64,000 nt of DNA from Halomonas sp. THAF5a (GTDB lineage: Bacteria; Pseudomonadota; Gammaproteobacteria; Pseudomonadales; Halomonadaceae): contig NZ_CP045417.1 in the NCBI RefSeq assembly GCF_009363755.1, positions 3,038,001 to 3,102,000 of the forward strand. Reading direction: 5' to 3'. Below the pieces are notes generated by a model that saw only the letters and a list, made by a program, of their open reading frames with translations, was not told the DNA's origin and did not search any database. Position 1 is the stretch's first letter, and each line of letters starts with the position of its first letter. Position numbers and translations under genes: made by a program. Below, in pieces: positions 1-64,000 of the stretch.

Positions 1-205
1 TCAGCAGGCCGATCAGGATGTCCCAGATGCCCGCGCCGAGGGCGACGAAGGTGGCACCGATCACGAACTCGGTGGCGGCGACATGCTCGGCGGCGTACAG
101 GCCGGCGAAGTGCGGCCAGCGGTGCAGCTTGTGCGGCGGAACCGGCAGCTGTTCATCGTCCATCTGGGCGATGTGCCGGTCCAGGCCTGGCCCGGTGGTG
201 GCCAT
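1..205 (-). CDS. NCS1-family purine/cytosine-type permease, N-terminal fragment
   Basis: Only the first 68 codons are in the window; the gene continues past position 1. The start at 205 follows a GAGGAG ribosome binding site. The visible N-terminus is a short cytoplasmic segment rich in H, P and D. It is followed by LHRWPHFAGLYAAEHVAATE and then a hydrophobic first membrane helix. The AAEHVAATEFVIGATFVALG region is typical of NCS1 nucleobase/cytosine permeases, which import purines, pyrimidines or related compounds by cation symport. A SorC-type regulator is encoded just upstream on the same strand, and a repeated operator sits between them, so inducible control by a pathway intermediate is likely. 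The substrate cannot be told from this fragment. Confidence 0.72.
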   Translation of the reverse strand, partial: MATTGPGLDRHIAQMDDEQLPVPPHKLHRWPHFAGLYAAEHVAATEFVIGATFVALGAGIWDILIGLL

Positions 206-253
206 AGGAAACTCCTCATGATGACTCGGGCCACGATGACGCGCCCCTAGCAG

Positions 254-290
254 TGATCATTTGTTCAAACAGAAAGCAAATGATCATTTG
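254..290. promoter_or_regulatory. Repeated operator between SorC-type regulator and NCS1 permease
   Basis: The 10-mer TGATCATTTG occurs twice in direct orientation at 254-263 and 281-290. The second copy is part of the perfect palindrome CAAATGATCATTTG (277-290). It lies about 50-85 bases upstream of the permease start at 205, downstream of the SorC-family regulator gene. SorC/DeoR-type regulators usually bind such repeated palindromes as tetramers, so this is probably that regulator's operator. This is inference from position and symmetry. Confidence 0.6.
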
Positions 291-363
291 TGCGCCGACA
301 AAACGCAAAATTGCGGCCTTAGACTTTAGCCGTAGCGTGGAGGATCGAGGCCGAAGGCGGCGC

Positions 364-1320
364 TTATGGCCCCGCCTCGATGATGGCCCGCGCCGCGCCT
401 TCGTCGGTGACCAGCCCCTGGAGCCAGCCGCCGCGCAGGGCGGCCAGGATCGCCGTGCCCTTGGCGCGTCCCCCCGCCACCGCCACCAGCGGGCGGTCGC
501 GCAGGATCTCGAGGGGCAGACTGGTCATGCGGCGAGTGATGGAGCAGTCGATGACCCGGCCGTCGCGGCTCAGCGGCCAGCCCAGGAGCTCCCCCACCGC
601 CTCGCCGGCCAGCAGCTCGTCGAGCTCGACCTTGCTGATGAAGTGATCCTGGAAGAGGTTGGCGCGGCGGTCGATGCGCCCGACGCCGACGAAGGCCGCC
701 TCGGCTTCCCGGGCGACCCGCTCCACCGACTGATAGAGCCGCTGGCCGCAGAGTGCCCGCTTCTCCTCCACGCTGTCGGCCACCACCGGCGCCGGCAGCA
801 GGAAGCGACCGCCGCCGGTCTTGTCCGCCAGCACCATCACGCCATCGTAGCGGTTGGAGGAGCCGTCCCGGGCCACGTTGCCGACCAGCGACACGAAGCG
901 GTGCTGGGGCCGGTCGATGCGACTGAGCGCCTCGACCATGGCGCGCACCGCGCGGCCGGTGCCCAGCGACAGGGTCAGGGGGTCGCTGCGCTCCAGGTAC
1001 TTGGCCAGCCGGTCGGCCGCCGCCACTGCCAGGTAGGGCGTGCTGGCATCGGCATCGGTGTCCGGCGCGGTGGGCACCACATCGCAGAAGGCAAGCCCGT
1101 AGCGCTCGCACAGGGCCTCGGAGAGCGCCATGCAGCCGGCGATGGGGTGGTCGATATGCACCTTGATCAGGCCTTCCTGGCGCGCCAGGGCCAGCAGGCG
1201 CTGCACGCCGGGACGCGACACGCCCAGCTGGCCGGCGATCTCGTCCTGGGTGCGTCCGCCGACATAGGAGAGCCAGGCCGCACGGGCAGCCTGGTCCAGG
1301 CGTTGTTCGAACTTGTCCAC
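364..1320 (-). CDS. SorC/DeoR-type sugar-binding transcriptional regulator
   Basis: 318 residues, the usual length for the SorC family. Residues 1-55 form the HTH (RTQDEIAGQLGVSRPGVQRL). The rest is the phosphosugar-binding SorC effector domain, recognisable by LSLGTGRAVRAMVEAL, a VSLVGNVARDGSSNRYDG segment, CSITRRMTSLPLE and the C-terminal VTDEGAARAIIE. Such proteins sense phosphorylated sugars or related ligands and control adjacent catabolic or transport genes. The next gene on the same strand is an NCS1 permease (start 205) with a repeated palindrome in front of it, so a nucleoside or nucleobase pathway target is likely. fruR lies upstream at 1357-2370, 36 bases away and in the same orientation. 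Confidence 0.85.
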   Translation of the reverse strand: MDKFEQRLDQAARAAWLSYVGGRTQDEIAGQLGVSRPGVQRLLALARQEGLIKVHIDHPIAGCMALSEALCERYGLAFCDVVPTAPDTDADASTPYLAVAAADRLAKYLERSDPLTLSLGTGRAVRAMVEALSRIDRPQHRFVSLVGNVARDGSSNRYDGVMVLADKTGGGRFLLPAPVVADSVEEKRALCGQRLYQSVERVAREAEAAFVGVGRIDRRANLFQDHFISKVELDELLAGEAVGELLGWPLSRDGRVIDCSITRRMTSLPLEILRDRPLVAVAGGRAKGTAILAALRGGWLQGLVTDEGAARAIIEAGP

Positions 1321-1356
1321 GTGCGGGCTCTGCTCAGATGGCTGCGATGCGGGAAA

Positions 1357-2370
1357 TCATCGCAAGCCTGGCGCGTCGGCACAATCGTGCCCCGCTCGCC
1401 AGCGCATTCGCCGGGGCACCGTCCGCCGCCCCGGGGCGCCCTCGCCCCGGGCCGCAGCCAGCGCGCTCTCCAGCGCCGCCTCGGCCATGCGGTCGTGGTC
1501 CTGCTCGGCGGAGTTGACCGCCACCGGCAGGAACTCCAGCAGCCGGCTGTCGCCGAAGGTAGCCAGCCGCAGCGAGGCCGGCAGCCCGCCGGCCTCGAGC
1601 AGGGTGTCGAGCACGCCGTCGAACAGCGAATAGGACGCCGTGACCAGCGCGTCCGGCAGGCCATGCTCGTCGAGGACCCGGCGCATCAGCCGCGCGCCCT
1701 CGGCGCGATCGTAGCGCTCGCCGGACAGCACCAGGGCCGCCGCCTCGCGCCCGGCCAGCGCCCGCTCGAAGCCGCTGCGCCGCTCCTCGGTGATCGACAG
1801 CCAGGGCACCGCGTCCAGCCACACCACCCGCGACATCCCGGGCGACAGCACCGAGGCGGCGAGCCGCTCGGCGGCCTCGGCGTCGTTGCTGACCACGCTT
1901 GGGAAGCGCGCGGCATCGAAGCCGCGGTCGACGGCCACCACCGGCAGCCCCTCGGCCTGCAGCTCGGCGTAGAAGGGATCGTCCATCGGCAGGCTGCTGG
2001 CGGTGATCAGCACCTCGCAGCGCCGCGCCCGCAGCGCCAGCGCCAGGTCGCGCTCGACCTCCGGCCGGTCGTCGGAGCCGGCGATCAGCAGCTGATAGCC
2101 CGCCTCCCGGGCGCCGCGCTCCAGCCGCTTGGCCAGCCGCGCGTAGGTCACGTTCTCCAGGTCGGGTACGATCAGCCCCAGGGTGCGGCTGGAGCCGCGA
2201 CGCAGGGCCGCCGCCTGGGGATCGACCCGGTAGCGATGATGTTCGACCACCGCCATCACCCGGTCGACGGTGTCCTGGCTGATGCGCCGTTTCTCGGCCT
2301 GGCCGTTGATGACATAGCTGGCCGTGGTGCGCGACACCCCGGCCAGTCGAGCGATTTCCGCGAGCGTCAT
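1357..2370 (-). CDS. fruR: Fructose operon repressor FruR/Cra, LacI family
   Basis: 337 residues from the ATG at 2370, close to the 330-335 usual for FruR/Cra. An upstream ATG-open extension to 2583 lacks a ribosome binding site and would run over the operators, so it is rejected. The N-terminal LacI-type HTH (TLAEIARLAGVSRTTASYVI, followed by NGQAEKRRISQDTVDRV) is the characteristic Cra signature. It precedes a periplasmic-binding-protein-like effector domain (TLGLIVPDLENVTYARLAKR). FruR represses fruBKA and is released by fructose 1-phosphate. It is divergent from fruB, and the 215-base gap holds two matching operators. The C-terminus after about residue 315 is Arg-rich and does not look conserved. 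Confidence 0.92.
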   Translation of the reverse strand: MTLAEIARLAGVSRTTASYVINGQAEKRRISQDTVDRVMAVVEHHRYRVDPQAAALRRGSSRTLGLIVPDLENVTYARLAKRLERGAREAGYQLLIAGSDDRPEVERDLALALRARRCEVLITASSLPMDDPFYAELQAEGLPVVAVDRGFDAARFPSVVSNDAEAAERLAASVLSPGMSRVVWLDAVPWLSITEERRSGFERALAGREAAALVLSGERYDRAEGARLMRRVLDEHGLPDALVTASYSLFDGVLDTLLEAGGLPASLRLATFGDSRLLEFLPVAVNSAEQDHDRMAEAALESALAAARGEGAPGRRTVPRRMRWRAGHDCADAPGLR

Positions 2371-2464
2371 GGATCCCCCCTGAACTGGACCTGGCATTCT
2401 ACGCGGGAGCCTCCCGCCACCATCCCCTGCCAAAGTCGTAGCCTCGAAGCCTTGCCAAGCCGGA

Positions 2465-2476
2465 TGAACCGATTCA
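2465..2476. promoter_or_regulatory. FruR/Cra operator 1
   Basis: TGAACCGATTCA, flanked by GC on its 3' side, matches the Cra palindrome TGAATCGATTCA with one difference. It lies in the divergent fruR-fruB gap. Confidence 0.82.
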
Positions 2477-2495
2477 GCATTCGTCCTGTCGAAGG

Positions 2496-2507
2496 TGACA
2501 CGATTCA
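2496..2507. promoter_or_regulatory. FruR/Cra operator 2
   Basis: TGACACGATTCA keeps the CGATTCA half of the Cra palindrome. It begins 31 bases, about three helical turns, from operator 1, which allows both to be bound on one DNA face. It is 79 bases upstream of the fruB start. Confidence 0.75.
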
Positions 2508-2585
2508 CCTTGCCCGCACAAGCCACCGCTGCGCCCCGGGAACCATGGAGTGGCCCGGCGTCGCCCCGACGAACCGGAGACATCG

Positions 2586-5477
2586 ATGTTGACCCTACGC
2601 CAGGATGACGTCCTGCTCGGCTGCCGGGCCGAGCACTGGCGCGATGCGCTGGATCAGGCCGCCGAATCGCTGCACGCCGCCGGGCTGGTCGCCCCCGAGT
2701 ATCGCGACGGCCTCCACGCTCGGGAGGCCCAGTCCTCGACCTTCCTCGGCAACGCCATCGCCATTCCCCACGGCACCCCGGAGAGCCGCGAGCACGTGCG
2801 CGCCACCGGCGTGCGCGTGCTGCAGTTCCCCGAGGGCATCGAGTGGCACGACGGCCAGCGCGTCCACGTGCTGGTAACCATCGCCGCCCAGAGCGACGAG
2901 CACCTCGACATCCTGCGCCAGCTGACCCACGTGCTCGACCAGGACGGCATCGCCGAGCGCCTGGCCGGCGCCGAACGGGCCGCCGAGATCGCCGAGCTGC
3001 TGTCGAAGGCGGTAGTCGAGGCCCGGCTCGACACCGACACCCTGTGCCTGGGCTTCCCTGCCCGCGACCATCACGAGCTGGCGCTGGCCGGCGCCGCCCG
3101 GCTTCGCCAGGCCGAGTGCGTCGACGCCGCCTTCGTCGCCGCCGTGGCCGAGGCCGCTCCGCGCGCCCTGGGCCGCGGCCTGTGGCTGGTGGCCAGTGAC
3201 CGCGGCGTCGGCGTGCCGGCGCTGGCGCTGGCCACCCCGGCCGAGCCGCTCACGGCCGACGGCGCCCCGGTGCAGGGCGTGTTCTGCCTGGCGGCCCAGG
3301 GCCAGGCCCACCGCGGCCTGCTCGAGCGCATCCTGGCGCTGCTCGAGAGCGACGCCCCCGAGACCCTGCACCGGCTCGACGCCGACGCCCTGCTGGCGCG
3401 GCTGGCCGGCGAGTCCGCCGCCGCCCGCCAGCGCCTGGCCACGGTGCTCAACGCCCACGGCCTGCACGCCCGCCCGGCCAAGCAGCTGGTCCAGGTCGCC
3501 CGCGCCCAGGGCACCACGGTGCGCGTGCGCCTGGCCGAGGGCGGCTTTGATGCCGTCTCGGCCGCCAGCCTGACCAAGGTCATCAACCTCGGCGCCCGCC
3601 GCGGCCAGCAGCTGATCTTCACCGCCGAGGGCGACACCGCCGAGGCCGCGCTGGACGCGGTCTGCCGGGCCGTGGAGGACGGCCTCGGCGAGCACGTCGA
3701 GCCCTTCGATGCCTACCGCGAGCCGGTGGCCACGGCGCCGGAGAACGCCCCGGCGCTGGCGCCGCTGGCCGACGACGTCGCCCACCCGGCGGTGGCCGCC
3801 TCGCCGGGGCTCGCCATCGCCCCGGCCTTCGTGCTGACCACGCCGAGCTTCGACTACCCGGCCCGCGCCGCCGACCCGGCCGCCGAGCGCCGCCGGCTGA
3901 ATGAGGCCCTCCGCGAGGGCGGCGAGCAGCTCGAGGCGCTGATCCAGCACGCCCGCGGCGGCGAGGTCTCGCAGATCCTGTCGATGCACGAGGAGATGCT
4001 CGGCGACCCGGAACTCCATCAGGCCGCCCGCGAGGGCATCGACGAGGGCGCCTCCGCCGAGGCCGCCTGGTGGGAGGCGATCGACACCGCCGCCCAGGCC
4101 CAGGAACGCCTGGCCGACAAGCTGCTCGCCGAACGCGCCGCCGACCTGCGCGACGTCGGTCGCCGGGTGCTGGGCATCCTGTGCCGGGTCGAGCTGCCCG
4201 AGCCGCCGGATCATCCCTACATCCTAGTCACCGACGACATCGGCCCGTCCGACGTGGCGCGCCTCGACACCAGCCGCGTGCGTGGCCTGCTGACCGCCCG
4301 CGGCGGCGCCACCGCCCACAGCGCCATCCTGGCCCGGGCGCTGGGCATCCCCGCCGTGGTCGGCGCCGGCGAGCGCATCCTGTCGCTTTCCAACGGCACC
4401 GAGCTGATCCTCGACGGCGAGCGCGGACGGGTGACCCCGGCGCCCGCCGCCGAGCGCCGCCGGGCCGCCGAGCAGCGCCTGGCCGAGCGCCGCCGCCGCG
4501 AGGCCGAGGCCTGGGAGGCCCGCTTCGAGCCGGCCCGCACCCGCGACGGCCATCGCGTCGAGGTGGCCTCCAACCTCGGCAACACCGCCCATGCCGCCGA
4601 TGCCGTGGAGCGCGGCGCCGAGGGCGTCGGCCTGCTGCGCACCGAGTTCGTGTTCATGGCCCACGCCTCGCTGCCGGACCTCGCGACCCAGATCGGCGAA
4701 TACCGCGAGGCCCTCGACGCCCTCGACGGCCGCCCGCTGGTGGCACGCACCCTGGACGTGGGCGGCGACAAGCCGCTGCCCTACTGGCCGGTGCCCCAGG
4801 AGAGCAACCCCTTCCTCGGCCTGCGCGGCATCCGCCTGGCGCTGACCCGGCCCGAGGTGCTCGAGACCCAGCTCCGCGCGCTGCTGATGGCCGCCGCCCC
4901 CTCGGCCGAGCCGAAGCGCGACGCCCGGCCGCTGCGCATCATGCTGCCGATGGTCAAGGACGTGGCCGAGTTTCGCGCCGCCCGCGCCATCCTCGACCGG
5001 CTGCTCGAGGAGCTGCCGGCCGGCGAGCGCAGCGACGACGTCCAGCTCGGGGTGATGATCGAGGTGCCCTCCAGCGCCCTGCTGGCGCCGACGCTCGCCG
5101 CCGAGGTCGACTTCTTCTCGGTCGGCACCAACGACCTGACCCAGTACACCCTGGCCATCGACCGCGACCATCCCGAGCTCTCGGCCCAGGCCGACGGCCT
5201 GCACCCGTCGGTGCTCAGGCTGATCGAGATGACCGTGGCCGCGGCCCACGCCGAAGGCAAGTGGGTCGGGGTGTGCGGCGAGCTGGCCAGTGACGCCACC
5301 GCGGTGCCGGTGCTGGTCGGCCTGGGCGTCGACGAGCTCTCGGTCAGCGCCCGCCAGGTGCCGCTGGTCAAGGCGCGGCTGCGCGAGTTCGACCTCGAGG
5401 AGGCCCGCGCCCAGGCCGCGCTGGCGCTCGCTCAGGCCACCGGCGAGGCGGTCCGCGACGCTCTGGAGGCCCGCTGA
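2586..5477 (+). CDS. fruB: Fructose PTS multiphosphoryl transfer protein (EIIA-HPr-EI)
   Basis: 963 residues from the ATG at 2586, which follows GGAGA. It carries phosphate from PEP to the fructose permease FruA through three fused domains. Residues 1-145 are EIIA-Fru with phosphorylatable His62 in AIPHGTPES. Residues about 150-275 are a linker that looks like a degenerate second EIIA. Residues 284-370 are HPr with His294 in HGLHARP. Residues 400-963 are Enzyme I, with active-site His578 in GGATAHSAILAR and PEP-binding motifs GVGLLRTEF, DVGGDKPLPY and VGTNDLTQYTLAIDRDHP. The fusion means fructose uptake here is independent of separate EI and HPr proteins. The stop codon overlaps the fruK start (TGATG). 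Regulation is by FruR through the two operators upstream. Confidence 0.96.
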   Translation: MLTLRQDDVLLGCRAEHWRDALDQAAESLHAAGLVAPEYRDGLHAREAQSSTFLGNAIAIPHGTPESREHVRATGVRVLQFPEGIEWHDGQRVHVLVTIAAQSDEHLDILRQLTHVLDQDGIAERLAGAERAAEIAELLSKAVVEARLDTDTLCLGFPARDHHELALAGAARLRQAECVDAAFVAAVAEAAPRALGRGLWLVASDRGVGVPALALATPAEPLTADGAPVQGVFCLAAQGQAHRGLLERILALLESDAPETLHRLDADALLARLAGESAAARQRLATVLNAHGLHARPAKQLVQVARAQGTTVRVRLAEGGFDAVSAASLTKVINLGARRGQQLIFTAEGDTAEAALDAVCRAVEDGLGEHVEPFDAYREPVATAPENAPALAPLADDVAHPAVAASPGLAIAPAFVLTTPSFDYPARAADPAAERRRLNEALREGGEQLEALIQHARGGEVSQILSMHEEMLGDPELHQAAREGIDEGASAEAAWWEAIDTAAQAQERLADKLLAERAADLRDVGRRVLGILCRVELPEPPDHPYILVTDDIGPSDVARLDTSRVRGLLTARGGATAHSAILARALGIPAVVGAGERILSLSNGTELILDGERGRVTPAPAAERRRAAEQRLAERRRREAEAWEARFEPARTRDGHRVEVASNLGNTAHAADAVERGAEGVGLLRTEFVFMAHASLPDLATQIGEYREALDALDGRPLVARTLDVGGDKPLPYWPVPQESNPFLGLRGIRLALTRPEVLETQLRALLMAAAPSAEPKRDARPLRIMLPMVKDVAEFRAARAILDRLLEELPAGERSDDVQLGVMIEVPSSALLAPTLAAEVDFFSVGTNDLTQYTLAIDRDHPELSAQADGLHPSVLRLIEMTVAAAHAEGKWVGVCGELASDATAVPVLVGLGVDELSVSARQVPLVKARLREFDLEEARAQAALALAQATGEAVRDALEAR

Positions 5478-6451
5478 TGGCTCGCCTGCTGACCCTGACC
5501 CTGAATCCGGCCCTGGACCTGTCGATATCGCTTGTGCGCCTGGCGCCCGGCGAGGTCAACCGCACCAGCGCCACCCACCTCGCGGCCGCCGGCAAGGGCG
5601 TCAACGTGGCCCGGGTGCTGGCGGCACTCGGCCATGACGTCTGCGTCTCGGGCTTCCTCGGCGCCGACAACGACGGCCCCTTCCTGCGCGCCTTCGAGGC
5701 CGCGGGGCTCGAGGACGCCTTCCTGCGCGTGCCCGGCGAGACCCGCATCAACGCCAAGCTGGCCGAGGCCGACGGCCGGGTCACCGACGTCAACGGCCCG
5801 GGCCCGGCCATCGACGCCGAGGCCTGGCAGGCACTGCTCGACCGGCTCGAGACGCTGGCCGCCGATGACGCCCGCCGCCCCGAGGCGGTGGTGATCGCCG
5901 GCAGCCTGCCGCCCGGCGTCACGCCCGAGGCGCTGGCCGAGCTGATCGCGCGGCTGCGCGGCGCCGGGCTGCCGGTGTGGGTCGATACCAGCGGCCCGGC
6001 ACTGGAAGCCGCCATCGCCGCCGGCCCCACCGCGGTCAAGCCCAACGAGCAGGAGCTCGCCGCCTGGGCCGGCATGCCCCTCGACGACGAGGCCGCCCGC
6101 CTGGCGGCCGCCCGCCGCCTGCACGAGGCCGGCATCGAGGAGGCGGTGCTCTCCGCCGGCGCCGACGGCGTGCTGTGGGTCAGCCGCCGCGGCGCCTGGC
6201 AGGCGCTGCCGCCGGCCATGACCGTGGCCAGCACCGTGTGCGCCGGCGACACCCTGCTGGCCGCGCTGCTGCACGGCGTGCTCGAGGGCCACGCGCCCGA
6301 CGAGGCGCTGCGCCTGGCCACCGCGCTGTCCGCCGAGGCGGTCCGCCATGTCGGCGTGGGCGACGCCCGCGCCACCGATTTCCCGTCACTCCAACAACAG
6401 ACGCGCGTCCACCGCCTTGGCGGCGACGACGCCGGGGGAGCCCTCGCATGA
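5477..6451 (+). CDS. fruK: 1-phosphofructokinase
   Basis: 324 residues, PfkB/ribokinase fold. It phosphorylates fructose 1-phosphate, the product of FruA, to fructose 1,6-bisphosphate in the cytoplasm. The N-terminal LTLNPALDLSI and the AAGKGVNVARVLAALG motif are diagnostic of the FruK/LacC group. Near the C-terminus, STVCAGDTLLAALLHG carries the catalytic Asp and anion hole of PfkB kinases. Cys replaces the usual Gly in the GAGD motif (VCAGD), which is within family variation. It starts inside the fruB stop and ends overlapping the fruA start, so translation is coupled. By consuming fructose 1-phosphate it also removes the FruR inducer. Confidence 0.94.
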   Translation: MARLLTLTLNPALDLSISLVRLAPGEVNRTSATHLAAAGKGVNVARVLAALGHDVCVSGFLGADNDGPFLRAFEAAGLEDAFLRVPGETRINAKLAEADGRVTDVNGPGPAIDAEAWQALLDRLETLAADDARRPEAVVIAGSLPPGVTPEALAELIARLRGAGLPVWVDTSGPALEAAIAAGPTAVKPNEQELAAWAGMPLDDEAARLAAARRLHEAGIEEAVLSAGADGVLWVSRRGAWQALPPAMTVASTVCAGDTLLAALLHGVLEGHAPDEALRLATALSAEAVRHVGVGDARATDFPSLQQQTRVHRLGGDDAGGALA

Positions 6452-8211
6452 ACGTTATCCTCATCACCGCCTGCCCCAGCGGCATGGCCACCACCTTCCT
6501 CGCCGCCCGGCGCCTCGAGCAGGCCGCCGAGCGGCTGGGCTGGCAGGCCACCGTGGAGATGCACGGCGAGCTTGCGCCGGTGCAGCCGGTCTCCGCCGAG
6601 GCCATCGCGGCCGCCGACCTGGTCGTCGTCGCCGCCGACCACGTGCCGGACCCGCAGCGCTTCAAGGGCAAGCCGCTGTTCCGCGCCACCATCGACCAGG
6701 CGCTGCCCGACCCGGGCGGCTTCCTCGAGCGCGCCCGGCGCGAGGCCGAGGCCTTCGTGCCCGGCGGCGAGACCCATGCCACGCCTGATTCCAGAACCGG
6801 GGCGGCGGCCGCCACGGCCGGCGGCCAATCCATCGTCGCCGTCACCGCCTGCCCCACCGGGGTCGCGCACACCTTCATGGCGGCGGAGGCCCTGGCCGAG
6901 GCCGGCAGGGCGCTGGGCCATCCCATCCGCGTCGAGACCCAGGGCTCGGTGGGCGCCCAGGACCAGCTGACCGAGGCGGAGATCCGTGACGCCGAGGTGG
7001 TGATCCTGGCCTGCGACATCGAGGTCGACCCGACCCGCTTCGCTGGCAAGCGGGTCTACCGCACCTCCACCGGCAGCGCGCTGAAGCAGCCGAAGCCGAC
7101 CCTCGAGGCGGCGCTGGCCGAGGCCGCGGTGGAAGACGGCAGCGCCCCGGCGGCAGGCGGCGAGGCCAGGAAGAGCCTCAAGGAGCGCGGCGTCTACAAG
7201 CACCTGCTGACCGGGGTGTCCTTCATGCTGCCGATGGTGGTCGCCGGCGGCCTCTTGATCGCGCTGTCGTTCGTGTTCGGCATCGAGGCCTTCCAGGAGG
7301 AAGGCACCCTGCCCGCGGCGCTGATGCAGATCGGCGGCGGCACGGCCTTCGCACTGATGGTGCCGGTGCTGGCCGGCTATATCGCCTATTCCATCGCCGA
7401 CCGACCCGGCATCGCCCCGGGCATGATCGGCGGCATGCTGGCCTCCGAGATCGGCGCCGGGTTCATCGGCGGCATCCTGGCCGGCTTCCTCGCCGGCTAC
7501 GTGGCCAAGGCGGTGACCCGCTACGTCAGGCTGCCGGCCAGCGTCGAGTCGCTCAAGCCGATCCTGATCATCCCGCTGGTGGCGAGCCTGGTGACCGGCC
7601 TGACCATGATCTACGTGGTCGGCGAGCCGGTGGCGGCGAGCCTCTCCGGGCTGACCACCTTCCTCGAGAACATGGGCTCCACCAATGCCCTGCTGCTGGG
7701 CGGCCTGCTGGGCGCCATGATGTGCTTCGACATGGGCGGACCGGTGAACAAGGCCGCCTACACCTTCGGCGTCGGCCTGCTGGCCTCCGAGACCTACGCC
7801 CCCATGGCGGCGATCATGGCCGCAGGCATGGTGCCGGCGATCGGCATGGGCATCTCGAGCTTCGTCGCCAAGGCGAAGTTCTCCGAGCCCGAGCGCGAGG
7901 CCGGCAAGGCGTCGTTCGTGCTGGGCTTGTGCTTCATCAGCGAGGGCGCCATTCCCTTCGCCGCCAAGGACCCGCTGCGGGTGATCCCGGTCAGCATGGT
8001 CGGCGGCGCGGTGACCGGCGCGCTGTCGATGCTGTTCGGCGCCAAGCTGATGGCCCCCCACGGCGGCATCTTCGTGCTGCTGATCCCCAACGCCATCACC
8101 CCGGTGCTGCTGTACCTGGCGGCGATCGTCATCGGCTCGCTGATCACCGGCCTCGGCTACGCAGCGCTCAAGCGGGGCAGCCAGACGGTGGCGGTCGAGG
8201 CCGGCGCCTGA
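6448..8211 (+). CDS. fruA: PTS fructose transporter subunit IIBC
   Basis: 587 residues from the ATG at 6448, which overlaps the fruK stop. It imports fructose and releases it as fructose 1-phosphate. Residues 1-100 are a duplicated EIIB' domain (TACPSGMATT, Cys9). Residues 128-225 are the functional EIIB domain with phospho-Cys135 in TACPTGVAHTF. From about residue 235 the multi-spanning EIIC domain begins (HLLTGVSFMLPMVVAGGLLI) and contains GGPVNKAAYTFG and SEGAIPFAAKDP, typical sugar-site loops. A longer in-frame extension upstream of 6448 runs inside fruK and is not used. It is the last gene of the operon and is followed by a strong hairpin. Confidence 0.95.
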   Translation: MNVILITACPSGMATTFLAARRLEQAAERLGWQATVEMHGELAPVQPVSAEAIAAADLVVVAADHVPDPQRFKGKPLFRATIDQALPDPGGFLERARREAEAFVPGGETHATPDSRTGAAAATAGGQSIVAVTACPTGVAHTFMAAEALAEAGRALGHPIRVETQGSVGAQDQLTEAEIRDAEVVILACDIEVDPTRFAGKRVYRTSTGSALKQPKPTLEAALAEAAVEDGSAPAAGGEARKSLKERGVYKHLLTGVSFMLPMVVAGGLLIALSFVFGIEAFQEEGTLPAALMQIGGGTAFALMVPVLAGYIAYSIADRPGIAPGMIGGMLASEIGAGFIGGILAGFLAGYVAKAVTRYVRLPASVESLKPILIIPLVASLVTGLTMIYVVGEPVAASLSGLTTFLENMGSTNALLLGGLLGAMMCFDMGGPVNKAAYTFGVGLLASETYAPMAAIMAAGMVPAIGMGISSFVAKAKFSEPEREAGKASFVLGLCFISEGAIPFAAKDPLRVIPVSMVGGAVTGALSMLFGAKLMAPHGGIFVLLIPNAITPVLLYLAAIVIGSLITGLGYAALKRGSQTVAVEAGA

Positions 8212-8241
8212 CGCCTCGCTGCACGACACCCGACACGACAA

Positions 8242-8270
8242 CGCCCCGGCAGGTCTTCCCTGCCGGGGCG
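8242..8270 (+). terminator. Hairpin after fruA
   Basis: A 12-base GC-rich stem (CGCCCCGGCAGG paired with its complement at 8259-8270) has a 5-base loop. An outer CGACAC/GTGTCG pair (8231-8236, 8276-8281) flanks it. It lies 30 bases past fruA and has no T tract. It also lies 76 bases past the convergent gap gene, so it may act in both directions. Confidence 0.65.
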
Positions 8271-8345
8271 TCAGCGTGTCGGACCCTGCGTGGTGCGCCC
8301 CTTCTCCGGGCATGCCACCAGGACGGGGACGATATCGCCTTCCCC

Positions 8346-9368
8346 TCAGGCGACCTGGCGGCGCCCCTGGCTCGCGGCCTGCATGGCCAGGGCGGTATCC
8401 AGCATCCGGTTCGAGAACCCCCACTCGTTGTCGTACCAGGCCATGACCTTCACCAGCCGTCCGTTCACTCGCGTGTGGTTGGCATCGAAGGTAGAGGAGT
8501 TGGCGTCATGGTTGAAGTCGATCGACACCAGCGGCTGGGCATTCACCGACAGCACCGGTGAGGCTTCGGCCGCCCGCGCCACGATGGCGTTGATCTCCTC
8601 CTTGGTGGTGTCGCGGCTCGCGGTGAAGGTCAGGTCCACCAGCGAGACGTTGATCACCGGCACGCGCACGGCCAGGCCGTCGAGCTTGCCATCCAGTTCC
8701 GGCAGCACCAGGCCCACCGCCGCGGCGGCGCCGGTCTTGGTCGGGATCATGGAGTGGGTGGCGCTGCGGGCCCGGTAGGGGTCCTGGTGGTAGACGTCGG
8801 AGAGGTTCTGATCGTTGGTGTAGGCGTGCACCGTGGTCATCAGGCCGTTCTCGATCCCCACCGCCTCGTGCAGCGCCTGGGCCACCGGGGCCAGGCAGTT
8901 GGTGGTGCAGGAGGCGTTGGATACCACCTTGTGTTCGGCGGTCAGCACGTCCTCGTTGACGCCGAAGACCACGGTGGCGTCGGCGTCCGGGCTCGGGGCA
9001 GACACCAGCACGCGGCCGGCACCGGCCTCGAGGTGCTTGCCGGCATCGGCACGCTTGGTGAACAGGCCGGTGCACTCCATCACCAGATCCACGCCCAGGC
9101 GCTCCCAGGGCAGCCGGGCCGGGTCGCGCTCGGAGCTGATCTCGATGCGATCGCCGTCGACCGTCAGGCTGCTCTCGTCGTGAGAGACCTCGAACGGGAA
9201 GTGGCCATGCACGGTATCGTGGCGCAGCAGGTGGGCATTGAGCGCCGGATCGCCCAGGTCGTTGATGGCGACGACCCGTACGCGGTCCCGGTAGCCACCT
9301 TCGTAGAGGGCGCGAAATACATTGCGGCCGATGCGGCCGAAACCGTTGATGGCGATCTTGAGCGTCAT
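8346..9368 (-). CDS. gap: Glyceraldehyde-3-phosphate dehydrogenase, type I
   Basis: 340 residues. It oxidises glyceraldehyde 3-phosphate with NAD and phosphate to 1,3-bisphosphoglycerate in lower glycolysis, or runs in reverse during gluconeogenesis. Visible features are the Rossmann start [13 protein letters not shown], Asp37 in AINDLGD (NAD preference), and catalytic Cys154 in [11 protein letters not shown]. The downstream His is in TVHAYTNDQ, and the C-terminal signature is [12 protein letters not shown]. It is divergent from pyk. Its upstream region carries a HexR-like palindrome, as expected where HexR controls gap together with zwf and eda. The start follows GAGGAAGAG. Confidence 0.95.
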
Positions 9369-9523
9369 GATCTCTTCCTCTCGATCCAGACGTTGCCGTC
9401 TTGTGGGATGGGGGGAGCCGTAGAGCGACGGGGCACGCCGCCGGGTTCGGACCCGCCCGTCGGGCCGGTCGACGACTCATCTGCCCACGATCGTGGCGCA
9501 GGATGGCCGAGGAGACAAGTTTT

Positions 9524-9539
9524 TTGCGTAAATTTACAA
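9524..9539 (-). promoter_or_regulatory. HexR-like site upstream of gap
   Basis: On the minus strand the sequence reads TTGTAAATTTACGCAA. It has the HexR-type half site TTGTAA, an AT-rich centre and a partial opposite half. It lies about 160 bases upstream of gap. HexR sites in gammaproteobacteria resemble TTGTARTWWWAYTACAA; the match here is good on one side only. Confidence 0.5.
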
Positions 9540-9654
9540 CATAAAGTTGACACAAAAAACTGAGCCTCCTCTACAAACCCTTGTTTTTAAGGGATTAAAC
9601 CCCAAGACCTTGCCCCGTGGGCGCTCGAGGTAGACTTTCGTCTAAGACGTCATA

Positions 9655-9669
9655 TTTAGTAAAATAACC
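9655..9669 (+). promoter_or_regulatory. Possible HexR half-site upstream of pyk
   Basis: TTTAGTAAAATAACC followed by AC. It shares the core TAGTWAAATMACCAC with the stronger site at 16242-16256 in the zwf-hexR gap. It is 85 bases before pyk. The similarity between the two gaps is the main support. Confidence 0.4.
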
Positions 9670-9753
9670 ACTACTGCAGTATCGTATTCGACAACCTCGC
9701 GATCGGCGACGTTCCGCCGCCGGCACGCTATTGTCGCTACAGGAGAGCCCGGC

Positions 9754-11220
9754 ATGACGCACCGCCCCACCCCCATCCGCCGCACCAAGATCGTCGCCAC
9801 CCTGGGCCCGGCCAGCGACCGGGAGGGCGTGCTCGAGGCCTTGCTCGAGGCCGGCGTCGACGTGGTGCGCCTCAACTTCTCCCACGGCTCCGCCGACGAC
9901 CACCGCCAGCGCCTGGCGCGGGTGCGCGAGATCGCCGCGCGCCTGGGCAGGAGCGTCGCCGCCCTGGGCGACCTGCAGGGACCCAAGATCCGCATCGCCC
10001 GCTTCCAGGCGGGCGCCGTGACCCTCGAGGAGGGCCAGTCCTTCATCCTCGACATGGGCCTGGCCAGCGACCAGGGCGACGCCACCCGGGTCGGCTGCGA
10101 CTACAAGACCCTGGCCGACGACGTCGCCCCGGGGGATCGCCTGCTGCTCGACGACGGCCGGGTGGTGCTCGACGTCAACCGGGTCGTCGACCACCTGATC
10201 CACACCAGCGTGGTGGTGGGCGGCAGGCTCTCCGACAACAAGGGCATCAACAAGCAGGGCGGCGGCCTCTCCGCCCCGGCGCTCACCGACAAGGACAGGG
10301 CCGACTTGAAGACCGCCGTGGACATCGGCGTCGACTACCTGGCGATCTCCTTCCCGCGCAGCGCCGCCGACATGGACGAGGCCCGCGAGCTGCTCGGCGA
10401 GGCCGGGGCCGAGATCGGCCTGGTGGCCAAGCTCGAGCGCGCCGAGGCGGTGGCCAGTGATGAGACCCTGGACGGCATCATCCGCGCCAGCGAGGCGGTG
10501 ATGGTGGCCCGCGGCGATCTTGGCGTGGAGATCGGCGACGCCCAGCTGATCGGCACCCAGAAGCGCATCATCAAGCACGCCCGCACCCTGAACCGCGCGG
10601 TGATCACCGCGACCCAGATGATGGAGTCGATGATCGAGTCGCCGCTGCCCACCCGGGCCGAGGTGTTCGACGTGGCCAACGCCGTGCTCGACGGCACCGA
10701 CGCGGTGATGCTCTCCGCCGAGACCGCCGCCGGCGACTTCCCGGTGGAGACCATCGCGGCGATGGACCGGGTCTGCCTGGGCGCCGAGCGCGAGCGCCGC
10801 GCCCAGGAGTCCGGCCACCGCATCCACGAGGGCTTCAGTCGCACCGACGAGACCATCGCGCTCTCGGCGATGTACGCCGCCAACCACCTGGCCGGGGTGG
10901 CCGCCATCGCCTGCATGACCGCCTCTGGCTACACGCCGCTGATCGCCTCGCGCATCAGCTCGGGGCTGCCGATCATCGGCCTGGCCCACAACCCAGTGGC
11001 CCAGCGGCGCATGGCGCTCTACCGCGGGGTGGTCTCGCTGCCCTTCGACACCAGCGAGATGACCGCCGCCGAGCTCAACGACCGGGCCCTCGCGCTGCTG
11101 GTCCGCCAGGGCATCGCCGAGCCGGGCGACCACGTCATTCTCACCCGGGGCGACCACATGAACGCCCACGGCGGCACCAACACCATGAAGATCCTCGATG
11201 TCGCGCCCTCCCATGCCTGA
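9754..11220 (+). CDS. pyk: Pyruvate kinase
   Basis: 488 residues. It converts PEP and ADP to pyruvate and ATP at the end of glycolysis and the Entner-Doudoroff pathway. The N-terminal [14 protein letters not shown], the substrate/metal-binding [18 protein letters not shown], the catalytic-Lys region [10 protein letters not shown] and the signature [13 protein letters not shown] are all present. So is the [18 protein letters not shown] block. The C-terminal effector domain (from about residue 350) is complete. The start follows ACAGGAGAGCCCGGC. pgi lies downstream on the same strand after 165 bases. Confidence 0.95.
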
Positions 11221-11385
11221 GGGCCGAGGGCGGCGCAGCGCCCGATGCCCCCTGCCGGCCGACACGCGTCCCTCTCGGAGCCCAGGCGGCGACAGGAGGA
11301 AGGGGGTGCGCGCCTGTACCGGACCCAGGAGTGCTGGCCGGGCCAGCGCCTGACCCTACCGCCCATACCATCCACGAGGCTCCCG

Positions 11386-13029
11386 ATGTTCCAGCTTACC
11401 CGCAGCGTCACCTGGCAGGCCCTCACCCGCCTGCACACTCAGACCCGCGACGACCGCATTCGCGACTACTTCACCGCCAATCCCCAGCGCTTCGAGAAGA
11501 TGAGCCTGCGCGTGGGGGGCCTGTTTCTCGACTACTCCAAGCACCAGATCTCCGACGAGGTGCTCGACAAGCTGATCGAACTCGCCGATCACTCGGCGCT
11601 GGTGCAGCGTCGCGCCCAGATGTTCTCCGGCGACATCATCAACGTCACCGAGGACCGTCCGGTACTGCACACCGCCCTGCGCAATCTCGGCGAGGGGCCG
11701 CTGATGGTCGACGGCCAGGACGTGATGCCCGAGATCCAGCGCACCCGCGAGCAGATCCGGCAGTTCTCCGAGGCGGTGCGCAACGGCGAGTGGACGGGCT
11801 TCGACGGGCAGCGCATTCGCGACGTGGTCAATATCGGCATCGGCGGCTCGGACCTGGGCCCCAACATGGCCTGCCGCGCGCTGCTCAAGCATCGCCATCC
11901 GGAGCTGAACTTCCACTTCGTCTCCAACGTCGACGGCGCCCACATCCAGAAGGTGCTCAGTCGCCTCGACCCGGCCACCACCCTGTTCATCGTCTCCACC
12001 AAGACCTTCTCGACCCAGGAGACGCTGCTCAACGCCAAGACCGCCCGGCGCTGGTTCGTCGAGCAGGCCGGTCCCGACGCCGACGTCGGCGCCCACTTCA
12101 TCGCCGCCTCCACCAACCGCAAGGCGGCCATGGAGTTCGGCATCCGCGAGGAGAATGTCTTCGAGTTCTGGGCCTGGGTCGGCGGGCGCTACTCCATGTG
12201 GTCGTCGATCGGCCTGCCCATCGCGCTCGCCATCGGCTTCGAGGGCTTCATGGCGATGCTCGAGGGCGCCTACGAGATGGACCAGCACTTCCTGACTGCC
12301 CCCACCGACGCCAACATGCCGGTGCTGATGGCGCTGATCGGCATCTGGTACATCAACTTCCACGGGGCCGAGACCCAGGCCATCGTGCCCTATGATCAGG
12401 CCCTGCATCAGCTGCCGGCCTTCCTGCAGCAGCTCGACATGGAGTCCAACGGCAAGTCGGTGGATATCTTCGGCCGGCCGGTGGACTACAAGACCGGCCC
12501 CATCGTCTGGGGCCAGACCGGTTCCAACGGCCAGCACGCCTTCTTCCAGCTGCTCCACCAGGGCACCCGCTACGTGCCCATCGACTTCATCGCGTCGCTC
12601 AAGCCCGAACCCGGCATGGAGGACCACCACTTCGCCCTGCTCACCAACATGCTGGCCCAGGCCAACGCCTTCATGGAAGGCAGCGCCAAGGGCGGTGAAC
12701 TCGACCCCTACAGCTGCCCCGGCAACCGTCCCTCCAGCACCCTGCTGCTCGACGAGCTGACGCCGAAGAACCTCGGCGCGCTGATCGCCCTCTACGAGCA
12801 CAAGGTGTTCGTCCAGGGCGTCATCTGGAACATCAACTCCTTCGACCAGTGGGGCGTGCAGCTCGGCAAGCGGATCGCCGGCGAGATCAGCGAGCGCCTC
12901 GACGCCCACAGCCAGGACTTCGACCCGTCCACCCAGGGGCTGCTCCGGCTGGTCCGAGAGCAGCTGCATACGCACGACACCCCGTCGGATCCGCCCGCGG
13001 GACGCCGCAAGAAGCGCCGCAACGCCTGA
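11386..13029 (+). CDS. pgi: Glucose-6-phosphate isomerase
   Basis: 547 residues from the ATG at 11386; the longer reading frame from 11245 is not needed. It interconverts glucose 6-phosphate and fructose 6-phosphate, connecting the fru and zwf branches of this window. Signatures seen are VNIGIGGSDLGPNMA, STKTFSTQET, GGRYSMWSSIGLPIAL, and the C-terminal LYEHKVFVQGVIWNINSFDQ. A short Arg/Lys tail (PPAGRRKKRRNA) follows the usual end of the protein. The ribosome binding site is weak (ACGAGGCTCCCG). Confidence 0.95.
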   Translation: MFQLTRSVTWQALTRLHTQTRDDRIRDYFTANPQRFEKMSLRVGGLFLDYSKHQISDEVLDKLIELADHSALVQRRAQMFSGDIINVTEDRPVLHTALRNLGEGPLMVDGQDVMPEIQRTREQIRQFSEAVRNGEWTGFDGQRIRDVVNIGIGGSDLGPNMACRALLKHRHPELNFHFVSNVDGAHIQKVLSRLDPATTLFIVSTKTFSTQETLLNAKTARRWFVEQAGPDADVGAHFIAASTNRKAAMEFGIREENVFEFWAWVGGRYSMWSSIGLPIALAIGFEGFMAMLEGAYEMDQHFLTAPTDANMPVLMALIGIWYINFHGAETQAIVPYDQALHQLPAFLQQLDMESNGKSVDIFGRPVDYKTGPIVWGQTGSNGQHAFFQLLHQGTRYVPIDFIASLKPEPGMEDHHFALLTNMLAQANAFMEGSAKGGELDPYSCPGNRPSSTLLLDELTPKNLGALIALYEHKVFVQGVIWNINSFDQWGVQLGKRIAGEISERLDAHSQDFDPSTQGLLRLVREQLHTHDTPSDPPAGRRKKRRNA

Positions 13030-13045
13030 CCCCTGCCATCCCGCC

Positions 13046-13079
13046 GCCTGCCGGGCATCGTGATCGATGCCCGGCAGGC
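13046..13079 (+). terminator. Hairpin after pgi
   Basis: A perfect 15-base stem (GCCTGCCGGGCATCG and its complement) with a TGAT loop, 16 bases after the pgi stop and without a T tract. Convergent with the eda terminator. Confidence 0.7.
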
Positions 13080-13133
13080 GCCGTGGGTACCGCGTTTCCA
13101 TGCCCTTCGGGGAACGCTCCTGGAGGCAAGATG

Positions 13134-13158
13134 AAAAAGCCCCGGCAGGTGCCGGGGC
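13134..13158 (-). terminator. Rho-independent terminator after eda
   Basis: On the minus strand a 9-base stem (GCCCCGGCA/TGCCGGGGC) with a CC loop runs directly into GCTTTTTC, a T tract. It is 56 bases past the eda stop and ends the zwf-pgl-eda operon. Confidence 0.85.
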
Positions 13159-13214
13159 AAGAGGACAGCGACGGGCCGTGGAGAGAGCAGGAGGGAAGAG
13201 GCCGCGGGGCGCTC

Positions 13215-13877
13215 TCAGTGATGGAAGCGCTCGGCCACCTCCCGCGCGAGCCGGCGAATGGCCCCCCAGTCGCCGGCATCCACCAGCGATTTCGGGGTCA
13301 ACCAGGTCCCGCCGACGCACATCACGTTGGGCAGCGCCAGGTAGTCCGCGGCATTGTCCGGGTTGATCCCGCCGGTCGGACAGAAGCGGGCCTCGGCGAT
13401 CGGCCCGGAGAAGGCCTTGAGGGCCCGGGTTCCGCCGCTCGCCTCGGCGGGGAAGAACTTGAAGCGCCGGTAGCCGAACTGCCAGCCCACCATCAGCTCG
13501 GAGACGGTGGCCACGCCGGGCAGCATCGGCACCGGGCTCTCCACGCCGTAGCGATAGAGCGCCTCGGTGGTGCCCGGGGTCACCACGAAGTCGGCGCCGA
13601 CCTGCTCGGCCTGGCGATACTGGGAGGGGGTCAGCACGGTCCCCACGCCGATGCTGACATGGGGCAGCGCCGCCTTGATGCGACGGATCGCCTCCAGGGC
13701 GCAGTCGGTGCGCAGGGTGATCTCGAGGACGGTGATGCCGCCCTCGACGAGCGCCGTGGCCAGGGGCACGGCATCCTCGATGCGCTGGATGGCCAGCACC
13801 GGGATCACCTCGGCCTTGAGGCAGATGCTATCGAGTTCGGTGGTGCGGGTGGAGGGCAGCTGCTTGTCGATGGTCAT
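13215..13877 (-). CDS. eda: KDPG aldolase (2-dehydro-3-deoxy-phosphogluconate aldolase)
   Basis: 220 residues from the ATG at 13877 (GGAG upstream). It splits 2-keto-3-deoxy-6-phosphogluconate into pyruvate and glyceraldehyde 3-phosphate, the last step of the Entner-Doudoroff pathway. Glu52 in GITVLEITLRT is the catalytic acid/base, and Lys140 in RRFKFFPAEASGG forms the Schiff base. FCPTGGI and CVGGTW line the active site. The order zwf-pgl-eda on one strand with hexR divergent is the usual gammaproteobacterial arrangement. edd (6-phosphogluconate dehydratase) is not in the window. Confidence 0.95.
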   Translation of the reverse strand: MTIDKQLPSTRTTELDSICLKAEVIPVLAIQRIEDAVPLATALVEGGITVLEITLRTDCALEAIRRIKAALPHVSIGVGTVLTPSQYRQAEQVGADFVVTPGTTEALYRYGVESPVPMLPGVATVSELMVGWQFGYRRFKFFPAEASGGTRALKAFSGPIAEARFCPTGGINPDNAADYLALPNVMCVGGTWLTPKSLVDAGDWGAIRRLAREVAERFHH

Positions 13878-13905
13878 GTCATGGCTCCAGAAGGTCGAGG
13901 CGGGA

Positions 13906-14583
13906 TCAGGGGGCCCAGTAGATGGCGGCCGGGCAGGCCAGGAAGGCGCGGATGGGCAAGTCACGGGCATCATCGCCGGACAGGGCCCGGGCCAGGACGT
14001 CCCGCTTGTCATCCCCGGTGATGTGCAGGAAATGGCGCCGGGCCCGGTGCAGCCGCTCGGCACTCAGGGTGATGCGCGCCTGGGGCTGGCTCGGCGTGCG
14101 CACCGCCACCAGCGGCGCTTCCGTGGTCAGCGCCAGGGTAAGCTCCTGGCTATCGGGGAACAGCGAGGCGGTATGGCCGTCGCCCCCCATGCCCAGGATC
14201 ACCACGCTGGCCGGCCAGCTCAGCGCCGCAAGGCGCTCGCTCACCTCGGCCACGCCCTCCTCGGGCGTCTCGGCCCCGCTGGTCAGGGGCACGAAGGTCG
14301 CCTCGGCGCCCCCACCCTGCAGCAGGTGCTCGCGCACCAGGCGGGCATTGCTGTCGGCGGCCTGCTCGTCCACCCAGCGCTCGTCGGCCAGGGTCACGTC
14401 GACGCGGGACCAGGGCAGGTCCATGGCGGCCAGGGCCCGGAAGAACGGCACCGGGGTCGAGCCGCCGGAGACCACCAGCAGGGCACGCTCACGCTCGGCC
14501 AGATCGGTGCGCAGCGCCTCGGCCACGGCCTCGGCCAGCTGACGGGCCAGGGCCTCGCGGGGGGCCAGTGTCGTCTCGCTCAT
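13906..14583 (-). CDS. pgl: 6-phosphogluconolactonase
   Basis: 225 residues from the ATG at 14583, one base past the zwf stop, so translation is coupled. It hydrolyses 6-phosphogluconolactone to 6-phosphogluconate. The family motifs LVVSGGSTPVPFF, TLADERWVDEQAADSN and VILGMGGDGHTASLFP are all present. The upstream reading frame to 14613 lies inside zwf and is not used. Confidence 0.94.
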   Translation of the reverse strand: MSETTLAPREALARQLAEAVAEALRTDLAERERALLVVSGGSTPVPFFRALAAMDLPWSRVDVTLADERWVDEQAADSNARLVREHLLQGGGAEATFVPLTSGAETPEEGVAEVSERLAALSWPASVVILGMGGDGHTASLFPDSQELTLALTTEAPLVAVRTPSQPQARITLSAERLHRARRHFLHITGDDKRDVLARALSGDDARDLPIRAFLACPAAIYWAP

Positions 14584-14584
14584 G

Positions 14585-16096
<1,512 letters not shown>

Positions 16097-16161
16097 GTCC
16101 GCCCCGTCTGGTTAACTTACCTAAAAATAGCGCATGCAGCGTAGCTTCTGCAAAATATTTA

Positions 16162-16176
16162 TGTAAGTTTACTACA
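16162..16176. promoter_or_regulatory. HexR-like operator in the zwf-hexR gap (proximal to zwf)
   Basis: TGTAAGTTTACTACA is a near-palindrome fitting the TGTARTWWWAYTACA pattern of HexR sites, in an AT-rich patch 66 bases before zwf. It does not continue into CGAC at 15 bases, unlike the sigma-dependent TGTAAG elements elsewhere in the window. Confidence 0.7.
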
Positions 16177-16241
16177 ATCAGGAGTGGCGACGCGATCCTG
16201 CCCGCCGCTCCTTTGCGCCTCGCGCTGGATAACCAGCATAA

Positions 16242-16256
16242 TGTAGTTAAATCACC
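16242..16256. promoter_or_regulatory. HexR-like operator in the zwf-hexR gap (proximal to hexR)
   Basis: TGTAGTTAAATCACC followed by ACA. The left half TGTAGT is perfect and the right half is degenerate. It begins 80 bases after the first site and lies 60 bases before hexR, which suits autoregulation. Confidence 0.6.
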
Positions 16257-16315
16257 ACATCGACCGCGTTTCATTCCGCGCCGCCGAGGGCGCCTCGCCG
16301 GAGACTGTACAGCCC

Positions 16316-17185
16316 ATGGTCCGTCACGATCTGCTCGACCGCATCCGCCGCCAGCTCGACGAGCTCAACCGATCCGAACGCAAGGTGGCGGATGTCATCC
16401 TCCATGACCCCGCCTCGGCGACGAGCATGAGCATCGCTACCCTGGCCCAGCTCGCCTCGGTCAGCGAGCCCACGGTCAACCGCTTCTGCCGCAGCTTCGA
16501 CGCCAAGGGCTACCCCGACTTCAAGATCAAGCTGGCCCAGAGCCTGGCCGGCGGCACGCCCTATGTCAGCCAGGCGGTGGAACCGGACGACACCGCCGCG
16601 GACTACACCGGCAAGATCTTCGGCGCGACCATCGCGGCCCTCGACCAGGCGCGCCGCGAGGTCGCCCCGGAGCGCATCGAGCGCGTCGTCGACTACCTGA
16701 CCCAGGCGCGGCAGCTGCACTTCTTCGGCCTGGGGGCCTCCGGCGCCGTGGCCCAGGACGCCCAGCACAAGTTCTTCCGCTTCAACCTCCCGGTCAGCGC
16801 CTACGTCGACGTGCTGATGCAGCGCATGGTGGCCGCCGCCTGCCACACCGGCGACGTGGTGGTGATGCTCTCCTGGACCGGGCGCACCCGGGACCTGGTC
16901 GACATCGCTCGGCTGGCCCGTGAGAACGGCGCCGTGGTGCTCGGCATCACCGCCCCCGGCTCGCCGCTCGCCGCCGAGTGCACCGAGACCCTGGAGGTCT
17001 GGACCCCGGAGGATACCGACTACTACATGCCCATGACCTCGCGGATGATCCAGCTGACGCTGATCGACGTGCTGGCCACCGGCATGACCCTGCGCCGCGG
17101 CGAGGACTTCCTGCCCCACCTGAAGAAGATCAAGGACAGCCTCAAGCCGACCCGCTATCCCGCCGACGGCCGCGATCCGGCCTGA
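16316..17185 (+). CDS. hexR: HexR, RpiR-family regulator of central carbon metabolism
   Basis: 289 residues. Residues 1-77 are the RpiR HTH ([19 protein letters not shown], then [16 protein letters not shown]). Residues about 120-255 are the SIS sugar-phosphate-binding domain ([21 protein letters not shown] and [21 protein letters not shown]). HexR represses zwf, eda, gap and related genes, and is released by KDPG. It is divergent from zwf with palindromic sites between. The high identity to known HexR over the HTH and the operon context make this assignment firm. The 3' end lies in a 15-base tandem repeat that carries the stop codon. Confidence 0.94.
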
Positions 17186-17215
17186 CGCGATCCGGCCTGA
17201 CGCGGCCCGGCCCGA
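17171..17215 (+). repeat. Three-copy 15-base tandem repeat spanning the hexR stop
   Basis: CGCGATCCGGCCTGA occurs at 17171-17185 and again at 17186-17200, followed by a diverged copy CGCGGCCCGGCCCGA at 17201-17215. The hexR stop TGA is the end of copy one, so duplication has not changed the protein. Confidence 0.85.
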
Positions 17216-17317
17216 CGCGAGAGCCGGCATCCCGAGGGTGCCGAGGATCCGCTCGACTTGCCAGGCCGCCGGGCAGGCACAACAATACCCCTCCCGATTT
17301 CTACCAGGAGACCGCCC

Positions 17318-18172
17318 ATGCGCTGGATCGCCGCTTCCGCCGCCGCCCTCGCCCTGCTTGCCCAGGGTGCGGCCGCCGACACCTTCCGCTTCACCGCCAT
17401 TCCCGACGAGGACCAGTCGCGTCTGGTCGAGCGCTTCTCCAAGGTCGCCGACTACCTCGAGGAGCGACTCGACGTCGAGGTGGAGTACGTGCCGGTGAAG
17501 TCCTACGGCGCGGCGGTCACCGCCTTCCGCAACGACCAGGTCCAGCTGGCCTGGTTCGGCGGTCTCTCCGGCGTCCAGGCGCGCCGCCTGGTGCCGGACT
17601 CCCAGGCCATCGCCCAGGGCGCCGAGGACGCGGCCTTCGAGACCTACTTCATCGCCCACCGGTCGACGGGGCTGGAAGAAGGGGACGCGCTGCCCGACGC
17701 GGTCGAGGACATGAGCTTCACCTTCGGCTCCAAGACCTCCACCTCCGGGCGCCTGATGCCCGAGCACTACCTGCGCCAGCGCTTCGGCGAGGCGCCGGAC
17801 GAGCTGTTCTCCCGGGTCGGCTTCTCCGGTGATCACTCGCGCACCATCGCCCTGGTCGAGGCCGGCACCTACGAGCTGGGCGCGGTCAACTACTCGGTGT
17901 GGGACGCCGCCGTGGAGGACGGCCGCGTCGACACCGACCAGGTACAGGTGATCTGGACCACGCCGAGCTACCCGGACTACCAATGGACCCTGCGCGGCGA
18001 CGCCGACGAGCGCTACGGCGAGGGCTTCTCCGACCGGGTCCGCGAGGCGCTGCTGGAGATGGACGACCCCGAGCTGCTCGACAGCTTCCCGCGCTCGGCC
18101 TTCATCCCCGCCGACAACGCCATGTACGCGCCGATCGAGGACGTGGCGGAAGAGCTCGGCCTGCTGCGCTGA
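17318..18172 (+). CDS. Phosphonate-family (putative selenate) ABC transporter, substrate-binding protein
   Basis: 284 residues from the ATG at 17318, after CAGGAGACCGCCC. The first 20 residues are a Sec signal peptide (WIAASAAALALLAQGAAA). The mature part is a PhnD-type binding fold: RFTAIPDEDQSRL, VEYVPVKSYGAAVTAF, QLAWFGGLSGVQARRLVP, GSKTSTSGRLMPEHYLR and VGFSGDHSRTIALVEAG. The WFGGLSGVQAR and STSGRLMP pattern is what I know from the subgroup annotated as putative selenate ABC transporters rather than classical phosphonate binders. The substrate is unproven. The stop overlaps the ATPase start. Confidence 0.82.
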   Translation: MRWIAASAAALALLAQGAAADTFRFTAIPDEDQSRLVERFSKVADYLEERLDVEVEYVPVKSYGAAVTAFRNDQVQLAWFGGLSGVQARRLVPDSQAIAQGAEDAAFETYFIAHRSTGLEEGDALPDAVEDMSFTFGSKTSTSGRLMPEHYLRQRFGEAPDELFSRVGFSGDHSRTIALVEAGTYELGAVNYSVWDAAVEDGRVDTDQVQVIWTTPSYPDYQWTLRGDADERYGEGFSDRVREALLEMDDPELLDSFPRSAFIPADNAMYAPIEDVAEELGLLR

Positions 18173-18936
18173 TGGCGCCGACGGAACACACGAACGAGCC
18201 ATTGCTGACGCTCGACGGGGTCGATCTCGGCCACGGCGAGCGGGTGGTGCTGCCCCGGGTGCATCTGCACCTGGCACGCGGCGAGCGCGTCGCCCTGCTC
18301 GGCCCCAGCGGCGCCGGCAAGTCCACGCTGCTGGCCGCCCTGCGCATGCGACTCGGCGGGGCGGTCGCCTGGTGCCCGCAGCATCACGGCCTGGTGCCGG
18401 GGCTGGCGGTCTATCACAACGTCTACATGGGCCGGCTCGCCGAGCATTCGGCGCTGGCTAACCTGTGGAACCTGGTGCGGCCGCTGCGCGGCCCCTGGGG
18501 CGAGGTGGCCGCGCTGTGCGAGCGGGTCGGCCTGGACGAGCTGATGCGCCGCCCCGTGGGGCAGCTGTCCGGCGGCCAGCGCCAGCGCACCGCCATCGCC
18601 CGGGCGCTCTACCAGCAGCGGGAGGTGTTCCTCGGCGACGAGCCGGTGGCCAGCGTCGACCCCCACCAGGCCCACCGCCTGCTGGGACTGATCGAGCAGC
18701 GCCACACCACCAGCGTGATCGCCCTGCACCAGCGCGAGCTGGCGCTGACCCGCTTCGACCGCGTCTGGGGCCTGCGCGACGGCCGGCTGGTGATCGACGC
18801 CCCGGCCTCCACGCTGAGCCTTGACGACCTCGACGCCCTCTACCCGGACGCCGACGATACCGCCGCGTCAGCCGAGGCGCCCGAGCCCGCGGCGCCCTCG
18901 CCGGAGGCCCTGCCCTGTTCCCGGGGGCGCGCATGA
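18172..18936 (+). CDS. ABC transporter ATP-binding protein, PhnC-like
   Basis: 254 residues, starting inside the stop of the binding protein gene. Walker A is GPSGAGKST (44-52), the signature is LSGGQRQRTAIARAL, Walker B is VFLGDEP with catalytic Glu, and the H loop is VIALHQRE. It energises import of the same substrate as its neighbours. The last 25 residues are an Ala/Pro/Glu-rich tail not typical of the family. The stop overlaps the permease start (ATGA). Confidence 0.85.
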   Translation: MAPTEHTNEPLLTLDGVDLGHGERVVLPRVHLHLARGERVALLGPSGAGKSTLLAALRMRLGGAVAWCPQHHGLVPGLAVYHNVYMGRLAEHSALANLWNLVRPLRGPWGEVAALCERVGLDELMRRPVGQLSGGQRQRTAIARALYQQREVFLGDEPVASVDPHQAHRLLGLIEQRHTTSVIALHQRELALTRFDRVWGLRDGRLVIDAPASTLSLDDLDALYPDADDTAASAEAPEPAAPSPEALPCSRGRA

Positions 18937-20444
18937 GCGATGCCGCCCTGCCGCGCCGGCCGGCCTGGCTGGCCGGCCGCGCCACGGGCCCGCGCCTGGC
19001 CCGCCATACCCTGACGCTGATCGCCCTGGCGCTGCTGCTTGCGCCGCTGGCCGACCTGTCGGTGGTCACCCGGGACCCCTGGACGGAACTCGGGCGGATG
19101 CTCCAGGGCCTGGCCTGGCCCGACTTCGCTTCCGTCGAGTCGCCCTTCCACGCCCTGGGGCTGACCGTCTCGGTGGCGCTGTGGGGCACGCTCGCGGGCG
19201 TGGTGCTGGGCTTCCCGCTGGCGCTGCTGTTCGCCCGTTCGCGGCTGGTGCGCGCCGGCTGCGCCTTCGTGCGCGCCATCCACGAGCTGTTCTGGGCGCT
19301 GCTGTTCCTGCAGGTGTTCGGGCTCTCGGCGCTGACCGCCCTGGCGGCGCTGGCGATTCCCTACGCCGGCATCTTCGCCAAGGTGTTCGCCGAGATCCTC
19401 GAGCAGACCCCCCGCGCGCCGGCCGATGCCCTGCCGCCCGGCGTCGGCCGGCTGTCGCGCTTCCTCTACGCCGAGCTGCCGCTGGCCTGGACCCAGCTCG
19501 CCGCCTACACCCGCTACCGCTTCGAATGCGGCCTGCGCGCCAGCGTGCTGCTGGGCTTCGTCGGCCTGCCGACGCTCGGCTTCCAGCTCGAGACGGCCTT
19601 CCGCGAGGGCCGCTACCCGCAGGCCAGCGCCCTGCTGTGGTGCTTCTATCTGCTGATCGCCACCCTGCCCTGGTGGAGCCACCGGCGGCTGGTGCCGCTG
19701 CTGCTGGTCGGCGGCGTCTTCCTGCTCGGCCCCTGGCCGGCGGTGGACGGCGGACTCCTGTGGCGCTTCGTCAGCCAGGACCTGTGGCCCGCACCGCTGC
19801 TGGCCGGCGACGGGGCGGGGCTGGTCGACTGGTTCGCCAGCATCCCCGAGCTCGCTCCGGCCATCGGCAACACCCTGCTGCTGGCGCTGCTCGGCACCGT
19901 CGGCGCGCTGCTGGTGGCGATGGCGCTGTGGCCGCTGGCCAGCCGCCACTTCGGCCACCCGGCGACCCGGCTGGCCGGCCGCGGGCTGCTGGTGCTGCTG
20001 CGCTCGACGCCGGAGCTGATGCTGGCCTTCGTCTTCCTGCTGCTGCTCGGCCCTTCGCTGCTGCCCGCCTGGCTGGCCCTGGCGCTGCACAACGGCGCCC
20101 TGATCGCCTTCCTCGCCGCCCGCCACGCCGACGGCCTGGAGCCCGGCATGCCGGGGCTGCCCGCCTCGGGGCGGCTGGCCTACGAGCTGCTGCCGCGGGT
20201 CTATCCGAGCCTGCTGGCCCTGCTCTACTACCGGGCCGAGGTGATCCTGCGCGAGACGGCGATCCTCGGCATGCTGGGGGTGGCGACGCTGGGCTACTAC
20301 ATCGACGAGAACTTCCAGTACCTGATGTTCGACACGGCGGCCTTCCTGCTGCTGGTCACCGCCGGCCTCAACATCGCCGTGGATGCGCTCTCGCGCCGGC
20401 TCAGGCCCCGGGAGGTGCCGCAGGAAGACCCCTGCCTGCGCTGA
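18933..20444 (+). CDS. ABC transporter permease with two fused PhnE-like domains
   Basis: 503 residues, about twice the length of a single PhnE. Residues 1-262 and 263-503 each form one permease unit. The first half has FARSRLVRAGCAFVRAIHEL and the second has LLVLLRSTPELMLAFVFLLL, both matching the PhnE region that contacts the ATPase. The EAA-like loops are AIPYAGIFAKVFAEILEQ and YYRAEVILRETAILGMLG. The single fused protein probably supplies both membrane halves of the importer. A perfect terminator follows 28 bases later. Confidence 0.82.
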   Translation: MSDAALPRRPAWLAGRATGPRLARHTLTLIALALLLAPLADLSVVTRDPWTELGRMLQGLAWPDFASVESPFHALGLTVSVALWGTLAGVVLGFPLALLFARSRLVRAGCAFVRAIHELFWALLFLQVFGLSALTALAALAIPYAGIFAKVFAEILEQTPRAPADALPPGVGRLSRFLYAELPLAWTQLAAYTRYRFECGLRASVLLGFVGLPTLGFQLETAFREGRYPQASALLWCFYLLIATLPWWSHRRLVPLLLVGGVFLLGPWPAVDGGLLWRFVSQDLWPAPLLAGDGAGLVDWFASIPELAPAIGNTLLLALLGTVGALLVAMALWPLASRHFGHPATRLAGRGLLVLLRSTPELMLAFVFLLLLGPSLLPAWLALALHNGALIAFLAARHADGLEPGMPGLPASGRLAYELLPRVYPSLLALLYYRAEVILRETAILGMLGVATLGYYIDENFQYLMFDTAAFLLLVTAGLNIAVDALSRRLRPREVPQEDPCLR

Positions 20445-20471
20445 GACGATCGCCACGCCGTCCCGCCAACG

Positions 20472-20503
20472 AAAAAGGCCGACGCGTTCGCGTCGGCCTT
20501 TTT
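20472..20503. terminator. Bidirectional rho-independent terminator
   Basis: AAAAAGGCCGACGCG and its exact complement are separated by TT, giving a T tract on both strands. It serves the permease gene (plus) and ridA (minus). Confidence 0.92.
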
Positions 20504-20546
20504 CCGTTTCATGGCCGCTCCTGGGAGCGGCGGCTCGAACGCCGGC

Positions 20547-20909
20547 TCAGGCGTCCTTCACCAGCGCGGTGACCGTGATCTCCACGCGCAGCTCATCGGC
20601 CGGCATCGGGGCACAGACGCAGGTGCGGGCCGGGGCATGGCCCTCGGGCACCCAGGCGTCCCAGACGGCGTTCATGGCCGCGAAGTCGCCACCGTCCTTG
20701 AGGTAGATCGTCGCCGAGAGCAGATGCTCGCGGTCGGAGCCGATCTCGGCGAGCAGCGCATCGACCCGCGCCAGCATGCTCTCGGTCTGCTCGGTGATGT
20801 CGCCGTGGCGGGCCTCGGGGCCGGCCACCTGGCCGCACAGCCAGGCCACGCCGTTGTGGATCACCGCGCGGCTCATGCGGGCCTTGGTGTCGTGACGTTC
20901 GATGCTCAT
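20547..20909 (-). CDS. RidA/YjgF/Rid family protein
   Basis: 120 residues, a single Rid domain. The family hydrolyses reactive enamine/imine intermediates from PLP enzymes. [10 protein letters not shown], an [11 protein letters not shown] segment holding the Arg that binds the carboxylate, and the C-terminal [11 protein letters not shown] are present. The spacing and C-terminal Glu suit an active RidA-like deaminase, but the subgroup is unclear. It stands alone, convergent with the ABC permease gene. Confidence 0.85.
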
Positions 20910-21064
20910 GTCGCTCTCCGTGGGAAATCAAGGATGGAATCGCGCGCCACCGCCCGCGCTCGGCGCCGGCCCCGAGGGCCTCCGGCAGGGTCGCGACGGC
21001 ACATCTTGCCATCGCCGCCGGGCCATCGCACGCTCGGCGTGCCGGCCACTCCCGCGGGTCGACA

Positions 21065-21096
21065 CGACGACACCGGCCCGGGGGCCGGTGTCGTCG
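21065..21096 (-). terminator. Hairpin after the Usp gene
   Basis: A 15-base perfect stem CGACGACACCGGCCC with its complement at 21082-21096 and a GG loop. It lies 17 bases beyond the Usp stop on the minus strand, without a T tract. Confidence 0.7.
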
Positions 21097-21113
21097 AAAG
21101 CCGAGGGAGGCGA

Positions 21114-21968
21114 TCAGCGCAGCAGCAGCACCGGCAGGCTGGCGCGGCGCAGCATGGTGGTGGTGGTGCTGCCGACCAGCAGGTGGCGGACCCGGGAGTG
21201 GCCGTAGGCGCCCATCACCAGCAGGTCGATGCCGTGCTCCTGCTGGTAGCCGCGCAGGGTCTCCTCGACGTCGCCGGCGCGGATCGCCCCCTCGGCCTCG
21301 TGGCCGGCCTCGCGCAGGATCGAGAGCGCCCAGTCCAGCTGGGAGCGGTTGTCCCCGGTCTCGGCGCCGACGATGACCACGTGCACCGGAATGCCGTTGA
21401 ACAGCGGGCTCCTGGCCAGCATCTCGACTCCCTTGCGGGTGGTCTTGCTGCCGTCGAAGGCGATCATCACCCGCTCGGGACGCGTGAAGGTCTCCGGCGC
21501 CATCAGGATCGGCCGGTGCAGGGTGCGCACCACCCGCTCCAGGTTGGAGCCCAGGTGGTCGCTCGCTTGACGGGCGCCCTCGCCGCGCTTGCCGATCACC
21601 AGCAGGCGCATGTCGGCCTCGAGGTCGGCCAGGGTCTCCACCAGGGTGCCGTTGCGCTGGCGGGTGGCGGGATCACTCACGCCGTCCTCGACGGCCCGCT
21701 CCCTGGCCGCCTTGAGCATCAGCCGGCCCTGCTCCTGGGCCACCTTGGCGCGCTGCTCGTCGAGGTGCGCCAGCTCCTCGAGCAGGTGCTCCCGGGCGCC
21801 GAGCCCGAGGTTGCCGGAGAGGTCGGCCTCGGCGGTCTGGGGGTGGTTGTCCACCACGTGCAGGAAGGTCAGCGGTGCGCCGAGCGCGAGGCTCGCCCAG
21901 GCCGCGTAGTCGCACACCCCTTCGGAAAACTGCGAGCCGTCGATGGCGGCCATCACCTGTTCTGTCAT
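21114..21968 (-). CDS. Tandem universal stress protein (UspA-like)
   Basis: 284 residues from the ATG at 21968, with two Usp domains. The first is VMAAIDGSQFSEGV to about 145 (LLVIGKRGEGARQASDHLGS). The second is about 160-284 (VMIAFDGSKTTRKGVEML, then LVMGAYGHSRVRHLLVGSTT). The second domain carries the ATP-binding G-2x-G-9x-G-(S/T) motif, and the first has a degraded form. It sits 65 bases downstream of the SulP transporter gene on the same strand and is probably co-transcribed, a pairing that suggests regulation of or by the transporter. Confidence 0.88.
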   Translation of the reverse strand: MTEQVMAAIDGSQFSEGVCDYAAWASLALGAPLTFLHVVDNHPQTAEADLSGNLGLGAREHLLEELAHLDEQRAKVAQEQGRLMLKAARERAVEDGVSDPATRQRNGTLVETLADLEADMRLLVIGKRGEGARQASDHLGSNLERVVRTLHRPILMAPETFTRPERVMIAFDGSKTTRKGVEMLARSPLFNGIPVHVVIVGAETGDNRSQLDWALSILREAGHEAEGAIRAGDVEETLRGYQQEHGIDLLVMGAYGHSRVRHLLVGSTTTTMLRRASLPVLLLR

Positions 21969-22033
21969 GGTCTGGTCCTGAAACTGGCGTGAGTAGTCGT
22001 CGCTTCCACGTTCTACCGGATCCGTCCGGCGGG

Positions 22034-23521
22034 TCAATGGCCGCCCATCAGCTTCTCGACGGCCTCCGGGTCGTCATGCACCGCATAGCGGTCGACGATG
22101 GTGGCGCTCGCCTCGTTGAGGCCGATCAGCTCGACCTCGGTGCCCTCGCGGCGGAACTTGATCACCACCCGGTCCAGGGTCTGGACGGCGGTGATGTCCC
22201 AGAAGTGGGCCCGGGAGAGGTCGATGGTGACCTTCTCGACGGTGTCCTTGAAGTCGAAGGCGGCGCCGAAGCGCTCGGAGGAGGCGAAGAACACCTGACC
22301 CACCACCCGGTAGACGCGATGCCCCTCCTCGGGGGTCTCGGCGCCGACGTAGAGGATGTTGCCGACCTTGTTGGCGAAGAAGAGCGCGGCCAGCAGCACG
22401 CCGACGAATACGCCGATGGCCAGGTTGTGGGTGCCGACGGTGACCGCCACGGTGGCCAGCATCACGATGTTGGTGCTCATCGGGTGCTTCTTGAGGTCCT
22501 TGATGGAGCTCCAGCTGAAGGTGCCGATGGAGACCATGATCATCACCGCCACCAGGGCCGCCATGGGGATCTGCGACACCCAGTCGGACAGGAAGACCAC
22601 CATCAGCAGCAGCACCACGCCGGCGATCAGGGTGGAGAGGCGCGTGCGGCCGCCGGACTTGATGTTGATCACCGACTGGCCAATCATCGCGCAGCCCGCC
22701 ATGCCGCCGATCAGGCCGGTGCCGAGGTTGGCCAGGCCCTGGCCCTTGCACTCGCGGTTCTTGTCGCTCGCCGTGTCGGTCAGGTCATCGACGATGGTCG
22801 CGGTCATCATCGACTCCAGCAGACCCACCACGGTCAGCATCACCGAGTAGGGCAGGATGATCATCAGCGTCTCGAGGGTGAGCGGCACCTCAGGCCACAG
22901 GAACACCGGCAGGGTGTCGGGCAGCTCGCCCATGTCGCCCACGGTGCGGATCTCCATGCCGGAGAGCAGGTAGACCGCGGTCAGCACCAGGATACAGACC
23001 AGCGGCGAGGGCAGCAGCTTGCCGACCTTCGGCAGGTAGGGAAAGCCGTAGATGATCGCCAGGCCCGCCGCGGTCATGGCGTAGACGTGCCAGGTAACGT
23101 CGGTGAGCTCCGGCAGCTGCGCCATGAAGATCAGGATCGCCAGGGCGTTGACGAAGCCCGTCACCACCGAGCGGGAGACGAAGCGCATCAGGTCGGCCAG
23201 GCGCAGGTAGCCGGCGATGATCTGGAAGACGCCGGTGAGCAGGGTGGCGGCCAGCAGGTACTGCAGGCCGTGCTCCTTGACCAGGGTGACCATCAAGAGC
23301 GCCATGGCGCCGGTGGCCGCCGAGATCATGCCCGGCCGCCCGCCGGCGAAGGCAATGATCACCGCCATGGAGAAGGAGGCGTAGAGGCCCACCTTGGGAT
23401 CGACGCCGGCGATGATCGAGAAGGCGATGGCCTCGGGGATCAGGGCCAGGGCCACGACGATCCCCGCCAGGGTGTCGCCCTTGAGGTTGGAGAACCAGCT
23501 CCGTTTCAGTGTCTCGTACAT
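22034..23521 (-). CDS. SulP-family inorganic anion transporter with STAS domain
   Basis: 495 residues. The first about 400 residues are a SulP/SLC26 membrane domain ([41 protein letters not shown]). Residues about 415-495 are a cytoplasmic STAS domain ([20 protein letters not shown]). The usual phosphorylatable D-S-S of the STAS loop is D-I-T here. Members carry sulfate, bicarbonate or other anions. The [14 protein letters not shown] stretch and overall length resemble the bicarbonate-type (BicA-like) group, but the substrate is not determined. A Usp gene follows on the same strand. Confidence 0.88.
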
Positions 23522-23854
23522 GCTGCGGTCCAGTCAGGGGATGGTGGAAGGGCCGTATGGCAGTCGACGCGCGATGCAGGCGTCTTCTCCCCCGCCTGGG
23601 CAGGCGCCGAGGGCGGAGCAGGAAGCGTGTCGCTGGAGAAGGCGCGCGGGCGTCGGCGCGCTGCATGCTGCCCGGGCCGATGAGGGCGGGCAGCGCCGAG
23701 TTAGAGGGGAGAGAGGCGCCAGGGCGGCGTGGCCGGCCCTGCCGGGGGTGTCATCACGGTCTGCCGACTCCCAGGCTCTGCCTCCGCGGGGCGGCGCGCA
23801 GCGAACGTGGCTGACGGCACCCGGCGAAGGCGCCGGAGTCTAGCAGAGATGGGA
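23522..23854. other. 333-base gap with no gene seen
   Basis: Between the sulP start and the slipin gene stop, both minus strand. It is GC-rich with short inverted repeats but no recognisable promoter, terminator with T tract, RNA or conserved reading frame. It should contain the sulP promoter. Confidence 0.4.
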
Positions 23855-24613
23855 CTAAGGTGCATCCGAGGCGCGCATGTGCTTGAAGGCCTCCATGATG
23901 TCCATGGGCAGCGGGAAGACCACGGTGGAGGCGTTCTTGTTGCTCATGTCGCTCATGGTCTGCAGGTAGCGCAGCTGCAGCGCGGCCGAGTTCTCGGACA
24001 TGACGTTGGCCGCCTCGACCAGTTTCTTGGAGGCCTGCAGCTCGCCCTCGGCGTGGATCACCTTGGCGCGACGCTCGCGCTCCGCCTCGGCCTGGCGGGC
24101 GATGGCGCGGATCATGCTCTCGTCGAGGTCGACGTGCTTGATCTCGACGTTGGCCACCTTGATGCCCCAGCTCTCGGCGGAGCTGTCGATGATCTCCTGG
24201 ATGTCGTCGTTGAGCTTGTCGCGCTCGGAGAGCATCTCGTCCAGGTCGTGCTTGCCGAGCACCGAGCGCAGGGTGGTCTGGGCCAGCTGGCTGGTGGCGT
24301 TGACGAAGTTCTCCACCTGGATGATCGCCTTCTCCGGGTCCACCACCCGGAAGTAGAGCACCGCGTTGACCTTGACGGTGACGTTGTCCTGGGAGATGAC
24401 GTCCTGCTCCGGCACGTCCATGGTGATCACCCGCAGGTCGACCACTTCCATCTTCTGGAGACCAGGGATGATGATCAAAAGGCCCGGCCCCTTCACCGCC
24501 TGGAAGCGACCGAGGAAGAACACCACCCCGCGCTTGTACTCGGGCAGGATGCGGATCGAGGCCGCCAGCAGCATGATCAGCAGGACGACCGGAACGAGGT
24601 AGGAAAGCAGCAT
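23855..24613 (-). CDS. Slipin/stomatin-type SPFH protein
   Basis: 252 residues from the ATG at 24613 (AAGGAG upstream). One N-terminal membrane helix ([19 protein letters not shown]) is followed by an SPFH/band-7 domain ([20 protein letters not shown], then [20 protein letters not shown], then [16 protein letters not shown]) and a coiled C-terminal region ([20 protein letters not shown]). Slipins form oligomeric membrane microdomain scaffolds. It follows an NfeD gene 58 bases upstream, and SPFH and NfeD partners typically work together. Confidence 0.92.
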
Positions 24614-24671
24614 GGTGTCGGCTCCTTGGTTGGGCCGGACGATGCGGATCATCGACCGTGCCGGGCGGGCC

Positions 24672-26174
24672 TCAGGGCGTCGAGGCCAGCGGTTCGACCT
24701 CCAGGGTCAGGCCGTCGACCGCGGTGACGCGGACCGACTGCCCCCGGGCGAGCGGGACGTGGCTGCGCGCCCGCCAGCGCTCGCCCATCAGGCGCACGTG
24801 GCCCTGGCCGGTGAAGTCATCGAGGACCCGCGCCTCGCTGCCGACCAGCTCCTCCTGGCCGGTGCGCGGCGGGCGACGCCGCAGGCCGATGAAGCGGGTC
24901 ATGGCCCACAGCATCAGGCCCGCCGCGAGCAGCGCGATGCCGCCGATCATCGGCAGCGAGATGTTCAGGGTGTCCGCGTCCATCAGTATCACCGATCCGA
25001 TCACGAAGGCGACGATGCCGCCGATGCCGAGAATGCCGAAACTGGGCATCAGCGCCTCGCCCACGATCAGCCCCAGGCCCACCAGGATCAGCGCCAGCCC
25101 CGCGTAGTTGACCGGCAGCACCTGGAAGGCGAACAGCGCCAGCAGCAGCGAGATGATGCCGATGGTGCCCGGCACCAGGCTGCCCGGGTTGGAGAGTTCG
25201 AAGATCAGCCCGTAGAAGCCGATGATCATCAGGAAGTAGGCGACGTTGGGGTTGGTGATCACCGCCAGCAGCTTGGTGCGCCAGTCGGGATCGAAGCGCT
25301 CGACGGTGAGGCCCGCGGTGGCCAGCACCCGCTCGCCGTCGTCCATCACCACGCTGCGTCCGTCGAGCTGGGCGAGCAGGTCGTCGAGGTCGCGCGCCAC
25401 TACCTCGATGACGTTTCGCTCGAGGGCATCCCGGGCGGTGAGGTTGACCGCCTCGCGCACCGCCTGCTCGGCCCAGTCGGCGTTGCGGCCGTGGCGCTCG
25501 GCCAGCGAGCGGATATAGGCGACGGCATCCTCCAGCACCTTGCGCTCCATGGCCGTCTCGCCGCGGCGCTTGGCCGGCGCCGGGTCGCCCGGCTCGGCGG
25601 CCGCCTCGTCCGCCGTCGCCCCGCCCTCGGGCGCCGCGTCGTCGGCGTCCTCCGGGGCCGCCTCTTGGGCGGGTGGTTCGGCCTCCGGGTCGGGCTCGCC
25701 GAGGCCCGGCAGGCCGCCCCCGCCGAGCTGCACGGGAGTGGCCGAGCCGAGGTGGGTGGCCGGCGCCATGGCCGCCACGTGGCTGGCGTAGAGCAGGTAG
25801 GTGCCGGCGCTGGCGGCCCGGGCCCCCGCCGGCGAGACGTAGAGGGCGACCGGCACCGGGGAGCCGAGCATGGCGCGGATCATGGCGCGCATCGAGGCGT
25901 CGAGTCCGCCGGGGGTATCCAGCTGTACCACGACGAGCTCGGCCTCGCGCGCCTCGGCCTCTTCCAGGCCGCGCTGGAAGTAGTCGTCGATGGCCGGCCC
26001 GATGGCATCGTCGATGGTCATCGCCAGGGCCACGCCCGACTCCGACGGGGCCTTCTGGGCCTGGGCCTGCCAGGCCAGCAGGACGCCCAGCGCCAGGCAC
26101 AGCACGCTCAGCCAGAGCAGGACACGACGCTTGGCCGCCGGTCGATTCCCCATCACGCCCCCTCGCCTCGGCAT
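24672..26174 (-). CDS. NfeD1b-type membrane-bound serine protease (ClpP class)
   Basis: 500 residues. Residues 18-40 are a signal peptide/anchor. Residues 47-245 are a ClpP-class protease domain with nucleophile Ser122 in [12 protein letters not shown] and probable general base Lys212 in [10 protein letters not shown]. Residues about 280-420 are four to five membrane helices. Residues 430-500 are the NfeD OB-fold domain ([20 protein letters not shown]). Between Ser122 and Lys212 is a 55-residue Ala/Glu/Pro/Asp-rich insert (about 150-205) that is low in complexity and unusually long. The start at 26174 has GGAG upstream; the ATG at 26153 is also possible. It is paired with the slipin gene. Confidence 0.9.
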
Positions 26175-26280
26175 CCCAGGTTACTCCTGTGATGCCGGGC
26201 GACGGGATTCGTTCAGGCCTCGCCGTACGCCCCGGGCGTCGTCGCCAGGACGTCGGCACCCGACCCGCGAGCGGTCGCGC

Positions 26281-27033
26281 TCAGAGGTCGTGGGGCTCGC
26301 CGGCCACGCGACGCTGCACCTCCACCATGTAGGCCGCCAGCGAGGCCAGCGCCTCGCTGTCCCAGGCCAGCGGCGCGGCGGCCATCGGGGCGACCATGCA
26401 GATCTGCACCATCTCGTCGGCGTGGACCTCTGCCATGCCGAACCGCTCGGCGGCCATCGCCACCCGGTGCGGGAAGGGCTGCTGGAAGGTGGCCTGGTAG
26501 CCGGTGTCCTGCCCGTCGCTGCCGTGGCAGCTCGCGCAGGCCAGGCCGTTGCCGCTCAGGGAGGTGTCGTAGTAGAGCGTCTCGCCTCGGGCCAGCATCG
26601 CCTCGGGGTTGTCGCCGCGCTCGCTGTAGGCCGGCACGTAGCCCTCGGGCCTGGCGACCACGGCGGCGCCTCCCTCGGCTTCCCCTTCTGCTTCCCCTTC
26701 TGCTTCCCCTTCTGCTTCCCCTTCTGCTTCCCCTTCTGCTTCCCCTTCTGCTTCCCCTTCTGCTTCGCCCTCGGCTTCGGCTTCGGCTTCGGCTTCGGCC
26801 TCACCCTCCGCCTCGGCGTGATGGCTCGCCAGCAACAGGGACGCCTCGCCCGAGGGGGAGAAGGCCGCCGCGCCAGGAGCGCCGCCCGACGCAGCGCCAC
26901 CCGACAGATCGCCGCCCGGAGCGGCCTGGAGTGCGGCGCCGCCGGCCACCAGCGCCAGCAGCGGGGCCGTGTAGGCCAGTCGACGCCTCAGGCGGCCCAG
27001 CAGCCTGCGGCGTTGTTCGTCGTGCTGTGACAT
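26281..27033 (-). CDS. c-type cytochrome with Glu-Ala-Glu-Gly repeat tract
   Basis: 250 residues from the ATG at 27033. Residues 4-37 (HDEQRRRLLGRL then a hydrophobic stretch TAPLLALVAGGAALQA) form a twin-Arg-rich n-region and export signal. Residues 73-120 are a repeat of EAEG/EAEA. Residues 140-245 are a single-haem cytochrome c domain with CASCH at 166-170 and a probable axial Met in ICMVAPM (213 or 217). It should be periplasmic. The N-terminus and repeat match the 95-residue peptide at 35821-36108. A sigma-type promoter TGTAAGC-N15-CGAC lies upstream, divergent from an identical element for the kinase operon. The electron-transfer partner is unknown. Confidence 0.85.
   Translation of the reverse strand: MSQHDEQRRRLLGRLRRRLAYTAPLLALVAGGAALQAAPGGDLSGGAASGGAPGAAAFSPSGEASLLLASHHAEAEGEAEAEAEAEAEGEAEGEAEGEAEGEAEGEAEGEAEGEAEGEAEGGAAVVARPEGYVPAYSERGDNPEAMLARGETLYYDTSLSGNGLACASCHGSDGQDTGYQATFQQPFPHRVAMAAERFGMAEVHADEMVQICMVAPMAAAPLAWDSEALASLAAYMVEVQRRVAGEPHDL
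26676..26766 (-). repeat. 12-base minisatellite encoding EAEG
   Basis: Seven copies of TTCTGCTTCCCC (plus strand), exactly 12 bases apart, between about 26686 and 26766, with a diverged edge on each side. Read on the minus strand each unit encodes E-A-E-G. The third-position uniformity is high against a GC-rich genome (GAA rather than GAG), so the units look recently amplified by slippage. Confidence 0.95.
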
Positions 27034-27097
27034 GATCTCGCCCTCCGAGGTTTGTGAGGGGCGCAACGCCGACGATACCGCGCCGCGCTCCCGTTAT

Positions 27098-27123
27098 GTC
27101 GCCCCGGGACAGACGGGCTTACA
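27098..27123 (-). promoter_or_regulatory. ECF-type promoter for the EAEG cytochrome
   Basis: On the minus strand TGTAAGC (27123-27117), 15 bases, CGAC (27101-27098), then 64 bases to the start codon. It is one of five elements with identical spacing in the window. It faces the promoter at 27143 in the opposite direction. Confidence 0.8.
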
Positions 27124-27142
27124 GCCATGTCGTCGAGGTGCG

Positions 27143-27168
27143 TGTAAGGTGAGGCGCCCTCATGCGAC
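27143..27168 (+). promoter_or_regulatory. ECF-type promoter for the kinase-YnjBCD operon
   Basis: TGTAAGG (27143-27149), 15 bases, CGAC (27165-27168), 34 bases before the ATG at 27203. Only 19 bases separate its -35 from the divergent -35 of the cytochrome promoter. Confidence 0.8.
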
Positions 27169-27202
27169 CATCCATGACCATCGTCCCCGAACAAGGAGCG
27201 TC

Positions 27203-28291
27203 ATGCCGGACACCGACTCTCGCCGCGACACGCCGCGGGTCCCGTCGACCCTCTGCGACCCGCTGGCCGCGGCCCTGGCCCGCACGGGCCTCGACGCGGG
27301 CATCTCCGCGCTGCGCCCGATGGCCGACACCGGCCTCGCCCACCACCATCTGTGGCTCGAGCGGAGCGGGGGCGACTGGGTGGCGCGACTGCCGAAGCAG
27401 AGCCAGATGCGCCTCGACCCCGCGGCGAACCTCGCCTACCAGGCGGCCTGCTTCTCCCGCGCCAGCCGCGGCGGCCACGCCCCCGCCCTGCACGGCCTGC
27501 TGCCGCCGGACCCGACGCTGCCCCGGGGCGGGCTGCTGGTCGATGCCATCCGCGGCCGCCCGGCGCGCCTGCCCGAGGACCTGCCACGCCTCGCCGAGGC
27601 GCTGGCCAGCCTCCACACCCTGGCGGTCCCGGCGACCGAGGCCCGGGCGCCGCTGCTCTCGCCCACGGATCCCTGGGCCGCCATGCGCGAGGAGCTGGAC
27701 GAGCAGGCGCGCTTCCTCGAGCAGGCGGGTCTCCCGGACGCGGCCCGCGTCCCGATCGAGGCCGAGCTGGCCGCCCTGCCCCGCCGCCTGCCGCCCGGCC
27801 CCGGAGCCGAGCCCCGCCTGATCAGCTTCGATGCCCACCCCGGCAACTTCCTGGTCACCGAGGACGGTCGCGCGGTGCTGGTTGACCTGGAGAAGTGCCG
27901 CTACGGCCTGGTCGGCTTCGACCTGGCCCACGCCAGCCTCTACACCTCCACCACCTGGGATCTCCATAGCCGTGCCGAGCTGACGCCCGGGGAGGTGGCC
28001 GCCTTCTACCACGACTGGCTCGCGGCCACCGGGCTCGCGGGGGAGGTCGAGACCCTGCTGGCGTGCCGGCGCGCCATGTGGCTCTGGTCGCTGACCTGGT
28101 GCGCCAAGTGGCGCGCCAGCCATCGGCGGGCTCAGGATGCGCAGCGCCGCGGCGAGGACTGGTCCGCGGCGCTGAGCGACGACGCCCTGATCGCCCACGT
28201 GCGCGAGCGCGTCGACCACTACCTGTCGGTGGCCGCCATCGAGCACGTGCGCGGCGAGCATCGCGACCTACAACGCCGCCTTGCATCCTGA
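27203..28291 (+). CDS. Aminoglycoside-phosphotransferase-fold kinase
   Basis: 362 residues from the ATG at 27203 (AAGGAG upstream). The APH/choline-kinase fold is shown by the catalytic loop ISFDAHPGNFLV and the metal-binding VLVDLEKCRYGLVGFDLAH. N-terminal lysine-bearing strands (WVARLPKQSQMRLDP) are also visible. These kinases phosphorylate small hydroxylated molecules. It heads an operon with a YnjBCD-type importer and two glycosyltransferase-fold proteins, so the imported compound or a product of it is a plausible substrate. The ECF-type promoter lies directly upstream. The substrate cannot be predicted. Confidence 0.8.
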   Translation: MPDTDSRRDTPRVPSTLCDPLAAALARTGLDAGISALRPMADTGLAHHHLWLERSGGDWVARLPKQSQMRLDPAANLAYQAACFSRASRGGHAPALHGLLPPDPTLPRGGLLVDAIRGRPARLPEDLPRLAEALASLHTLAVPATEARAPLLSPTDPWAAMREELDEQARFLEQAGLPDAARVPIEAELAALPRRLPPGPGAEPRLISFDAHPGNFLVTEDGRAVLVDLEKCRYGLVGFDLAHASLYTSTTWDLHSRAELTPGEVAAFYHDWLAATGLAGEVETLLACRRAMWLWSLTWCAKWRASHRRAQDAQRRGEDWSAALSDDALIAHVRERVDHYLSVAAIEHVRGEHRDLQRRLAS

Positions 28292-28338
28292 CGCACGCCC
28301 CCTTGCCCCTGTTCACCTTCTCCATGAGGAACTCCACG

Positions 28339-29574
28339 ATGCGCGCACCCTCTCTCCGGCTGGCCGCCCTGCTGCCCGCCCTGCTGACCAGCACGGGGCT
28401 CATGGCCGCCCCCGACCCGGCCGACTGGCCGGCCGTGCTCGAGGAGGCCCGCGGCCAGACGGTCTACTGGTACGCCTGGGCCGGCGACCAGCGCACCAAC
28501 GACTACATCGACTGGGTGGCCGAGCGCGTCGATGAGCGCTTCGACATCGACCTCGAGCACGTCAAGGTCGGCAACACCGCCGAGGCGGTCTCCCGGGTGC
28601 TGGCGGAGAAGCAGGCCGGCAACGACACCGCCGGCAACGTCGACCTGATCTGGCTCAACGGCGAGAACTTCGCCGCCATGAAGGAGAGCGACCTGCTGTT
28701 CGGCCCCTTCGCCCGTGCGCTGCCGAACTTCGCCCTGACCCGCCCGGCGGACAACCCCGAGGTGGTCACCGACTTCACCCTGCCCACCGAGGGCTACGAG
28801 TCTCCCTGGGGCCGGGCGCAGATCACCTACTACTATGACAGCGACGCCTTGCGCGGGAATGGCGACGCCCATGACGCGCTCCCCCAGGACATCGAAGGGC
28901 TGCTCGCCTGGGCCAAGGCCAACCCGGGGCGCTTCACCTACCCGCGGATTCCCGACTTCACCGGCAGCACCTTCCTCAAGCAGGCGCTGATCGAGCTCAC
29001 AGACCGGGACGAGGCGCTCTACGCGCCGGTCGAGGAGAGCGATTTCGCCGCCGTCACCGCCCCGCTGTGGGACTACCTGGATGCCCTGCACCCGCACCTG
29101 TGGCGCGGCGGCCGCCAGTTCCCCGCCAGCAGCCCCGAGATGCGCCGCCTGATGGGCGACGGCGCGCTCTCGCTGGCCTTCACCTTCACCCCCTCGGAGC
29201 CGGCCGCGGCGGTGGCAGACTACGAGCTGCCCCCGAGCACGCGCAGCTACGTGCCCGACAGCGGCACCCTCGGCAACGTGCACTTCATCGCCATCCCCTA
29301 CAACTCGCCCCACCAGGCCGGCGCCATGGTCATCGCCGACTACCTGCTGTCCCCGGAGGCCCAGGCGACCAAGCAGGACCTCGACGTCTGGGGCGATCGC
29401 ACCGTGCTCGACGTCGCCCGGCTGCCGGCGGAGGACCAGGCGCGGTTCGCGCTGGACGCGGAGAACCCGGCGATGCTGCCGGCGGGCGCCCTCGCGCGCA
29501 CCCTGCCCGAGCCGCACCCCAGCTGGATGACGTCACTGCAGGACGCCTGGCAGGCGCGCTACGTCGGCCGATGA
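28339..29574 (+). CDS. ynjB: YnjB-type ABC transporter substrate-binding protein
   Basis: 411 residues from the ATG at 28339, behind GAGGAA; another ATG at 28324 is possible. It has a Sec signal peptide (LRLAALLPALLTSTGLMAA). The mature protein has the YnjB signature GQTVYWYAWAGDQRTNDYID, then SRVLAEKQAGNDTAGNVDLI and WLNGENFAAMKESDLLFGPF, a type II binding fold. YnjBCD transporters are widespread but their substrate is not established. The gene is 47 bases after the kinase gene and is followed by the permease and ATPase. Confidence 0.88.
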   Translation: MRAPSLRLAALLPALLTSTGLMAAPDPADWPAVLEEARGQTVYWYAWAGDQRTNDYIDWVAERVDERFDIDLEHVKVGNTAEAVSRVLAEKQAGNDTAGNVDLIWLNGENFAAMKESDLLFGPFARALPNFALTRPADNPEVVTDFTLPTEGYESPWGRAQITYYYDSDALRGNGDAHDALPQDIEGLLAWAKANPGRFTYPRIPDFTGSTFLKQALIELTDRDEALYAPVEESDFAAVTAPLWDYLDALHPHLWRGGRQFPASSPEMRRLMGDGALSLAFTFTPSEPAAAVADYELPPSTRSYVPDSGTLGNVHFIAIPYNSPHQAGAMVIADYLLSPEAQATKQDLDVWGDRTVLDVARLPAEDQARFALDAENPAMLPAGALARTLPEPHPSWMTSLQDAWQARYVGR

Positions 29575-29620
29575 GAACGAGCGCTACCCCCTGCGGTGCG
29601 GGCGACGCGGGGCCGACCCC

Positions 29621-31303
29621 ATGATGCTGCGCCTCGCCCCCGCACTGATCGTCACCCTGCTGGTCGCGCCGATCCTGGCGGGCCTCGCCATGGCCCTGCT
29701 GCCGGCCTTCGGCTACCTGCCGGCGCTCGGCGGCGAGAGCCTCTCGCTGGCGCCCTGGCGGGCGCTGGCCGCCCAGCCGGGCATCGGCCGCTCGGTCGCC
29801 ATCAGCTTCGCCGGCGGCCTCGTCGCCACCGCCCTGTCGCTGGCCGTGGTGCTGCTCTACCTGGCCGCGGCGAGCGGCAGCCGGCTCGACCGCTGGATCC
29901 GGCGGCTGGTCTCGCCGCTGCTCTCCATTCCCCACGCCGCCGCGGCCTTCGGGCTGGCCTTCCTGATCGCCCCCACGGGGCTGCTCGCACGGCTGGCCTC
30001 GCCGGCGCTGACCGGCTGGGAGCAGCCGCCGGACCTGCTGATCGTCCAGGATCCCTGGGGGCTCTCGCTGATCGCGGGACTCGTCATCAAGGAGGTGCCC
30101 TTCCTGCTGCTGATGAGCCTGGCCGCGCTGCCTCAGCTCGACGCCGAGCGCCGGGTGGCCATGGCCCGCTCGCTGGGCTACCGCCCCGCCATCGCCTGGC
30201 TCAAGGTGGTGGCGCCGGCGCTCTATCCGCTGATCCGCCTGCCGGTGTTCGCGGTGATCGCCTATGCCTCCTCGGTGGTGGACGTGGCGATGATCCTCGG
30301 CCCGACCCTGCCGCCGACGCTGGCCGTGTCGATCCTCACCTGGTTCAGCGACCCCGACCTCGAGCAGCGCTTCCTGGCCTCGGCCGGCGCGATCCTGCAG
30401 CTCGGCGTCACCGCCGCCGCACTGCTCGCCTGGTTGGGGCTGGAGCGGCTCATGGCGAGGCTGATGACGGCCTGGATCGCCCGCGGCGGGCGCGACCGGG
30501 GCGAGGCCGGCCTGCGCCTCGCCGGCAAGCTGCCGATCCTGCTCGCCACCGGGATCGCCTTCGCCGGCGTCGGCGGCCTGGCGATCACCTCGGTGGCCGG
30601 ATTCTGGCGCTTCCCCGACGCCCTGCCCCGCACCATGACGCTGGATCACTGGGCCCAGGCGCTGCCCGCCCTCGGCGAGCCCCTCGCCTCGACGGCGCTG
30701 ATCGCGCTGGGCGCCACCCTGCTCGCCGCGGTGCTGGTGCTGGCGGCTCTCGAGAACGAGCAGCGCACCGGGCGCACCGCCTCGAAGGCGCTGTGGCTGC
30801 TCTACCTGCCGCTGATCGTGCCGCAGATCGCCTTCCTGTTCGGGCTGGTGGTGGTGATAGAACAGCTCGGTACCCGGCCGTCCCACGGCCTGATCGTCTT
30901 CGGCCACCTGCTGTTCGTGCTGCCCTACGTCTTCCTGTCGCTCTCGGAGGCCTACCGGCGGATCGACCCGCGCTGGACCCGGCTCGCCCTGACCCTCGGC
31001 GCCTCGCCCAACGCGGTCTTCTGGCGGGTCCGGCTGCCGATGCTGCTGGCCCCGCTGCTCACCGCCTGCGCGGTGGGCCTGGCCGTGAGCATCGGCCAGT
31101 ACCTCCCCACCCAGCTGCTCGGCGCGGGCCGGGTGAGCACCGTCACCACCGAGGCGGTGTCGCTGGCCGCCGGCGGCAACCGCCGCGTGATCGGGGTCTG
31201 GGCGCTGGTCCAGGCGGGCCTGCCGCTGGTGGGCTTCGCGATCGCCATCGGCCTGCCGAAACTGCTATGGTCCCACCGCCGCGACATGCAGGGAGCCCCA
31301 TGA
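29621..31303 (+). CDS. ynjC: YnjC-type double ABC permease
   Basis: 560 residues with two fused permease halves, residues about 1-285 and 286-560. Each half has an ABC-contact loop: RRVAMARSLGYRPAIAWLKV in the first, and RLALTLGASPNAVFWRVRLP in the second. This is the usual architecture of YnjC (about 510 residues in E. coli). A 17-codon reading frame (29572-29625) starts in the ynjB stop and ends in the ynjC start codon pair ATGATG, and may couple their translation. The stop overlaps the ATPase start. Confidence 0.87.
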   Translation: MMLRLAPALIVTLLVAPILAGLAMALLPAFGYLPALGGESLSLAPWRALAAQPGIGRSVAISFAGGLVATALSLAVVLLYLAAASGSRLDRWIRRLVSPLLSIPHAAAAFGLAFLIAPTGLLARLASPALTGWEQPPDLLIVQDPWGLSLIAGLVIKEVPFLLLMSLAALPQLDAERRVAMARSLGYRPAIAWLKVVAPALYPLIRLPVFAVIAYASSVVDVAMILGPTLPPTLAVSILTWFSDPDLEQRFLASAGAILQLGVTAAALLAWLGLERLMARLMTAWIARGGRDRGEAGLRLAGKLPILLATGIAFAGVGGLAITSVAGFWRFPDALPRTMTLDHWAQALPALGEPLASTALIALGATLLAAVLVLAALENEQRTGRTASKALWLLYLPLIVPQIAFLFGLVVVIEQLGTRPSHGLIVFGHLLFVLPYVFLSLSEAYRRIDPRWTRLALTLGASPNAVFWRVRLPMLLAPLLTACAVGLAVSIGQYLPTQLLGAGRVSTVTTEAVSLAAGGNRRVIGVWALVQAGLPLVGFAIAIGLPKLLWSHRRDMQGAP

Positions 31304-31944
31304 CCACGCCCCATCGACTCGCACTTCGCGACCTCCACATCCGCCTGGGCGACACGCCCCTGGTCGCCCTCGACGCCGAGATCGGCCCGGGCGAGGTGCT
31401 CACCGTCATGGGCCCCTCCGGCTCGGGCAAGTCGACCCTGCTGGCCTTCCTGGCCGGCTTCATGGCGCCCGAGTTCGCGGCCTCGGGCCGCATCCTGCTG
31501 GACGGCCGCGACATCACGACCCTGCCCGCCGAACGCCGCGGCATCGGCCTGCTGTTCCAGGACCCGCTGCTCTTCCCCCACCTCTCGGTGGCCGGCAACC
31601 TGCGCTTCGGCCTCGCCGGCACCGGCGCCGACAAGGCCGCCCGGGTCGAGCAGGCGCTCGCGCACGTCGGGCTGGCCGGGTTCGGCGAGCGCGACCCTGC
31701 CACGCTCTCCGGCGGCCAGAAGGCGCGGGTGGCGCTGATGCGCCTGCTGCTCTCGGCCCCCAGCGCGGTGCTGCTCGACGAGCCCTTCTCGAAGCTCGAC
31801 ACCCACCTGCGCCAGGCGATGCGCCGGCTGGTCTTCGAGCACCTGCGCGAGGCCGGCCTGCCGAGCCTGCTGGTCACCCACGACCGCGAGGACGCCGAGG
31901 CCGCCGGCGGGCGGGTGATAGAGCTCTCGCCCGCAGGCCGGTGA
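31300..31944 (+). CDS. ynjD: YnjD-type ABC transporter ATP-binding protein
   Basis: 214 residues starting in the ynjC stop (ATGA). Walker A GPSGSGKST (38-46), signature TLSGGQKARVALMR, Walker B VLLDEPFSKLD and H loop LVTHDRED are all present. The length matches YnjD (217 in E. coli). It energises the YnjBC importer. Confidence 0.88.
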   Translation: MTTPHRLALRDLHIRLGDTPLVALDAEIGPGEVLTVMGPSGSGKSTLLAFLAGFMAPEFAASGRILLDGRDITTLPAERRGIGLLFQDPLLFPHLSVAGNLRFGLAGTGADKAARVEQALAHVGLAGFGERDPATLSGGQKARVALMRLLLSAPSAVLLDEPFSKLDTHLRQAMRRLVFEHLREAGLPSLLVTHDREDAEAAGGRVIELSPAGR

Positions 31945-31978
31945 GGCGATGCCCGGCCGATCCCTCTGGAGCACCGCG

Positions 31979-32671
31979 ATGTCGCCCCCGCCCCGGCTGA
32001 GCATCGTGCTGCCGACGCTGAACGAGGCCGCCATCATCGAGGCGACCCTGACCCGCCTGCAGGCGATGAAGGCGGCCGGCGTGGAGCTTCTGGTGGTCGA
32101 CGGCGGCAGCCGCGACGAGACGCCGGCCCGGGCGCGACCGCTGGCCACGCGGGTGATCGCGAGCGCGCCCGGCCGCGCCCGGCAGATGAATGCCGGCGCC
32201 GCCGAGGCCCGGGGCCGAACGCTGCTGTTCCTGCATGCCGACACCGACCTGCCGCCGGGGGCCGAGGCCGCGATCGCCGCGGCGCTGGCCGAGGGGCACG
32301 CCTGGGGACGCTTCGACGTGCGGCTGGCCGGGCACCATCCGCTGCTGCCCGTGATCGCCTTCGCCATGAACCGCCGCTCGCGCTGGACCGGCATCGCCAC
32401 CGGCGACCAGGGCCTGTTCATGACCCGAGCGGCCTTCGACGCCGCGGGCGGCTTCCCCGTTCAGCCGCTGATGGAGGACATCGAGATGTCGCGACGACTC
32501 AAGCGGGTCTCGAGGCCGGCCTGCCTGCACGCGCGGGTGACGACCTCGGGCCGGCGCTGGGAGCGAGGCGGCGCCTGGCGAACCATCCTGCTGATGTGGC
32601 GGCTGCGCTGGCGCTACTGGCGCGGTGCCTCCCCCGACGACCTGGCCAGGGCCTATCGCCATGTGCGCTGA
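31979..32671 (+). CDS. Family 2 glycosyltransferase, selenodomain-associated transferase 2 type
   Basis: 230 residues from the ATG at 31979 (CTGGAGCACCGCG upstream); the earlier ATG at 31949 has no ribosome binding site. The GT-A fold is shown by LSIVLPTLNEAAIIEATL, LLVVDGGSRDET, GRARQMNAGA and the metal-binding LFLHADTDLPP. TGDQGLFMTRAAFDAAGGFP and MEDIEMSRRLKR complete it. This pattern fits the family named rSAM/selenodomain-associated transferase 2 (TIGR04283). The donor and acceptor are unknown. Its stop overlaps the next gene. Confidence 0.85.
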   Translation: MSPPPRLSIVLPTLNEAAIIEATLTRLQAMKAAGVELLVVDGGSRDETPARARPLATRVIASAPGRARQMNAGAAEARGRTLLFLHADTDLPPGAEAAIAAALAEGHAWGRFDVRLAGHHPLLPVIAFAMNRRSRWTGIATGDQGLFMTRAAFDAAGGFPVQPLMEDIEMSRRLKRVSRPACLHARVTTSGRRWERGGAWRTILLMWRLRWRYWRGASPDDLARAYRHVR

Positions 32672-33338
32672 CCCCCGCGACGCCTCCCTGGCGATACTCG
32701 CCAAGGCCCCGATCCCCGGGCGCGCCAAGACCCGGCTGATCCCGGCGCTCGGCGCCGAGGACGCCAGCCGGCTCCACGCCGGGCTGCTGCGCCACGCCGT
32801 CGCCACCGCCCTGGCGGCGAGCGAGCCTTCGCGCATCACCCTGTGGACGGCGCTCGAGCACGACCACCCGCTGTTCCGCGAACTGGCCGAGCGCCACGGC
32901 ATCGCGCTTGGCGCCCAGCCCGAGGGCGACCTCGGCGCGCGCATGCACCATGCCCTCGCGGCCATGGGCGCACCGGGGCTCGTGATCGGCAGCGACTGCC
33001 CGGCGCTGACCCCGGCGCTGCTGCGACGCTGCGCGGCGGCGCTGATCGAGGCCGACGGCGTCTGCGTGCCGGTCGAGGACGGTGGCTACGCGCTGGTCGG
33101 CGCCCGACGCGCCGAGCCCGGCCTGTTCCAGGGCATCGACTGGGGCATGGATCGGGTCATGGCCCAGACCCGCGAGCGCGCCATGGCGATGGGCTGGCGC
33201 CTCGCCTGCCCGGCCCGACTCTGGGACGTCGACCGCCCCGAGGATCTCCCCCGGCTGGCCCGCCTGGGCGAGGCGCTCGGCGTCGACTTCCTCGCGCCTC
33301 GCCATCAGGGGCACCATGACTCGCGTCCCGCCCTGTAA
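32661..33338 (+). CDS. DUF2064 GT-A-fold protein, selenodomain-associated transferase 1 type
   Basis: 225 residues from the ATG at 32661, overlapping the previous gene by 11 bases. LAILAKAPIPGRAKTRLIPALG is the nucleotide-sugar-binding start of the family. It is followed by GDLGARMHHAL, GLVIGSDCPALTP and VEDGGYALVGAR. It is the partner of the preceding transferase in many genomes (TIGR04282). The TAA stop is inside the TGTAAGG element that begins the sigma-factor promoter, so the operon end and that promoter overlap. Confidence 0.85.
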   Translation: MCADPRDASLAILAKAPIPGRAKTRLIPALGAEDASRLHAGLLRHAVATALAASEPSRITLWTALEHDHPLFRELAERHGIALGAQPEGDLGARMHHALAAMGAPGLVIGSDCPALTPALLRRCAAALIEADGVCVPVEDGGYALVGARRAEPGLFQGIDWGMDRVMAQTRERAMAMGWRLACPARLWDVDRPEDLPRLARLGEALGVDFLAPRHQGHHDSRPAL

Positions 33339-33359
33339 GGAAGGGCGGCACGACACGAC
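33334..33359 (+). promoter_or_regulatory. ECF-type promoter, probable autoregulation of the sigma factor
   Basis: TGTAAGG (33334-33340), 15 bases, CGAC (33356-33359). It is 110 bases before the sigma gene and overlaps the DUF2064 stop codon. The identical spacing to four other elements suggests that the sigma factor transcribes its own gene. Confidence 0.75.
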
Positions 33360-33469
33360 GCAACGCTACCCACGACGCTTTCAACGGAGTATCGCTACAC
33401 GACGGCAAAACCCTGCTGGTAGACTCGTTCCCCATCACGACGACAAGCGATGGGGATGGCGACCGAGCG

Positions 33470-34048
33470 ATGGACGACAAGGCACACCGAATGGAGCGGC
33501 TCACGGCGGTGAGGCCGCGACTGGTCTCCTTCGCCCTCATGCATCTGCGGGATCGAAGCCGGGCAGAGGATGCCGTTCAGGAGGCCATGATGTCCGCCAT
33601 CGAGAAGAACGACAGCTTCGCCGGGCGCTCGGGCTACGAGACCTGGGTCTTCGGCATCCTCAAGTACAAGATCCTCGACGCCATGCGCGCCCAGAAGCGC
33701 CATGGGCAGTGGCAGCCGCTGGCGGACGAGAACGACGACGAGGCGATCGACCGCCAGTTCCAGCAGAGCGGCCACTGGCGGCCAGACGCCAGGCCCCAGA
33801 GCTGGGGCGAGCCCGAGGCCGCCTTCGAGAGTGAACGCTTCTGGCGCGTCTTCGACGCCTGCATGATCGCCCTGCCCGACAGCGCCGCGCGGATCTTCTC
33901 CCTGCGCGAGCTGATGGGGCTCTCCACCGAGGAGATCTGCCGGGAGCTCGAGATCAAGGAGAACAACTGCTGGGTCATGCTGCATCGCGCCCGGCTGAAG
34001 CTGCGCGCCTGCATCGAGCAGGGCTGGCTCGTGGGAGACGCCTCATGA
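33470..34048 (+). CDS. ECF-type RNA polymerase sigma factor
   Basis: 192 residues. Region 2 spans about 12-85 (LVSFALMHLRDRSRAEDAVQ, then FAGRSGYETWVFGILKYKIL, then DAMR). Region 4 spans about 125-185 (FDACMIALPDSAARIFSLRE, then LMGLSTEEICRELEIKENNC, then WVMLHRARLKLR), with a longer charged linker between. Such factors direct RNA polymerase to promoters with short -35 and -10 elements. The next gene overlaps by four bases and encodes a zinc-finger anti-sigma. Five TGTAAGS-N15-CGAC elements, one in front of this operon, are the likely targets. Confidence 0.92.
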   Translation: MDDKAHRMERLTAVRPRLVSFALMHLRDRSRAEDAVQEAMMSAIEKNDSFAGRSGYETWVFGILKYKILDAMRAQKRHGQWQPLADENDDEAIDRQFQQSGHWRPDARPQSWGEPEAAFESERFWRVFDACMIALPDSAARIFSLRELMGLSTEEICRELEIKENNCWVMLHRARLKLRACIEQGWLVGDAS

Positions 34049-34242
34049 TGATGATGTGCAAGGAAGCCACCCGCCTGATGTCGCTGCGCCAGGACCGCCC
34101 CCTCAGCTTCCAGGAGCGACTCTCGCTGCGGCTGCACCTCGCCATGTGCGGCGCCTGCCGGGAGTGCGACCGGCAGTTCACGCTGCTGCACGAGGCCGGC
34201 CGGCGCTTCGGCCCCGAGGAGAGCGACGAACCGCCGGCTTGA
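34045..34242 (+). CDS. Zinc-finger anti-sigma factor (zf-HC2 type)
   Basis: 65 residues, a bare anti-sigma domain without a membrane segment. His31, Cys35 and Cys38 in HLAMCGACREC form the HxxxCxxC zinc motif, and Cys5 is a likely fourth ligand. Such small soluble anti-sigmas are often redox- or metal-responsive because zinc release frees the sigma factor. The start overlaps the sigma stop (ATGA). The stop is one base from the stop of the convergent DUF302 gene. Confidence 0.88.
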   Translation: MMMMCKEATRLMSLRQDRPLSFQERLSLRLHLAMCGACRECDRQFTLLHEAGRRFGPEESDEPPA

Positions 34243-34243
34243 G

Positions 34244-34702
34244 TCAGCGGCCCGCGGCGGCCCCGGCCAGGCCCTCGAGCACGCCGGCGATCTTCTCCAG
34301 GGGCAGCTCACAGCCCTCCAGGCCGTGACGCTCGGCCAGGTAGTGGGGCGAGTTCCACTCCAGGCGCACGCCCTCGTCGGTCTCCCTCACCACCATCTTC
34401 TGCGGCAGGTCCAGCGCCATGCTGCCCTGGCACTGCATCATGGGCGTGCCCGCCGCCGGGTTGCCGAACACAAAGGTGCGGGTCGGCGGCAGCGCGAGAT
34501 CCACGTGCTGCGCATTGGCCGCATGGTCGACCACGGTCATCAGGGTCAGTCCCTTCTCCTCGATCGCCGCGCGCAGCCGCTGGTCGACGCGCTCGAACGC
34601 ATCGTCCGATGCGAGATGCATGATGCCGTGGGTCTCCGCCTGCACGACCGGCGCCGCGGCCAGCAGCAGGCCCAGGGCCGCCCCGATCATTGCCTTCTTC
34701 AT
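34244..34702 (-). CDS. Secreted DUF302 protein
   Basis: 152 residues from the ATG at 34702 (AAGGAA upstream). Signal peptide MKKAMIGAALGLLLAAAPVVQA. The DUF302 domain is shown by RLRAAIEEKGLTLMTVVDHA, PPTRTFVFGNPAAGTPMM and LPQKMVVRETDEG. Two Cys residues (in MMQCQG and EGCELP) could form a disulfide or bind a metal or haem. DUF302 proteins are often found beside redox and metal-stress genes, but no activity is established. It converges on the sigma operon. Confidence 0.86.
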   Translation of the reverse strand: MKKAMIGAALGLLLAAAPVVQAETHGIMHLASDDAFERVDQRLRAAIEEKGLTLMTVVDHAANAQHVDLALPPTRTFVFGNPAAGTPMMQCQGSMALDLPQKMVVRETDEGVRLEWNSPHYLAERHGLEGCELPLEKIAGVLEGLAGAAAGR

Positions 34703-34804
34703 GATGTCTGTTCCTTCTCGTTGATGGCCCGCACAGCGTGGCCAACCCCCGCGGCCCTGGCAAGTCCATCCGCCGGGGCGACCGATCAGGGCCGCCGACG
34801 ACGC

Positions 34805-34830
34805 TGTAAGGATGGCCCGGCCTCCTCGAC
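34805..34830 (+). promoter_or_regulatory. ECF-type promoter for the DUF3047 gene
   Basis: TGTAAGG (34805-34811), 15 bases, CGAC (34827-34830), 32 bases before the ATG at 34863. Confidence 0.8.
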
Positions 34831-34862
34831 CGAGCCCGGTCCCTCGATCCCTGGAGTGCCCC

Positions 34863-35579
34863 ATGACGATTCGATCGCCACGCGTTTCCCGCCAGACATG
34901 CCCAGGTCGCCGGACGGGCCGCCGGCGGCTCGCCGCGCTCGCTGCCGGACCGCTGCTGGTCGGGGCCGGCCTGGCCTGGGCGGCCGACGACCTGCACTTC
35001 TCGCCGGAGGCGATCCACGACTGGCCGACCCGGGCCTTCGCCGGCGAGACCGAGTACCGGGTCGTCGACCTGGCGGGCACCCGGGCGCTTAGGGCCCGCG
35101 CCCGCGGGCAGGCCTCGGCCAAGTACCTGGAGCGCGAGATCGACCTCGAGGCGACGCCCTATCTGCACTGGTGCTGGCGCGTCTCGGAGACCCACCCGGG
35201 GCTCGACGAGACGCGCCAGGACGGCGACGACTACCCGGCCCGGGTCTACGTGGCCCGCAAGACGGGGCTGCTGCCCTGGCAGGTGGAGTCGGTGAACTAC
35301 GTCTGGGCCTCGACCCAGCCGGCCGACAGCGCCTGGCCCAACGCCTTCACCGATCGCGCCCAGCTGCTGGCGCTGCGCAGCGGCGACGCGCGAGTCGGCG
35401 AGTGGGTGGCGGAGGTGCGCGACGTCGGCGCGGACTACCGGCGCCTGTTCGGCAGCCGCCCGGCCAGCATCGACGGCCTGGCCCTGATGAGTGACGGTGA
35501 CAACGCCGGCGTCGATGCCACGGCCTGGTTCACCCACCTCGCCTTCTCCGCCTCGCCCACGCCGCCCGACTGCCCCTGA
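34863..35579 (+). CDS. DUF3047 secreted protein
   Basis: 238 residues from the ATG at 34863 (GGAG upstream). The N-terminus has clustered Arg (GRRTGRRRLAALAAGPLLVG) and a signal ending in AWA, possibly Tat-type. The domain is recognisable by ASAKYLEREIDLEATPYLHW, DYPARVYVARKTGLLPWQ, SVNYVWAS and NAFTDRAQLLALRSG. The fold is probably a beta-sandwich of unknown role. It is under one of the five ECF-type promoters, so it belongs to the same response as the EAEG proteins. Confidence 0.82.
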   Translation: MTIRSPRVSRQTCPGRRTGRRRLAALAAGPLLVGAGLAWAADDLHFSPEAIHDWPTRAFAGETEYRVVDLAGTRALRARARGQASAKYLEREIDLEATPYLHWCWRVSETHPGLDETRQDGDDYPARVYVARKTGLLPWQVESVNYVWASTQPADSAWPNAFTDRAQLLALRSGDARVGEWVAEVRDVGADYRRLFGSRPASIDGLALMSDGDNAGVDATAWFTHLAFSASPTPPDCP

Positions 35580-35584
35580 GGCGC

Positions 35585-35713
35585 TCAGCCGACGGCGACG
35601 CGGCGCAGGCCGCCGTCGCCCCCGACCAGGGGGCCGAGGGGGGACGCGTGCGCTTCGCCGGGCATGCAGACAACCTCCCGTCGCCCGTGGCGCAGGGAAA
35701 CGAGGGTGAGCAT
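35585..35713 (-). CDS. Possible 42-residue small protein, hypothetical
   Basis: An open frame of 42 codons downstream of the EAEG peptide on the same strand, starting MLTLVSLRHGRREVVC and ending shortly before the convergent DUF3047 stop. It has no good ribosome binding site and no recognisable family. It could be a spurious frame in GC-rich DNA or a small gene of the peptide locus. Confidence 0.25.
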   Translation of the reverse strand: MLTLVSLRHGRREVVCMPGEAHASPLGPLVGGDGGLRRVAVG

Positions 35714-35820
35714 GGTGGTACTTCGGTCGGGGTCGGGGCCGGGGCGGCCCGAAAGCGGGAAAGCCGGGGCCGTCACCCGGGGCGACGGCCCGGCCACTCA
35801 GGCATCGGGCGAGGATGAGA

Positions 35821-36108
35821 TCACCCCTCGGCCTCTGCTTCCGCTTCTCCCTCCGCTTCACCTTCGGCCTCGCCTTCCGCTTCTCCCTCCGCTTCACCCT
35901 CGGCCTCGGCATGCGCCTCGGCCAGCATCAGGGGCGCCTCCTGGCCGCTGGTGTAGCCGCCGAGGGCCCCCGGGGTCTCGGCGGGCTCGGCGGCCACGGC
36001 CTGGAAGGCCGCGCCGCTCGCCACCAGCAGCAGGGCCGGTGCCGTGTCGCCGAGCTGTCGGCCGAGCCGGCCCAGCAGGTGGCGACGTTTCTCATCGTGC
36101 GGTGTCAT
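35821..36108 (-). CDS. 95-residue EAEG-repeat peptide, candidate modified-peptide precursor
   Basis: Starts at 36108 (GAGGAGG eight bases upstream; the ATG at 36114 is too close to it). Residues 4-37 (HDEKRRHLLGRL then TAPALLLVASGAAFQA) match the cytochrome at 26281-27033 in 24 of 34 positions. After a linker (PAETPGALGGYTSGQEAPLM) residues 67-95 are EAEG/EAEA repeats that run to the stop. The protein therefore looks like the cytochrome without its haem domain. I found no CxxCH in any frame downstream. The gene follows the ATP-grasp/PqqD fusion gene on the same strand by 176 bases. It is a candidate substrate for that enzyme; no function is known. Confidence 0.72.
   Translation of the reverse strand: MTPHDEKRRHLLGRLGRQLGDTAPALLLVASGAAFQAVAAEPAETPGALGGYTSGQEAPLMLAEAHAEAEGEAEGEAEGEAEGEAEGEAEAEAEG
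35838..35909 (-). repeat. 36-base duplication in the EAEG tract
   Basis: A 36-base unit beginning CTTCCGCTTCTCCCTCCGCT is repeated at 35838-35873 and 35874-35909 (plus strand). The repeat unit differs from the 12-base unit of the cytochrome gene, so the two tracts grew separately. Confidence 0.85.
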
Positions 36109-36190
36109 GGTCATGACCTCCTCGATTGGCAGTGTCGGACCGCGGCGTCGACGCTTCCTCGCGCTCGACGTCCGCGTTCGCAACGCACGC

Positions 36191-36210
36191 GCGACACGCC
36201 GGGCGTGTCG
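36191..36210 (-). terminator. Hairpin between the ATP-grasp fusion and the EAEG peptide
   Basis: A stem of CGACACGCC with its complement in GGGCGTGTCG, in the 176-base gap. No T tract. It may reduce read-through or set the ratio of peptide to enzyme. Confidence 0.4.
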
Positions 36211-36284
36211 CCATGCCACGGGCCGGCCGGCGGGCCGACCCCGTCATCAGCGTCGCCGCGGCGGCGCCGGATGCTCGGGCCCCG

Positions 36285-38675
36285 CTACTCCCCCGCCGCC
36301 GCGGCGCGGTCGACGGGGGCATCGGTCGCCATGCTCTCGGCCAGCCAGGCGGCCAGCGCCGTGCTCGACGGCGCCTCGCTTCCCGCCTCCGCGTCGATCG
36401 CGACGGCGCCGAGGGACAGGGTGGCGAGCCAGTCGCCCAGGGCCGTGACGCCCTGGGCCGTCAGTCGCCCCTCACCGGTCAGGCAGTGGGGCAGCAGCGC
36501 CCCCAGCGCCTCCAGCATGGCGACCGGGGCCAGAGGCGTCTCGACGTGGGCGCCCGCCGCCAGCAGCACGCCGCGCAGGGTCACGCCCGCCGGGCAGGCC
36601 GGCGCCGAGCCAGGCTCTTTCATGGGCGCGTCCAGCGGCTCGGCCCGCGCCGGGTCCGCGAGGTCCAGGCGCACGCCGCGGGTCAGTCGGCCGCCGCCTT
36701 CCTCGCACAGCCTCGCGATCAGGGTGCGGCGCGGCGCGCCCTCGGGGAGCAGGCAGAGCACGCCGGTGCCGTCGGGCCCGACCAGCACGGGCGCATCGAT
36801 CACCGGCCGGTCGGCGCTCGCGACCCGGCGCAGCAGGTGGGCGATCAGCACGGGGACCAACCGGGCCAGGGTCAGCCGTCCGGCGACCAGTCGATCGCCC
36901 TCGGCCAGGGCGTAGCCCGCCGCCTCGCGCAGCACCCGCAGCCGCGGTCGCCCGCTCACCTCGCCCTCGACCGGCACCAGTCGCGGCCCGAAGGCGGCCG
37001 CAAGCCTCACGAGGGCCGGGCCGCTCGCCGCCTCCAGCCCCCACTCCTGCCCCGCCAGGCGCAGCGTGAAGGCGCGAGGGACGCGGGGCGTGTCGGCCTC
37101 GGCGGCCGGCGCGGTCGCCTCCGCGGCCTCCCGCTCGCCCGCCTGGCGGAGCAGGCCGAGGCGGCACCAGTCGTGCAGGGTGGCCCAGACCTCCCGACGC
37201 AGGGACTCACGGTCGGCCGTACGCTCGTCGCCCGCCGCCTGGGCGGCGCCCGCCAGCGACTCGACGATGGCCTCGAGGTCGAGCCCCTCGGTCGCCAGCA
37301 GCCAGATCAGCGCCGCCGTGTCGTTGGGCCGGTAGAGATCGCCGCGGCGGGTGTCGTAGAGGGCGAGGCACTCCCCGTCGACGATCTCCGCCACGTGGCG
37401 CCGGGCCAGACGCGGGGCCGGCAGCGGTTGCCCCGCGAGTCCCGCGGCCAGCCGCCAGTCGGCCAGGCTCGGCAGCGAGAAACAGGGCAGGTAGCGCGCC
37501 GGATCGGCGGCCGGCAGCAGCCGCCGGAAGCCCCCGGCGCGCGCCCGCTCCGCCTCGGCCTCGGCGAGGAGCGCCGCGGTCTCGTCCCGGCCCGCCTGCT
37601 GGCTCGCCGTCTCGGGGGGCGCCTGGCCGGGGAGGTCGAGCAGCGTCACCAGGTCCCGGACCAGGCCGCCCTTGACGGCCTCCTCGACCCGTCCGCCCGT
37701 GTCCGGGGCGGCGCAGATGCCGAGCGACGGGCTCAGGTTGCACTCGAGGATCCAGGGCGTGAGGGTGTCGTCCACCAGGCAGTCGAGGCCCAGCAGCTCG
37801 TAGCAGCCGCGCGGGTCGGCGCCGGCCTCGGCGGTGCGGGCACGCATGGCGTCCACGGCGGAGATCGCGGTGAGCGCCACCAGGTCCTCGATGCGCGCGA
37901 AGAGCGTCGCGTCGTCGTGCCCCTGGTCGCTCAACCAGGCCCGGTAGCGATCGAGGTCGATGAACTCCACCGGCACCTCGGCGTCGGTGTTCAGGGCGTT
38001 GATGTCCGGATTGGTCAGCTGGCTGAAGGGGTTGTCGGCATCGTCGGGGTCCCAGGGCTCCGAGGCCAGCTTGGCGAAGCCCTGGCGGTAGAGATAGACG
38101 CGCAGCGGATCGAGGGAAGCGATCAGCACATAGAGGCGCAGCACGTACTTGTGGCCACGGATGGTGTGGGGGTTGGCCAGGTACGCCTGCACCAGCCAGT
38201 CCCGGGCCAGGGGCGCCTCGGCGACGTCGGTGAGCACGCGCACGCCCTTGCCCTTGGAGGCATTGGTGGGCTTCAGGATCCAGCGCTGCTCGGGGTGATC
38301 CTGGGCGGCCTGCTGCAGCGCGTGGTAGTCATCGGGCATCACGTAGGCGCGGGGAAAGAATGCCAGCCGCCGGGCCAGGGCATGGTCGGGCCCGTGGCTC
38401 TCCCTGAGGCGCTCGCGCAGGGCGGCCAGGCTCTCGTGCAGGCGACTCTTGACGGTGAGCGCCGCATTGCCCGGGAAGTGGTTCATCCGGCGCGTCGGCG
38501 AGACCCGGCGAAACTGCCCGGCCTGGGGCATGCCGGTGATCCAGGCGGCGTCCCAGTCATCCTCGTCACCGGCCCGCCAGCCCAGGGGCTCCAGGGCCTC
38601 CCGGAAGAAGCGATCCTGTTCCTCGGCCCGCTGGCCGCCCAGCCAGAAACGTCTCGGCGAATGCTGCTGCGTCAT
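36285..38675 (-). CDS. Tubulin-tyrosine-ligase-type ATP-grasp fused to a PqqD-like domain
   Basis: 796 residues from the ATG at 38675 (AGGAG). Residues 1-345 are a TTL-type ATP-grasp ligase: FFPRAYVMP, KPTNASKGKGVRVL (135-148, ATP-binding Lys), RLYVLIASLDPLRVYLYRQG, SQLTNPDIN (218-226, matching the LTN-x-x-IN motif of TTL enzymes) and PWILECNLSPSLG (307-319, metal-binding Glu and Asn). Residues about 428-512 are PqqD-like (ECLALYDTRRGDLYRPNDTA, then LIWLLATEG and LGLL), the fold used as a leader-peptide recognition element in RiPP pathways. Residues 535-780 resemble a degenerate HprK-like kinase domain (VGPDGTG without the P-loop Lys-Ser). TTL enzymes ligate amino acids to protein carboxylates. 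An EAEG peptide gene lies immediately downstream, and an ECF-type promoter precedes this gene. Confidence 0.82.
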   Translation of the reverse strand: MTQQHSPRRFWLGGQRAEEQDRFFREALEPLGWRAGDEDDWDAAWITGMPQAGQFRRVSPTRRMNHFPGNAALTVKSRLHESLAALRERLRESHGPDHALARRLAFFPRAYVMPDDYHALQQAAQDHPEQRWILKPTNASKGKGVRVLTDVAEAPLARDWLVQAYLANPHTIRGHKYVLRLYVLIASLDPLRVYLYRQGFAKLASEPWDPDDADNPFSQLTNPDINALNTDAEVPVEFIDLDRYRAWLSDQGHDDATLFARIEDLVALTAISAVDAMRARTAEAGADPRGCYELLGLDCLVDDTLTPWILECNLSPSLGICAAPDTGGRVEEAVKGGLVRDLVTLLDLPGQAPPETASQQAGRDETAALLAEAEAERARAGGFRRLLPAADPARYLPCFSLPSLADWRLAAGLAGQPLPAPRLARRHVAEIVDGECLALYDTRRGDLYRPNDTAALIWLLATEGLDLEAIVESLAGAAQAAGDERTADRESLRREVWATLHDWCRLGLLRQAGEREAAEATAPAAEADTPRVPRAFTLRLAGQEWGLEAASGPALVRLAAAFGPRLVPVEGEVSGRPRLRVLREAAGYALAEGDRLVAGRLTLARLVPVLIAHLLRRVASADRPVIDAPVLVGPDGTGVLCLLPEGAPRRTLIARLCEEGGGRLTRGVRLDLADPARAEPLDAPMKEPGSAPACPAGVTLRGVLLAAGAHVETPLAPVAMLEALGALLPHCLTGEGRLTAQGVTALGDWLATLSLGAVAIDAEAGSEAPSSTALAAWLAESMATDAPVDRAAAAGE

Positions 38676-38734
38676 GCGCGGGTTCTCCTGTGCGGCCCTG
38701 GGGGGATGCCGTGGTGATGGTCACCGGTCGTTCG

Positions 38735-38760
38735 GTCGCCGGGGCTCGGTGCTCCTTACA
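38735..38760 (-). promoter_or_regulatory. ECF-type promoter for the ATP-grasp/PqqD gene
   Basis: On the minus strand TGTAAGG (38760-38754), 15 bases, CGAC (38738-38735), 59 bases before the start codon. Confidence 0.8.
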
Positions 38761-38867
38761 GCGATAGCAAGTGTCGAGCGATCTGTCGCGTCTCGAGACG
38801 CTCGACCCATCGGCAAGCAGGGCACGAGCTCGCGATGGGCAACGGCCAAGGCCGCCGCCTGTCGGAC

Positions 38868-38910
38868 ACGATGACGCCCTGGCCGGTCGTCCCGGCCAGG
38901 GCGTCATCGT
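38868..38910 (-). terminator. Long hairpin after the haloacid dehalogenase gene
   Basis: A 19-base perfect stem (ACGATGACGCCCTGGCCGG and its complement at 38892-38910) with a 5-base loop, 30 bases past the stop on the minus strand. It separates that gene from the ECF promoter at 38735-38760. Confidence 0.75.
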
Positions 38911-38940
38911 GCGGGGCATCTCGGGGCGACGCTCGCCGGC

Positions 38941-39624
38941 TCAGCCCAGCCGCTCGGCCAGGGCGTCGAGATCGGGCACGGTGAGGTCGGGGTCGATGCC
39001 CCAGGGATCGAAGGGCGCATCCGGGCTGCGCCGCACCCAGGCGGCGTGCAGGCCGGCGTGGCGCGCGCCGATCACGTCGAAGGCGTTGCTGGAGATCAGC
39101 CAGGTGTCGCCGGGCTCGCTCTCCAGGCGATAGCGCAGATGGGCGTAGACCGCCGGGTCGGGCTTGAAGCGCTTGACCTCATCGGCGCTAACCACGTCGT
39201 CGAAGTGCTGGCGCAGGCCGGACTGTTCGAGCAGCCCCTCGACCGCCTCGCGTCCGCCGTTGGAGAAGGCCACGCAGCTCATCCCCGCCGCGACGAGGCG
39301 CGCAAGCGCCGCCGAGGCCTCCGGGAAGGCCGGCAGGCGCGCATAGACGCCCATCAGGTGCTCCTTGTCGGTCTCCGAGAAGCGCGTCTGCAGGGCGCGA
39401 TCGGTGAACTCCAGCGCCTCGCGGGTGCAGCGGGCGAAGTCGACGTAGGCCCCCATCAGGCCGCGGCGGAAGCTGTACTCGAGCTGCTTGTCGCGCCAGC
39501 GCCGCGAGAACTCGGGCGCCAGGTCCGAGCGCTCCTGTCCGGCGAGGCGAAGGGCGAGTTCGTCGACCACGCCGTGGGTATCGATCAGGGTCCCGTAGAC
39601 GTCGAAGGCGAGTATCGTGGCCAT
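38941..39624 (-). CDS. Haloacid dehalogenase, type II (HAD superfamily)
   Basis: 227 residues from the ATG at 39624 (AAGGAG seven bases upstream); an ATG at 39630 is too close to the site. HAD motif I is AFDVYGTLIDTHG with nucleophile Asp, followed by motif II FSNGG, motif III KRFKPDPAVYAHLRYRL and motif IV SSNAFDVIGARHAG. The SSNAFD motif is typical of L-2-haloacid dehalogenases, though many relatives act on other substrates. It sits between the ECF cluster and the ectoine locus, 75 bases from eutC on the same strand. Confidence 0.88.
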   Translation of the reverse strand: MATILAFDVYGTLIDTHGVVDELALRLAGQERSDLAPEFSRRWRDKQLEYSFRRGLMGAYVDFARCTREALEFTDRALQTRFSETDKEHLMGVYARLPAFPEASAALARLVAAGMSCVAFSNGGREAVEGLLEQSGLRQHFDDVVSADEVKRFKPDPAVYAHLRYRLESEPGDTWLISSNAFDVIGARHAGLHAAWVRRSPDAPFDPWGIDPDLTVPDLDALAERLG

Positions 39625-39699
39625 CTCCATGCTCCTTCCATCGGTTAAGGTCTCAAGCGTGCGCCAGGCGGGCCGCCGCGACAAGTCGTCGGGCCGGTC

Positions 39700-40647
39700 T
39701 CAGCCGGCCGCGAGCCGCGACAGGGCGAAGCCCGCGATGGCGGTGTCCTGCACGCCGGTGCCGGTGAGGTCGCACACCGTGATCGTCGCCTCGGAAAGCC
39801 GCAGGCGCTGGCCCTCGGCGATCACCCGGCCCAGCTCATGGACCTTGAAGGGCGCCTCGCCGCCGGCGAAGGCCTTGAGCTCGCCGTTGACCTCGCTCTG
39901 GGCCCGGGTGTCGCAGACGAAGGCGTCGGCGCGGGTCAGTACCGAGGCGTCGAGCTCGCGCTTCTCGGGGCTGTCCGCGCCCATGGCGGTGACGTGCACC
40001 CCTTCCGGGAGGTTCCGGGCGTGAACGAGCGGCGTGCTCGACGGGGTGGCGGTGACGACGATGTCGGCCGTCGCGCAGGCGCTCGCCACCGCGTCGTGCA
40101 CGGTCACCGCGAGCCCCGCGGCGCGCAGCCGTTCGGAGCAGGCCTCGGCGCCCTCGCGGCGGCGCGCCCAGAGATCCACGGTGTCGATGTCGCGCACCAG
40201 CCGCAGCGCGAGGACCTGCTGCTCGGCCTGCTCCCCCGCGCCGAGCACCGCGACCCGGCGGCTGTCCGGGCGCGACAGGTGCTTCGCCGCGATGGCGCCG
40301 GCCAGCGCCGTGCGCACCCGGGTAAGGTAGCCCTCGTCGAAGAGCACCGCCTCCACCTGGCCGGTACGGGCCGAGAACACCATCATCAGGCCGTTGAGGC
40401 TCGCCAGGCCCAGCCGCGGATTGTCGAAGAAGCCGGGGCTGACCTTGATGGCGAAGCGTTCGGCGCCGCGGATATGGGCGGTCTTGACGTCGACCTCGCC
40501 GTTGGCCTCCTCGATGGCCATGGAGAGGATCGGCGGCTGCACCACCTCGCCGCGACCCAGCGCCGCGAAGCCCGCCTCCACGGCGGCGAGGGCCGCGTGG
40601 TCGAGGCCGACGGCGGCCTCGATGGCCTCGCGCTGATAGAGCTGCAT
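39700..40647 (-). CDS. eutC: Ectoine utilisation protein EutC (ornithine cyclodeaminase family)
   Basis: 315 residues from the ATG at 40647 (GGAGG eight bases upstream). The mu-crystallin/ornithine cyclodeaminase fold is shown by VDVKTAHIRGAERFAIKVSP, GLMMVFSARTGQVEAVLFDE, VAVLGAGEQAEQQVLALRLV, and ATADIVVTATPSSTPLV. In ectoine catabolism this protein pairs with EutB; the exact reaction is not settled. eutB and doeA/doeB/doeX are in the same locus, which supports the EutC name over a general cyclodeaminase. Confidence 0.84.
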   Translation of the reverse strand: MQLYQREAIEAAVGLDHAALAAVEAGFAALGRGEVVQPPILSMAIEEANGEVDVKTAHIRGAERFAIKVSPGFFDNPRLGLASLNGLMMVFSARTGQVEAVLFDEGYLTRVRTALAGAIAAKHLSRPDSRRVAVLGAGEQAEQQVLALRLVRDIDTVDLWARRREGAEACSERLRAAGLAVTVHDAVASACATADIVVTATPSSTPLVHARNLPEGVHVTAMGADSPEKRELDASVLTRADAFVCDTRAQSEVNGELKAFAGGEAPFKVHELGRVIAEGQRLRLSEATITVCDLTGTGVQDTAIAGFALSRLAAG

Positions 40648-40712
40648 GGAAAAACCTCCAGACACAAGTCAGGGAGTGGCAAGTAGAAAGTAACAAGTGG
40701 AAAGGCATGCGT

Positions 40713-40768
40713 GGCCAAGCGGCCAAGCGGCCAAGCCCAGGCTCATGTAGCCAAGCCCAGGCTCATGT
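40713..40768. repeat. Short tandem repeats between eutC and eutB
   Basis: Three copies of GGCCAAGC (40713-40736) lead into two copies of a 20-base unit (40729-40748 and 40749-40768) with the core CCAAGCCCAGGCTCATGT. The 211-base gap also has AGTGGCAAGTAGAAAG near eutC and an inverted GCCACTT near eutB. No gene or promoter seen. Confidence 0.75.
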
Positions 40769-40858
40769 GGCCAGTGACAGATCGCAAGAGGCGCGTTCTA
40801 CTCGCTGCCCACTCCTTGGCGGCTCGGCGCTTGCCACTTGGGGCTGTCCGCAGGGCAT

Positions 40859-41851
40859 TCAGCGTCCCGCCAGGGCCCGGGCGCGGTCAAGGGTGGCAAG
40901 CGACACCGCGTTGCCGGAGAGGATCAGCGCCACGCGCTGGCCGCGCACGTCGAGGCCGTGCTCGCTCAGCGCCGCGAGCCCCACCGCGGCGGCGCCCTCC
41001 ACCAGCACCTTCTCGTGCTCGAGGAGCGTCACCATGGCCTCGGCGATGGCGCGCTCCGAGACCTGGCAGTGGTCGTCCATCACCTCGCGCACCAGCGCCA
41101 GGGTGCAGCGGTTGTCCGCCCCGATGCCGCCGCCCAGCGAATCGCCCAGGCTCTCGACCTCCTCGACCGCCACCGGGCGGCCCGCCTGGAGGCTTTCCCA
41201 CATCGCCGCGCCCCGGGAGAGACTCACCCCGGTGACCCGGCAGGCGGGGCGGATCGCCTTCACCGCGGCGCCGATACCGCCCAGCAGGCCGCCCCCGGAG
41301 AGCCCGACGATGACGCGGTCGAGATCCGGGGCGTCCTCCATCAGCTCCAGGCCGATGGTGCCCTGCCCCGCCGCGACCAGGGGATCATCGAAGGGCGGGA
41401 TCAGCGTCATGCCGCGTTCGCGCACCTGCCGGTCGACCTCCTCGAAGGCCTCGTCCTGGCTGGCCCCGACGCGCCTCACCTCGGCGCCCAGCGCCTCGAT
41501 GGCGGCGACCTTGTCGGGCGGCACCAGGTGCGACAGGCAGATCGCCGCTGGCACGCCCTGGCGCGCGGCGGCGTGGGCCACCGCCCGGCCGTGGTTGCCG
41601 GTGGAGGCGGTCACCACCCCGACCGCCAGGGCCTCGCGGCCGTGGCGTTCGATCAGCGCGGCGATCATGTTCGTGGCCCCGCGCAGCTTGAAGGCCCCGG
41701 TGGGCTGCAGGGTCTCGAGCTTGAGCAGGATCTCGGCATCGAAACGCGCCGAGAGCGCCGCCGAGCGCACCAGCGGCGTGCGCACCGTCTCGCCGGCGAG
41801 GCGGCGGCGCGCCTGGTAGAGATGCGCCAGGGTGACCCCGTGGTGATGCAT
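40859..41851 (-). CDS. eutB: Ectoine utilisation protein EutB (threonine dehydratase-like, PLP)
   Basis: 330 residues from the ATG at 41851 (GGGAG six bases upstream). Fold-type II PLP enzyme: the Schiff-base Lys is in TGAFKLRGATNM, the phosphate-binding loop is VGLSGGGLLGG, and STGNHGRAVAHAA is the substrate loop. It resembles threonine/serine dehydratase and is called EutB beside eutC in ectoine gene clusters. Reaction: PLP-dependent elimination of a hydroxylated amino acid, probably from hydroxyectoine breakdown. Two hairpins lie between this gene and doeD. Confidence 0.84.
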   Translation of the reverse strand: MHHHGVTLAHLYQARRRLAGETVRTPLVRSAALSARFDAEILLKLETLQPTGAFKLRGATNMIAALIERHGREALAVGVVTASTGNHGRAVAHAAARQGVPAAICLSHLVPPDKVAAIEALGAEVRRVGASQDEAFEEVDRQVRERGMTLIPPFDDPLVAAGQGTIGLELMEDAPDLDRVIVGLSGGGLLGGIGAAVKAIRPACRVTGVSLSRGAAMWESLQAGRPVAVEEVESLGDSLGGGIGADNRCTLALVREVMDDHCQVSERAIAEAMVTLLEHEKVLVEGAAAVGLAALSEHGLDVRGQRVALILSGNAVSLATLDRARALAGR

Positions 41852-41870
41852 CCGGTTCTCCCACAACGGC

Positions 41871-41935
41871 GTCGCCGCGGGCGAGCCCGCGGCGACGAGG
41901 AAAGATGGCGCCGGCCCCGGGCGGGACCGGCGCCG
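41871..41935 (-). promoter_or_regulatory. Two hairpins between doeD and eutB
   Basis: GTCGCCGCGGGC pairs with its complement at 41885-41896 (2-base gap). GGCGCCGG at 41907-41914 pairs with CCGGCGCC at 41928-41935. Neither has a T tract. They could attenuate read-through or protect the doeD message end. Confidence 0.5.
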
Positions 41936-41944
41936 GACGGGCCG

Positions 41945-43372
41945 TCAGGCGCCGGTGACGGCCAGGCCCTTGACGGCGCCCTCGCGGACCAGCTCGTCGA
42001 GCACCGCATCCACGGCGCGACGGGCCCGGGCGACGATCTCGTCGACCTCCTCGCGACTGGTGGTCAGCGGCGGCGCGAAGCCCAGGATGTCGCCCTGGGG
42101 CATGGCGCGGGCGATCAGGTTCTCCTCGAGCGCCGCGGCGGCGATGCGCGGGCCGACCTTGAGCGCCGGGTCGAAGTCCTGGCGGCGGGCAGGGTCGGCG
42201 GCGAACTGCAGCGCCGCCAGCATGCCCACGCCGCGCACGTTGCCGACGATGGGGTGGTCGCCGAAGGCGGCCTGCATCTGCTGCTGCAGGTAGGCGCCGG
42301 TCTCGGCGGCGTTCTGGGTCAGCCCCTCGCGCTCGATGATCTCGAGGTTGGCCAGGCCCGCGGCGCAGCCCAGGGCGTGGCCGGAGTAGGTCCAGCCGTG
42401 GCCGATCGGGCCGTACTCGCCGGTGCCGGCTTCCAGCACCTTCCAGACGCGATCGCCGACGATCACCCCGGAGAGCGGCTGGTAGGCGCTGGTCAGGCCC
42501 TTGGCCACGGTGATCAGGTCGGGCTTGATGCCGTAGAAGTGGCTGCCGAAGTCGGTGCCGATGCGCCCGAAGCCGCAGACGACCTCATCGGCGATCAGCA
42601 GCACGTCGTACTTGGCCAGCACCGCCTGGATCTCGGTCCAGTAGCCCTCCGGCGGCGGCACGATGCCGCCGGTGCCGAGCACCGGCTCGCCGATGAAGGC
42701 GGCCACGGTGTCCGGCCCCTCGGCGAGGATCATCTCCTCGAGCTTGGTGGCGCAGTGCCTGGAGAACTCGCGCTCGCTCATGCCCTCGAGCTGTGCGGCG
42801 CGCTGGTAGTAGAACGGCGCCTCGGTGTGACGGATGGTGTCGATGGGCAGGTCGAAGTGGTCGTGGAACGCCTTGAGGCCGGTCAGCGAGCCGGAGGCGA
42901 TGCCGGAGCCGTGGTAGCCGCGCATCCGCGAGATCACCTTCTTCTTCTGCGGCAGCCCGCGCACGTTGTTGTAGTAGCGCACGATCTTGAGCTGGGTCTC
43001 GTTGGCATCAGAGCCGGACATGCCGTAGTAGACCTTGGACATGCCGGGGCCGGCGAGCTCGAGGACCTTCTCGGAGAGCGCGATCTGCGGCTCGTTGGAG
43101 TGCCCCACGTAGGTGTGGTAGTAGGAAAGCTCGAGGGCCTGGCGATAGATCGCCTCGGCCACCTCGGTGCGGCCATAGCCGATATTGACGCAGTACAGGC
43201 CGGCGAAGCCGTCGATGAACTCGCGGCCATCCTTGTCGACGATGTGGATGCCCTTGCCGCCGCTGATCACCCGGCCCGGCGCGTCGCCATGGGCGAAGTC
43301 GCGCAGGTGGGTGGAGGCGTGGAAGGTCACCTTGCGGTCGCGCTCGATCAGGTCCCGGTGCTGCTGGCTCAT
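41945..43372 (-). CDS. doeD: Diaminobutyrate aminotransferase of ectoine catabolism, DoeD
   Basis: 475 residues, class III PLP aminotransferase. LYCVNIGYGRTEVAEAI, YYGMSGSDANETQLKIVRYY, GYHGSG, LIADEVVCGFGRIGTDFG and the PLP-Lys in LITVAKGLTSAYQPLSG are all present. In the Halomonas pathway DoeD turns L-2,4-diaminobutyrate into aspartate semialdehyde, which DoeC oxidises. doeC lies immediately upstream on the same strand with a hairpin in the gap. Related proteins transaminate putrescine or pyruvate, so the name rests on the locus. Confidence 0.88.
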   Translation of the reverse strand: MSQQHRDLIERDRKVTFHASTHLRDFAHGDAPGRVISGGKGIHIVDKDGREFIDGFAGLYCVNIGYGRTEVAEAIYRQALELSYYHTYVGHSNEPQIALSEKVLELAGPGMSKVYYGMSGSDANETQLKIVRYYNNVRGLPQKKKVISRMRGYHGSGIASGSLTGLKAFHDHFDLPIDTIRHTEAPFYYQRAAQLEGMSEREFSRHCATKLEEMILAEGPDTVAAFIGEPVLGTGGIVPPPEGYWTEIQAVLAKYDVLLIADEVVCGFGRIGTDFGSHFYGIKPDLITVAKGLTSAYQPLSGVIVGDRVWKVLEAGTGEYGPIGHGWTYSGHALGCAAGLANLEIIEREGLTQNAAETGAYLQQQMQAAFGDHPIVGNVRGVGMLAALQFAADPARRQDFDPALKVGPRIAAAALEENLIARAMPQGDILGFAPPLTTSREEVDEIVARARRAVDAVLDELVREGAVKGLAVTGA

Positions 43373-43398
43373 CGTGTTCTCTCTTTGATCATCGAAGG

Positions 43399-43418
43399 CT
43401 CCCCGCCGCGGCGGGGAG
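43399..43418 (-). promoter_or_regulatory. Hairpin between doeC and doeD
   Basis: CTCCCCGCC, GC, GGCGGGGAG: a nine-base stem in the 105-base gap. No T tract. Confidence 0.5.
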
Positions 43419-43477
43419 GGTGGTGATAACGATCTGGCATGGCTCGGCGCCCTTGCCGTGGCGCCCGGGCCTGCGGC

Positions 43478-44959
43478 TCAGCTCCCGGAGACGGAACCCA
43501 GGGCGCCGAGACAGTAGTATTTCGTTTCCAGGTACTCGTCGATGCCGGTGACGCCGCCCTCGCGGCCGAGGCCGGAGTGCTTGACGCCGCCGAAGGGCAC
43601 CGGGGGGCCGGTCATCTTCACCGAGTTCACCGCCACCATGCCGAACTCCAGGGCCCGCAGGACCTTCCAGATGCGGCGGATGTCGTGGGTGTAGAGGTAG
43701 GCCGCGAGGCCATACTCGGTGTCGTTGGCCATCTCGATGACCTGGTCGTCGTCGGCGTAGGCGGTGATCCCGGCCACCGGCGCGAAGCTCTCCTCGTGCC
43801 AGATCTTCATGTTGGCGGTCACGCCGGTCAGCAGCACCGGCATGAAGAAGTTCTCGCCCGGCGCCTGGCTCTGGTCGCCGGCCATCAGGGTCGCGCCCTT
43901 GGAGATGGCGTCGTCGACGATGGCCGCGGCCTTCTCCACCGCCTGGCGATGGATCAGCGGGCCCAGGTCGACCTCGCTCTCCAGGCCGTTCCCCACGGTC
44001 AGGGCCGCCATGCGCTCGGCGAAGTGCGCGACGAAGTCGTCGTGGATCGACTCGTGCACCAGGATGCGGTCCGCGGCGAGGCAGTCCTGGCCGGCGGTCT
44101 GGAACTTGGCCGCCACCGCGGCGAAGGCCGCCTCCCGGGGATCCATGTCCGGCCCGACGATGAAGGGCGCATTGCCGCCGAGTTCCAGCGAGACCCGCTT
44201 CACGGTGTTCGCGCTCTGCTCCAGCAGCAGCCGGCCGACCCGGGTGGAGCCGGTGAAGGAGAGCGCCTTGACGCGCTCCTCGGCGCACAGGATCCGCGAC
44301 ACCTCGGGCGGATCGCCCAGCACCACGTTGAACACCCCGGCCGGGATGCCGGCCCGCTCGGCGAGCTCCGCCAGGGCCAGCGCCGAGTACGGGGTCTCGC
44401 CGGCGGGCTTGACGATCACCGTGCAGCCGGCGGCCATGGCGGCGGCGGCCTTGCGGGTGATCATCGCCAGCGGGAAGTTCCAGGGCGTGATCAGCGCGGC
44501 GATGCCCACCGGCTCCTTGAGGGTGCCGAGCGCCGCGTTGGGGATGTGGCTCGGGATGGTCTCGCCGAAGGTGCGCTTGCCCTCCTCGGCGAACCAGCGC
44601 ACGAAGCTGGCCCCGTACTCCACCTCGCCCCGGGCGTCGGGCAGCGGCTTGCCCTGCTCGAGGGTCATGATCAGGGCGAGGTCCTCGCGGTTCGCCTGCA
44701 GCAGGTCGTACCAGGCGAGCAGCCGCTCGCAGCGCTCGTCGGCGCGCAGCGCGCGCCAGTGCACGAAGGCCGCCTCGGCGGCATCCACCGCCGCGGTGAT
44801 CTGGTGCGACTCCAGCCAGGGGATGTGACCGAGGGTCTCGCCGGTGGCCGGGTCGACGACGGCCTCCTCGCGGTTGCCGTCGCCGTGGGTCCACTTGCCA
44901 TCCACGTAGGCGTACTGACGGAACAGCCGCGGATCGCTGAGCTTGCTGGACAGAGTCAT
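43478..44959 (-). CDS. doeC: Aspartate-semialdehyde dehydrogenase of ectoine catabolism, DoeC
   Basis: 493 residues, NAD(P)-dependent aldehyde dehydrogenase of the succinate-semialdehyde type. LITPWNFPLAMITRKAAAAM, VIVKPAGETP, FTGSTRVG, Glu259 in SLELGGNAPF and catalytic Cys293 in TAGQDCLAADRI are intact, as is the C-terminal PFGGVKHSGLGREGG. With DoeD it converts the diaminobutyrate skeleton to aspartate. Outside this locus it would be called GabD-like. The start has GGGGAGGTAGCGC upstream. Confidence 0.87.
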   Translation of the reverse strand: MTLSSKLSDPRLFRQYAYVDGKWTHGDGNREEAVVDPATGETLGHIPWLESHQITAAVDAAEAAFVHWRALRADERCERLLAWYDLLQANREDLALIMTLEQGKPLPDARGEVEYGASFVRWFAEEGKRTFGETIPSHIPNAALGTLKEPVGIAALITPWNFPLAMITRKAAAAMAAGCTVIVKPAGETPYSALALAELAERAGIPAGVFNVVLGDPPEVSRILCAEERVKALSFTGSTRVGRLLLEQSANTVKRVSLELGGNAPFIVGPDMDPREAAFAAVAAKFQTAGQDCLAADRILVHESIHDDFVAHFAERMAALTVGNGLESEVDLGPLIHRQAVEKAAAIVDDAISKGATLMAGDQSQAPGENFFMPVLLTGVTANMKIWHEESFAPVAGITAYADDDQVIEMANDTEYGLAAYLYTHDIRRIWKVLRALEFGMVAVNSVKMTGPPVPFGGVKHSGLGREGGVTGIDEYLETKYYCLGALGSVSGS

Positions 44960-45137
44960 GCGCTACCTCCCCTGACGCGCCGGCGCGTGTCGGCGCCGGC
45001 GATGTTTCGGCGCGGCTCTGGGCGCCGAACGAACGAAGAAACGGTCGAGCCGTCTGTCGCGGGGTCGCGGGACGGCTCGATGGGTACAGGATAAGGGCGA
45101 TGGCGGGACGAGACTTTTCGTTCACCGACGAAAACGA

Positions 45138-45158
45138 CGCAGGATTTTTTGTCCTGCG
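45138..45158 (-). terminator. Hairpin between the decarboxylase gene and doeC
   Basis: CGCAGGA pairs with TCCTGCG around a T-rich loop. The 250-base gap 44960-45209 is locally AT-rich and probably holds the doeC promoter; no clear -35/-10 pair was identified. Confidence 0.45.
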
Positions 45159-45209
45159 CCGCTACGCCGCGGTTTTTTCTGTTGGCGCTTTTTCCCCTGG
45201 CCTCGGAAG

Positions 45210-48005
45210 TCAGCCCAGGGGCGGGTTATTGAGGGCCTCCTCGCTGAACACCAGCAGGCCGAGCTCCGGTCGATAGCCGTGGATCTCGGTCACATCCAGG
45301 GCCTGCAGGAAGTGCAGGATCTCCTCGCTGACCACCTGCCCGGGCACCAGCACCGGGAAGCCGGGCGGATAGGGGATCACGAAGCTCGCCGAGACGACGT
45401 CGCGGCCGTCGCGCATGCGGGCCTGCAGCTCGCCGTTGTCGAAGCGCAGGTACTCGGTGTTCTCCTCGTCGTAGCTCAGGAAGTAGGCCCGGCGGATGTC
45501 GCCCTCCGGCGTGCCGTCCTCGGCCTGGGGGCGGAAGGCGTCGTGGAAGCGGCTGAAGTCGGGCAGCGGCGGCAGCTCCTGGGTCAGCGAGTGGATGCGG
45601 TTCTCGATGATCTTGCGCTCGGGGCGACTGCTCTCCTCCCAGCGATACTCAAACTCCTTGGCCAGCTTGATCAGCACGTCGAGCAGGTAGGCGATGGCAC
45701 CCCGGGAGGTGCCGATATTGGTCATGAACAGCACGGTGTTGCGCGAGGTCTTGTTGATCTGGATGCCGTACTTGTTCATCAGGTATTCATTCTTGAAGGT
45801 ATCGCCGTCGATGCCGGTGGCGCCGATGGCGATGGTGATGCGACTGGGGTCGACGACGAACTCATCGTTGGCCCAGGCCTCCTCCATCTTGTTCCAGCCG
45901 GTGACCGGGTCGTAGAAGGTATCGACGCCGGACTCGCGGTACTCCAGCGGCACCATGTCGCGGTTGATCAGCACCCGGAAGTACTTCTGCAGCAGCGGGT
46001 GGGTATAGAGCTGCTCGCGCAGCGACAGCGCGGCCTCGACCTGGGCGTGCACCAGCTCGAAGCCCTCCATCTCGGCCTGCATGCGCCCCACGTCCAGCGA
46101 GGCGATGATCTGGTAGTTCGGCGAGGTCGAGGTATGGGTCATGTAGGCCTCGTGGAACGGCGCCTCGACCTTCTGGCGATAGTCCTGATCCCAGATGTGG
46201 ATCATCGAGCCCTGGCGCAGCGAGGTCAGGGTCTTGTGGGTGGAGTGGGTGGCATAGGCGCGGATGCGCGCGGTGTCGGGGTCGGGCATCAGGCGCCGAT
46301 CGAGCCAGGTGGCGTCGTCGTCGGGATCGAGGGCGTCGAACTCGGCCTTCCAGGCCGCGTACTCCTCGCGGTAGGCGGCGCTGCGGTAGCGGTCGCGCAG
46401 GGTGCGGGCGGCATGCATGGCGGTGCGCGGCCGGTAGGTGGGGTTGAAGCCGGCGAAGGCGAACCACGCCTCGTCCCACAGGAAGACCAGGTCGGGCTTG
46501 ATCGCCAGGCACTCCTCCATGACCCGCCGCACGTTGTAGACCACGCCGTCGAAGGTGCAGTTGGTGAGCAGCAGCATCTTGACCTTGTCGAGCTGGCCCG
46601 AGCGCTTGTAGCCGAGCAGCGTCTTCTTGATCTCGCGCAGCGGCACGGCGCCGTACATCGAGTAGTCGTTGAGCGGGTAGGAGTCCAGGTAGCTGACGTG
46701 GGCGCCGGCCAGCACCATGCCGTAGTGGTGCGACTTGTGGCAGTCGCGATCGATCAGCACGATGTCCCGGGGCTTGACCAGCGCCTGCACCACGATCTTG
46801 TTGGCGGTGGAGGTGCCGTTGGTGACGAAGAAGGTCTGGCGCGCGCCGAAGGCCCGGGCGGCATACTCCTGGGCCTTCTTGATCGGCCCGTAGGGCTGCA
46901 GCAGGGAGTCGAGCCCGCCGGAGGTGGCCGAGGTCTCGGCGAGGAAGATGTTGATGCCGTAGAAGTCGATCATCTGCCCCGCCCAGTGGGAGCGGGTGAC
47001 CGACTTGCCCCGGGAGATGGGCATGGCGTGGAAGACCCCGGTGGGCTTCTTGCTGTACTCGCGCAGGGCGTCGAAGAAGGGCGTGCGGTAGCGCTTGTCG
47101 ATCGCCCGCAGGATGGTGTGGTGCTGCTCGATGTAGTCCGTCTCGCGATAGAAGATGCGGTTGAAGTGACGGATGTCGCGGCTGGCCGTGGCCTCCACGT
47201 CGCCGCTGGTGACCAGGAACTGGTCGATCTCGGGACGCAGCTCGTGGATCATCGAGCTGAGCAGGATGCTGCGCTCGGCCTCCGACTGCTGCTCCAGGGA
47301 CTGCTCGGAGAGCCCCTCCAGGTAGCTGCGCAGGGCGCTCAGGTTGTACTTCGACTTGTAGGGAAACTCGTAGCGGATCAGGCAGGCCTGGATATTGGGA
47401 TTGACCAGTACGGCGATCAGCGCATCCTCGAAGCTTCTCACCGTGACCACGTCGTAGACGAAGCGGTCCTCCGGGCGGCGCATGCTGTGGAAGGCCTCGC
47501 GGACCACCTCCTCCTCCGGCGCCGAGAGGTTGTCGACGATCAAGAGCTCGAAGTAGGGCTGGGCCGAGCTGTTGGAGGCGGGGTGACCATGGCGCAGCTG
47601 CGCCAGGGCGTCGAGGGTCTCGAGGTCCTCGGCATCGGCGTCGGACTCGGAGAGGTCGACGTGGCGGCGCCGGTAGGACTCGCTGATCAGCGCCCGCACC
47701 AGGCGCTTGACCACCTTTTCCAGGAGGCCGTACTCCTCGCGGTCGAACAGCGCCCAGAGGTGGCGGAAATCCTCCTTGGAGGGGAAGGCGTGGTAGTCCT
47801 CGATGATCTCGAGCCGCGTCAGCTTGACGTCGATCGCCTTGACCAGGTTCCGGGCCCGGCTGCCGTCCTCCAGGCCGACCAGCTGGCCGAGATCGCGCTT
47901 CAGCGCATTCCAGGTGTCGGCACGCAGCTGGGAGATCTTGTGGTAGAAGCCCAATGCCGTGTAGGGCGTCTCGGTTTGCGTCATCTCTTGCATGGCAACA
48001 CCCAT
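45210..48005 (-). CDS. Orn/Lys/Arg-type PLP decarboxylase with long N-terminal extension
   Basis: 931 residues. The N-terminal about 280 residues have no HTH or known catalytic motif and may form a receiver-like wing domain (FELLIVDNLSAPEEEVVREA, DRFVYDVVTVRSFEDALIAV). The PLP decarboxylase core begins near 310: FFVTNGTSTANKIVVQALVK, VLIDRDCHKSHHYGMVLAG, LVFLWDEAWFAFAGFNPTYR and the Schiff-base Lys in ATHSTHKTLTSLRQGSMIH. The usual enzyme is about 715-750 residues, so this is a large subgroup. Possible starts are 48005, 47993 and 47984, none with a strong ribosome binding site. Location next to ectoine genes suggests diaminobutyrate or a related diamine as substrate, but this is not established. 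Confidence 0.82.
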   Translation of the reverse strand: MGVAMQEMTQTETPYTALGFYHKISQLRADTWNALKRDLGQLVGLEDGSRARNLVKAIDVKLTRLEIIEDYHAFPSKEDFRHLWALFDREEYGLLEKVVKRLVRALISESYRRRHVDLSESDADAEDLETLDALAQLRHGHPASNSSAQPYFELLIVDNLSAPEEEVVREAFHSMRRPEDRFVYDVVTVRSFEDALIAVLVNPNIQACLIRYEFPYKSKYNLSALRSYLEGLSEQSLEQQSEAERSILLSSMIHELRPEIDQFLVTSGDVEATASRDIRHFNRIFYRETDYIEQHHTILRAIDKRYRTPFFDALREYSKKPTGVFHAMPISRGKSVTRSHWAGQMIDFYGINIFLAETSATSGGLDSLLQPYGPIKKAQEYAARAFGARQTFFVTNGTSTANKIVVQALVKPRDIVLIDRDCHKSHHYGMVLAGAHVSYLDSYPLNDYSMYGAVPLREIKKTLLGYKRSGQLDKVKMLLLTNCTFDGVVYNVRRVMEECLAIKPDLVFLWDEAWFAFAGFNPTYRPRTAMHAARTLRDRYRSAAYREEYAAWKAEFDALDPDDDATWLDRRLMPDPDTARIRAYATHSTHKTLTSLRQGSMIHIWDQDYRQKVEAPFHEAYMTHTSTSPNYQIIASLDVGRMQAEMEGFELVHAQVEAALSLREQLYTHPLLQKYFRVLINRDMVPLEYRESGVDTFYDPVTGWNKMEEAWANDEFVVDPSRITIAIGATGIDGDTFKNEYLMNKYGIQINKTSRNTVLFMTNIGTSRGAIAYLLDVLIKLAKEFEYRWEESSRPERKIIENRIHSLTQELPPLPDFSRFHDAFRPQAEDGTPEGDIRRAYFLSYDEENTEYLRFDNGELQARMRDGRDVVSASFVIPYPPGFPVLVPGQVVSEEILHFLQALDVTEIHGYRPELGLLVFSEEALNNPPLG

Positions 48006-48045
48006 CCATGTTCGTTGTTGTTGAAGAGGCGCGGTGGTTCCGGGA

Positions 48046-49044
48046 TCAGCCGGAGTGCAGACCTCTCACCCCATAGCGCACGGTGATCCGCTCCTCGGGG
48101 AAGTGATCGAAGCCCAGGTCGAGGGTCAGGCCGGGCCAGTGGAACTGCGCGCGCCCCGCCGCCGGTCGGTAGACCGCGGTATAGACCGTGCCCAGGCCGC
48201 GGCGGTAGTCGTGGCGGAACAGCGGCGGCGACGCGAAGGCGGCGATCAGCCGCTCCTCGGTGGTGGCCTCGTCGTCCACCAGGATCGACAGCTGGCGCTC
48301 GCGGATCAGCGTCTCCGAGGCCAGCGCATGGGCGTACCACTCGATCTTCTTCTGGTGGTTGGTCGCCACCGGCACCCGGCGGATGCTGGCGCGACGGTCC
48401 GGGCCGATCATCGCCGTGACGTAGCGACCGGCGGAATCGGCGACGGTGATGTTGTAGGCCATGTGGGTGGGGATCCTCGCCAGCACCTCGGCGGCCTCGG
48501 GCACGCTGTCGCAGAACTCCAGCAGGTAGCGCAGGATGATCGGCGCGCCGAACCCCTGCCCCACCGACTTGCGCCCGCCGAAGGCCAGCGACACGGCGAG
48601 CCCCGCGTCGTTCATGCCGTCGAGCACCCCCCACAGGCAGTCCGTCATGGCGATCACCCGCCGCGCGTTCCAGTGGGTGTAGAGGATGGTCCCCTCGCAC
48701 AGCTCCGGCGGGTAATCGTAGTTGCGCGCCAGCACCGTCGAATCGGGGCTCGCCAGCACCGCCTGGGAGCAGCCGGTGATGTAGGGCGGCGGCTGGTAGA
48801 GGCTCAGGAAGCGCGCGGCGAGATCCCCGCCGCCGGCCAGATCGCAGAGCGCCCGATAGGTATCGAGCAGCTCCGGCATGTGCCGGCGCAGGGCGTTGTA
48901 GCAGGCGAGATACCCCGGCCGCTCGCGCTCCCCCTCGCTCAGGTACCACTGCTCATAGGCCGGCCAGTGGTGGGCGAACAGCGCCTGCCAGCGCGGCCCC
49001 GCCGTCGCCTCGTGCACGGTGCGAAAATCGAGCATCTTGTCCAT
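48046..49044 (-). CDS. C45-family autoproteolytic acyltransferase/hydrolase
   Basis: 332 residues from the ATG at 49044. The fold is that of acyl-CoA:6-aminopenicillanic acid acyltransferase, an Ntn hydrolase: PPYITGCSQAVLASPDSTVL then ARNYDYPPE, with Gly91-Cys92 as the probable self-cleavage site and Cys92 as the new N-terminal nucleophile. MTDCLWGVLDGMNDAGLAVS and ATNHQKKIEWY also fit. It would cleave or transfer an amide-linked acyl group in the cytoplasm. It lies between the ATP-grasp ligase and the decarboxylase genes, and its target is unknown. Confidence 0.82.
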   Translation of the reverse strand: MDKMLDFRTVHEATAGPRWQALFAHHWPAYEQWYLSEGERERPGYLACYNALRRHMPELLDTYRALCDLAGGGDLAARFLSLYQPPPYITGCSQAVLASPDSTVLARNYDYPPELCEGTILYTHWNARRVIAMTDCLWGVLDGMNDAGLAVSLAFGGRKSVGQGFGAPIILRYLLEFCDSVPEAAEVLARIPTHMAYNITVADSAGRYVTAMIGPDRRASIRRVPVATNHQKKIEWYAHALASETLIRERQLSILVDDEATTEERLIAAFASPPLFRHDYRRGLGTVYTAVYRPAAGRAQFHWPGLTLDLGFDHFPEERITVRYGVRGLHSG

Positions 49045-49091
49045 CTCGCCCGGCGGCACCTCCCGCGACGAAGGGGAAACGTTCACGCTGT

Positions 49092-50675
49092 TCACAGGAT
49101 CTTGAAGTTGCCGCCGCCGACGGCGTGGCTGACGGCCACCTCCTCGACCACCGGGTCCTGGAGCGACTGGCCCGCGTACTGGCCGCGGATACCGTCGATC
49201 CATGCCTTGGCGCGCGCGTTGAGCTGGAAGTCATCATCCATCAGGCGCCCGCGGGTGATCAGGATGCCGAGGTCGGCGCCCTCGTAGCGGAAGTCGCCCG
49301 CCCCGCTGATGCGCAGGAAGAAGCCCTCGCTCTCGTCCTCGGCGGCGTGGGGGTGGTAGTTGTAATGGTGGTAACCGATGCTGCCGTCGGCGGCCATCTT
49401 CCAGACCCCGGTGCGCGGCGCCTGGGTCAGCAGGTCGACGCTCTCGTCGGTGTGCTTGATGACCAGCTGGCTCCAGCTGTCGACGCTCTCCGGATGCGCC
49501 CAGCGCTCGTTGATCTCGTTGATGTCGAGATCGAAGTCGACGTCGGAGAACTCCAGCAGGTGAAACAGGAACAGCGGGATGTCGGAGTGGGCGAAGGCCG
49601 CCACGTTGGTCAGCGAGCTGGCCCCGGTGACCCGCGGGTTGAGCTCGCCGAGATAGACCTCACCGTTGTCCATGTCGATCAGGAAGTCGAGCTCGAAGTA
49701 GCCGCGATAGCCCTCCTCGCGCAGCGCCTCACCGAACTGGAAGGTGTACTCCCGCGCCTTGTCGCGGATCGACTGGTCGAAGGCCCCGGCGAACATCTCG
49801 TTGCCGCACCAGCCGCCCTTGTAGGGGGTCAGCGTCTTGAACCCGACCAGCTCGGTCATCAGCGGGCCGACCACGGTGCCGCAGCGGGTGGCGCAGGCCT
49901 CGATGGCCGAGCCGCGACAGTTGATGCGCTTCATGATCTTGACCTCGGCCTCGGCCTCGATCTCCTCGGCGTGCTTGTAGTAGTCGTCCTCGCTGGAAAT
50001 GAAGAAGGTGGTGTGACCGGAGTCGCCGAAGGCGGTCTGCACCACGAGGTCGTCGCCGAGCTCCCGGCTCACCTCGCAGAGTTCCTGGTAGCTGCCCACC
50101 TTGGCCAGCACGTTGGGCACGCTGGGCACGCCGGCCTTGTTGCCGATGCGCACCGTCTCGATCTTGTTGTCCATCCGCGAGCGCAGTGCCGCCGGCGGGA
50201 AGGCCACCTGGAGGCCGAGCTGCTGGCAGACCTCCTCGGTGTGCTCGTCGAACATCAGGAAGGCGGCCACGCCGGCGTTCTCGCCCTGGGCACGGGACTG
50301 GATGAAGTCGATGACCTCCTTGTGCTCGAGGAGGTAGTTGTTGATGTCCTCGATGCTCTCGAAGTCGCGGGGGAACTTCTCCTTGGGCACGAAGACGTTG
50401 CGCTGCTGGCCCTCGAAGCAGTCGATGTAGTTGATGTGGCGGAAGTTGCCGACCCAGTCCCCGATCCCCAGCAGGTTGAAGTTGGTGGCCGAGATGAAAT
50501 AGATCGGCTCCTTGTTATTCAGGAAGTGGCGGCGGACGTCGGCAATGGTTGTTATCTGGCTCATCGTGGTCGCTCCATCGGTTACGGGGGAGGCGCCAGG
50601 CGCCTGGTGCGCGGCAGGAGCCGCCGGGGAGTTGCCCAACAGGCGGCGCAGCCATCGAAGCAGTGGGTCCAGCAT
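49092..50675 (-). CDS. ATP-grasp carboxylate-amine ligase
   Basis: Up to 527 residues. The ATP-grasp core (about 180-420) shows LVVQTAFGDSGHTTFFISSE (ATP-binding), EVKIMKRINCRGSAIEACAT, and the metal motif YLGELNPRVTGASSLTNVAA. Two starts have good ribosome binding sites: 50675 (AGGAG, five bases before ATG) and 50564 (GGAG, eight bases before). The longer form adds a 37-residue N-terminus with an amphipathic segment (LLRWLRRLLGN). Such ligases make amides or dipeptides. Its product is unknown, but the nitrilase-fold amidase and C45 hydrolase next to it could act on the same amide. NCBI often names close relatives biotin carboxylase, which this is not likely to be. Confidence 0.82.
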   Translation of the reverse strand: MLDPLLRWLRRLLGNSPAAPAAHQAPGASPVTDGATTMSQITTIADVRRHFLNNKEPIYFISATNFNLLGIGDWVGNFRHINYIDCFEGQQRNVFVPKEKFPRDFESIEDINNYLLEHKEVIDFIQSRAQGENAGVAAFLMFDEHTEEVCQQLGLQVAFPPAALRSRMDNKIETVRIGNKAGVPSVPNVLAKVGSYQELCEVSRELGDDLVVQTAFGDSGHTTFFISSEDDYYKHAEEIEAEAEVKIMKRINCRGSAIEACATRCGTVVGPLMTELVGFKTLTPYKGGWCGNEMFAGAFDQSIRDKAREYTFQFGEALREEGYRGYFELDFLIDMDNGEVYLGELNPRVTGASSLTNVAAFAHSDIPLFLFHLLEFSDVDFDLDINEINERWAHPESVDSWSQLVIKHTDESVDLLTQAPRTGVWKMAADGSIGYHHYNYHPHAAEDESEGFFLRISGAGDFRYEGADLGILITRGRLMDDDFQLNARAKAWIDGIRGQYAGQSLQDPVVEEVAVSHAVGGGNFKIL

Positions 50676-50713
50676 GGTCTCTCCTCGTCACTGCCCCGCC
50701 CGCAGGCGAGAGA

Positions 50714-51583
50714 TCAATAGTCCTCGACGTTGGCGCGGACCGGCTTGGCCAGCGGCCCCAGGGTGTCGAGGAAGGGGGTGGAGCCGGTCTCGCTGCGGTA
50801 GAGCGAGAAGTCCACCTTGCGATCGCGGAAACTCTTCAGCGGCTGTCCCAGGCCTCGCAGCCCCGCCTCGCGCTCACGGCGCACCCGCGTCATGTCGACC
50901 TCGATCGGCATGATCTCCTCGCCGATGCCGGCCTGGTGTATCACGTCGCCGGAGGGGCCCACCACGATCGAGCGACCGTTGCCGAGGGCGCCGGCGCCGT
51001 TGATGTCGAAGAAGTAGCACTGGTTGACCGCCGCATTGGTGCGCGCCATCGACAGCTCGATATCGCGGTCGATGGTGTCGGTCATGGTCGGGTGCAGGAT
51101 CACCTCGGCGCCCATGGCGGCCAGGGTGCGGGTGGTCTCGGGGAACCACATGTCGTAGCAGATCGAGACCCCGAAGCGACCGACGTTGGGCACGTCGAAG
51201 ACCACGAACTCGGTGCCGCTCTCGACCCCGACCTCATAGGGCCGGAAGGGGAACAGCTTGCGGAAGCGGTTGACCACCTGGCCATGGGGGTTGATGACCG
51301 ACAGGGTGTTGTAGATGCCGTCCTCGGCCTGCTCGAACATGGAGCCGGGAATCAGCCAGATGCGGTGCTGCTCGGCGATCTGGCAGAACATCGCCTCGGC
51401 ATCGCTGGGCAGCGGCGTGGCATGATGCGTCGAGGCGCCCATCGGCATCAGCTCGCTGAACAGCACCATCTGTACCTGGGGGAAGCGGCTCATCAGCACG
51501 TCGATGCGATGGCGCATGGCGTCGGTGTTGTCACCGTGGTGCAGGGCGTGCATCTGCACCCCGGCAATCGTGAAGTAGGACAT
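50714..51583 (-). CDS. Nitrilase-fold carbon-nitrogen hydrolase
   Basis: 289 residues. The triad Glu44 (LFSELMPMG), Lys109 (NRFRKLFPFRP) and Cys142 (VSICYDMWFPET) is complete. The CYDMWFPE motif is that of amidases rather than true nitrilases. It probably hydrolyses a linear amide or carbamoyl group. It follows doeX and precedes the ATP-grasp gene on the same strand, so it is likely part of the ectoine locus transcription unit. The substrate is unknown. Confidence 0.86.
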   Translation of the reverse strand: MSYFTIAGVQMHALHHGDNTDAMRHRIDVLMSRFPQVQMVLFSELMPMGASTHHATPLPSDAEAMFCQIAEQHRIWLIPGSMFEQAEDGIYNTLSVINPHGQVVNRFRKLFPFRPYEVGVESGTEFVVFDVPNVGRFGVSICYDMWFPETTRTLAAMGAEVILHPTMTDTIDRDIELSMARTNAAVNQCYFFDINGAGALGNGRSIVVGPSGDVIHQAGIGEEIMPIEVDMTRVRREREAGLRGLGQPLKSFRDRKVDFSLYRSETGSTPFLDTLGPLAKPVRANVEDY

Positions 51584-51678
51584 AGGAGCTCTCTGCGTCA
51601 GGCGATCTTGAACACTTCCGGGGCACTATCGCACACGAACCGGCACCAGCGGATGCATGCCGGCAGGATCGCCCGGCC

Positions 51679-51698
51679 GGGTGGGCACACGCCCACCC
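51679..51698 (-). terminator. Hairpin between doeX and the nitrilase gene
   Basis: GGGTGGGC, ACAC, GCCCACCC, about 70 bases past the doeX stop. A separate transcription start for the nitrilase block is therefore possible. Confidence 0.5.
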
Positions 51699-51767
51699 TC
51701 TAGACCAGCTTATGACACATGTTCCGACCTCACATCAACGCTGACATCGCGCTCGACGTGAATTCGT

Positions 51768-52241
51768 TCAGGCGAGATCGTCGGGACAGAACCCCGGGGC
51801 GGGACGCTTCACCGTCTTGGTGACGATGTAGGTGAAGTAGCGCTCGATGCCGGCCTCGCCGCTCAGCCAGGCATCCATGCGGCGCTGGTAGGCATCGATG
51901 GAATCGGCCTCGAACTTGATCAGGTAGTCGACGCCGCCGCCGACGGCCACGCACTCGGTGACCTCGGGGGTGGCGTGGACCAGGGCCTCGAAGCGGGCGA
52001 AGCTCTCGGCGTTGTGCGCCTTGAGCTCGATCTGCACCCACACCGGGGTGCGCTTGACCAGGGCGTCGGGGTTGAGGCGCGCCGCGTAGCCCTCGATGAT
52101 GCCGGCCTTCTCGAGCCGCCGCACCCGCTCCCAGCAGGGGCTGACCGAGAGGTTGATCGCCTCGGCCAGCCGCGACTTGGTGATGCGCCCGTCGCGGGAG
52201 AGGATCTCGAGGATCTTCAGGTCGTAGCGATCGAGCTTCAT
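51768..52241 (-). CDS. doeX: DoeX, Lrp/AsnC-family regulator of ectoine catabolism
   Basis: 157 residues. HTH in 1-55 (DLKILEILSRDGRITKSRLA, then SVSPCWERVRRLEKAGII) and an AsnC/RAM ligand-binding domain (FARFEALVHATPEVTECVAV, GGVDYLIKFEAD). In Halomonas DoeX lies directly after doeB and responds to an ectoine breakdown intermediate. The start overlaps the doeB stop (ATGA). Confidence 0.92.
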   Translation of the reverse strand: MKLDRYDLKILEILSRDGRITKSRLAEAINLSVSPCWERVRRLEKAGIIEGYAARLNPDALVKRTPVWVQIELKAHNAESFARFEALVHATPEVTECVAVGGGVDYLIKFEADSIDAYQRRMDAWLSGEAGIERYFTYIVTKTVKRPAPGFCPDDLA

Positions 52242-53251
52242 GCCAGCGACTCGACCACCTCGGCGATCACCGCGATGGTATCGCCCATGTTGACCTGCGC
52301 CGGGAAACGCCGCGCCATCAGCAGCCCGTCGCGCTCGGCGCGATACTCTACCGGCGGTGTGCCGCTGCGCGTCATGTCGTAGACCCGGGCGATCACCTGC
52401 CCCTTCTCCACCGGCTCGCCCAGCGCCAGGGTCAGCTCCAGGAGGCCGGAGTGCTCGCTCTGCACGTAGCAGCTGGCATCGGGCATGTCGAGGTAGACCT
52501 GGGGCTCGGCCGGCATCTCCACCCGGCCCTCGATCAGCCCGTAGTGGATCAGGACGTTGCGCACGCCGCGCTCGGTGATGGCCAGGCTCTCCGGCGTCGA
52601 GGTGCCGCCGCCGCCGAGCTCGGTGGCGACGAAGATCTTGCCCTGGCGCTCCACGGCGGTATCGAACAGCGCCTCGGCGTCGAGCTCGAACATCATCATG
52701 GCGTAGGGCGCGCCGAAGGCCTTGGCGCCCTCCAGCGCCCGGCGCTGCTGGTCGGCATTCTCCAGCACGTGGGAGGCGCCGAAGGGGATGATGTCCAGGG
52801 TGCGCCCGCCGGAGTGCAGATCAAGCACCACGTCGCTCATCGGCACCATGACCCGGGTGAAGTAGTCGGCGATCTTCTCGGTCACGCTGCCGTCCGGGTC
52901 GCCGGGGAAGCTGCGGTTGAGGTTGCCGCCGTCGAGCCCGGAGGTGCGCTTGCCGGCCGTCACCGCCGGGGTGTTCATCATCGGCACGATGATCACCCGG
53001 CCGCTGACGTCGGCCGCCTCGAGGGAGCTTGAGAGCTTCATCAGCGCGGTGATGCCCTCGTACTCGTCACCATGGTTGCCGCCGGTCAGCAGCGCCGTGG
53101 GGCCCTCGCCGTTCTTGACCACGGTGATCGGGATCATCACCGCTCCCCAGGCCGACTCGTCGTTGGAGATCGGCAGCTTCAGGAAGCCGTGCTGCACGCC
53201 GTCGGCGTCGAAGTCGACGGTGGCGGAAATCGGGCTGGGACGCTTGGTCAT
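52238..53251 (-). CDS. doeB: N-alpha-acetyl-L-2,4-diaminobutyrate deacetylase DoeB
   Basis: 337 residues from the ATG at 53251 (AAGGAG nine bases upstream). Succinylglutamate desuccinylase/aspartoacylase fold: LLTGGNHGDEYEG with zinc His and Glu, SGLDGGNLNRSFPGD, VVLDLHSGGRTLDIIPFG with the third zinc ligand, and VATELGGGGTSTPE. It removes acetyl from N-alpha-acetyl-diaminobutyrate, made by DoeA from ectoine. The upstream gap to doeA (202 bases) has the palindrome GCCATCCCTGGC at about 53372. Confidence 0.94.
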   Translation of the reverse strand: MTKRPSPISATVDFDADGVQHGFLKLPISNDESAWGAVMIPITVVKNGEGPTALLTGGNHGDEYEGITALMKLSSSLEAADVSGRVIIVPMMNTPAVTAGKRTSGLDGGNLNRSFPGDPDGSVTEKIADYFTRVMVPMSDVVLDLHSGGRTLDIIPFGASHVLENADQQRRALEGAKAFGAPYAMMMFELDAEALFDTAVERQGKIFVATELGGGGTSTPESLAITERGVRNVLIHYGLIEGRVEMPAEPQVYLDMPDASCYVQSEHSGLLELTLALGEPVEKGQVIARVYDMTRSGTPPVEYRAERDGLLMARRFPAQVNMGDTIAVIAEVVESLA

Positions 53252-53453
53252 TATCTGAGACTCCTTGCTCTCTCGCGGCAGGCGACACCACTGCCGCTGC
53301 GCCGCTCGGGGCTGATCCGGCAGCAAGCCTGCGAGGAGGCGCTGTAAACCCATCCCTGGGCGCTTCCGACGCCATCCCTGGCGTAGGACCTCCTCTTCGG
53401 CTTGCTCCCGGCGCCCCTCGCTAATCGTTAGGGGTTGCTCGGCTCGTACTCAC

Positions 53454-54653
53454 TCAGCGTACGAATAACTGGCGCGGGAAGTCGGCCAGAGTCTCGCAGC
53501 CGGTCTCGGTGATCAGGATGCTCTCGGTGATCTCCAGGCCCCAGTCGTCCTCCCACAGGCCCGGCATGAAGTGGAAGGTCATGCCCGGCTGCAGGATGGT
53601 CTCGTCCGAGGGGCGCAGGCTCATGGTGCGCTCGCCCCAGTCCGGCGGGTAGCTGATGCCGATGGGGTAGCCACAGCGGGCGCCGCCGCGGTCGAAGCCG
53701 TACTTGTCCATGGCCGAGCCCAGCGCCATGGCGATGTCCGCGGTGCGATTGCCCGGCTTGGCCACCGCCAGGCCGTTCTCGATGCCTTCGAGCAGCGCCG
53801 ACTCGGCGCGCACGAACTCCTGGGGCGGCCTGCCCAGGAAGACGGTCCGCGACATCGGGGCGTGGTAGCGCTTGAAGACGCCGGCGATCTCGAAGAAGGT
53901 CCCCTCGCCCTCGCGGAACGGGGTGTCGTCCCAGGTCAGGTGCGGGGCGGCGGCGTCGGAGCCGGTGGGCAGCATCGGCACGATGGCGGGATAGTCGCCG
54001 CCATAGATCCTGCCCTGGTCGTCGCGCCAGCCCTCGATGGCCACCCGGTAGATCTCCGAGACCAGCTGGCTCTTGGGCAGGCCCGGCTCGATCACCTCGA
54101 GGATGCGGGTATGCATGCCCTCGACGATCTTCGCCGCCACCCGCATGTACTCGATCTCCTGGGGGGACTTGATCGCCCGGCACCAGTTGACCAGCGAGTT
54201 GGCGTCCATGAAGCGGGCGTGGGGCAGCTCGCGCAGCAGGCTCTGGTAGGCCTTGGCCGAGAAGTAGTAGTTGTCCATCTCCATGCCGACCACGCCCTCG
54301 TGCCAGCCGCGGTCGGGCAGGATGGTCTGGGCGAGGTAGTCCATGGGGTGCATGTCCGGATTCTGGACATAGTGATCCGGGTAGTAGGTGATGTTGTCCG
54401 GGTCGATCCAGCAGGTGCGCAGGGCCCCGTTGGCATCCATTCGCCGGCCGTACCACACCGGCTCCCCCTCCAGGCCGACCAGCACGCACTGGTGGACATA
54501 GAAGGACCAGCCGTCATAGCCGGTCAACCAGGCCATGTTGGAGGGATCGCTGACGATCAGCACGTCGATACCGCGGCTGGCCATCTCGGCGCGCACCTTC
54601 CACAGGCGGGTCGCGTATTCTTCACGAGTGAAGGGCAGGGAAACCTGAATCAT
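53454..54653 (-). CDS. doeA: Ectoine hydrolase DoeA
   Basis: 399 residues from the ATG at 54653, the length of Halomonas DoeA; the longer frame to 54728 lacks support. It opens the ring of ectoine to N-acetyl-diaminobutyrate. The M24 (creatinase/Xaa-Pro peptidase) fold is present with GYDGWSFYVHQCVL and MDNYYFSAKAYQSLL. GCRAIKSPQEIEYMR-type, FFEIAGVFKRYHAPMSRTVF, RCGYPIGISYPPDWGERTMS and FHFMPGLWEDDWGLEITESI also match Halomonas DoeA. Canonical M24 metal ligands are only partly conserved, as in other ectoine hydrolases. The gene is divergent from ghrA; doeB follows. Confidence 0.95.
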   Translation of the reverse strand: MIQVSLPFTREEYATRLWKVRAEMASRGIDVLIVSDPSNMAWLTGYDGWSFYVHQCVLVGLEGEPVWYGRRMDANGALRTCWIDPDNITYYPDHYVQNPDMHPMDYLAQTILPDRGWHEGVVGMEMDNYYFSAKAYQSLLRELPHARFMDANSLVNWCRAIKSPQEIEYMRVAAKIVEGMHTRILEVIEPGLPKSQLVSEIYRVAIEGWRDDQGRIYGGDYPAIVPMLPTGSDAAAPHLTWDDTPFREGEGTFFEIAGVFKRYHAPMSRTVFLGRPPQEFVRAESALLEGIENGLAVAKPGNRTADIAMALGSAMDKYGFDRGGARCGYPIGISYPPDWGERTMSLRPSDETILQPGMTFHFMPGLWEDDWGLEITESILITETGCETLADFPRQLFVR

Positions 54654-54970
54654 GAAGCCACTCGCCATCGCATCATCAACAAATCGGCCCTCTCTGCGTC
54701 GAGAAGGCCGGGCCGGGTGCCGCATCACTGCCGAGGGACCCCGGTCATGGGCCGGGGGCGCGTCGCACAGTCGATCACTTATCTAAGGGCAGGTTACTGC
54801 CAACCCACGGTAGGCGGTCAAGCATTTATTGGCGGGCGCCGACGCCGCGCCACGAGCGCCCCGCGGCCAGGGGGATGCCGCCCGCGTCCTCCGGTTCGAG
54901 CGGGGCTTTACTTCGCGTCGACGAAATCGGGAAGATGGCGCGAACGCCCATACGTGACCCGGAGGTTCCC
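54654..54970. promoter_or_regulatory. Divergent doeA/ghrA gap
   Basis: 317 bases. An AT-richer patch at 54778-54835 holds the inverted pair GGTT-ACTGCC-AACC near 54790-54805, a possible DoeX or promoter site for doeA. TTGACC on the minus strand (about 54820) could be a -35, but no good -10 follows. GGAGGTT at 54961 is the ghrA ribosome binding site. Nothing else recognised. Confidence 0.35.
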
Positions 54971-55918
54971 ATGCGAGTGCTGGTCCATATCGACGACGCC
55001 GAGCAGTGGCGCCAGGCCCTGGCCGACCGGCTGCCCGAGGCCGAGGTGATCACCAGTGCGGCGCCGGCCGAGCAGCGACGCGGCGCGGACTACCTCGCCG
55101 TCTGGAAGCCCTCCGCCGAGCTGCTGCGCGAGCCGGTGGCGCTCAAGGGCATCGTCAACCTCGGCGCCGGGGTCGATGCGCTGCTCAACAACCCCGCCCT
55201 GCCCCGGGAGGTGCCCATCGTCAAGCTGCGCGATGCCGGCATGTCCGAGCTGATCGGCGACTACGTGCGCTACGGCCTGCTGCACTTCCAGCGCGACTTC
55301 GACCGTTATCGCCGCCAGCAGGCGCACCACCAGTGGCGGGAGCACGCGGTGATCGACAAGGCCGACTGGCCGGTGGGCGTGCTGGGGCTGGGCGCCATCG
55401 GCGCCAGGGTGGCGGCCATGGTGGCCGCCGACGGCTTTCCGGTGCATGGCTGGAGCCGCTCGCCCAAGACGCTGCCCGGCATCCACTGCCACCACGGCGA
55501 CGAAGGGCTCGCGGCCCTGCTCGAGCGGGTCAGGAGCCTGGTGCTGCTGCTTCCCGACACCCCGGCGACGCGACACATCATCGATGCCGAGGCCCTGGCG
55601 CGCCTCCCCGAGGGGGCGAGCCTGATCAACCCGGGCCGCGGCACCCTGATCGACGAGGCGGCGCTGCTCGATGCCCTGGGGGAAGACAGCGCCGCGGCGG
55701 AGGGCGAGGGCCGGCTGCGCGGCGCGCTGCTCGACGCCTTCCCCGAGGAGCCGCTGCCCGAGGCGAGCCCGCTCTGGTCCCACCCGCGGGTCATGATCAC
55801 CCCCCACATGGCCGGGCCCACGCCCCTCGGCGAGGCCCTCGACCAGGTGGCCGAGGCGCTGCGCGCCCTGGAGGCCGGCGCCCCCATCGACACCGTCGAT
55901 CCCGGGGCCGGCTACTGA
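54971..55918 (+). CDS. ghrA: Glyoxylate/hydroxypyruvate reductase A
   Basis: 315 residues from the ATG at 54971 (GGAGGTTCCC). D-2-hydroxyacid dehydrogenase fold: VGVLGLGAIGARVAAMVAAD (NAD(P) binding), LVLLLPDTPATRHIIDAEAL, LINPGRGTLIDEAALLDAL and the catalytic His region MITPHMAGPTP. It reduces glyoxylate or hydroxypyruvate with NAD(P)H. It is divergent from doeA and 91 bases upstream of pncA. Confidence 0.88.
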   Translation: MRVLVHIDDAEQWRQALADRLPEAEVITSAAPAEQRRGADYLAVWKPSAELLREPVALKGIVNLGAGVDALLNNPALPREVPIVKLRDAGMSELIGDYVRYGLLHFQRDFDRYRRQQAHHQWREHAVIDKADWPVGVLGLGAIGARVAAMVAADGFPVHGWSRSPKTLPGIHCHHGDEGLAALLERVRSLVLLLPDTPATRHIIDAEALARLPEGASLINPGRGTLIDEAALLDALGEDSAAAEGEGRLRGALLDAFPEEPLPEASPLWSHPRVMITPHMAGPTPLGEALDQVAEALRALEAGAPIDTVDPGAGY

Positions 55919-56009
55919 GCGACGGATCGGGGCGGCGCGCCCCTACAACTCCGGCGACGCAGCCCCTACCCTGAGGAGGAACACCCGACGACCTCCCGGG
56001 AGGTGCGTG

Positions 56010-56576
56010 ATGAGCCTGATCGAGCCCTACGGGCCCCGCGACGCGCTGCTCGTCGTGGACCTGCAGAACGACTTCTGCGAGGGCGGCGCCCTGGCGGTGA
56101 ACGGCGGCGCGGCGCTGGTGCCGGGCATCAATGCCGAGATCGCGGCGGCCCGGAAGGCGGAGGCGCTGGTCGTCGCCTCCCGGGACTGGCACCCCGTCGA
56201 TCATGTGAGCTTCGCGCATCGCGGCGGCCCCTGGCCGGTGCACTGCGTCCAGGACACCGACGGGGCGGCCTTCCACCCCGACCTCGCGCTGCCCGCCGAC
56301 GCGGTGCGGGTCAGCAAGGCCACGGCCTTCGATGCCGACGCCTACTCCGCCTTCGACGGCACGGGCCTCGCCGGCTACCTGCGCGACAAGGGCATCGAGC
56401 GGGTGATCGTCTGCGGCCTGGCGCTGGACGTCTGCGTCCGGGCCACGGCCCTGGATGCCCGCCGTGAGGGCTTCGCGGTGCGCCTGCTCGAGGCCCTCTG
56501 CGCCGCGGTCGACCCCGCCGCCGAACAGGAGGTGCGCCAGGCGCTGATCGAGGCCGGCGTCGAGGTGCGCCCATGA
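56010..56576 (+). CDS. pncA: Nicotinamidase
   Basis: 188 residues from the ATG at 56010. Catalytic Asp17 in LLVVDLQNDFCEGGALAV, metal ligands in SRDWHPVDHVSF, Lys in RVSKATAFDADAYSAFDGT and Cys in VCGLALDVCVRATALDA complete the amidase site. It hydrolyses nicotinamide to nicotinate for NAD salvage. The stop overlaps the pncB start (ATGA), making a two-step salvage operon. Confidence 0.93.
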   Translation: MSLIEPYGPRDALLVVDLQNDFCEGGALAVNGGAALVPGINAEIAAARKAEALVVASRDWHPVDHVSFAHRGGPWPVHCVQDTDGAAFHPDLALPADAVRVSKATAFDADAYSAFDGTGLAGYLRDKGIERVIVCGLALDVCVRATALDARREGFAVRLLEALCAAVDPAAEQEVRQALIEAGVEVRP

Positions 56577-57919
56577 ACGAGCCGACGCCGCTGACGGTCG
56601 AGGAGGACGAGCTTGCCCTGCTCACCGACCTCTACCAGCTGACCATGACCCAGGCCTACTGGCAGGAGGCCATGGAGGGCGTGGCCACCTTCAGCCTCTT
56701 CTTCCGCCGGCTGCCGCCGGAGCGGCGCTTCATGCTCGCCTGCGGGCAGCAGCACGCCGCCGCGCGGCTCGCCCGGCTGCGCTTCGGCGATACCGCCCTT
56801 TCGCGCCTGGCCGATACCGGGCTGTTCGCGGCCGGCTTTCTCGACTGGCTGGCCAACTGGCGCTTCGAGGGGGACATCTGGACCCTGCCCGAGGGCACGC
56901 CGGTGTTCGCCAATGAGCCGCTGCTGGAGGTGGAGGCCCCCATCGCCCAGGCCCAGCTCCTCGAGAGCCTGGCGATGAACCTGGTGCAGCTGGAGACGGT
57001 GCTGGCCTCCAAGGCAGTGCGCGTGGTGATGGCGGCGCGGGGCCGGCCGGTGGTGGACTTCGGCCTGCGCCGCATGCACGGCATCGACGCCGCGGTGCGC
57101 GGGGTCCGCGCCTACCGCACCGCCGGGCTCGCCGGCACCAGCAACGTGCTCGGCGGCCTGCGCCACGGCCTGGCGCTCAACGGCACCATGGCCCACAGCT
57201 ACGTGCTGGCCCACGACAGCGAGCGGGAGGCCTTTCGCGCCTTCGCCCGCCACTACCCCGGCACCACCCTGCTGGTCGACACCCACGACACCCTGGAAGG
57301 GGTGCAGAAGGTGATCGCGCTGCTCGGCGAGGAGCCGGCCCTCGCGGTGAAGGCCATCCGGCTCGACTCCGGCGACCTGGGTGAGCTCGCCCGGGGCGCG
57401 CGACGGCTGCTCGATGCCGCCGGCCATGACGAGGTGCAGATCGTCGCCAGCAGTGGCCTCGATGAGGCCCAGATCGACACCTTGCTCGAGGAGGGCGCGC
57501 CCATCGACGCCTTCGGCGTGGGCACCCGGATGGGGGTCTCCGCGGACGCCCCGGTGATCGACCTCTCCTACAAGCTGGTCGCCTACGCCGGCGAGCCGCG
57601 CGTCAAGCACTCGCCGGGCAAGATCAACCTGCCCTGCCCCAAGCAGGTCTATCGCCGCCGGGACGACCGGGGCCGCTACCTCGGCGACGTCATCGCCCTG
57701 CGCGACGAGCCGGTCGCGGCCGGCGAGCCGCTGCTGCGCCCGCTGGTCAAGGCCGGCCGGCTGGTCGAGGCCGAGATGGCCCGCGCCGAGGCGGCCCGGG
57801 AGCGGGTCGCCGACGCCCTGCCCCGCTTCCCCGCCGACGTCAGGCGCCTCGCGGCGGGCGCGAGCGACTACCCGGTCACCCTGAGCCCGGGGCTCGAGCG
57901 CTGGCAGTCGCGCGCCTGA
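56573..57919 (+). CDS. pncB: Nicotinate phosphoribosyltransferase
   Basis: 448 residues. LLTDLYQLTMTQAYWQ at the N-terminus, FGLRRMHGIDAAVRGVRAYR, GTMAHSYVLAH, LVDTHDTLEGVQKV, IRLDSGDLGELA and VGTRMGVSADAPVIDLSYKL are the family signatures. It makes nicotinate mononucleotide from nicotinate and PRPP, using the PncA product. Confidence 0.94.
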   Translation: MNEPTPLTVEEDELALLTDLYQLTMTQAYWQEAMEGVATFSLFFRRLPPERRFMLACGQQHAAARLARLRFGDTALSRLADTGLFAAGFLDWLANWRFEGDIWTLPEGTPVFANEPLLEVEAPIAQAQLLESLAMNLVQLETVLASKAVRVVMAARGRPVVDFGLRRMHGIDAAVRGVRAYRTAGLAGTSNVLGGLRHGLALNGTMAHSYVLAHDSEREAFRAFARHYPGTTLLVDTHDTLEGVQKVIALLGEEPALAVKAIRLDSGDLGELARGARRLLDAAGHDEVQIVASSGLDEAQIDTLLEEGAPIDAFGVGTRMGVSADAPVIDLSYKLVAYAGEPRVKHSPGKINLPCPKQVYRRRDDRGRYLGDVIALRDEPVAAGEPLLRPLVKAGRLVEAEMARAEAARERVADALPRFPADVRRLAAGASDYPVTLSPGLERWQSRA

Positions 57920-58011
57920 AGACGGCCGGATGACGACGCTCCCCAGGCGTCTGCTTCACGGGCCCATGCCGGGCACCGATGCATCGAGCAGGCGCACAGC
58001 ACCCACGCAAG

Positions 58012-58048
58012 GACCCAGGGCACGGTGCTAGGCACCCTGCCCTGGGTC
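58012..58048. terminator. Hairpin between convergent pncB and SDR genes
   Basis: GACCCAGGGCA pairs with its complement at 58038-58048, with an inner GGTGC/GCACC stem between. No T tract. It lies in the 187-base convergent gap. Confidence 0.6.
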
Positions 58049-58106
58049 GTGAGTATTGCTCTTGATGGCCGCACGCCCGGCGGACGGCGCCCGCCGGGCG
58101 AGACGC

Positions 58107-58844
58107 TTAGAGCGGCTGCTTGGTCGGCCGGATGATCAGCTCGTTGACGTCGACATCGGCCGGCTGCTCGATGGCGTAGACGATCGCCCGGGCGATGGCA
58201 TCGGCATCGATGGCCATCTCGTAGAGCTCGTTGACGCCCTTGGCGGTCTCCTCGTCGCTGATCGTGGAGGTGAGCTCGGTGGCCACCGCCCCCGGCGAGA
58301 TGTTGGTGGAGCGGATCTCCTCGCCGCCCTCCTGACGGATGCCCTCGCTGAGCGCCTTGACCGCGTACTTGGTGGCGCTGTAGACGGCCGCGGAGGGGAA
58401 GACCACGTGGCCCGCCACCGAGGAGAGGTTGATGATATGGCCGGCGTGCTGCTCGCGCATGGTCGGCAGCACCGCGGCGATGCCGTAGAGCACGCCCTTG
58501 ATGTTGACGTCGACCATCTGCTCCCACTCGTCGACCTTGAGCTGGTCGAGGGGCGATAGCGGCATCAGGCCGGCGTTGTTGACCAGCACATCGATGCGGC
58601 CGTAGGCCTCCTTCGCCGCCTCGGCCAGGGCCTCGACCTGGTCGCGGTCGGTGACGTCGGTGACGCGGTAGACCGCCTCGCCACCCTGCTCGACGATGGC
58701 ATCGCGCAGTTCTTTCAGGCGCTCCTCGCGGCGGGCGCCCAGCACCAGCTTGGCGCCGGCCCTGGCCAGGCGATGCGCAGTGGCTTCGCCGAGGCCGCTG
58801 CTGGCCCCGGTAATGATCACGACCTTGCCTTGAATCTCGGACAT
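58107..58844 (-). CDS. Short-chain dehydrogenase/reductase (SDR)
   Basis: 245 residues. Cofactor motif [29 protein letters not shown], catalytic Ser in [20 protein letters not shown] followed by Tyr and Lys (YSATKYAV). [11 protein letters not shown] suggests NADP preference. The substrate is unknown. A TetR operator lies in front of its promoter and a TetR gene upstream on the same strand, so it is probably an inducible reductase for a reactive carbonyl compound. Confidence 0.88.
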
Positions 58845-58884
58845 CGATACGGCTCCTGTGCGGTGATTCGTGAGACGGCCCTTC

Positions 58885-58896
58885 TAGACCGGTCTA
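58885..58896. promoter_or_regulatory. TetR operator upstream of the SDR gene
   Basis: The perfect palindrome TAGACCGGTCTA overlaps a -10-like TATAGT (58900-58895, minus strand). It resembles operators of the NemR/AcuR branch of TetR. The same half sites flank the tetR promoter. Confidence 0.8.
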
Positions 58897-58968
58897 CTAT
58901 AAACGAGGGAAAACTCGAGTCTCGCGAGACGCCGCCCTCCCGGGGTATCGGGAGGGCCGCCCGTCGGG

Positions 58969-59601
58969 CTAGGGCGCCTCGGCGGCTGCGTTGGCCGCCG
59001 ACGGTGCCGGGACCGACTCGCGCCCCAGCACCTCGAGGAACAGCACCTGCTCGAAGGCCTCCATGGGCGCCTGGGACTTGGTGGTCTTGGCGCGCAGCAT
59101 GGCACCCTGCCAGCCGGCCAGGATGAAGACGGCCAGGCGCTCGACGTCGAGCGTCTCGACGATCTCGCCTTCGGCCCTGGCCTCCTCGAGGCAGGCCACC
59201 AAGTGGCGTTCCCACTGGCGGAAGACCTGGTCGAGCCGAGCGCGAAACGCCTCGCTGCGCGAGGAGAGCTCCTGGCCGAGGTTACCGATCAGGCAGCCTC
59301 GCGCATGGTCACAGGAATGCATGTCGGCTCGGCCGACATCGAAGTAGCGTCGCAGGCGTGCCAGGGGCGGCTGGTCCGGCGCCTGGAGGATCGCCGCCAG
59401 GCGCTCATCATACTCCTCGGCGAAGGCGTCGATCACGGCCAGGCCGAAATCTTCCTTGCTCGAGAAGTAGTGATAGAAGGAGCCCTTGGGGACCCCCGCT
59501 CGGCTCAGCACCGCGTTGATGCCGGTGGCGTTGAAGCCCTGCTCGGCGATCAGCTCGGCGCCGATCTGGATCAGCTTGTCACGGGTGGCTTGCGTCTTCA
59601 T
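58969..59601 (-). CDS. TetR-family regulator, AcuR/NemR-like
   Basis: 210 residues from the ATG at 59601. HTH: LIQIGAELIAEQGFNATGIN, then AVLSRAGVPKGSFYHYFSSK. The C-terminal ligand domain has HSCDHARGCLIGNLGQELSS, a feature of the NemR/AcuR group, in which a reactive Cys often senses electrophiles. There is no ribosome binding site, and the predicted transcript begins at or one base from the ATG. The SDR gene follows on the same strand. Confidence 0.88.
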   Translation of the reverse strand: MKTQATRDKLIQIGAELIAEQGFNATGINAVLSRAGVPKGSFYHYFSSKEDFGLAVIDAFAEEYDERLAAILQAPDQPPLARLRRYFDVGRADMHSCDHARGCLIGNLGQELSSRSEAFRARLDQVFRQWERHLVACLEEARAEGEIVETLDVERLAVFILAGWQGAMLRAKTTKSQAPMEAFEQVLFLEVLGRESVPAPSAANAAAEAP

Positions 59602-59608
59602 GCGATGC

Positions 59609-59637
59609 AGAATAGACCAGTCGTCTAGTGACGTCAA
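59609..59637 (-). promoter_or_regulatory. tetR promoter, probable leaderless transcript
   Basis: On the minus strand TTGACG (59637-59632), 17 bases, TATTCT (59614-59609), then seven bases to the A of the start codon. A start 7-8 bases after the -10 would place transcription at the ATG. The operator occupies the spacer. Confidence 0.75.
59613..59627. promoter_or_regulatory. TetR operator in the tetR promoter
   Basis: TAGACCAGTCGTCTA, half sites TAGAC and GTCTA five bases apart, between the -35 and -10 of tetR. It indicates autorepression. Compare TAGACCGGTCTA at 58885. Confidence 0.75.
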
Positions 59638-59849
59638 ACCCCACCGCCATCGTCACGTCAGCAGGGTGGCGAACTGCTTCAGCCAGGCCGGGTGGGCGGG
59701 CCAGGCCGGAGCGGAGACCAGCATACCACTGGTGACCGCCTCATCGACCGCGATCTCGGCGAAGTCGCCGCCGGCCAATGGCACACCGCGGGAACCCCGC
59801 GGCCCGCGGGGACTCTCAACCCTGCCGCCCCTGGCCCTGGAATGCCGTC

Positions 59850-60536
59850 ATGTCCTCACCGTCGTCTCGCCGCCGCCTCCCGCTGCTTTCACCGCTGTTG
59901 CCCTGGCTGCTGCTGATCTTTCTGTTGCCGGGCGGCGCCGATGTGAACGCCGCTGAGCCGCGCCCCTTCGACGCCCGCTACCACCTGGAGGTCGACGGCT
60001 GGCCGAACGCCACCATCGAGCACCGTCTCTCCCGCGACGGCGGCCAGTGGCTGAGCGACATGCGCGCCGAGATGGCCCTGGCCCGGGGCCGCGAGCGCAG
60101 CCGCTTTCTCGCCGGCGAGGCCGTGCGCTCGCTGTACTACGCCAGCGGCTACAGCCTGCTCGGGGTCGGCAAGCGCTACGCCCTCGACCACGAGGCCCTG
60201 GCCCGGCTGCCCGACCGCCAGGCGGCGCTCTTCGCGCTGTCGCGACGGGCCGCCGAGGGCGCCTGCTCCGCCCTATGCGAGCTGCGCTACCTCGACCACC
60301 GCGGCCGCGAGACGCGCGTCGAGTACCGGATGCTGCCGCCCGCCACCCTCTCGCTGCCGGCGGGCAACTTCGCGGCCGTGCGGGTGGACGTCGTCGAGCC
60401 CGACGAGCCGGATCGCTGGCTGCGCTTCAGTTTCCATCCCGGCGTGCCCGGCCTGCTGCTGGCCATGGAGTACCACCGCCACGGCGAGCGGCGCAGCCGC
60501 CTGGCGCTGACCGCGCTCGACCTGCCCCCGCGCTGA
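59850..60536 (+). CDS. Secreted protein of the DUF3108-like type, hypothetical
   Basis: 228 residues from the ATG at 59850. Signal peptide/anchor PLLSPLLPWLLLIFLLPGGA preceded by Arg. The rest is a predicted beta-rich domain: FDARYHLEVDGWPNATIEHR, LARGRERSRFLAGEAVRSLY and LSLPAGNFAAVRVDVVEPDE. The pattern resembles DUF3108 and related outer-envelope proteins, but I cannot confirm the family. Two Cys residues (ACSALC) are close together. No functional prediction. Confidence 0.65.
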   Translation: MSSPSSRRRLPLLSPLLPWLLLIFLLPGGADVNAAEPRPFDARYHLEVDGWPNATIEHRLSRDGGQWLSDMRAEMALARGRERSRFLAGEAVRSLYYASGYSLLGVGKRYALDHEALARLPDRQAALFALSRRAAEGACSALCELRYLDHRGRETRVEYRMLPPATLSLPAGNFAAVRVDVVEPDEPDRWLRFSFHPGVPGLLLAMEYHRHGERRSRLALTALDLPPR

Positions 60537-60619
60537 GCGCGCTTCCGCCCCGAAGGGAAATTGACTAGAGTGGGCGGCTTTCGGTCGCCGCCGGCGACCC
60601 CGACGGGAAGGGAATCTCG

Positions 60620-61546
60620 ATGCTGAGCGGTCTCATGATCGTGCTGTTGCCCCTGGTGCTGGGCTACCTGGTCCGGGTCCGCGATCCGCGGTGGGTGGCC
60701 ACGATCAACCACGGCGTCAACGCCTCGATCTACGTGATCCTGCTGCTGATGGGGGTGAGCCTCGCCGGCCTGGACGACCTGGGCGGCCAGCTCTCGCGCC
60801 TGGGCAGCCAGGCGCTGCTGCTGTTCGCGGTGATCTCGACCTGCAACCTGGCGGCGCTATGGTGGCTGTCGCGCCGGCTGGGCCTCACCGCCGGCACCTC
60901 GGCGGTGGTCGCCGGGGCGCCCACCAGCAAGCTCGCCGCCATGCTCGGCTCGCTGTCCCTGGTGGCCGTGGTGGTGGCCGGCGTGGTGATCGGCCTGCTG
61001 CTCGAGTGGCTGGCCGGCAGCGGCCTGTTCGCCCTCGCCGAGCGCCTGGCGGAGGGGGTGCTCTACGCGCTGCTGGCACTGATCGGCTGCCAGCTGCGCA
61101 ACTCCGGCATGCCGCTGCGCCAGATCGTGCTCAACCGCTTCGGCCTGGCCATCGCCCTGACCCTGGCCGGAAGCTCCCTGATCGGCGGCCTGCTCGCCGC
61201 CCCGCTGCTCGACCTGGCCTGGCACCAGGGGCTCGCCATGGCGGCGGGCTTCGGCTGGTACTCGCTCTCCGGCATCCTGATCGGCGACCAGCTCGGCCCC
61301 CTGCTGGGCGGCGTCGCCTTCTTCAACGACCTGGCCCGGGAACTGCTTGCCTTCGTGCTGATCCCGCTGGTGATCCGCCGCCATGCGGCGCTGGCCATCG
61401 GCTATGGCGGCGCCACCTCGATGGACTTCACCCTGCCGGTGATCCAGCAGCACGGTGGCGTCGCCTGCGTGCCGGTGGCGGTGGTCTCGGGTTTCATCCT
61501 CTCGCTGCTCTCGCCGCCGCTGATCCTCTTCCTGCTCACGCTGTGA
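60620..61546 (+). CDS. lysO: L-lysine exporter LysO
   Basis: 308 residues, about eight membrane helices. HGVNASIYVILLLMGVSLAG, GFGWYSLSGILIGDQLGPLL and AFFNDLARELLAFVLIPLVI are conserved LysO (YbjE) segments, with the buried acidic pair in ISGD/ARE positions. It exports lysine and related compounds. The start follows GGGAAGGGAATCTCG. The nearest neighbours are the BaeS/BaeR-like genes. Confidence 0.9.
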   Translation: MLSGLMIVLLPLVLGYLVRVRDPRWVATINHGVNASIYVILLLMGVSLAGLDDLGGQLSRLGSQALLLFAVISTCNLAALWWLSRRLGLTAGTSAVVAGAPTSKLAAMLGSLSLVAVVVAGVVIGLLLEWLAGSGLFALAERLAEGVLYALLALIGCQLRNSGMPLRQIVLNRFGLAIALTLAGSSLIGGLLAAPLLDLAWHQGLAMAAGFGWYSLSGILIGDQLGPLLGGVAFFNDLARELLAFVLIPLVIRRHAALAIGYGGATSMDFTLPVIQQHGGVACVPVAVVSGFILSLLSPPLILFLLTL

Positions 61547-61597
61547 GGCAAGGTCAGGCTTGCCGGCCCCCGCCGAGTGCGCAAGGCTGTCGGCGAC

Positions 61598-61636
61598 CTG
61601 CACATTGCCTGCACAGAGCCTGAACGAAGGCTGCAC
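61598..61636 (+). promoter_or_regulatory. Four 11-base-spaced response-regulator repeats before the sensor kinase gene
   Basis: CTGCAC at 61598, CTGCAC at 61609, CTGAAC at 61620 and CTGCAC at 61631, each exactly 11 bases after the last. This is the arrangement of OmpR/PhoB-type binding sites. It lies 57 bases before the kinase start, so autoregulation is likely. Confidence 0.72.
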
Positions 61637-61692
61637 GTCCGGCGGCGAGAATGTCCGCGCCCCACGCCGCCTCTCGACTCCGGAGCCTGCCC

Positions 61693-63132
61693 ATGCGCGC
61701 GCCTCGTCTTCCCCGCCCGGCCGTCTCGCGACTCGGGATCAAGCTGTTCGCGATCATCCTGGTCGTCAACGTGGCCATCTCGGGGCTGGTCTTCCTGGCC
61801 GTCTCCCGCAGCCTCGACCAGGGCTTCATCGAATACCTCGACAAGACCCAGACCCGCCGCGCCGAGACCCTGGCCGAGGGGCTCGCCGAGGAGTGGGCGC
61901 GCCGCGGCGACTGGCAGTGGCTGCGCCAGTCGCCGCGCGCCTGGCATCGCCTGGTGCGCCACCAGCTTTGGCCCGGCGACATGCCGCCGCCGGAGGGCAT
62001 CGAGCGGGGCCTGGGCGATCCCCGGGACTTCGTGCTCCACGACGCCGGGGGCCTGCCGGTGATCGGCCTGCCCCCGGACGGCGACCAGGAGGCGGCGGAG
62101 CTTCGCTGGCTGCCCATCGAGAGCGGCGGCGAGGAGGTCGGCATGCTCGGCTACCGGCCACCCCAGCAGCTGATGGCGCGCATGGATCGCATCTTCCTCT
62201 CCCGCCAGCAGCGCAACCTCGGCATCATCGTCGCCGCCCTGGGGCTGGCCTCGCTGCTGCTGGCCGGCGGCCTTTCCTGGTGGCTCGGGCGCCGCACCCG
62301 GGGCATGGCCCGGGCCACCCGTCGCCTCACCGAGGGCGACTACAGCACCCGCCTGGCCGAGCACGGCCGCGACGAGCTGTCGAGCCTCGCCCACGACTTC
62401 AACGTGCTGGCCGCGACCCTGGAGGCCAGCCGCGAGGCGCGCAACCGCTGGGTCTCGGACATCGCCCACGAGCTGCGCACGCCGCTGGCCGTGCTGCGCG
62501 GCGAGATCGAGGCGATGCAGGACGGCATCCGCGCCCTGGACGCCGACAACCTGCACTCGCTGGCCCAGGAAGTGGGCCAGCTGGAGCGCCTGGTCGCCGA
62601 CCTGCGGCTGCTCTCCCAGAGCGATGCCGGCGCCCTGGAGGTCCAGCTCGCCCCGCTGGACCTGGCCGAGAGCCTCGCCTCGCGACTCGACGAGGCCAGC
62701 GGCTGGCTCGACGACAGCGGCATCCGCCTCGAGCGCGAGATCGACGGGCCGGCCTGGATCCGCGGCGACGTCCAGCGCCTGCGCCAGCTGTGGAACAACC
62801 TGATCGACAACACCTGCGCCTACACCCGCGCCCCGGGCCGGCTGCGCGTGCGCCTGACCGGTCGCGACGGCGAGGTGCGGGTGACCTGGGAGGACAGCGC
62901 CCCCGGGGTGCCCGAGGCCGAGCTGCCGCGCCTCACCGAGCGCCTCTACCGGGTCGAGGGGTCGCGCAGCCGCGCCAGCGGCGGCAGCGGCCTGGGACTC
63001 TCGATCGCCACCGCCCTGGCCCGCGCCCACGGCGCCCGCATGGAGGCCTCGCCCTCCCCGCTCGGGGGGCTATGCTGGACCCTCACCTTCACCGCCATCC
63101 AGGACCCCGCCTCCAGGGAGGACACCGCATGA
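61693..63132 (+). CDS. baeS: BaeS-like sensor histidine kinase
   Basis: 479 residues from the ATG at 61693 (GGAG eight bases upstream); the ATG at 61651 lacks a site. It has a first membrane helix (LFAIILVVNVAISGLVFLAV), a periplasmic sensor region, a second helix (IIVAALGLASLLLAGGLSWW), and HAMP. HisKA follows with the phospho-His in DIAHELRTPLAVLRGEIEAM, then HATPase_c (WNNLIDNTCAYT, GGSGLGLSIATALA). It is BaeS-type in overall pattern, but the signal is not known. The stop overlaps the response-regulator start. Confidence 0.86.
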   Translation: MRAPRLPRPAVSRLGIKLFAIILVVNVAISGLVFLAVSRSLDQGFIEYLDKTQTRRAETLAEGLAEEWARRGDWQWLRQSPRAWHRLVRHQLWPGDMPPPEGIERGLGDPRDFVLHDAGGLPVIGLPPDGDQEAAELRWLPIESGGEEVGMLGYRPPQQLMARMDRIFLSRQQRNLGIIVAALGLASLLLAGGLSWWLGRRTRGMARATRRLTEGDYSTRLAEHGRDELSSLAHDFNVLAATLEASREARNRWVSDIAHELRTPLAVLRGEIEAMQDGIRALDADNLHSLAQEVGQLERLVADLRLLSQSDAGALEVQLAPLDLAESLASRLDEASGWLDDSGIRLEREIDGPAWIRGDVQRLRQLWNNLIDNTCAYTRAPGRLRVRLTGRDGEVRVTWEDSAPGVPEAELPRLTERLYRVEGSRSRASGGSGLGLSIATALARAHGARMEASPSPLGGLCWTLTFTAIQDPASREDTA

Positions 63133-63839
63133 GCACCCACGACACCGACCCGGCCCAGATCCTGATCGTCGAGGACGAGCCCAAGATCGCGCGCCTGGTC
63201 ACCGATTACCTGCAGGGCAGCGGCTTCACCAGCCACCACCTGGCCCACGGCGACGCCGTGCTGCCCTGGCTCGAGGGCCGCGGCACGCGACCCGAGCTGA
63301 TCCTGCTCGACCTGATGCTGCCCGGCACCGATGGCCTGACGCTGTGCCGGGAGGTGCGCCAGCGCTGGCCGGAGATCGCCATCGTCATGCTCACCGCCCG
63401 GGTCGAGGAGGTCGATCGCCTGCTCGGCCTGGAGCTCGGTGCCGACGACTACATCTGCAAGCCCTTCAGCCCCCGGGAGGTGGTGGCGCGGATCAAGGCC
63501 GTGCTGCGGCGCAGCCGGGCGGCCCAGGATCCCGCCCCGGGCGGCGGCAGCGACCTGGTCCTCGACGACGAGGGCTGGCGGGCCCTGGCCGACGGCCAGG
63601 ACCTGGGACTGACCGCGGTGGAGTTCCAGCTGCTCAAGGTGATGATGCGATCGCCGGGGCGCATCTTTACCCGCGAGCAGCTGATGGATCACATGTACCG
63701 TGACCATCGCATCGTCTCGGAGCGCACCGTGGACAGCCACGTCAAGAAGCTGCGCCGCAAGATCGCCGAGACCTGGCCGGAGCGCGAGGTGATCCGCTCG
63801 GTCTACGGCGTAGGATACAAGTACCAGCCGGAGGAGTAG
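63129..63839 (+). CDS. baeR: BaeR-like OmpR-family response regulator
   Basis: 236 residues. Receiver domain with phospho-acceptor Asp61 in LILLDLMLPGTDG, Thr in VMLTARVEEVDRLLGLELGA and Lys in DDYICKPFSPREVV. The winged-helix DNA-binding domain has TAVEFQLLKVMMRSPGRIFT, then VDSHVKKLRRKIAE and VYGVGYKY. It should bind the 11-base-spaced CTGCAC repeats upstream of its own operon and of the gene beginning at 63977. Confidence 0.88.
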   Translation: MSTHDTDPAQILIVEDEPKIARLVTDYLQGSGFTSHHLAHGDAVLPWLEGRGTRPELILLDLMLPGTDGLTLCREVRQRWPEIAIVMLTARVEEVDRLLGLELGADDYICKPFSPREVVARIKAVLRRSRAAQDPAPGGGSDLVLDDEGWRALADGQDLGLTAVEFQLLKVMMRSPGRIFTREQLMDHMYRDHRIVSERTVDSHVKKLRRKIAETWPEREVIRSVYGVGYKYQPEE

Positions 63840-63860
63840 GCAGGGGCAGGCGAGCACCGC

Positions 63861-63875
63861 GCCCCCACCGGGGGC
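63861..63875 (+). terminator. Weak hairpin after the response regulator gene
   Basis: GCCCCC, ACC, GGGGGC, 22 bases past the stop; no T tract. Confidence 0.4.
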
Positions 63876-63906
63876 TAGACTGGAGAGGCCGGCGAGTTCA
63901 CGACTC

Positions 63907-63934
63907 TTGCACCGTCGCTGCATGCCGGCTGCAC
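63907..63934 (+). promoter_or_regulatory. Three 11-base-spaced response-regulator repeats before the last gene
   Basis: TTGCAC at 63907, CTGCAT at 63918 and CTGCAC at 63929, exactly 11 bases apart. It has the same half-site and period as 61598-61636. It lies 43 bases before the ATG at 63977. Confidence 0.68.
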
Positions 63935-63976
63935 GCCGAGCGACGACACTGCCAGCGTCAACCAAGGAGAACTGCC

Positions 63977-64000
63977 ATGACACGCGCTTTCACCCGTACC
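63977..64000 (+). CDS. Start of an unidentified gene, truncated by the window
   Basis: Eight codons are visible (MTRAFTRT) behind a strong AAGGAGAACTGCC ribosome binding site. The gene has response-regulator repeats upstream, so it is a likely target of the BaeR-like regulator. Too short to identify; the start suits a signal peptide. Confidence 0.6.

Follow-up and report, generated by a model that had tools for sequence, protein, structure and literature searches.

A candidate leader-guided TTLL-type ligase and its EAEG-repeat precursors in Halomonas and related bacteria

What would a fusion of a tubulin-tyrosine-ligase (TTL)-type ATP-grasp domain with a PqqD-like domain modify in a bacterium, and is the small repeat peptide encoded beside it the substrate? 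We addressed this question in a 64,000-nucleotide stretch of the Halomonas sp. THAF5a genome (hereafter the window). An initial annotation had proposed a 796-residue fusion of the two domains, and profile searches bear this out: Pfam TTL (PF03133) matches residues 61-324 (E 2.2e-51, 175.3 bits against a cut-off of 20.1) and Pfam PqqD matches residues 438-509 (27.3 bits against a cut-off of 23.4). The family match to TTL and the presence of both domains thus stand, but the nearest solved relatives are polyglutamylases (TTLL) rather than TTL, and a third, degenerate HPr-kinase-like domain follows the other two.

36285-38675, minus strand: TTLL-type ATP-grasp / PqqD / HPr-kinase-like fusion, 796 aa, predicted amino-acid ligase
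37479-38663, minus strand: TTLL-type catalytic domain, residues 5-399
37143-37415, minus strand: PqqD/RRE-like domain, residues 421-511, from Pfam and a model compared with solved RREs
36288-37118, minus strand: HPr-kinase/PEPCK-like domain without Walker A, residues about 520-796

Both Pfam families were matched in all 17 scanned homologs. A protein search with an alignment counted 438 proteins, 120 of them listed. NCBI names the family "PqqD family peptide modification chaperone". In fold comparisons, the TTLL fold spans the whole catalytic domain, and the model of the PqqD/RRE-like domain lies 1.4-2.1 Å from the RREs of TbiB1 and lasso B1 that were solved with leader peptides. Full-length fold searches returned matches to the TTL part alone, and the C-terminal part was therefore folded separately. 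A motif search found no Walker A in any of 33 C-terminal pieces of the family (one of them cut by a contig end), which speaks against an active HPr kinase.

The catalytic site was compared across 79 ORFs, some of them broken or cut, taken from 80 enzyme loci minus L065, whose ORF was missed by the pattern. K135, N138, Q163, K176, R180 and K202 are invariant (79/79), and E311 and N313 occur in 78 of 79, the remaining row being a gap; we take K135, E311 and N313 to have the catalytic roles of their ATP-grasp counterparts. In the structure list, the closest solved relatives are glutamylases (best E 1e-39), which makes glutamate our best guess for the donor. Plain TTL ranks far below TTLL6 in both sequence and fold, and tyrosination is accordingly the weaker reading.

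The TTLL6 structures also bear on the type of linkage. Their PDB titles mention an engineered mutant together with initiation and elongation analogues. Alignments place three differences between wild-type TTLL6 (6vzt) and the engineered enzyme (6vzq), with C/Q/H in the former and A/R/I in the latter. The corresponding positions 140, 141 and 314 of the bacterial family carry S (63) or A (16), K (61) or R (18), and L (78 of 78 ungapped), which is the small, basic, aliphatic pattern of the engineered protein. The engineering reportedly converted an elongating enzyme into a branch-initiating one, and these positions presumably decide between initiation and elongation. Their match to engineered TTLL6 suggests that the fusion enzyme starts branches instead of lengthening chains.

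The 95-residue downstream peptide with an EAEG tail described by the initial annotation is indeed there. Two ATGs follow a GAGGAGG motif; the second gives a peptide of 95 aa and the first one of 97 aa.

35821-36108, minus strand: 95-aa precursor peptide, leader and EAEG tail
35989-36108, minus strand: leader of the peptide, residues 1-40, with a basic n-region containing RR, a hydrophobic stretch and AxA
35824-35907, minus strand: EAEG repeat of the peptide, residues 68-95, 14 E-x units

The tail consists of 14 consecutive E-[A/G] units written in mixed synonymous codons (seven GAA and seven GAG for Glu, three codons for Ala and four for Gly). The N-terminus had been called conserved, and it is common to relatives in Halomonadaceae and Marinobacter; to this we can add that the leader also looks like an export signal of the Sec/Tat type. 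Of 111 precursors, 72 have RR among residues 1-20 and 100 have AxA within residues 27-50, the latter only suggestive of a signal-peptidase site. The best 15-residue hydropathy of the leaders reaches 1.9 and 1.6 in the two precursors of the window.

The second of these precursors lies 8.8 kb from the peptide. Where a single partner had been proposed, the EAEG peptide keeps its place and is joined by a cytochrome c as a second substrate candidate.

26281-27033, minus strand: second precursor, leader, EAEG repeat and c-type cytochrome, 250 aa
26671-26814, minus strand: EAEG repeat of the cytochrome precursor, residues 74-121, 24 E-x units
26284-26595, minus strand: cytochrome c domain with CxxCH, SoxA/TsdA-like (PF21342, below cut-off here)

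Against a PF21342 cut-off of 27 bits, the domain in the window scores 23.8, the ortholog from Marinobacter L066 36.5 and that from L180 39.4. A leader HMM finds the cytochrome leader at E 9e-19, this leader having been among those used for training. Compared directly, the first 70 residues of the peptide and the first 85 of the cytochrome precursor align with a score of 135, against a maximum of 35 in 1000 shuffles. Because haem is attached to c-type cytochromes in the periplasm, such a protein has to be exported. Over much of its length the cytochrome repeat consists of one 12-base unit copied several times, and it is therefore in part a recent expansion.

The EAEG repeats are not chance. In the 3.8 Mb genome, a 24-base pattern encoding E-A-E-[A/G]-E-A-E-[A/G] is matched at 18 sites on a single strand, 12 of them in the cytochrome gene and 6 in the peptide gene, so that the strict pattern is confined to the two leader-protein genes; its reversed control has one match genome-wide. 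A looser 21-base pattern gives 32 matches in the window and none in 100 shuffles. Across 108 of 111 precursors (the three left out, from L058, L062 and L069, are E-A-S-P-like repeat peptides that do not fit the pattern), the repeat regions are 46.6% Glu, 25.5% Gly, 22.8% Ala and 2.6% Lys, with a median of 16 Glu. As 69 of these 108 regions contain none of Lys, Ser, Thr and Cys, the acceptors are probably side-chain carboxylates, a point in favour of an external amine.

Are such fusions found without a repeat-bearing partner? A scan of the genome collection found 82 enzyme loci. In the best 80 of these, scored with a leader HMM that had been trained on leaders from the same loci, a leader-plus-repeat ORF is present in 77. 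The three others are L085 (a 3 kb contig with a cut enzyme), Aidingimonas L098 (a truncated enzyme) and Pararhodobacter L091, where an enzyme ORF stands without a precursor in the 14 kb covered. A small leader-plus-repeat ORF lies 3' of the enzyme, on the same strand and within 1.2 kb, in 71 of the 80 loci (median gap 112 bp); a broken enzyme ORF puts L087 and L093 just outside this count, and L090 and L092 encode the peptide on the opposite strand. Leader-bearing cytochromes occur within the examined flanks of 27 of the 80 loci, and in L047 and L088 the cytochrome is the only precursor in these flanks. In draft genomes, four loci (L083, L084, L087 and L093) keep the precursor beside a broken or shortened enzyme ORF, reflecting sequencing error or decay.

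The same association is seen at the level of whole genomes. Searching relatives with the repeat pattern is noisy (at least one match in 15 of 44 enzyme-free genomes, several of them plain E-A runs), and a leader-based search was chosen for the genome count for that reason. Of the 275 family genomes, 80 match the enzyme profile, 86 the peptide query and 79 both (table 79, 1, 7, 188; Fisher P 1.9e-59, kinship ignored). One of the 79, G652 (74% complete), holds only decayed pieces of enzyme and precursor. A leader without an enzyme match occurs in G008 (100% complete), G031 (86%) and G002 (79%, at a contig end). Precursor matches without an enzyme in G562 (E 8e-4) and G660 (E 4e-4, to the repeat part only) look spurious, with no leader-plus-repeat gene among the listed ORFs; the matches in G537 and G575 score as weakly as that in G562. 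Taken together with the precursor match in 79 of the 80 enzyme genomes, the proposed pairing of a TTL/PqqD fusion with an EAEG peptide, in which PqqD would read the N-terminus and TTL would act on repeat glutamates, stands up well.

Among 58 relatives, 14 of which have the enzyme, a leader-cytochrome is found in 12 of these 14 against 2 of the 44 without it (G008 and G031); in G006 and G055 the cytochrome domain is present and the leader absent. Further afield, there are enzyme matches in 11 of 369 genomes sampled across the class (over most of the protein in three, namely the genome itself, G212 and G322, and a long part in G418) and 5 of 398 across the phylum, three of them over most of the protein. 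In both G212 (L181) and G322 (L182), a gene for a leader-EAEG peptide follows the enzyme gene at a distance of about 0.7 kb.

The tail of the cytochrome may be exchangeable. G055 (100% complete, no enzyme match) and the enzyme-bearing G779 belong to one genus, taken as Marinobacter, and a DUF3179 gene adjoins the cytochrome in both. The G055 cytochrome domain is 66% identical to that of L066 over 111 residues; it has neither such a leader nor EAEG, carries Cys-rich CNPC/KNPC repeats on both sides and stands beside DUF6969, whereas enzyme, leader and EAEG are all present in G779. This swap comes from one comparison (G055 against G779), and the EAEG tail of G008 stands without the enzyme.

As for the surroundings of the locus, a DinB-like gene lies 3' of the peptide on the same strand in 27 of 31 compared loci, the exceptions being the window, L047, L091 and L092; two of three representatives score above the cut-off of Pfam DinB or DinB_2. 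Other recurrent neighbours among the 31 loci are an ECF sigma factor (19), DUF3047 (12), a rhodanese-domain gene (12) and a DUF302-like gene (11; one of two representatives above cut-off). The rhodanese, DsrE and the SoxA-like cytochrome are only a hint of sulfur chemistry. No gene for a leader peptidase or peptide exporter was recognised among the named neighbour clusters of the compared loci. A promoter scan found none, and the single site from a terminator scan, weak and within the enzyme gene, scored no higher than shuffled sequence.

The domains, the conserved ATP-grasp residues, the common leader, the repeats and the tight co-occurrence can all be read from sequence. We propose on this basis, with a probability of about one in two, that the fusion enzyme binds the leader of the EAEG peptide and of the EAEG cytochrome c and ligates an amino acid, most likely glutamate, onto repeat glutamate side chains before export. 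The PqqD domain would dock on the precursor leader, by analogy with the RREs of lasso-peptide systems. The TTL domain would activate a repeat carboxylate with ATP for attack by the alpha-amine of a free amino acid, yielding isopeptide branches, and would start such branches rather than extend chains. Modification is placed before export because ATP-grasp chemistry needs ATP. Guided by the Sec/Tat-like leader, the modified protein would then cross the inner membrane, and the cytochrome would receive its haem on the other side. In the weakest step of this scheme, the branched polyanionic tail might act in the envelope as a tag for docking or for binding ions. More tentatively, we suggest a bacterial version of the tubulin code, in which an RRE-steered TTLL-type ligase would start glutamate branches on the EAEG tails of exported proteins, including a c-type cytochrome, with the tail as a swappable module.

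Several other readings have to be weighed against glutamate ligation. The leader might guide ligation to repeat glutamates with another donor, such as glycine, alanine or another small amine. The carboxylates of the repeat are on offer whatever the donor, and the closest solved relatives are nevertheless glutamylases. The sole glycylase-like chain in the structure list is 5vlq (listed as LOC100158544 protein), which we take to be the glycylase TTLL3; at E 6e-10 it falls far below 1e-39, a comparison with one chain that does not settle the donor. The TTL family does include tubulin glycylases (PMC12340829), and a donor other than glutamate is in our view unlikely without being far-fetched. Intramolecular amide or ester cross-links, as in graspetides, would also fit an ATP-grasp ligase with a leader-bearing, acidic precursor. 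Of the 108 repeat regions, 39 contain Lys, Ser, Thr or Cys, and Thr and Ser occur in the linker that precedes the repeat of the window peptide, but all four residues are absent from the other 69 regions, including both in the window, leaving these without a ring-forming nucleophile. The fold, moreover, is of the TTLL branch of the superfamily. We do not prefer this reading and regard it as very improbable indeed.

It could also be that nothing is attached to the EAEG tails. Acidic low-complexity sequence is common in halophiles, and the family name given by NCBI contains "peptide modification chaperone"; the tails might then be unmodified, acidic, flexible linkers and the fusion a chaperone or inactive. 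Against this, the ATP-grasp residues are kept in 78-79 of 79 sequences while the C-terminal kinase-like part lacks Walker A, which indicates that selection holds the ligase specifically, and within this genome the strict repeat pattern is found only in the two leader proteins; we consider such a role quite improbable. Alternatively, the enzyme might modify some other protein and merely bind the EAEG proteins as co-regulated acidic scaffolds. The G008 leader-EAEG cytochrome without an enzyme match agrees with this, as its tail may be useful unmodified. The co-occurrence in 79 of 80 genomes and the adjacency in 71 of 80 loci speak for a closer relation, as does G425, the one enzyme genome without a precursor match, whose enzyme is truncated. 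TTLL enzymes modify glutamate-rich tails (PMC12340829), and we judge the scaffold role improbable.

This candidate system, which carries sequence features of both TTLL glutamylases and RRE-guided RiPP systems, differs from each of its known counterparts. The eukaryotic polyglutamylases TTLL6, TTLL7 and TTLL11 act on tubulin, and there is no tubulin here; the fusion adds a PqqD/RRE-like domain and an HPr-kinase-like part, and its acceptors bear an export-like leader. With RRE-guided RiPP systems (lasso B1/TbiB1, PqqD) it shares the RRE fold at 1.4-2.1 Å and short leader-bearing precursors beside the gene of the modifying enzyme, but one precursor here is a whole cytochrome. RimK and the TIGR02291 alpha-L-glutamate ligases are likewise bacterial ATP-grasp enzymes, of families other than that of the fusion enzyme. 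RimK lengthens a C-terminus, without an RRE or a repeat substrate, and TIGR02291 reaches only E 0.11 on the fusion enzyme. The target of RimK is ribosomal protein S6, to which it adds glutamates (PMC4431377). A term search in the accessible text of PMC8939145 and PMC12710340 found no mention of tubulin or TTL. Among the open-licence papers listed by our searches, we recognised no description of a bacterial TTL/PqqD fusion or an EAEG precursor; those listed on TTLL and bacterial polyglutamylation deal with SidJ and TTLL12.

The enzyme-family profile also matches standalone PqqD/HprK-related proteins in G250 (L166, E 1.6e-14) and G261 (L167, E 8e-11). These share the PqqD-plus-HprK-like architecture of the fusion enzyme and differ in lacking the TTL domain and in keeping a Walker A, a motif that starts with Ala in both. 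L166 matches TIGR04352 at E 1.4e-26, under its cut-off, and the leader HMM, run on 2 sequences, hits the N-terminus of a small peptide encoded next to L166 (score 13.6, E 3.9e-6). A different contig of G250 carries a separate TTL gene.

If this bolder reading is true, the locus with its bacterial tubulin code would represent a new class of leader-guided modification and, as far as our searches of open papers show, the first bacterial TTLL pathway, with a redox protein as substrate in place of a natural product. The addition of an RRE would then be a way to re-aim a TTLL catalytic domain, and leader-guided modification would extend from small natural products to an exported cytochrome. For the glutamylation of acidic tails known from tubulin, there would be a bacterial counterpart that can be tested simply with two genes, and the family might provide an enzyme class for placing branched acidic tags on chosen proteins. 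For the bacteria themselves, one could then ask by experiment whether such tails act in the halophile envelope or in electron transfer linked to sulfur.

The EAEG peptide is followed by a DinB-like protein in 27 of the 31 loci compared; in the window, no DinB-like protein was found after it. A DUF302-like gene recurs in 11 of these loci, and an amidase of one shared Peptidase_C92 sequence cluster occurs in the neighbourhood in 8, a candidate that might trim or release the modified tails. Two of the genes that adjoin the peptide in the window are also found near it in relatives, the sigma factor in 19/31 loci and DUF3047 in 12/31.

L066:9888-10499, L063:9683-10285, L032:9815-10360: DinB-like neighbours
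L036:14770-15636, L063:12036-12854: permuted papain-like amidase (Peptidase_C92), score above the cut-off in both
Window 33470-35579: ECF sigma factor (TIGR02943), zinc-finger anti-sigma protein, DUF302 and DUF3047 genes, adjoining the peptide

Public records give several relatives the name "amylase"; the window's 796-residue protein showed no amylase domain. In one relative, genome G019, remnants of a second enzyme copy lie near a second leader-EAEG peptide, which suggests that the pair was duplicated and then decayed.

G019:C1:919195-919911: remnants of the second enzyme copy
L122:15514-15702: second leader-EAEG peptide

The ortholog of the EAEG cytochrome in G055, a genome probably of the Marinobacter genus and with no match to the enzyme, bears CNPC/KNPC repeats and adjoins a DUF6969 protein, a possible modifier or helper of the Cys-rich tag.

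L180:8265-9113 (-) and 7444-8193 (-): cytochrome/DUF6969 pair

Standalone proteins related to parts of the enzyme were also found.

L165:7759-8862 (+): TTL-domain protein, genome G250 (PF03133, E 6.5e-44)
L166:1559-2803 (-): PqqD-HprK-related protein with Walker A
L166:2850-3065 (-): adjoining 71-residue peptide
L167:9134-10327 (-): PqqD-HprK-related protein with Walker A

No PqqD domain was found in the G250 TTL-domain protein, which adjoins a small protein whose N-terminus is Tat-like. The N-terminus of the 71-residue peptide is likewise Tat-like and resembles the EAEG leader. The standalone PqqD-HprK-related proteins and the EAEG system possibly belong to one larger family in which modification is guided by a leader and linked to export.
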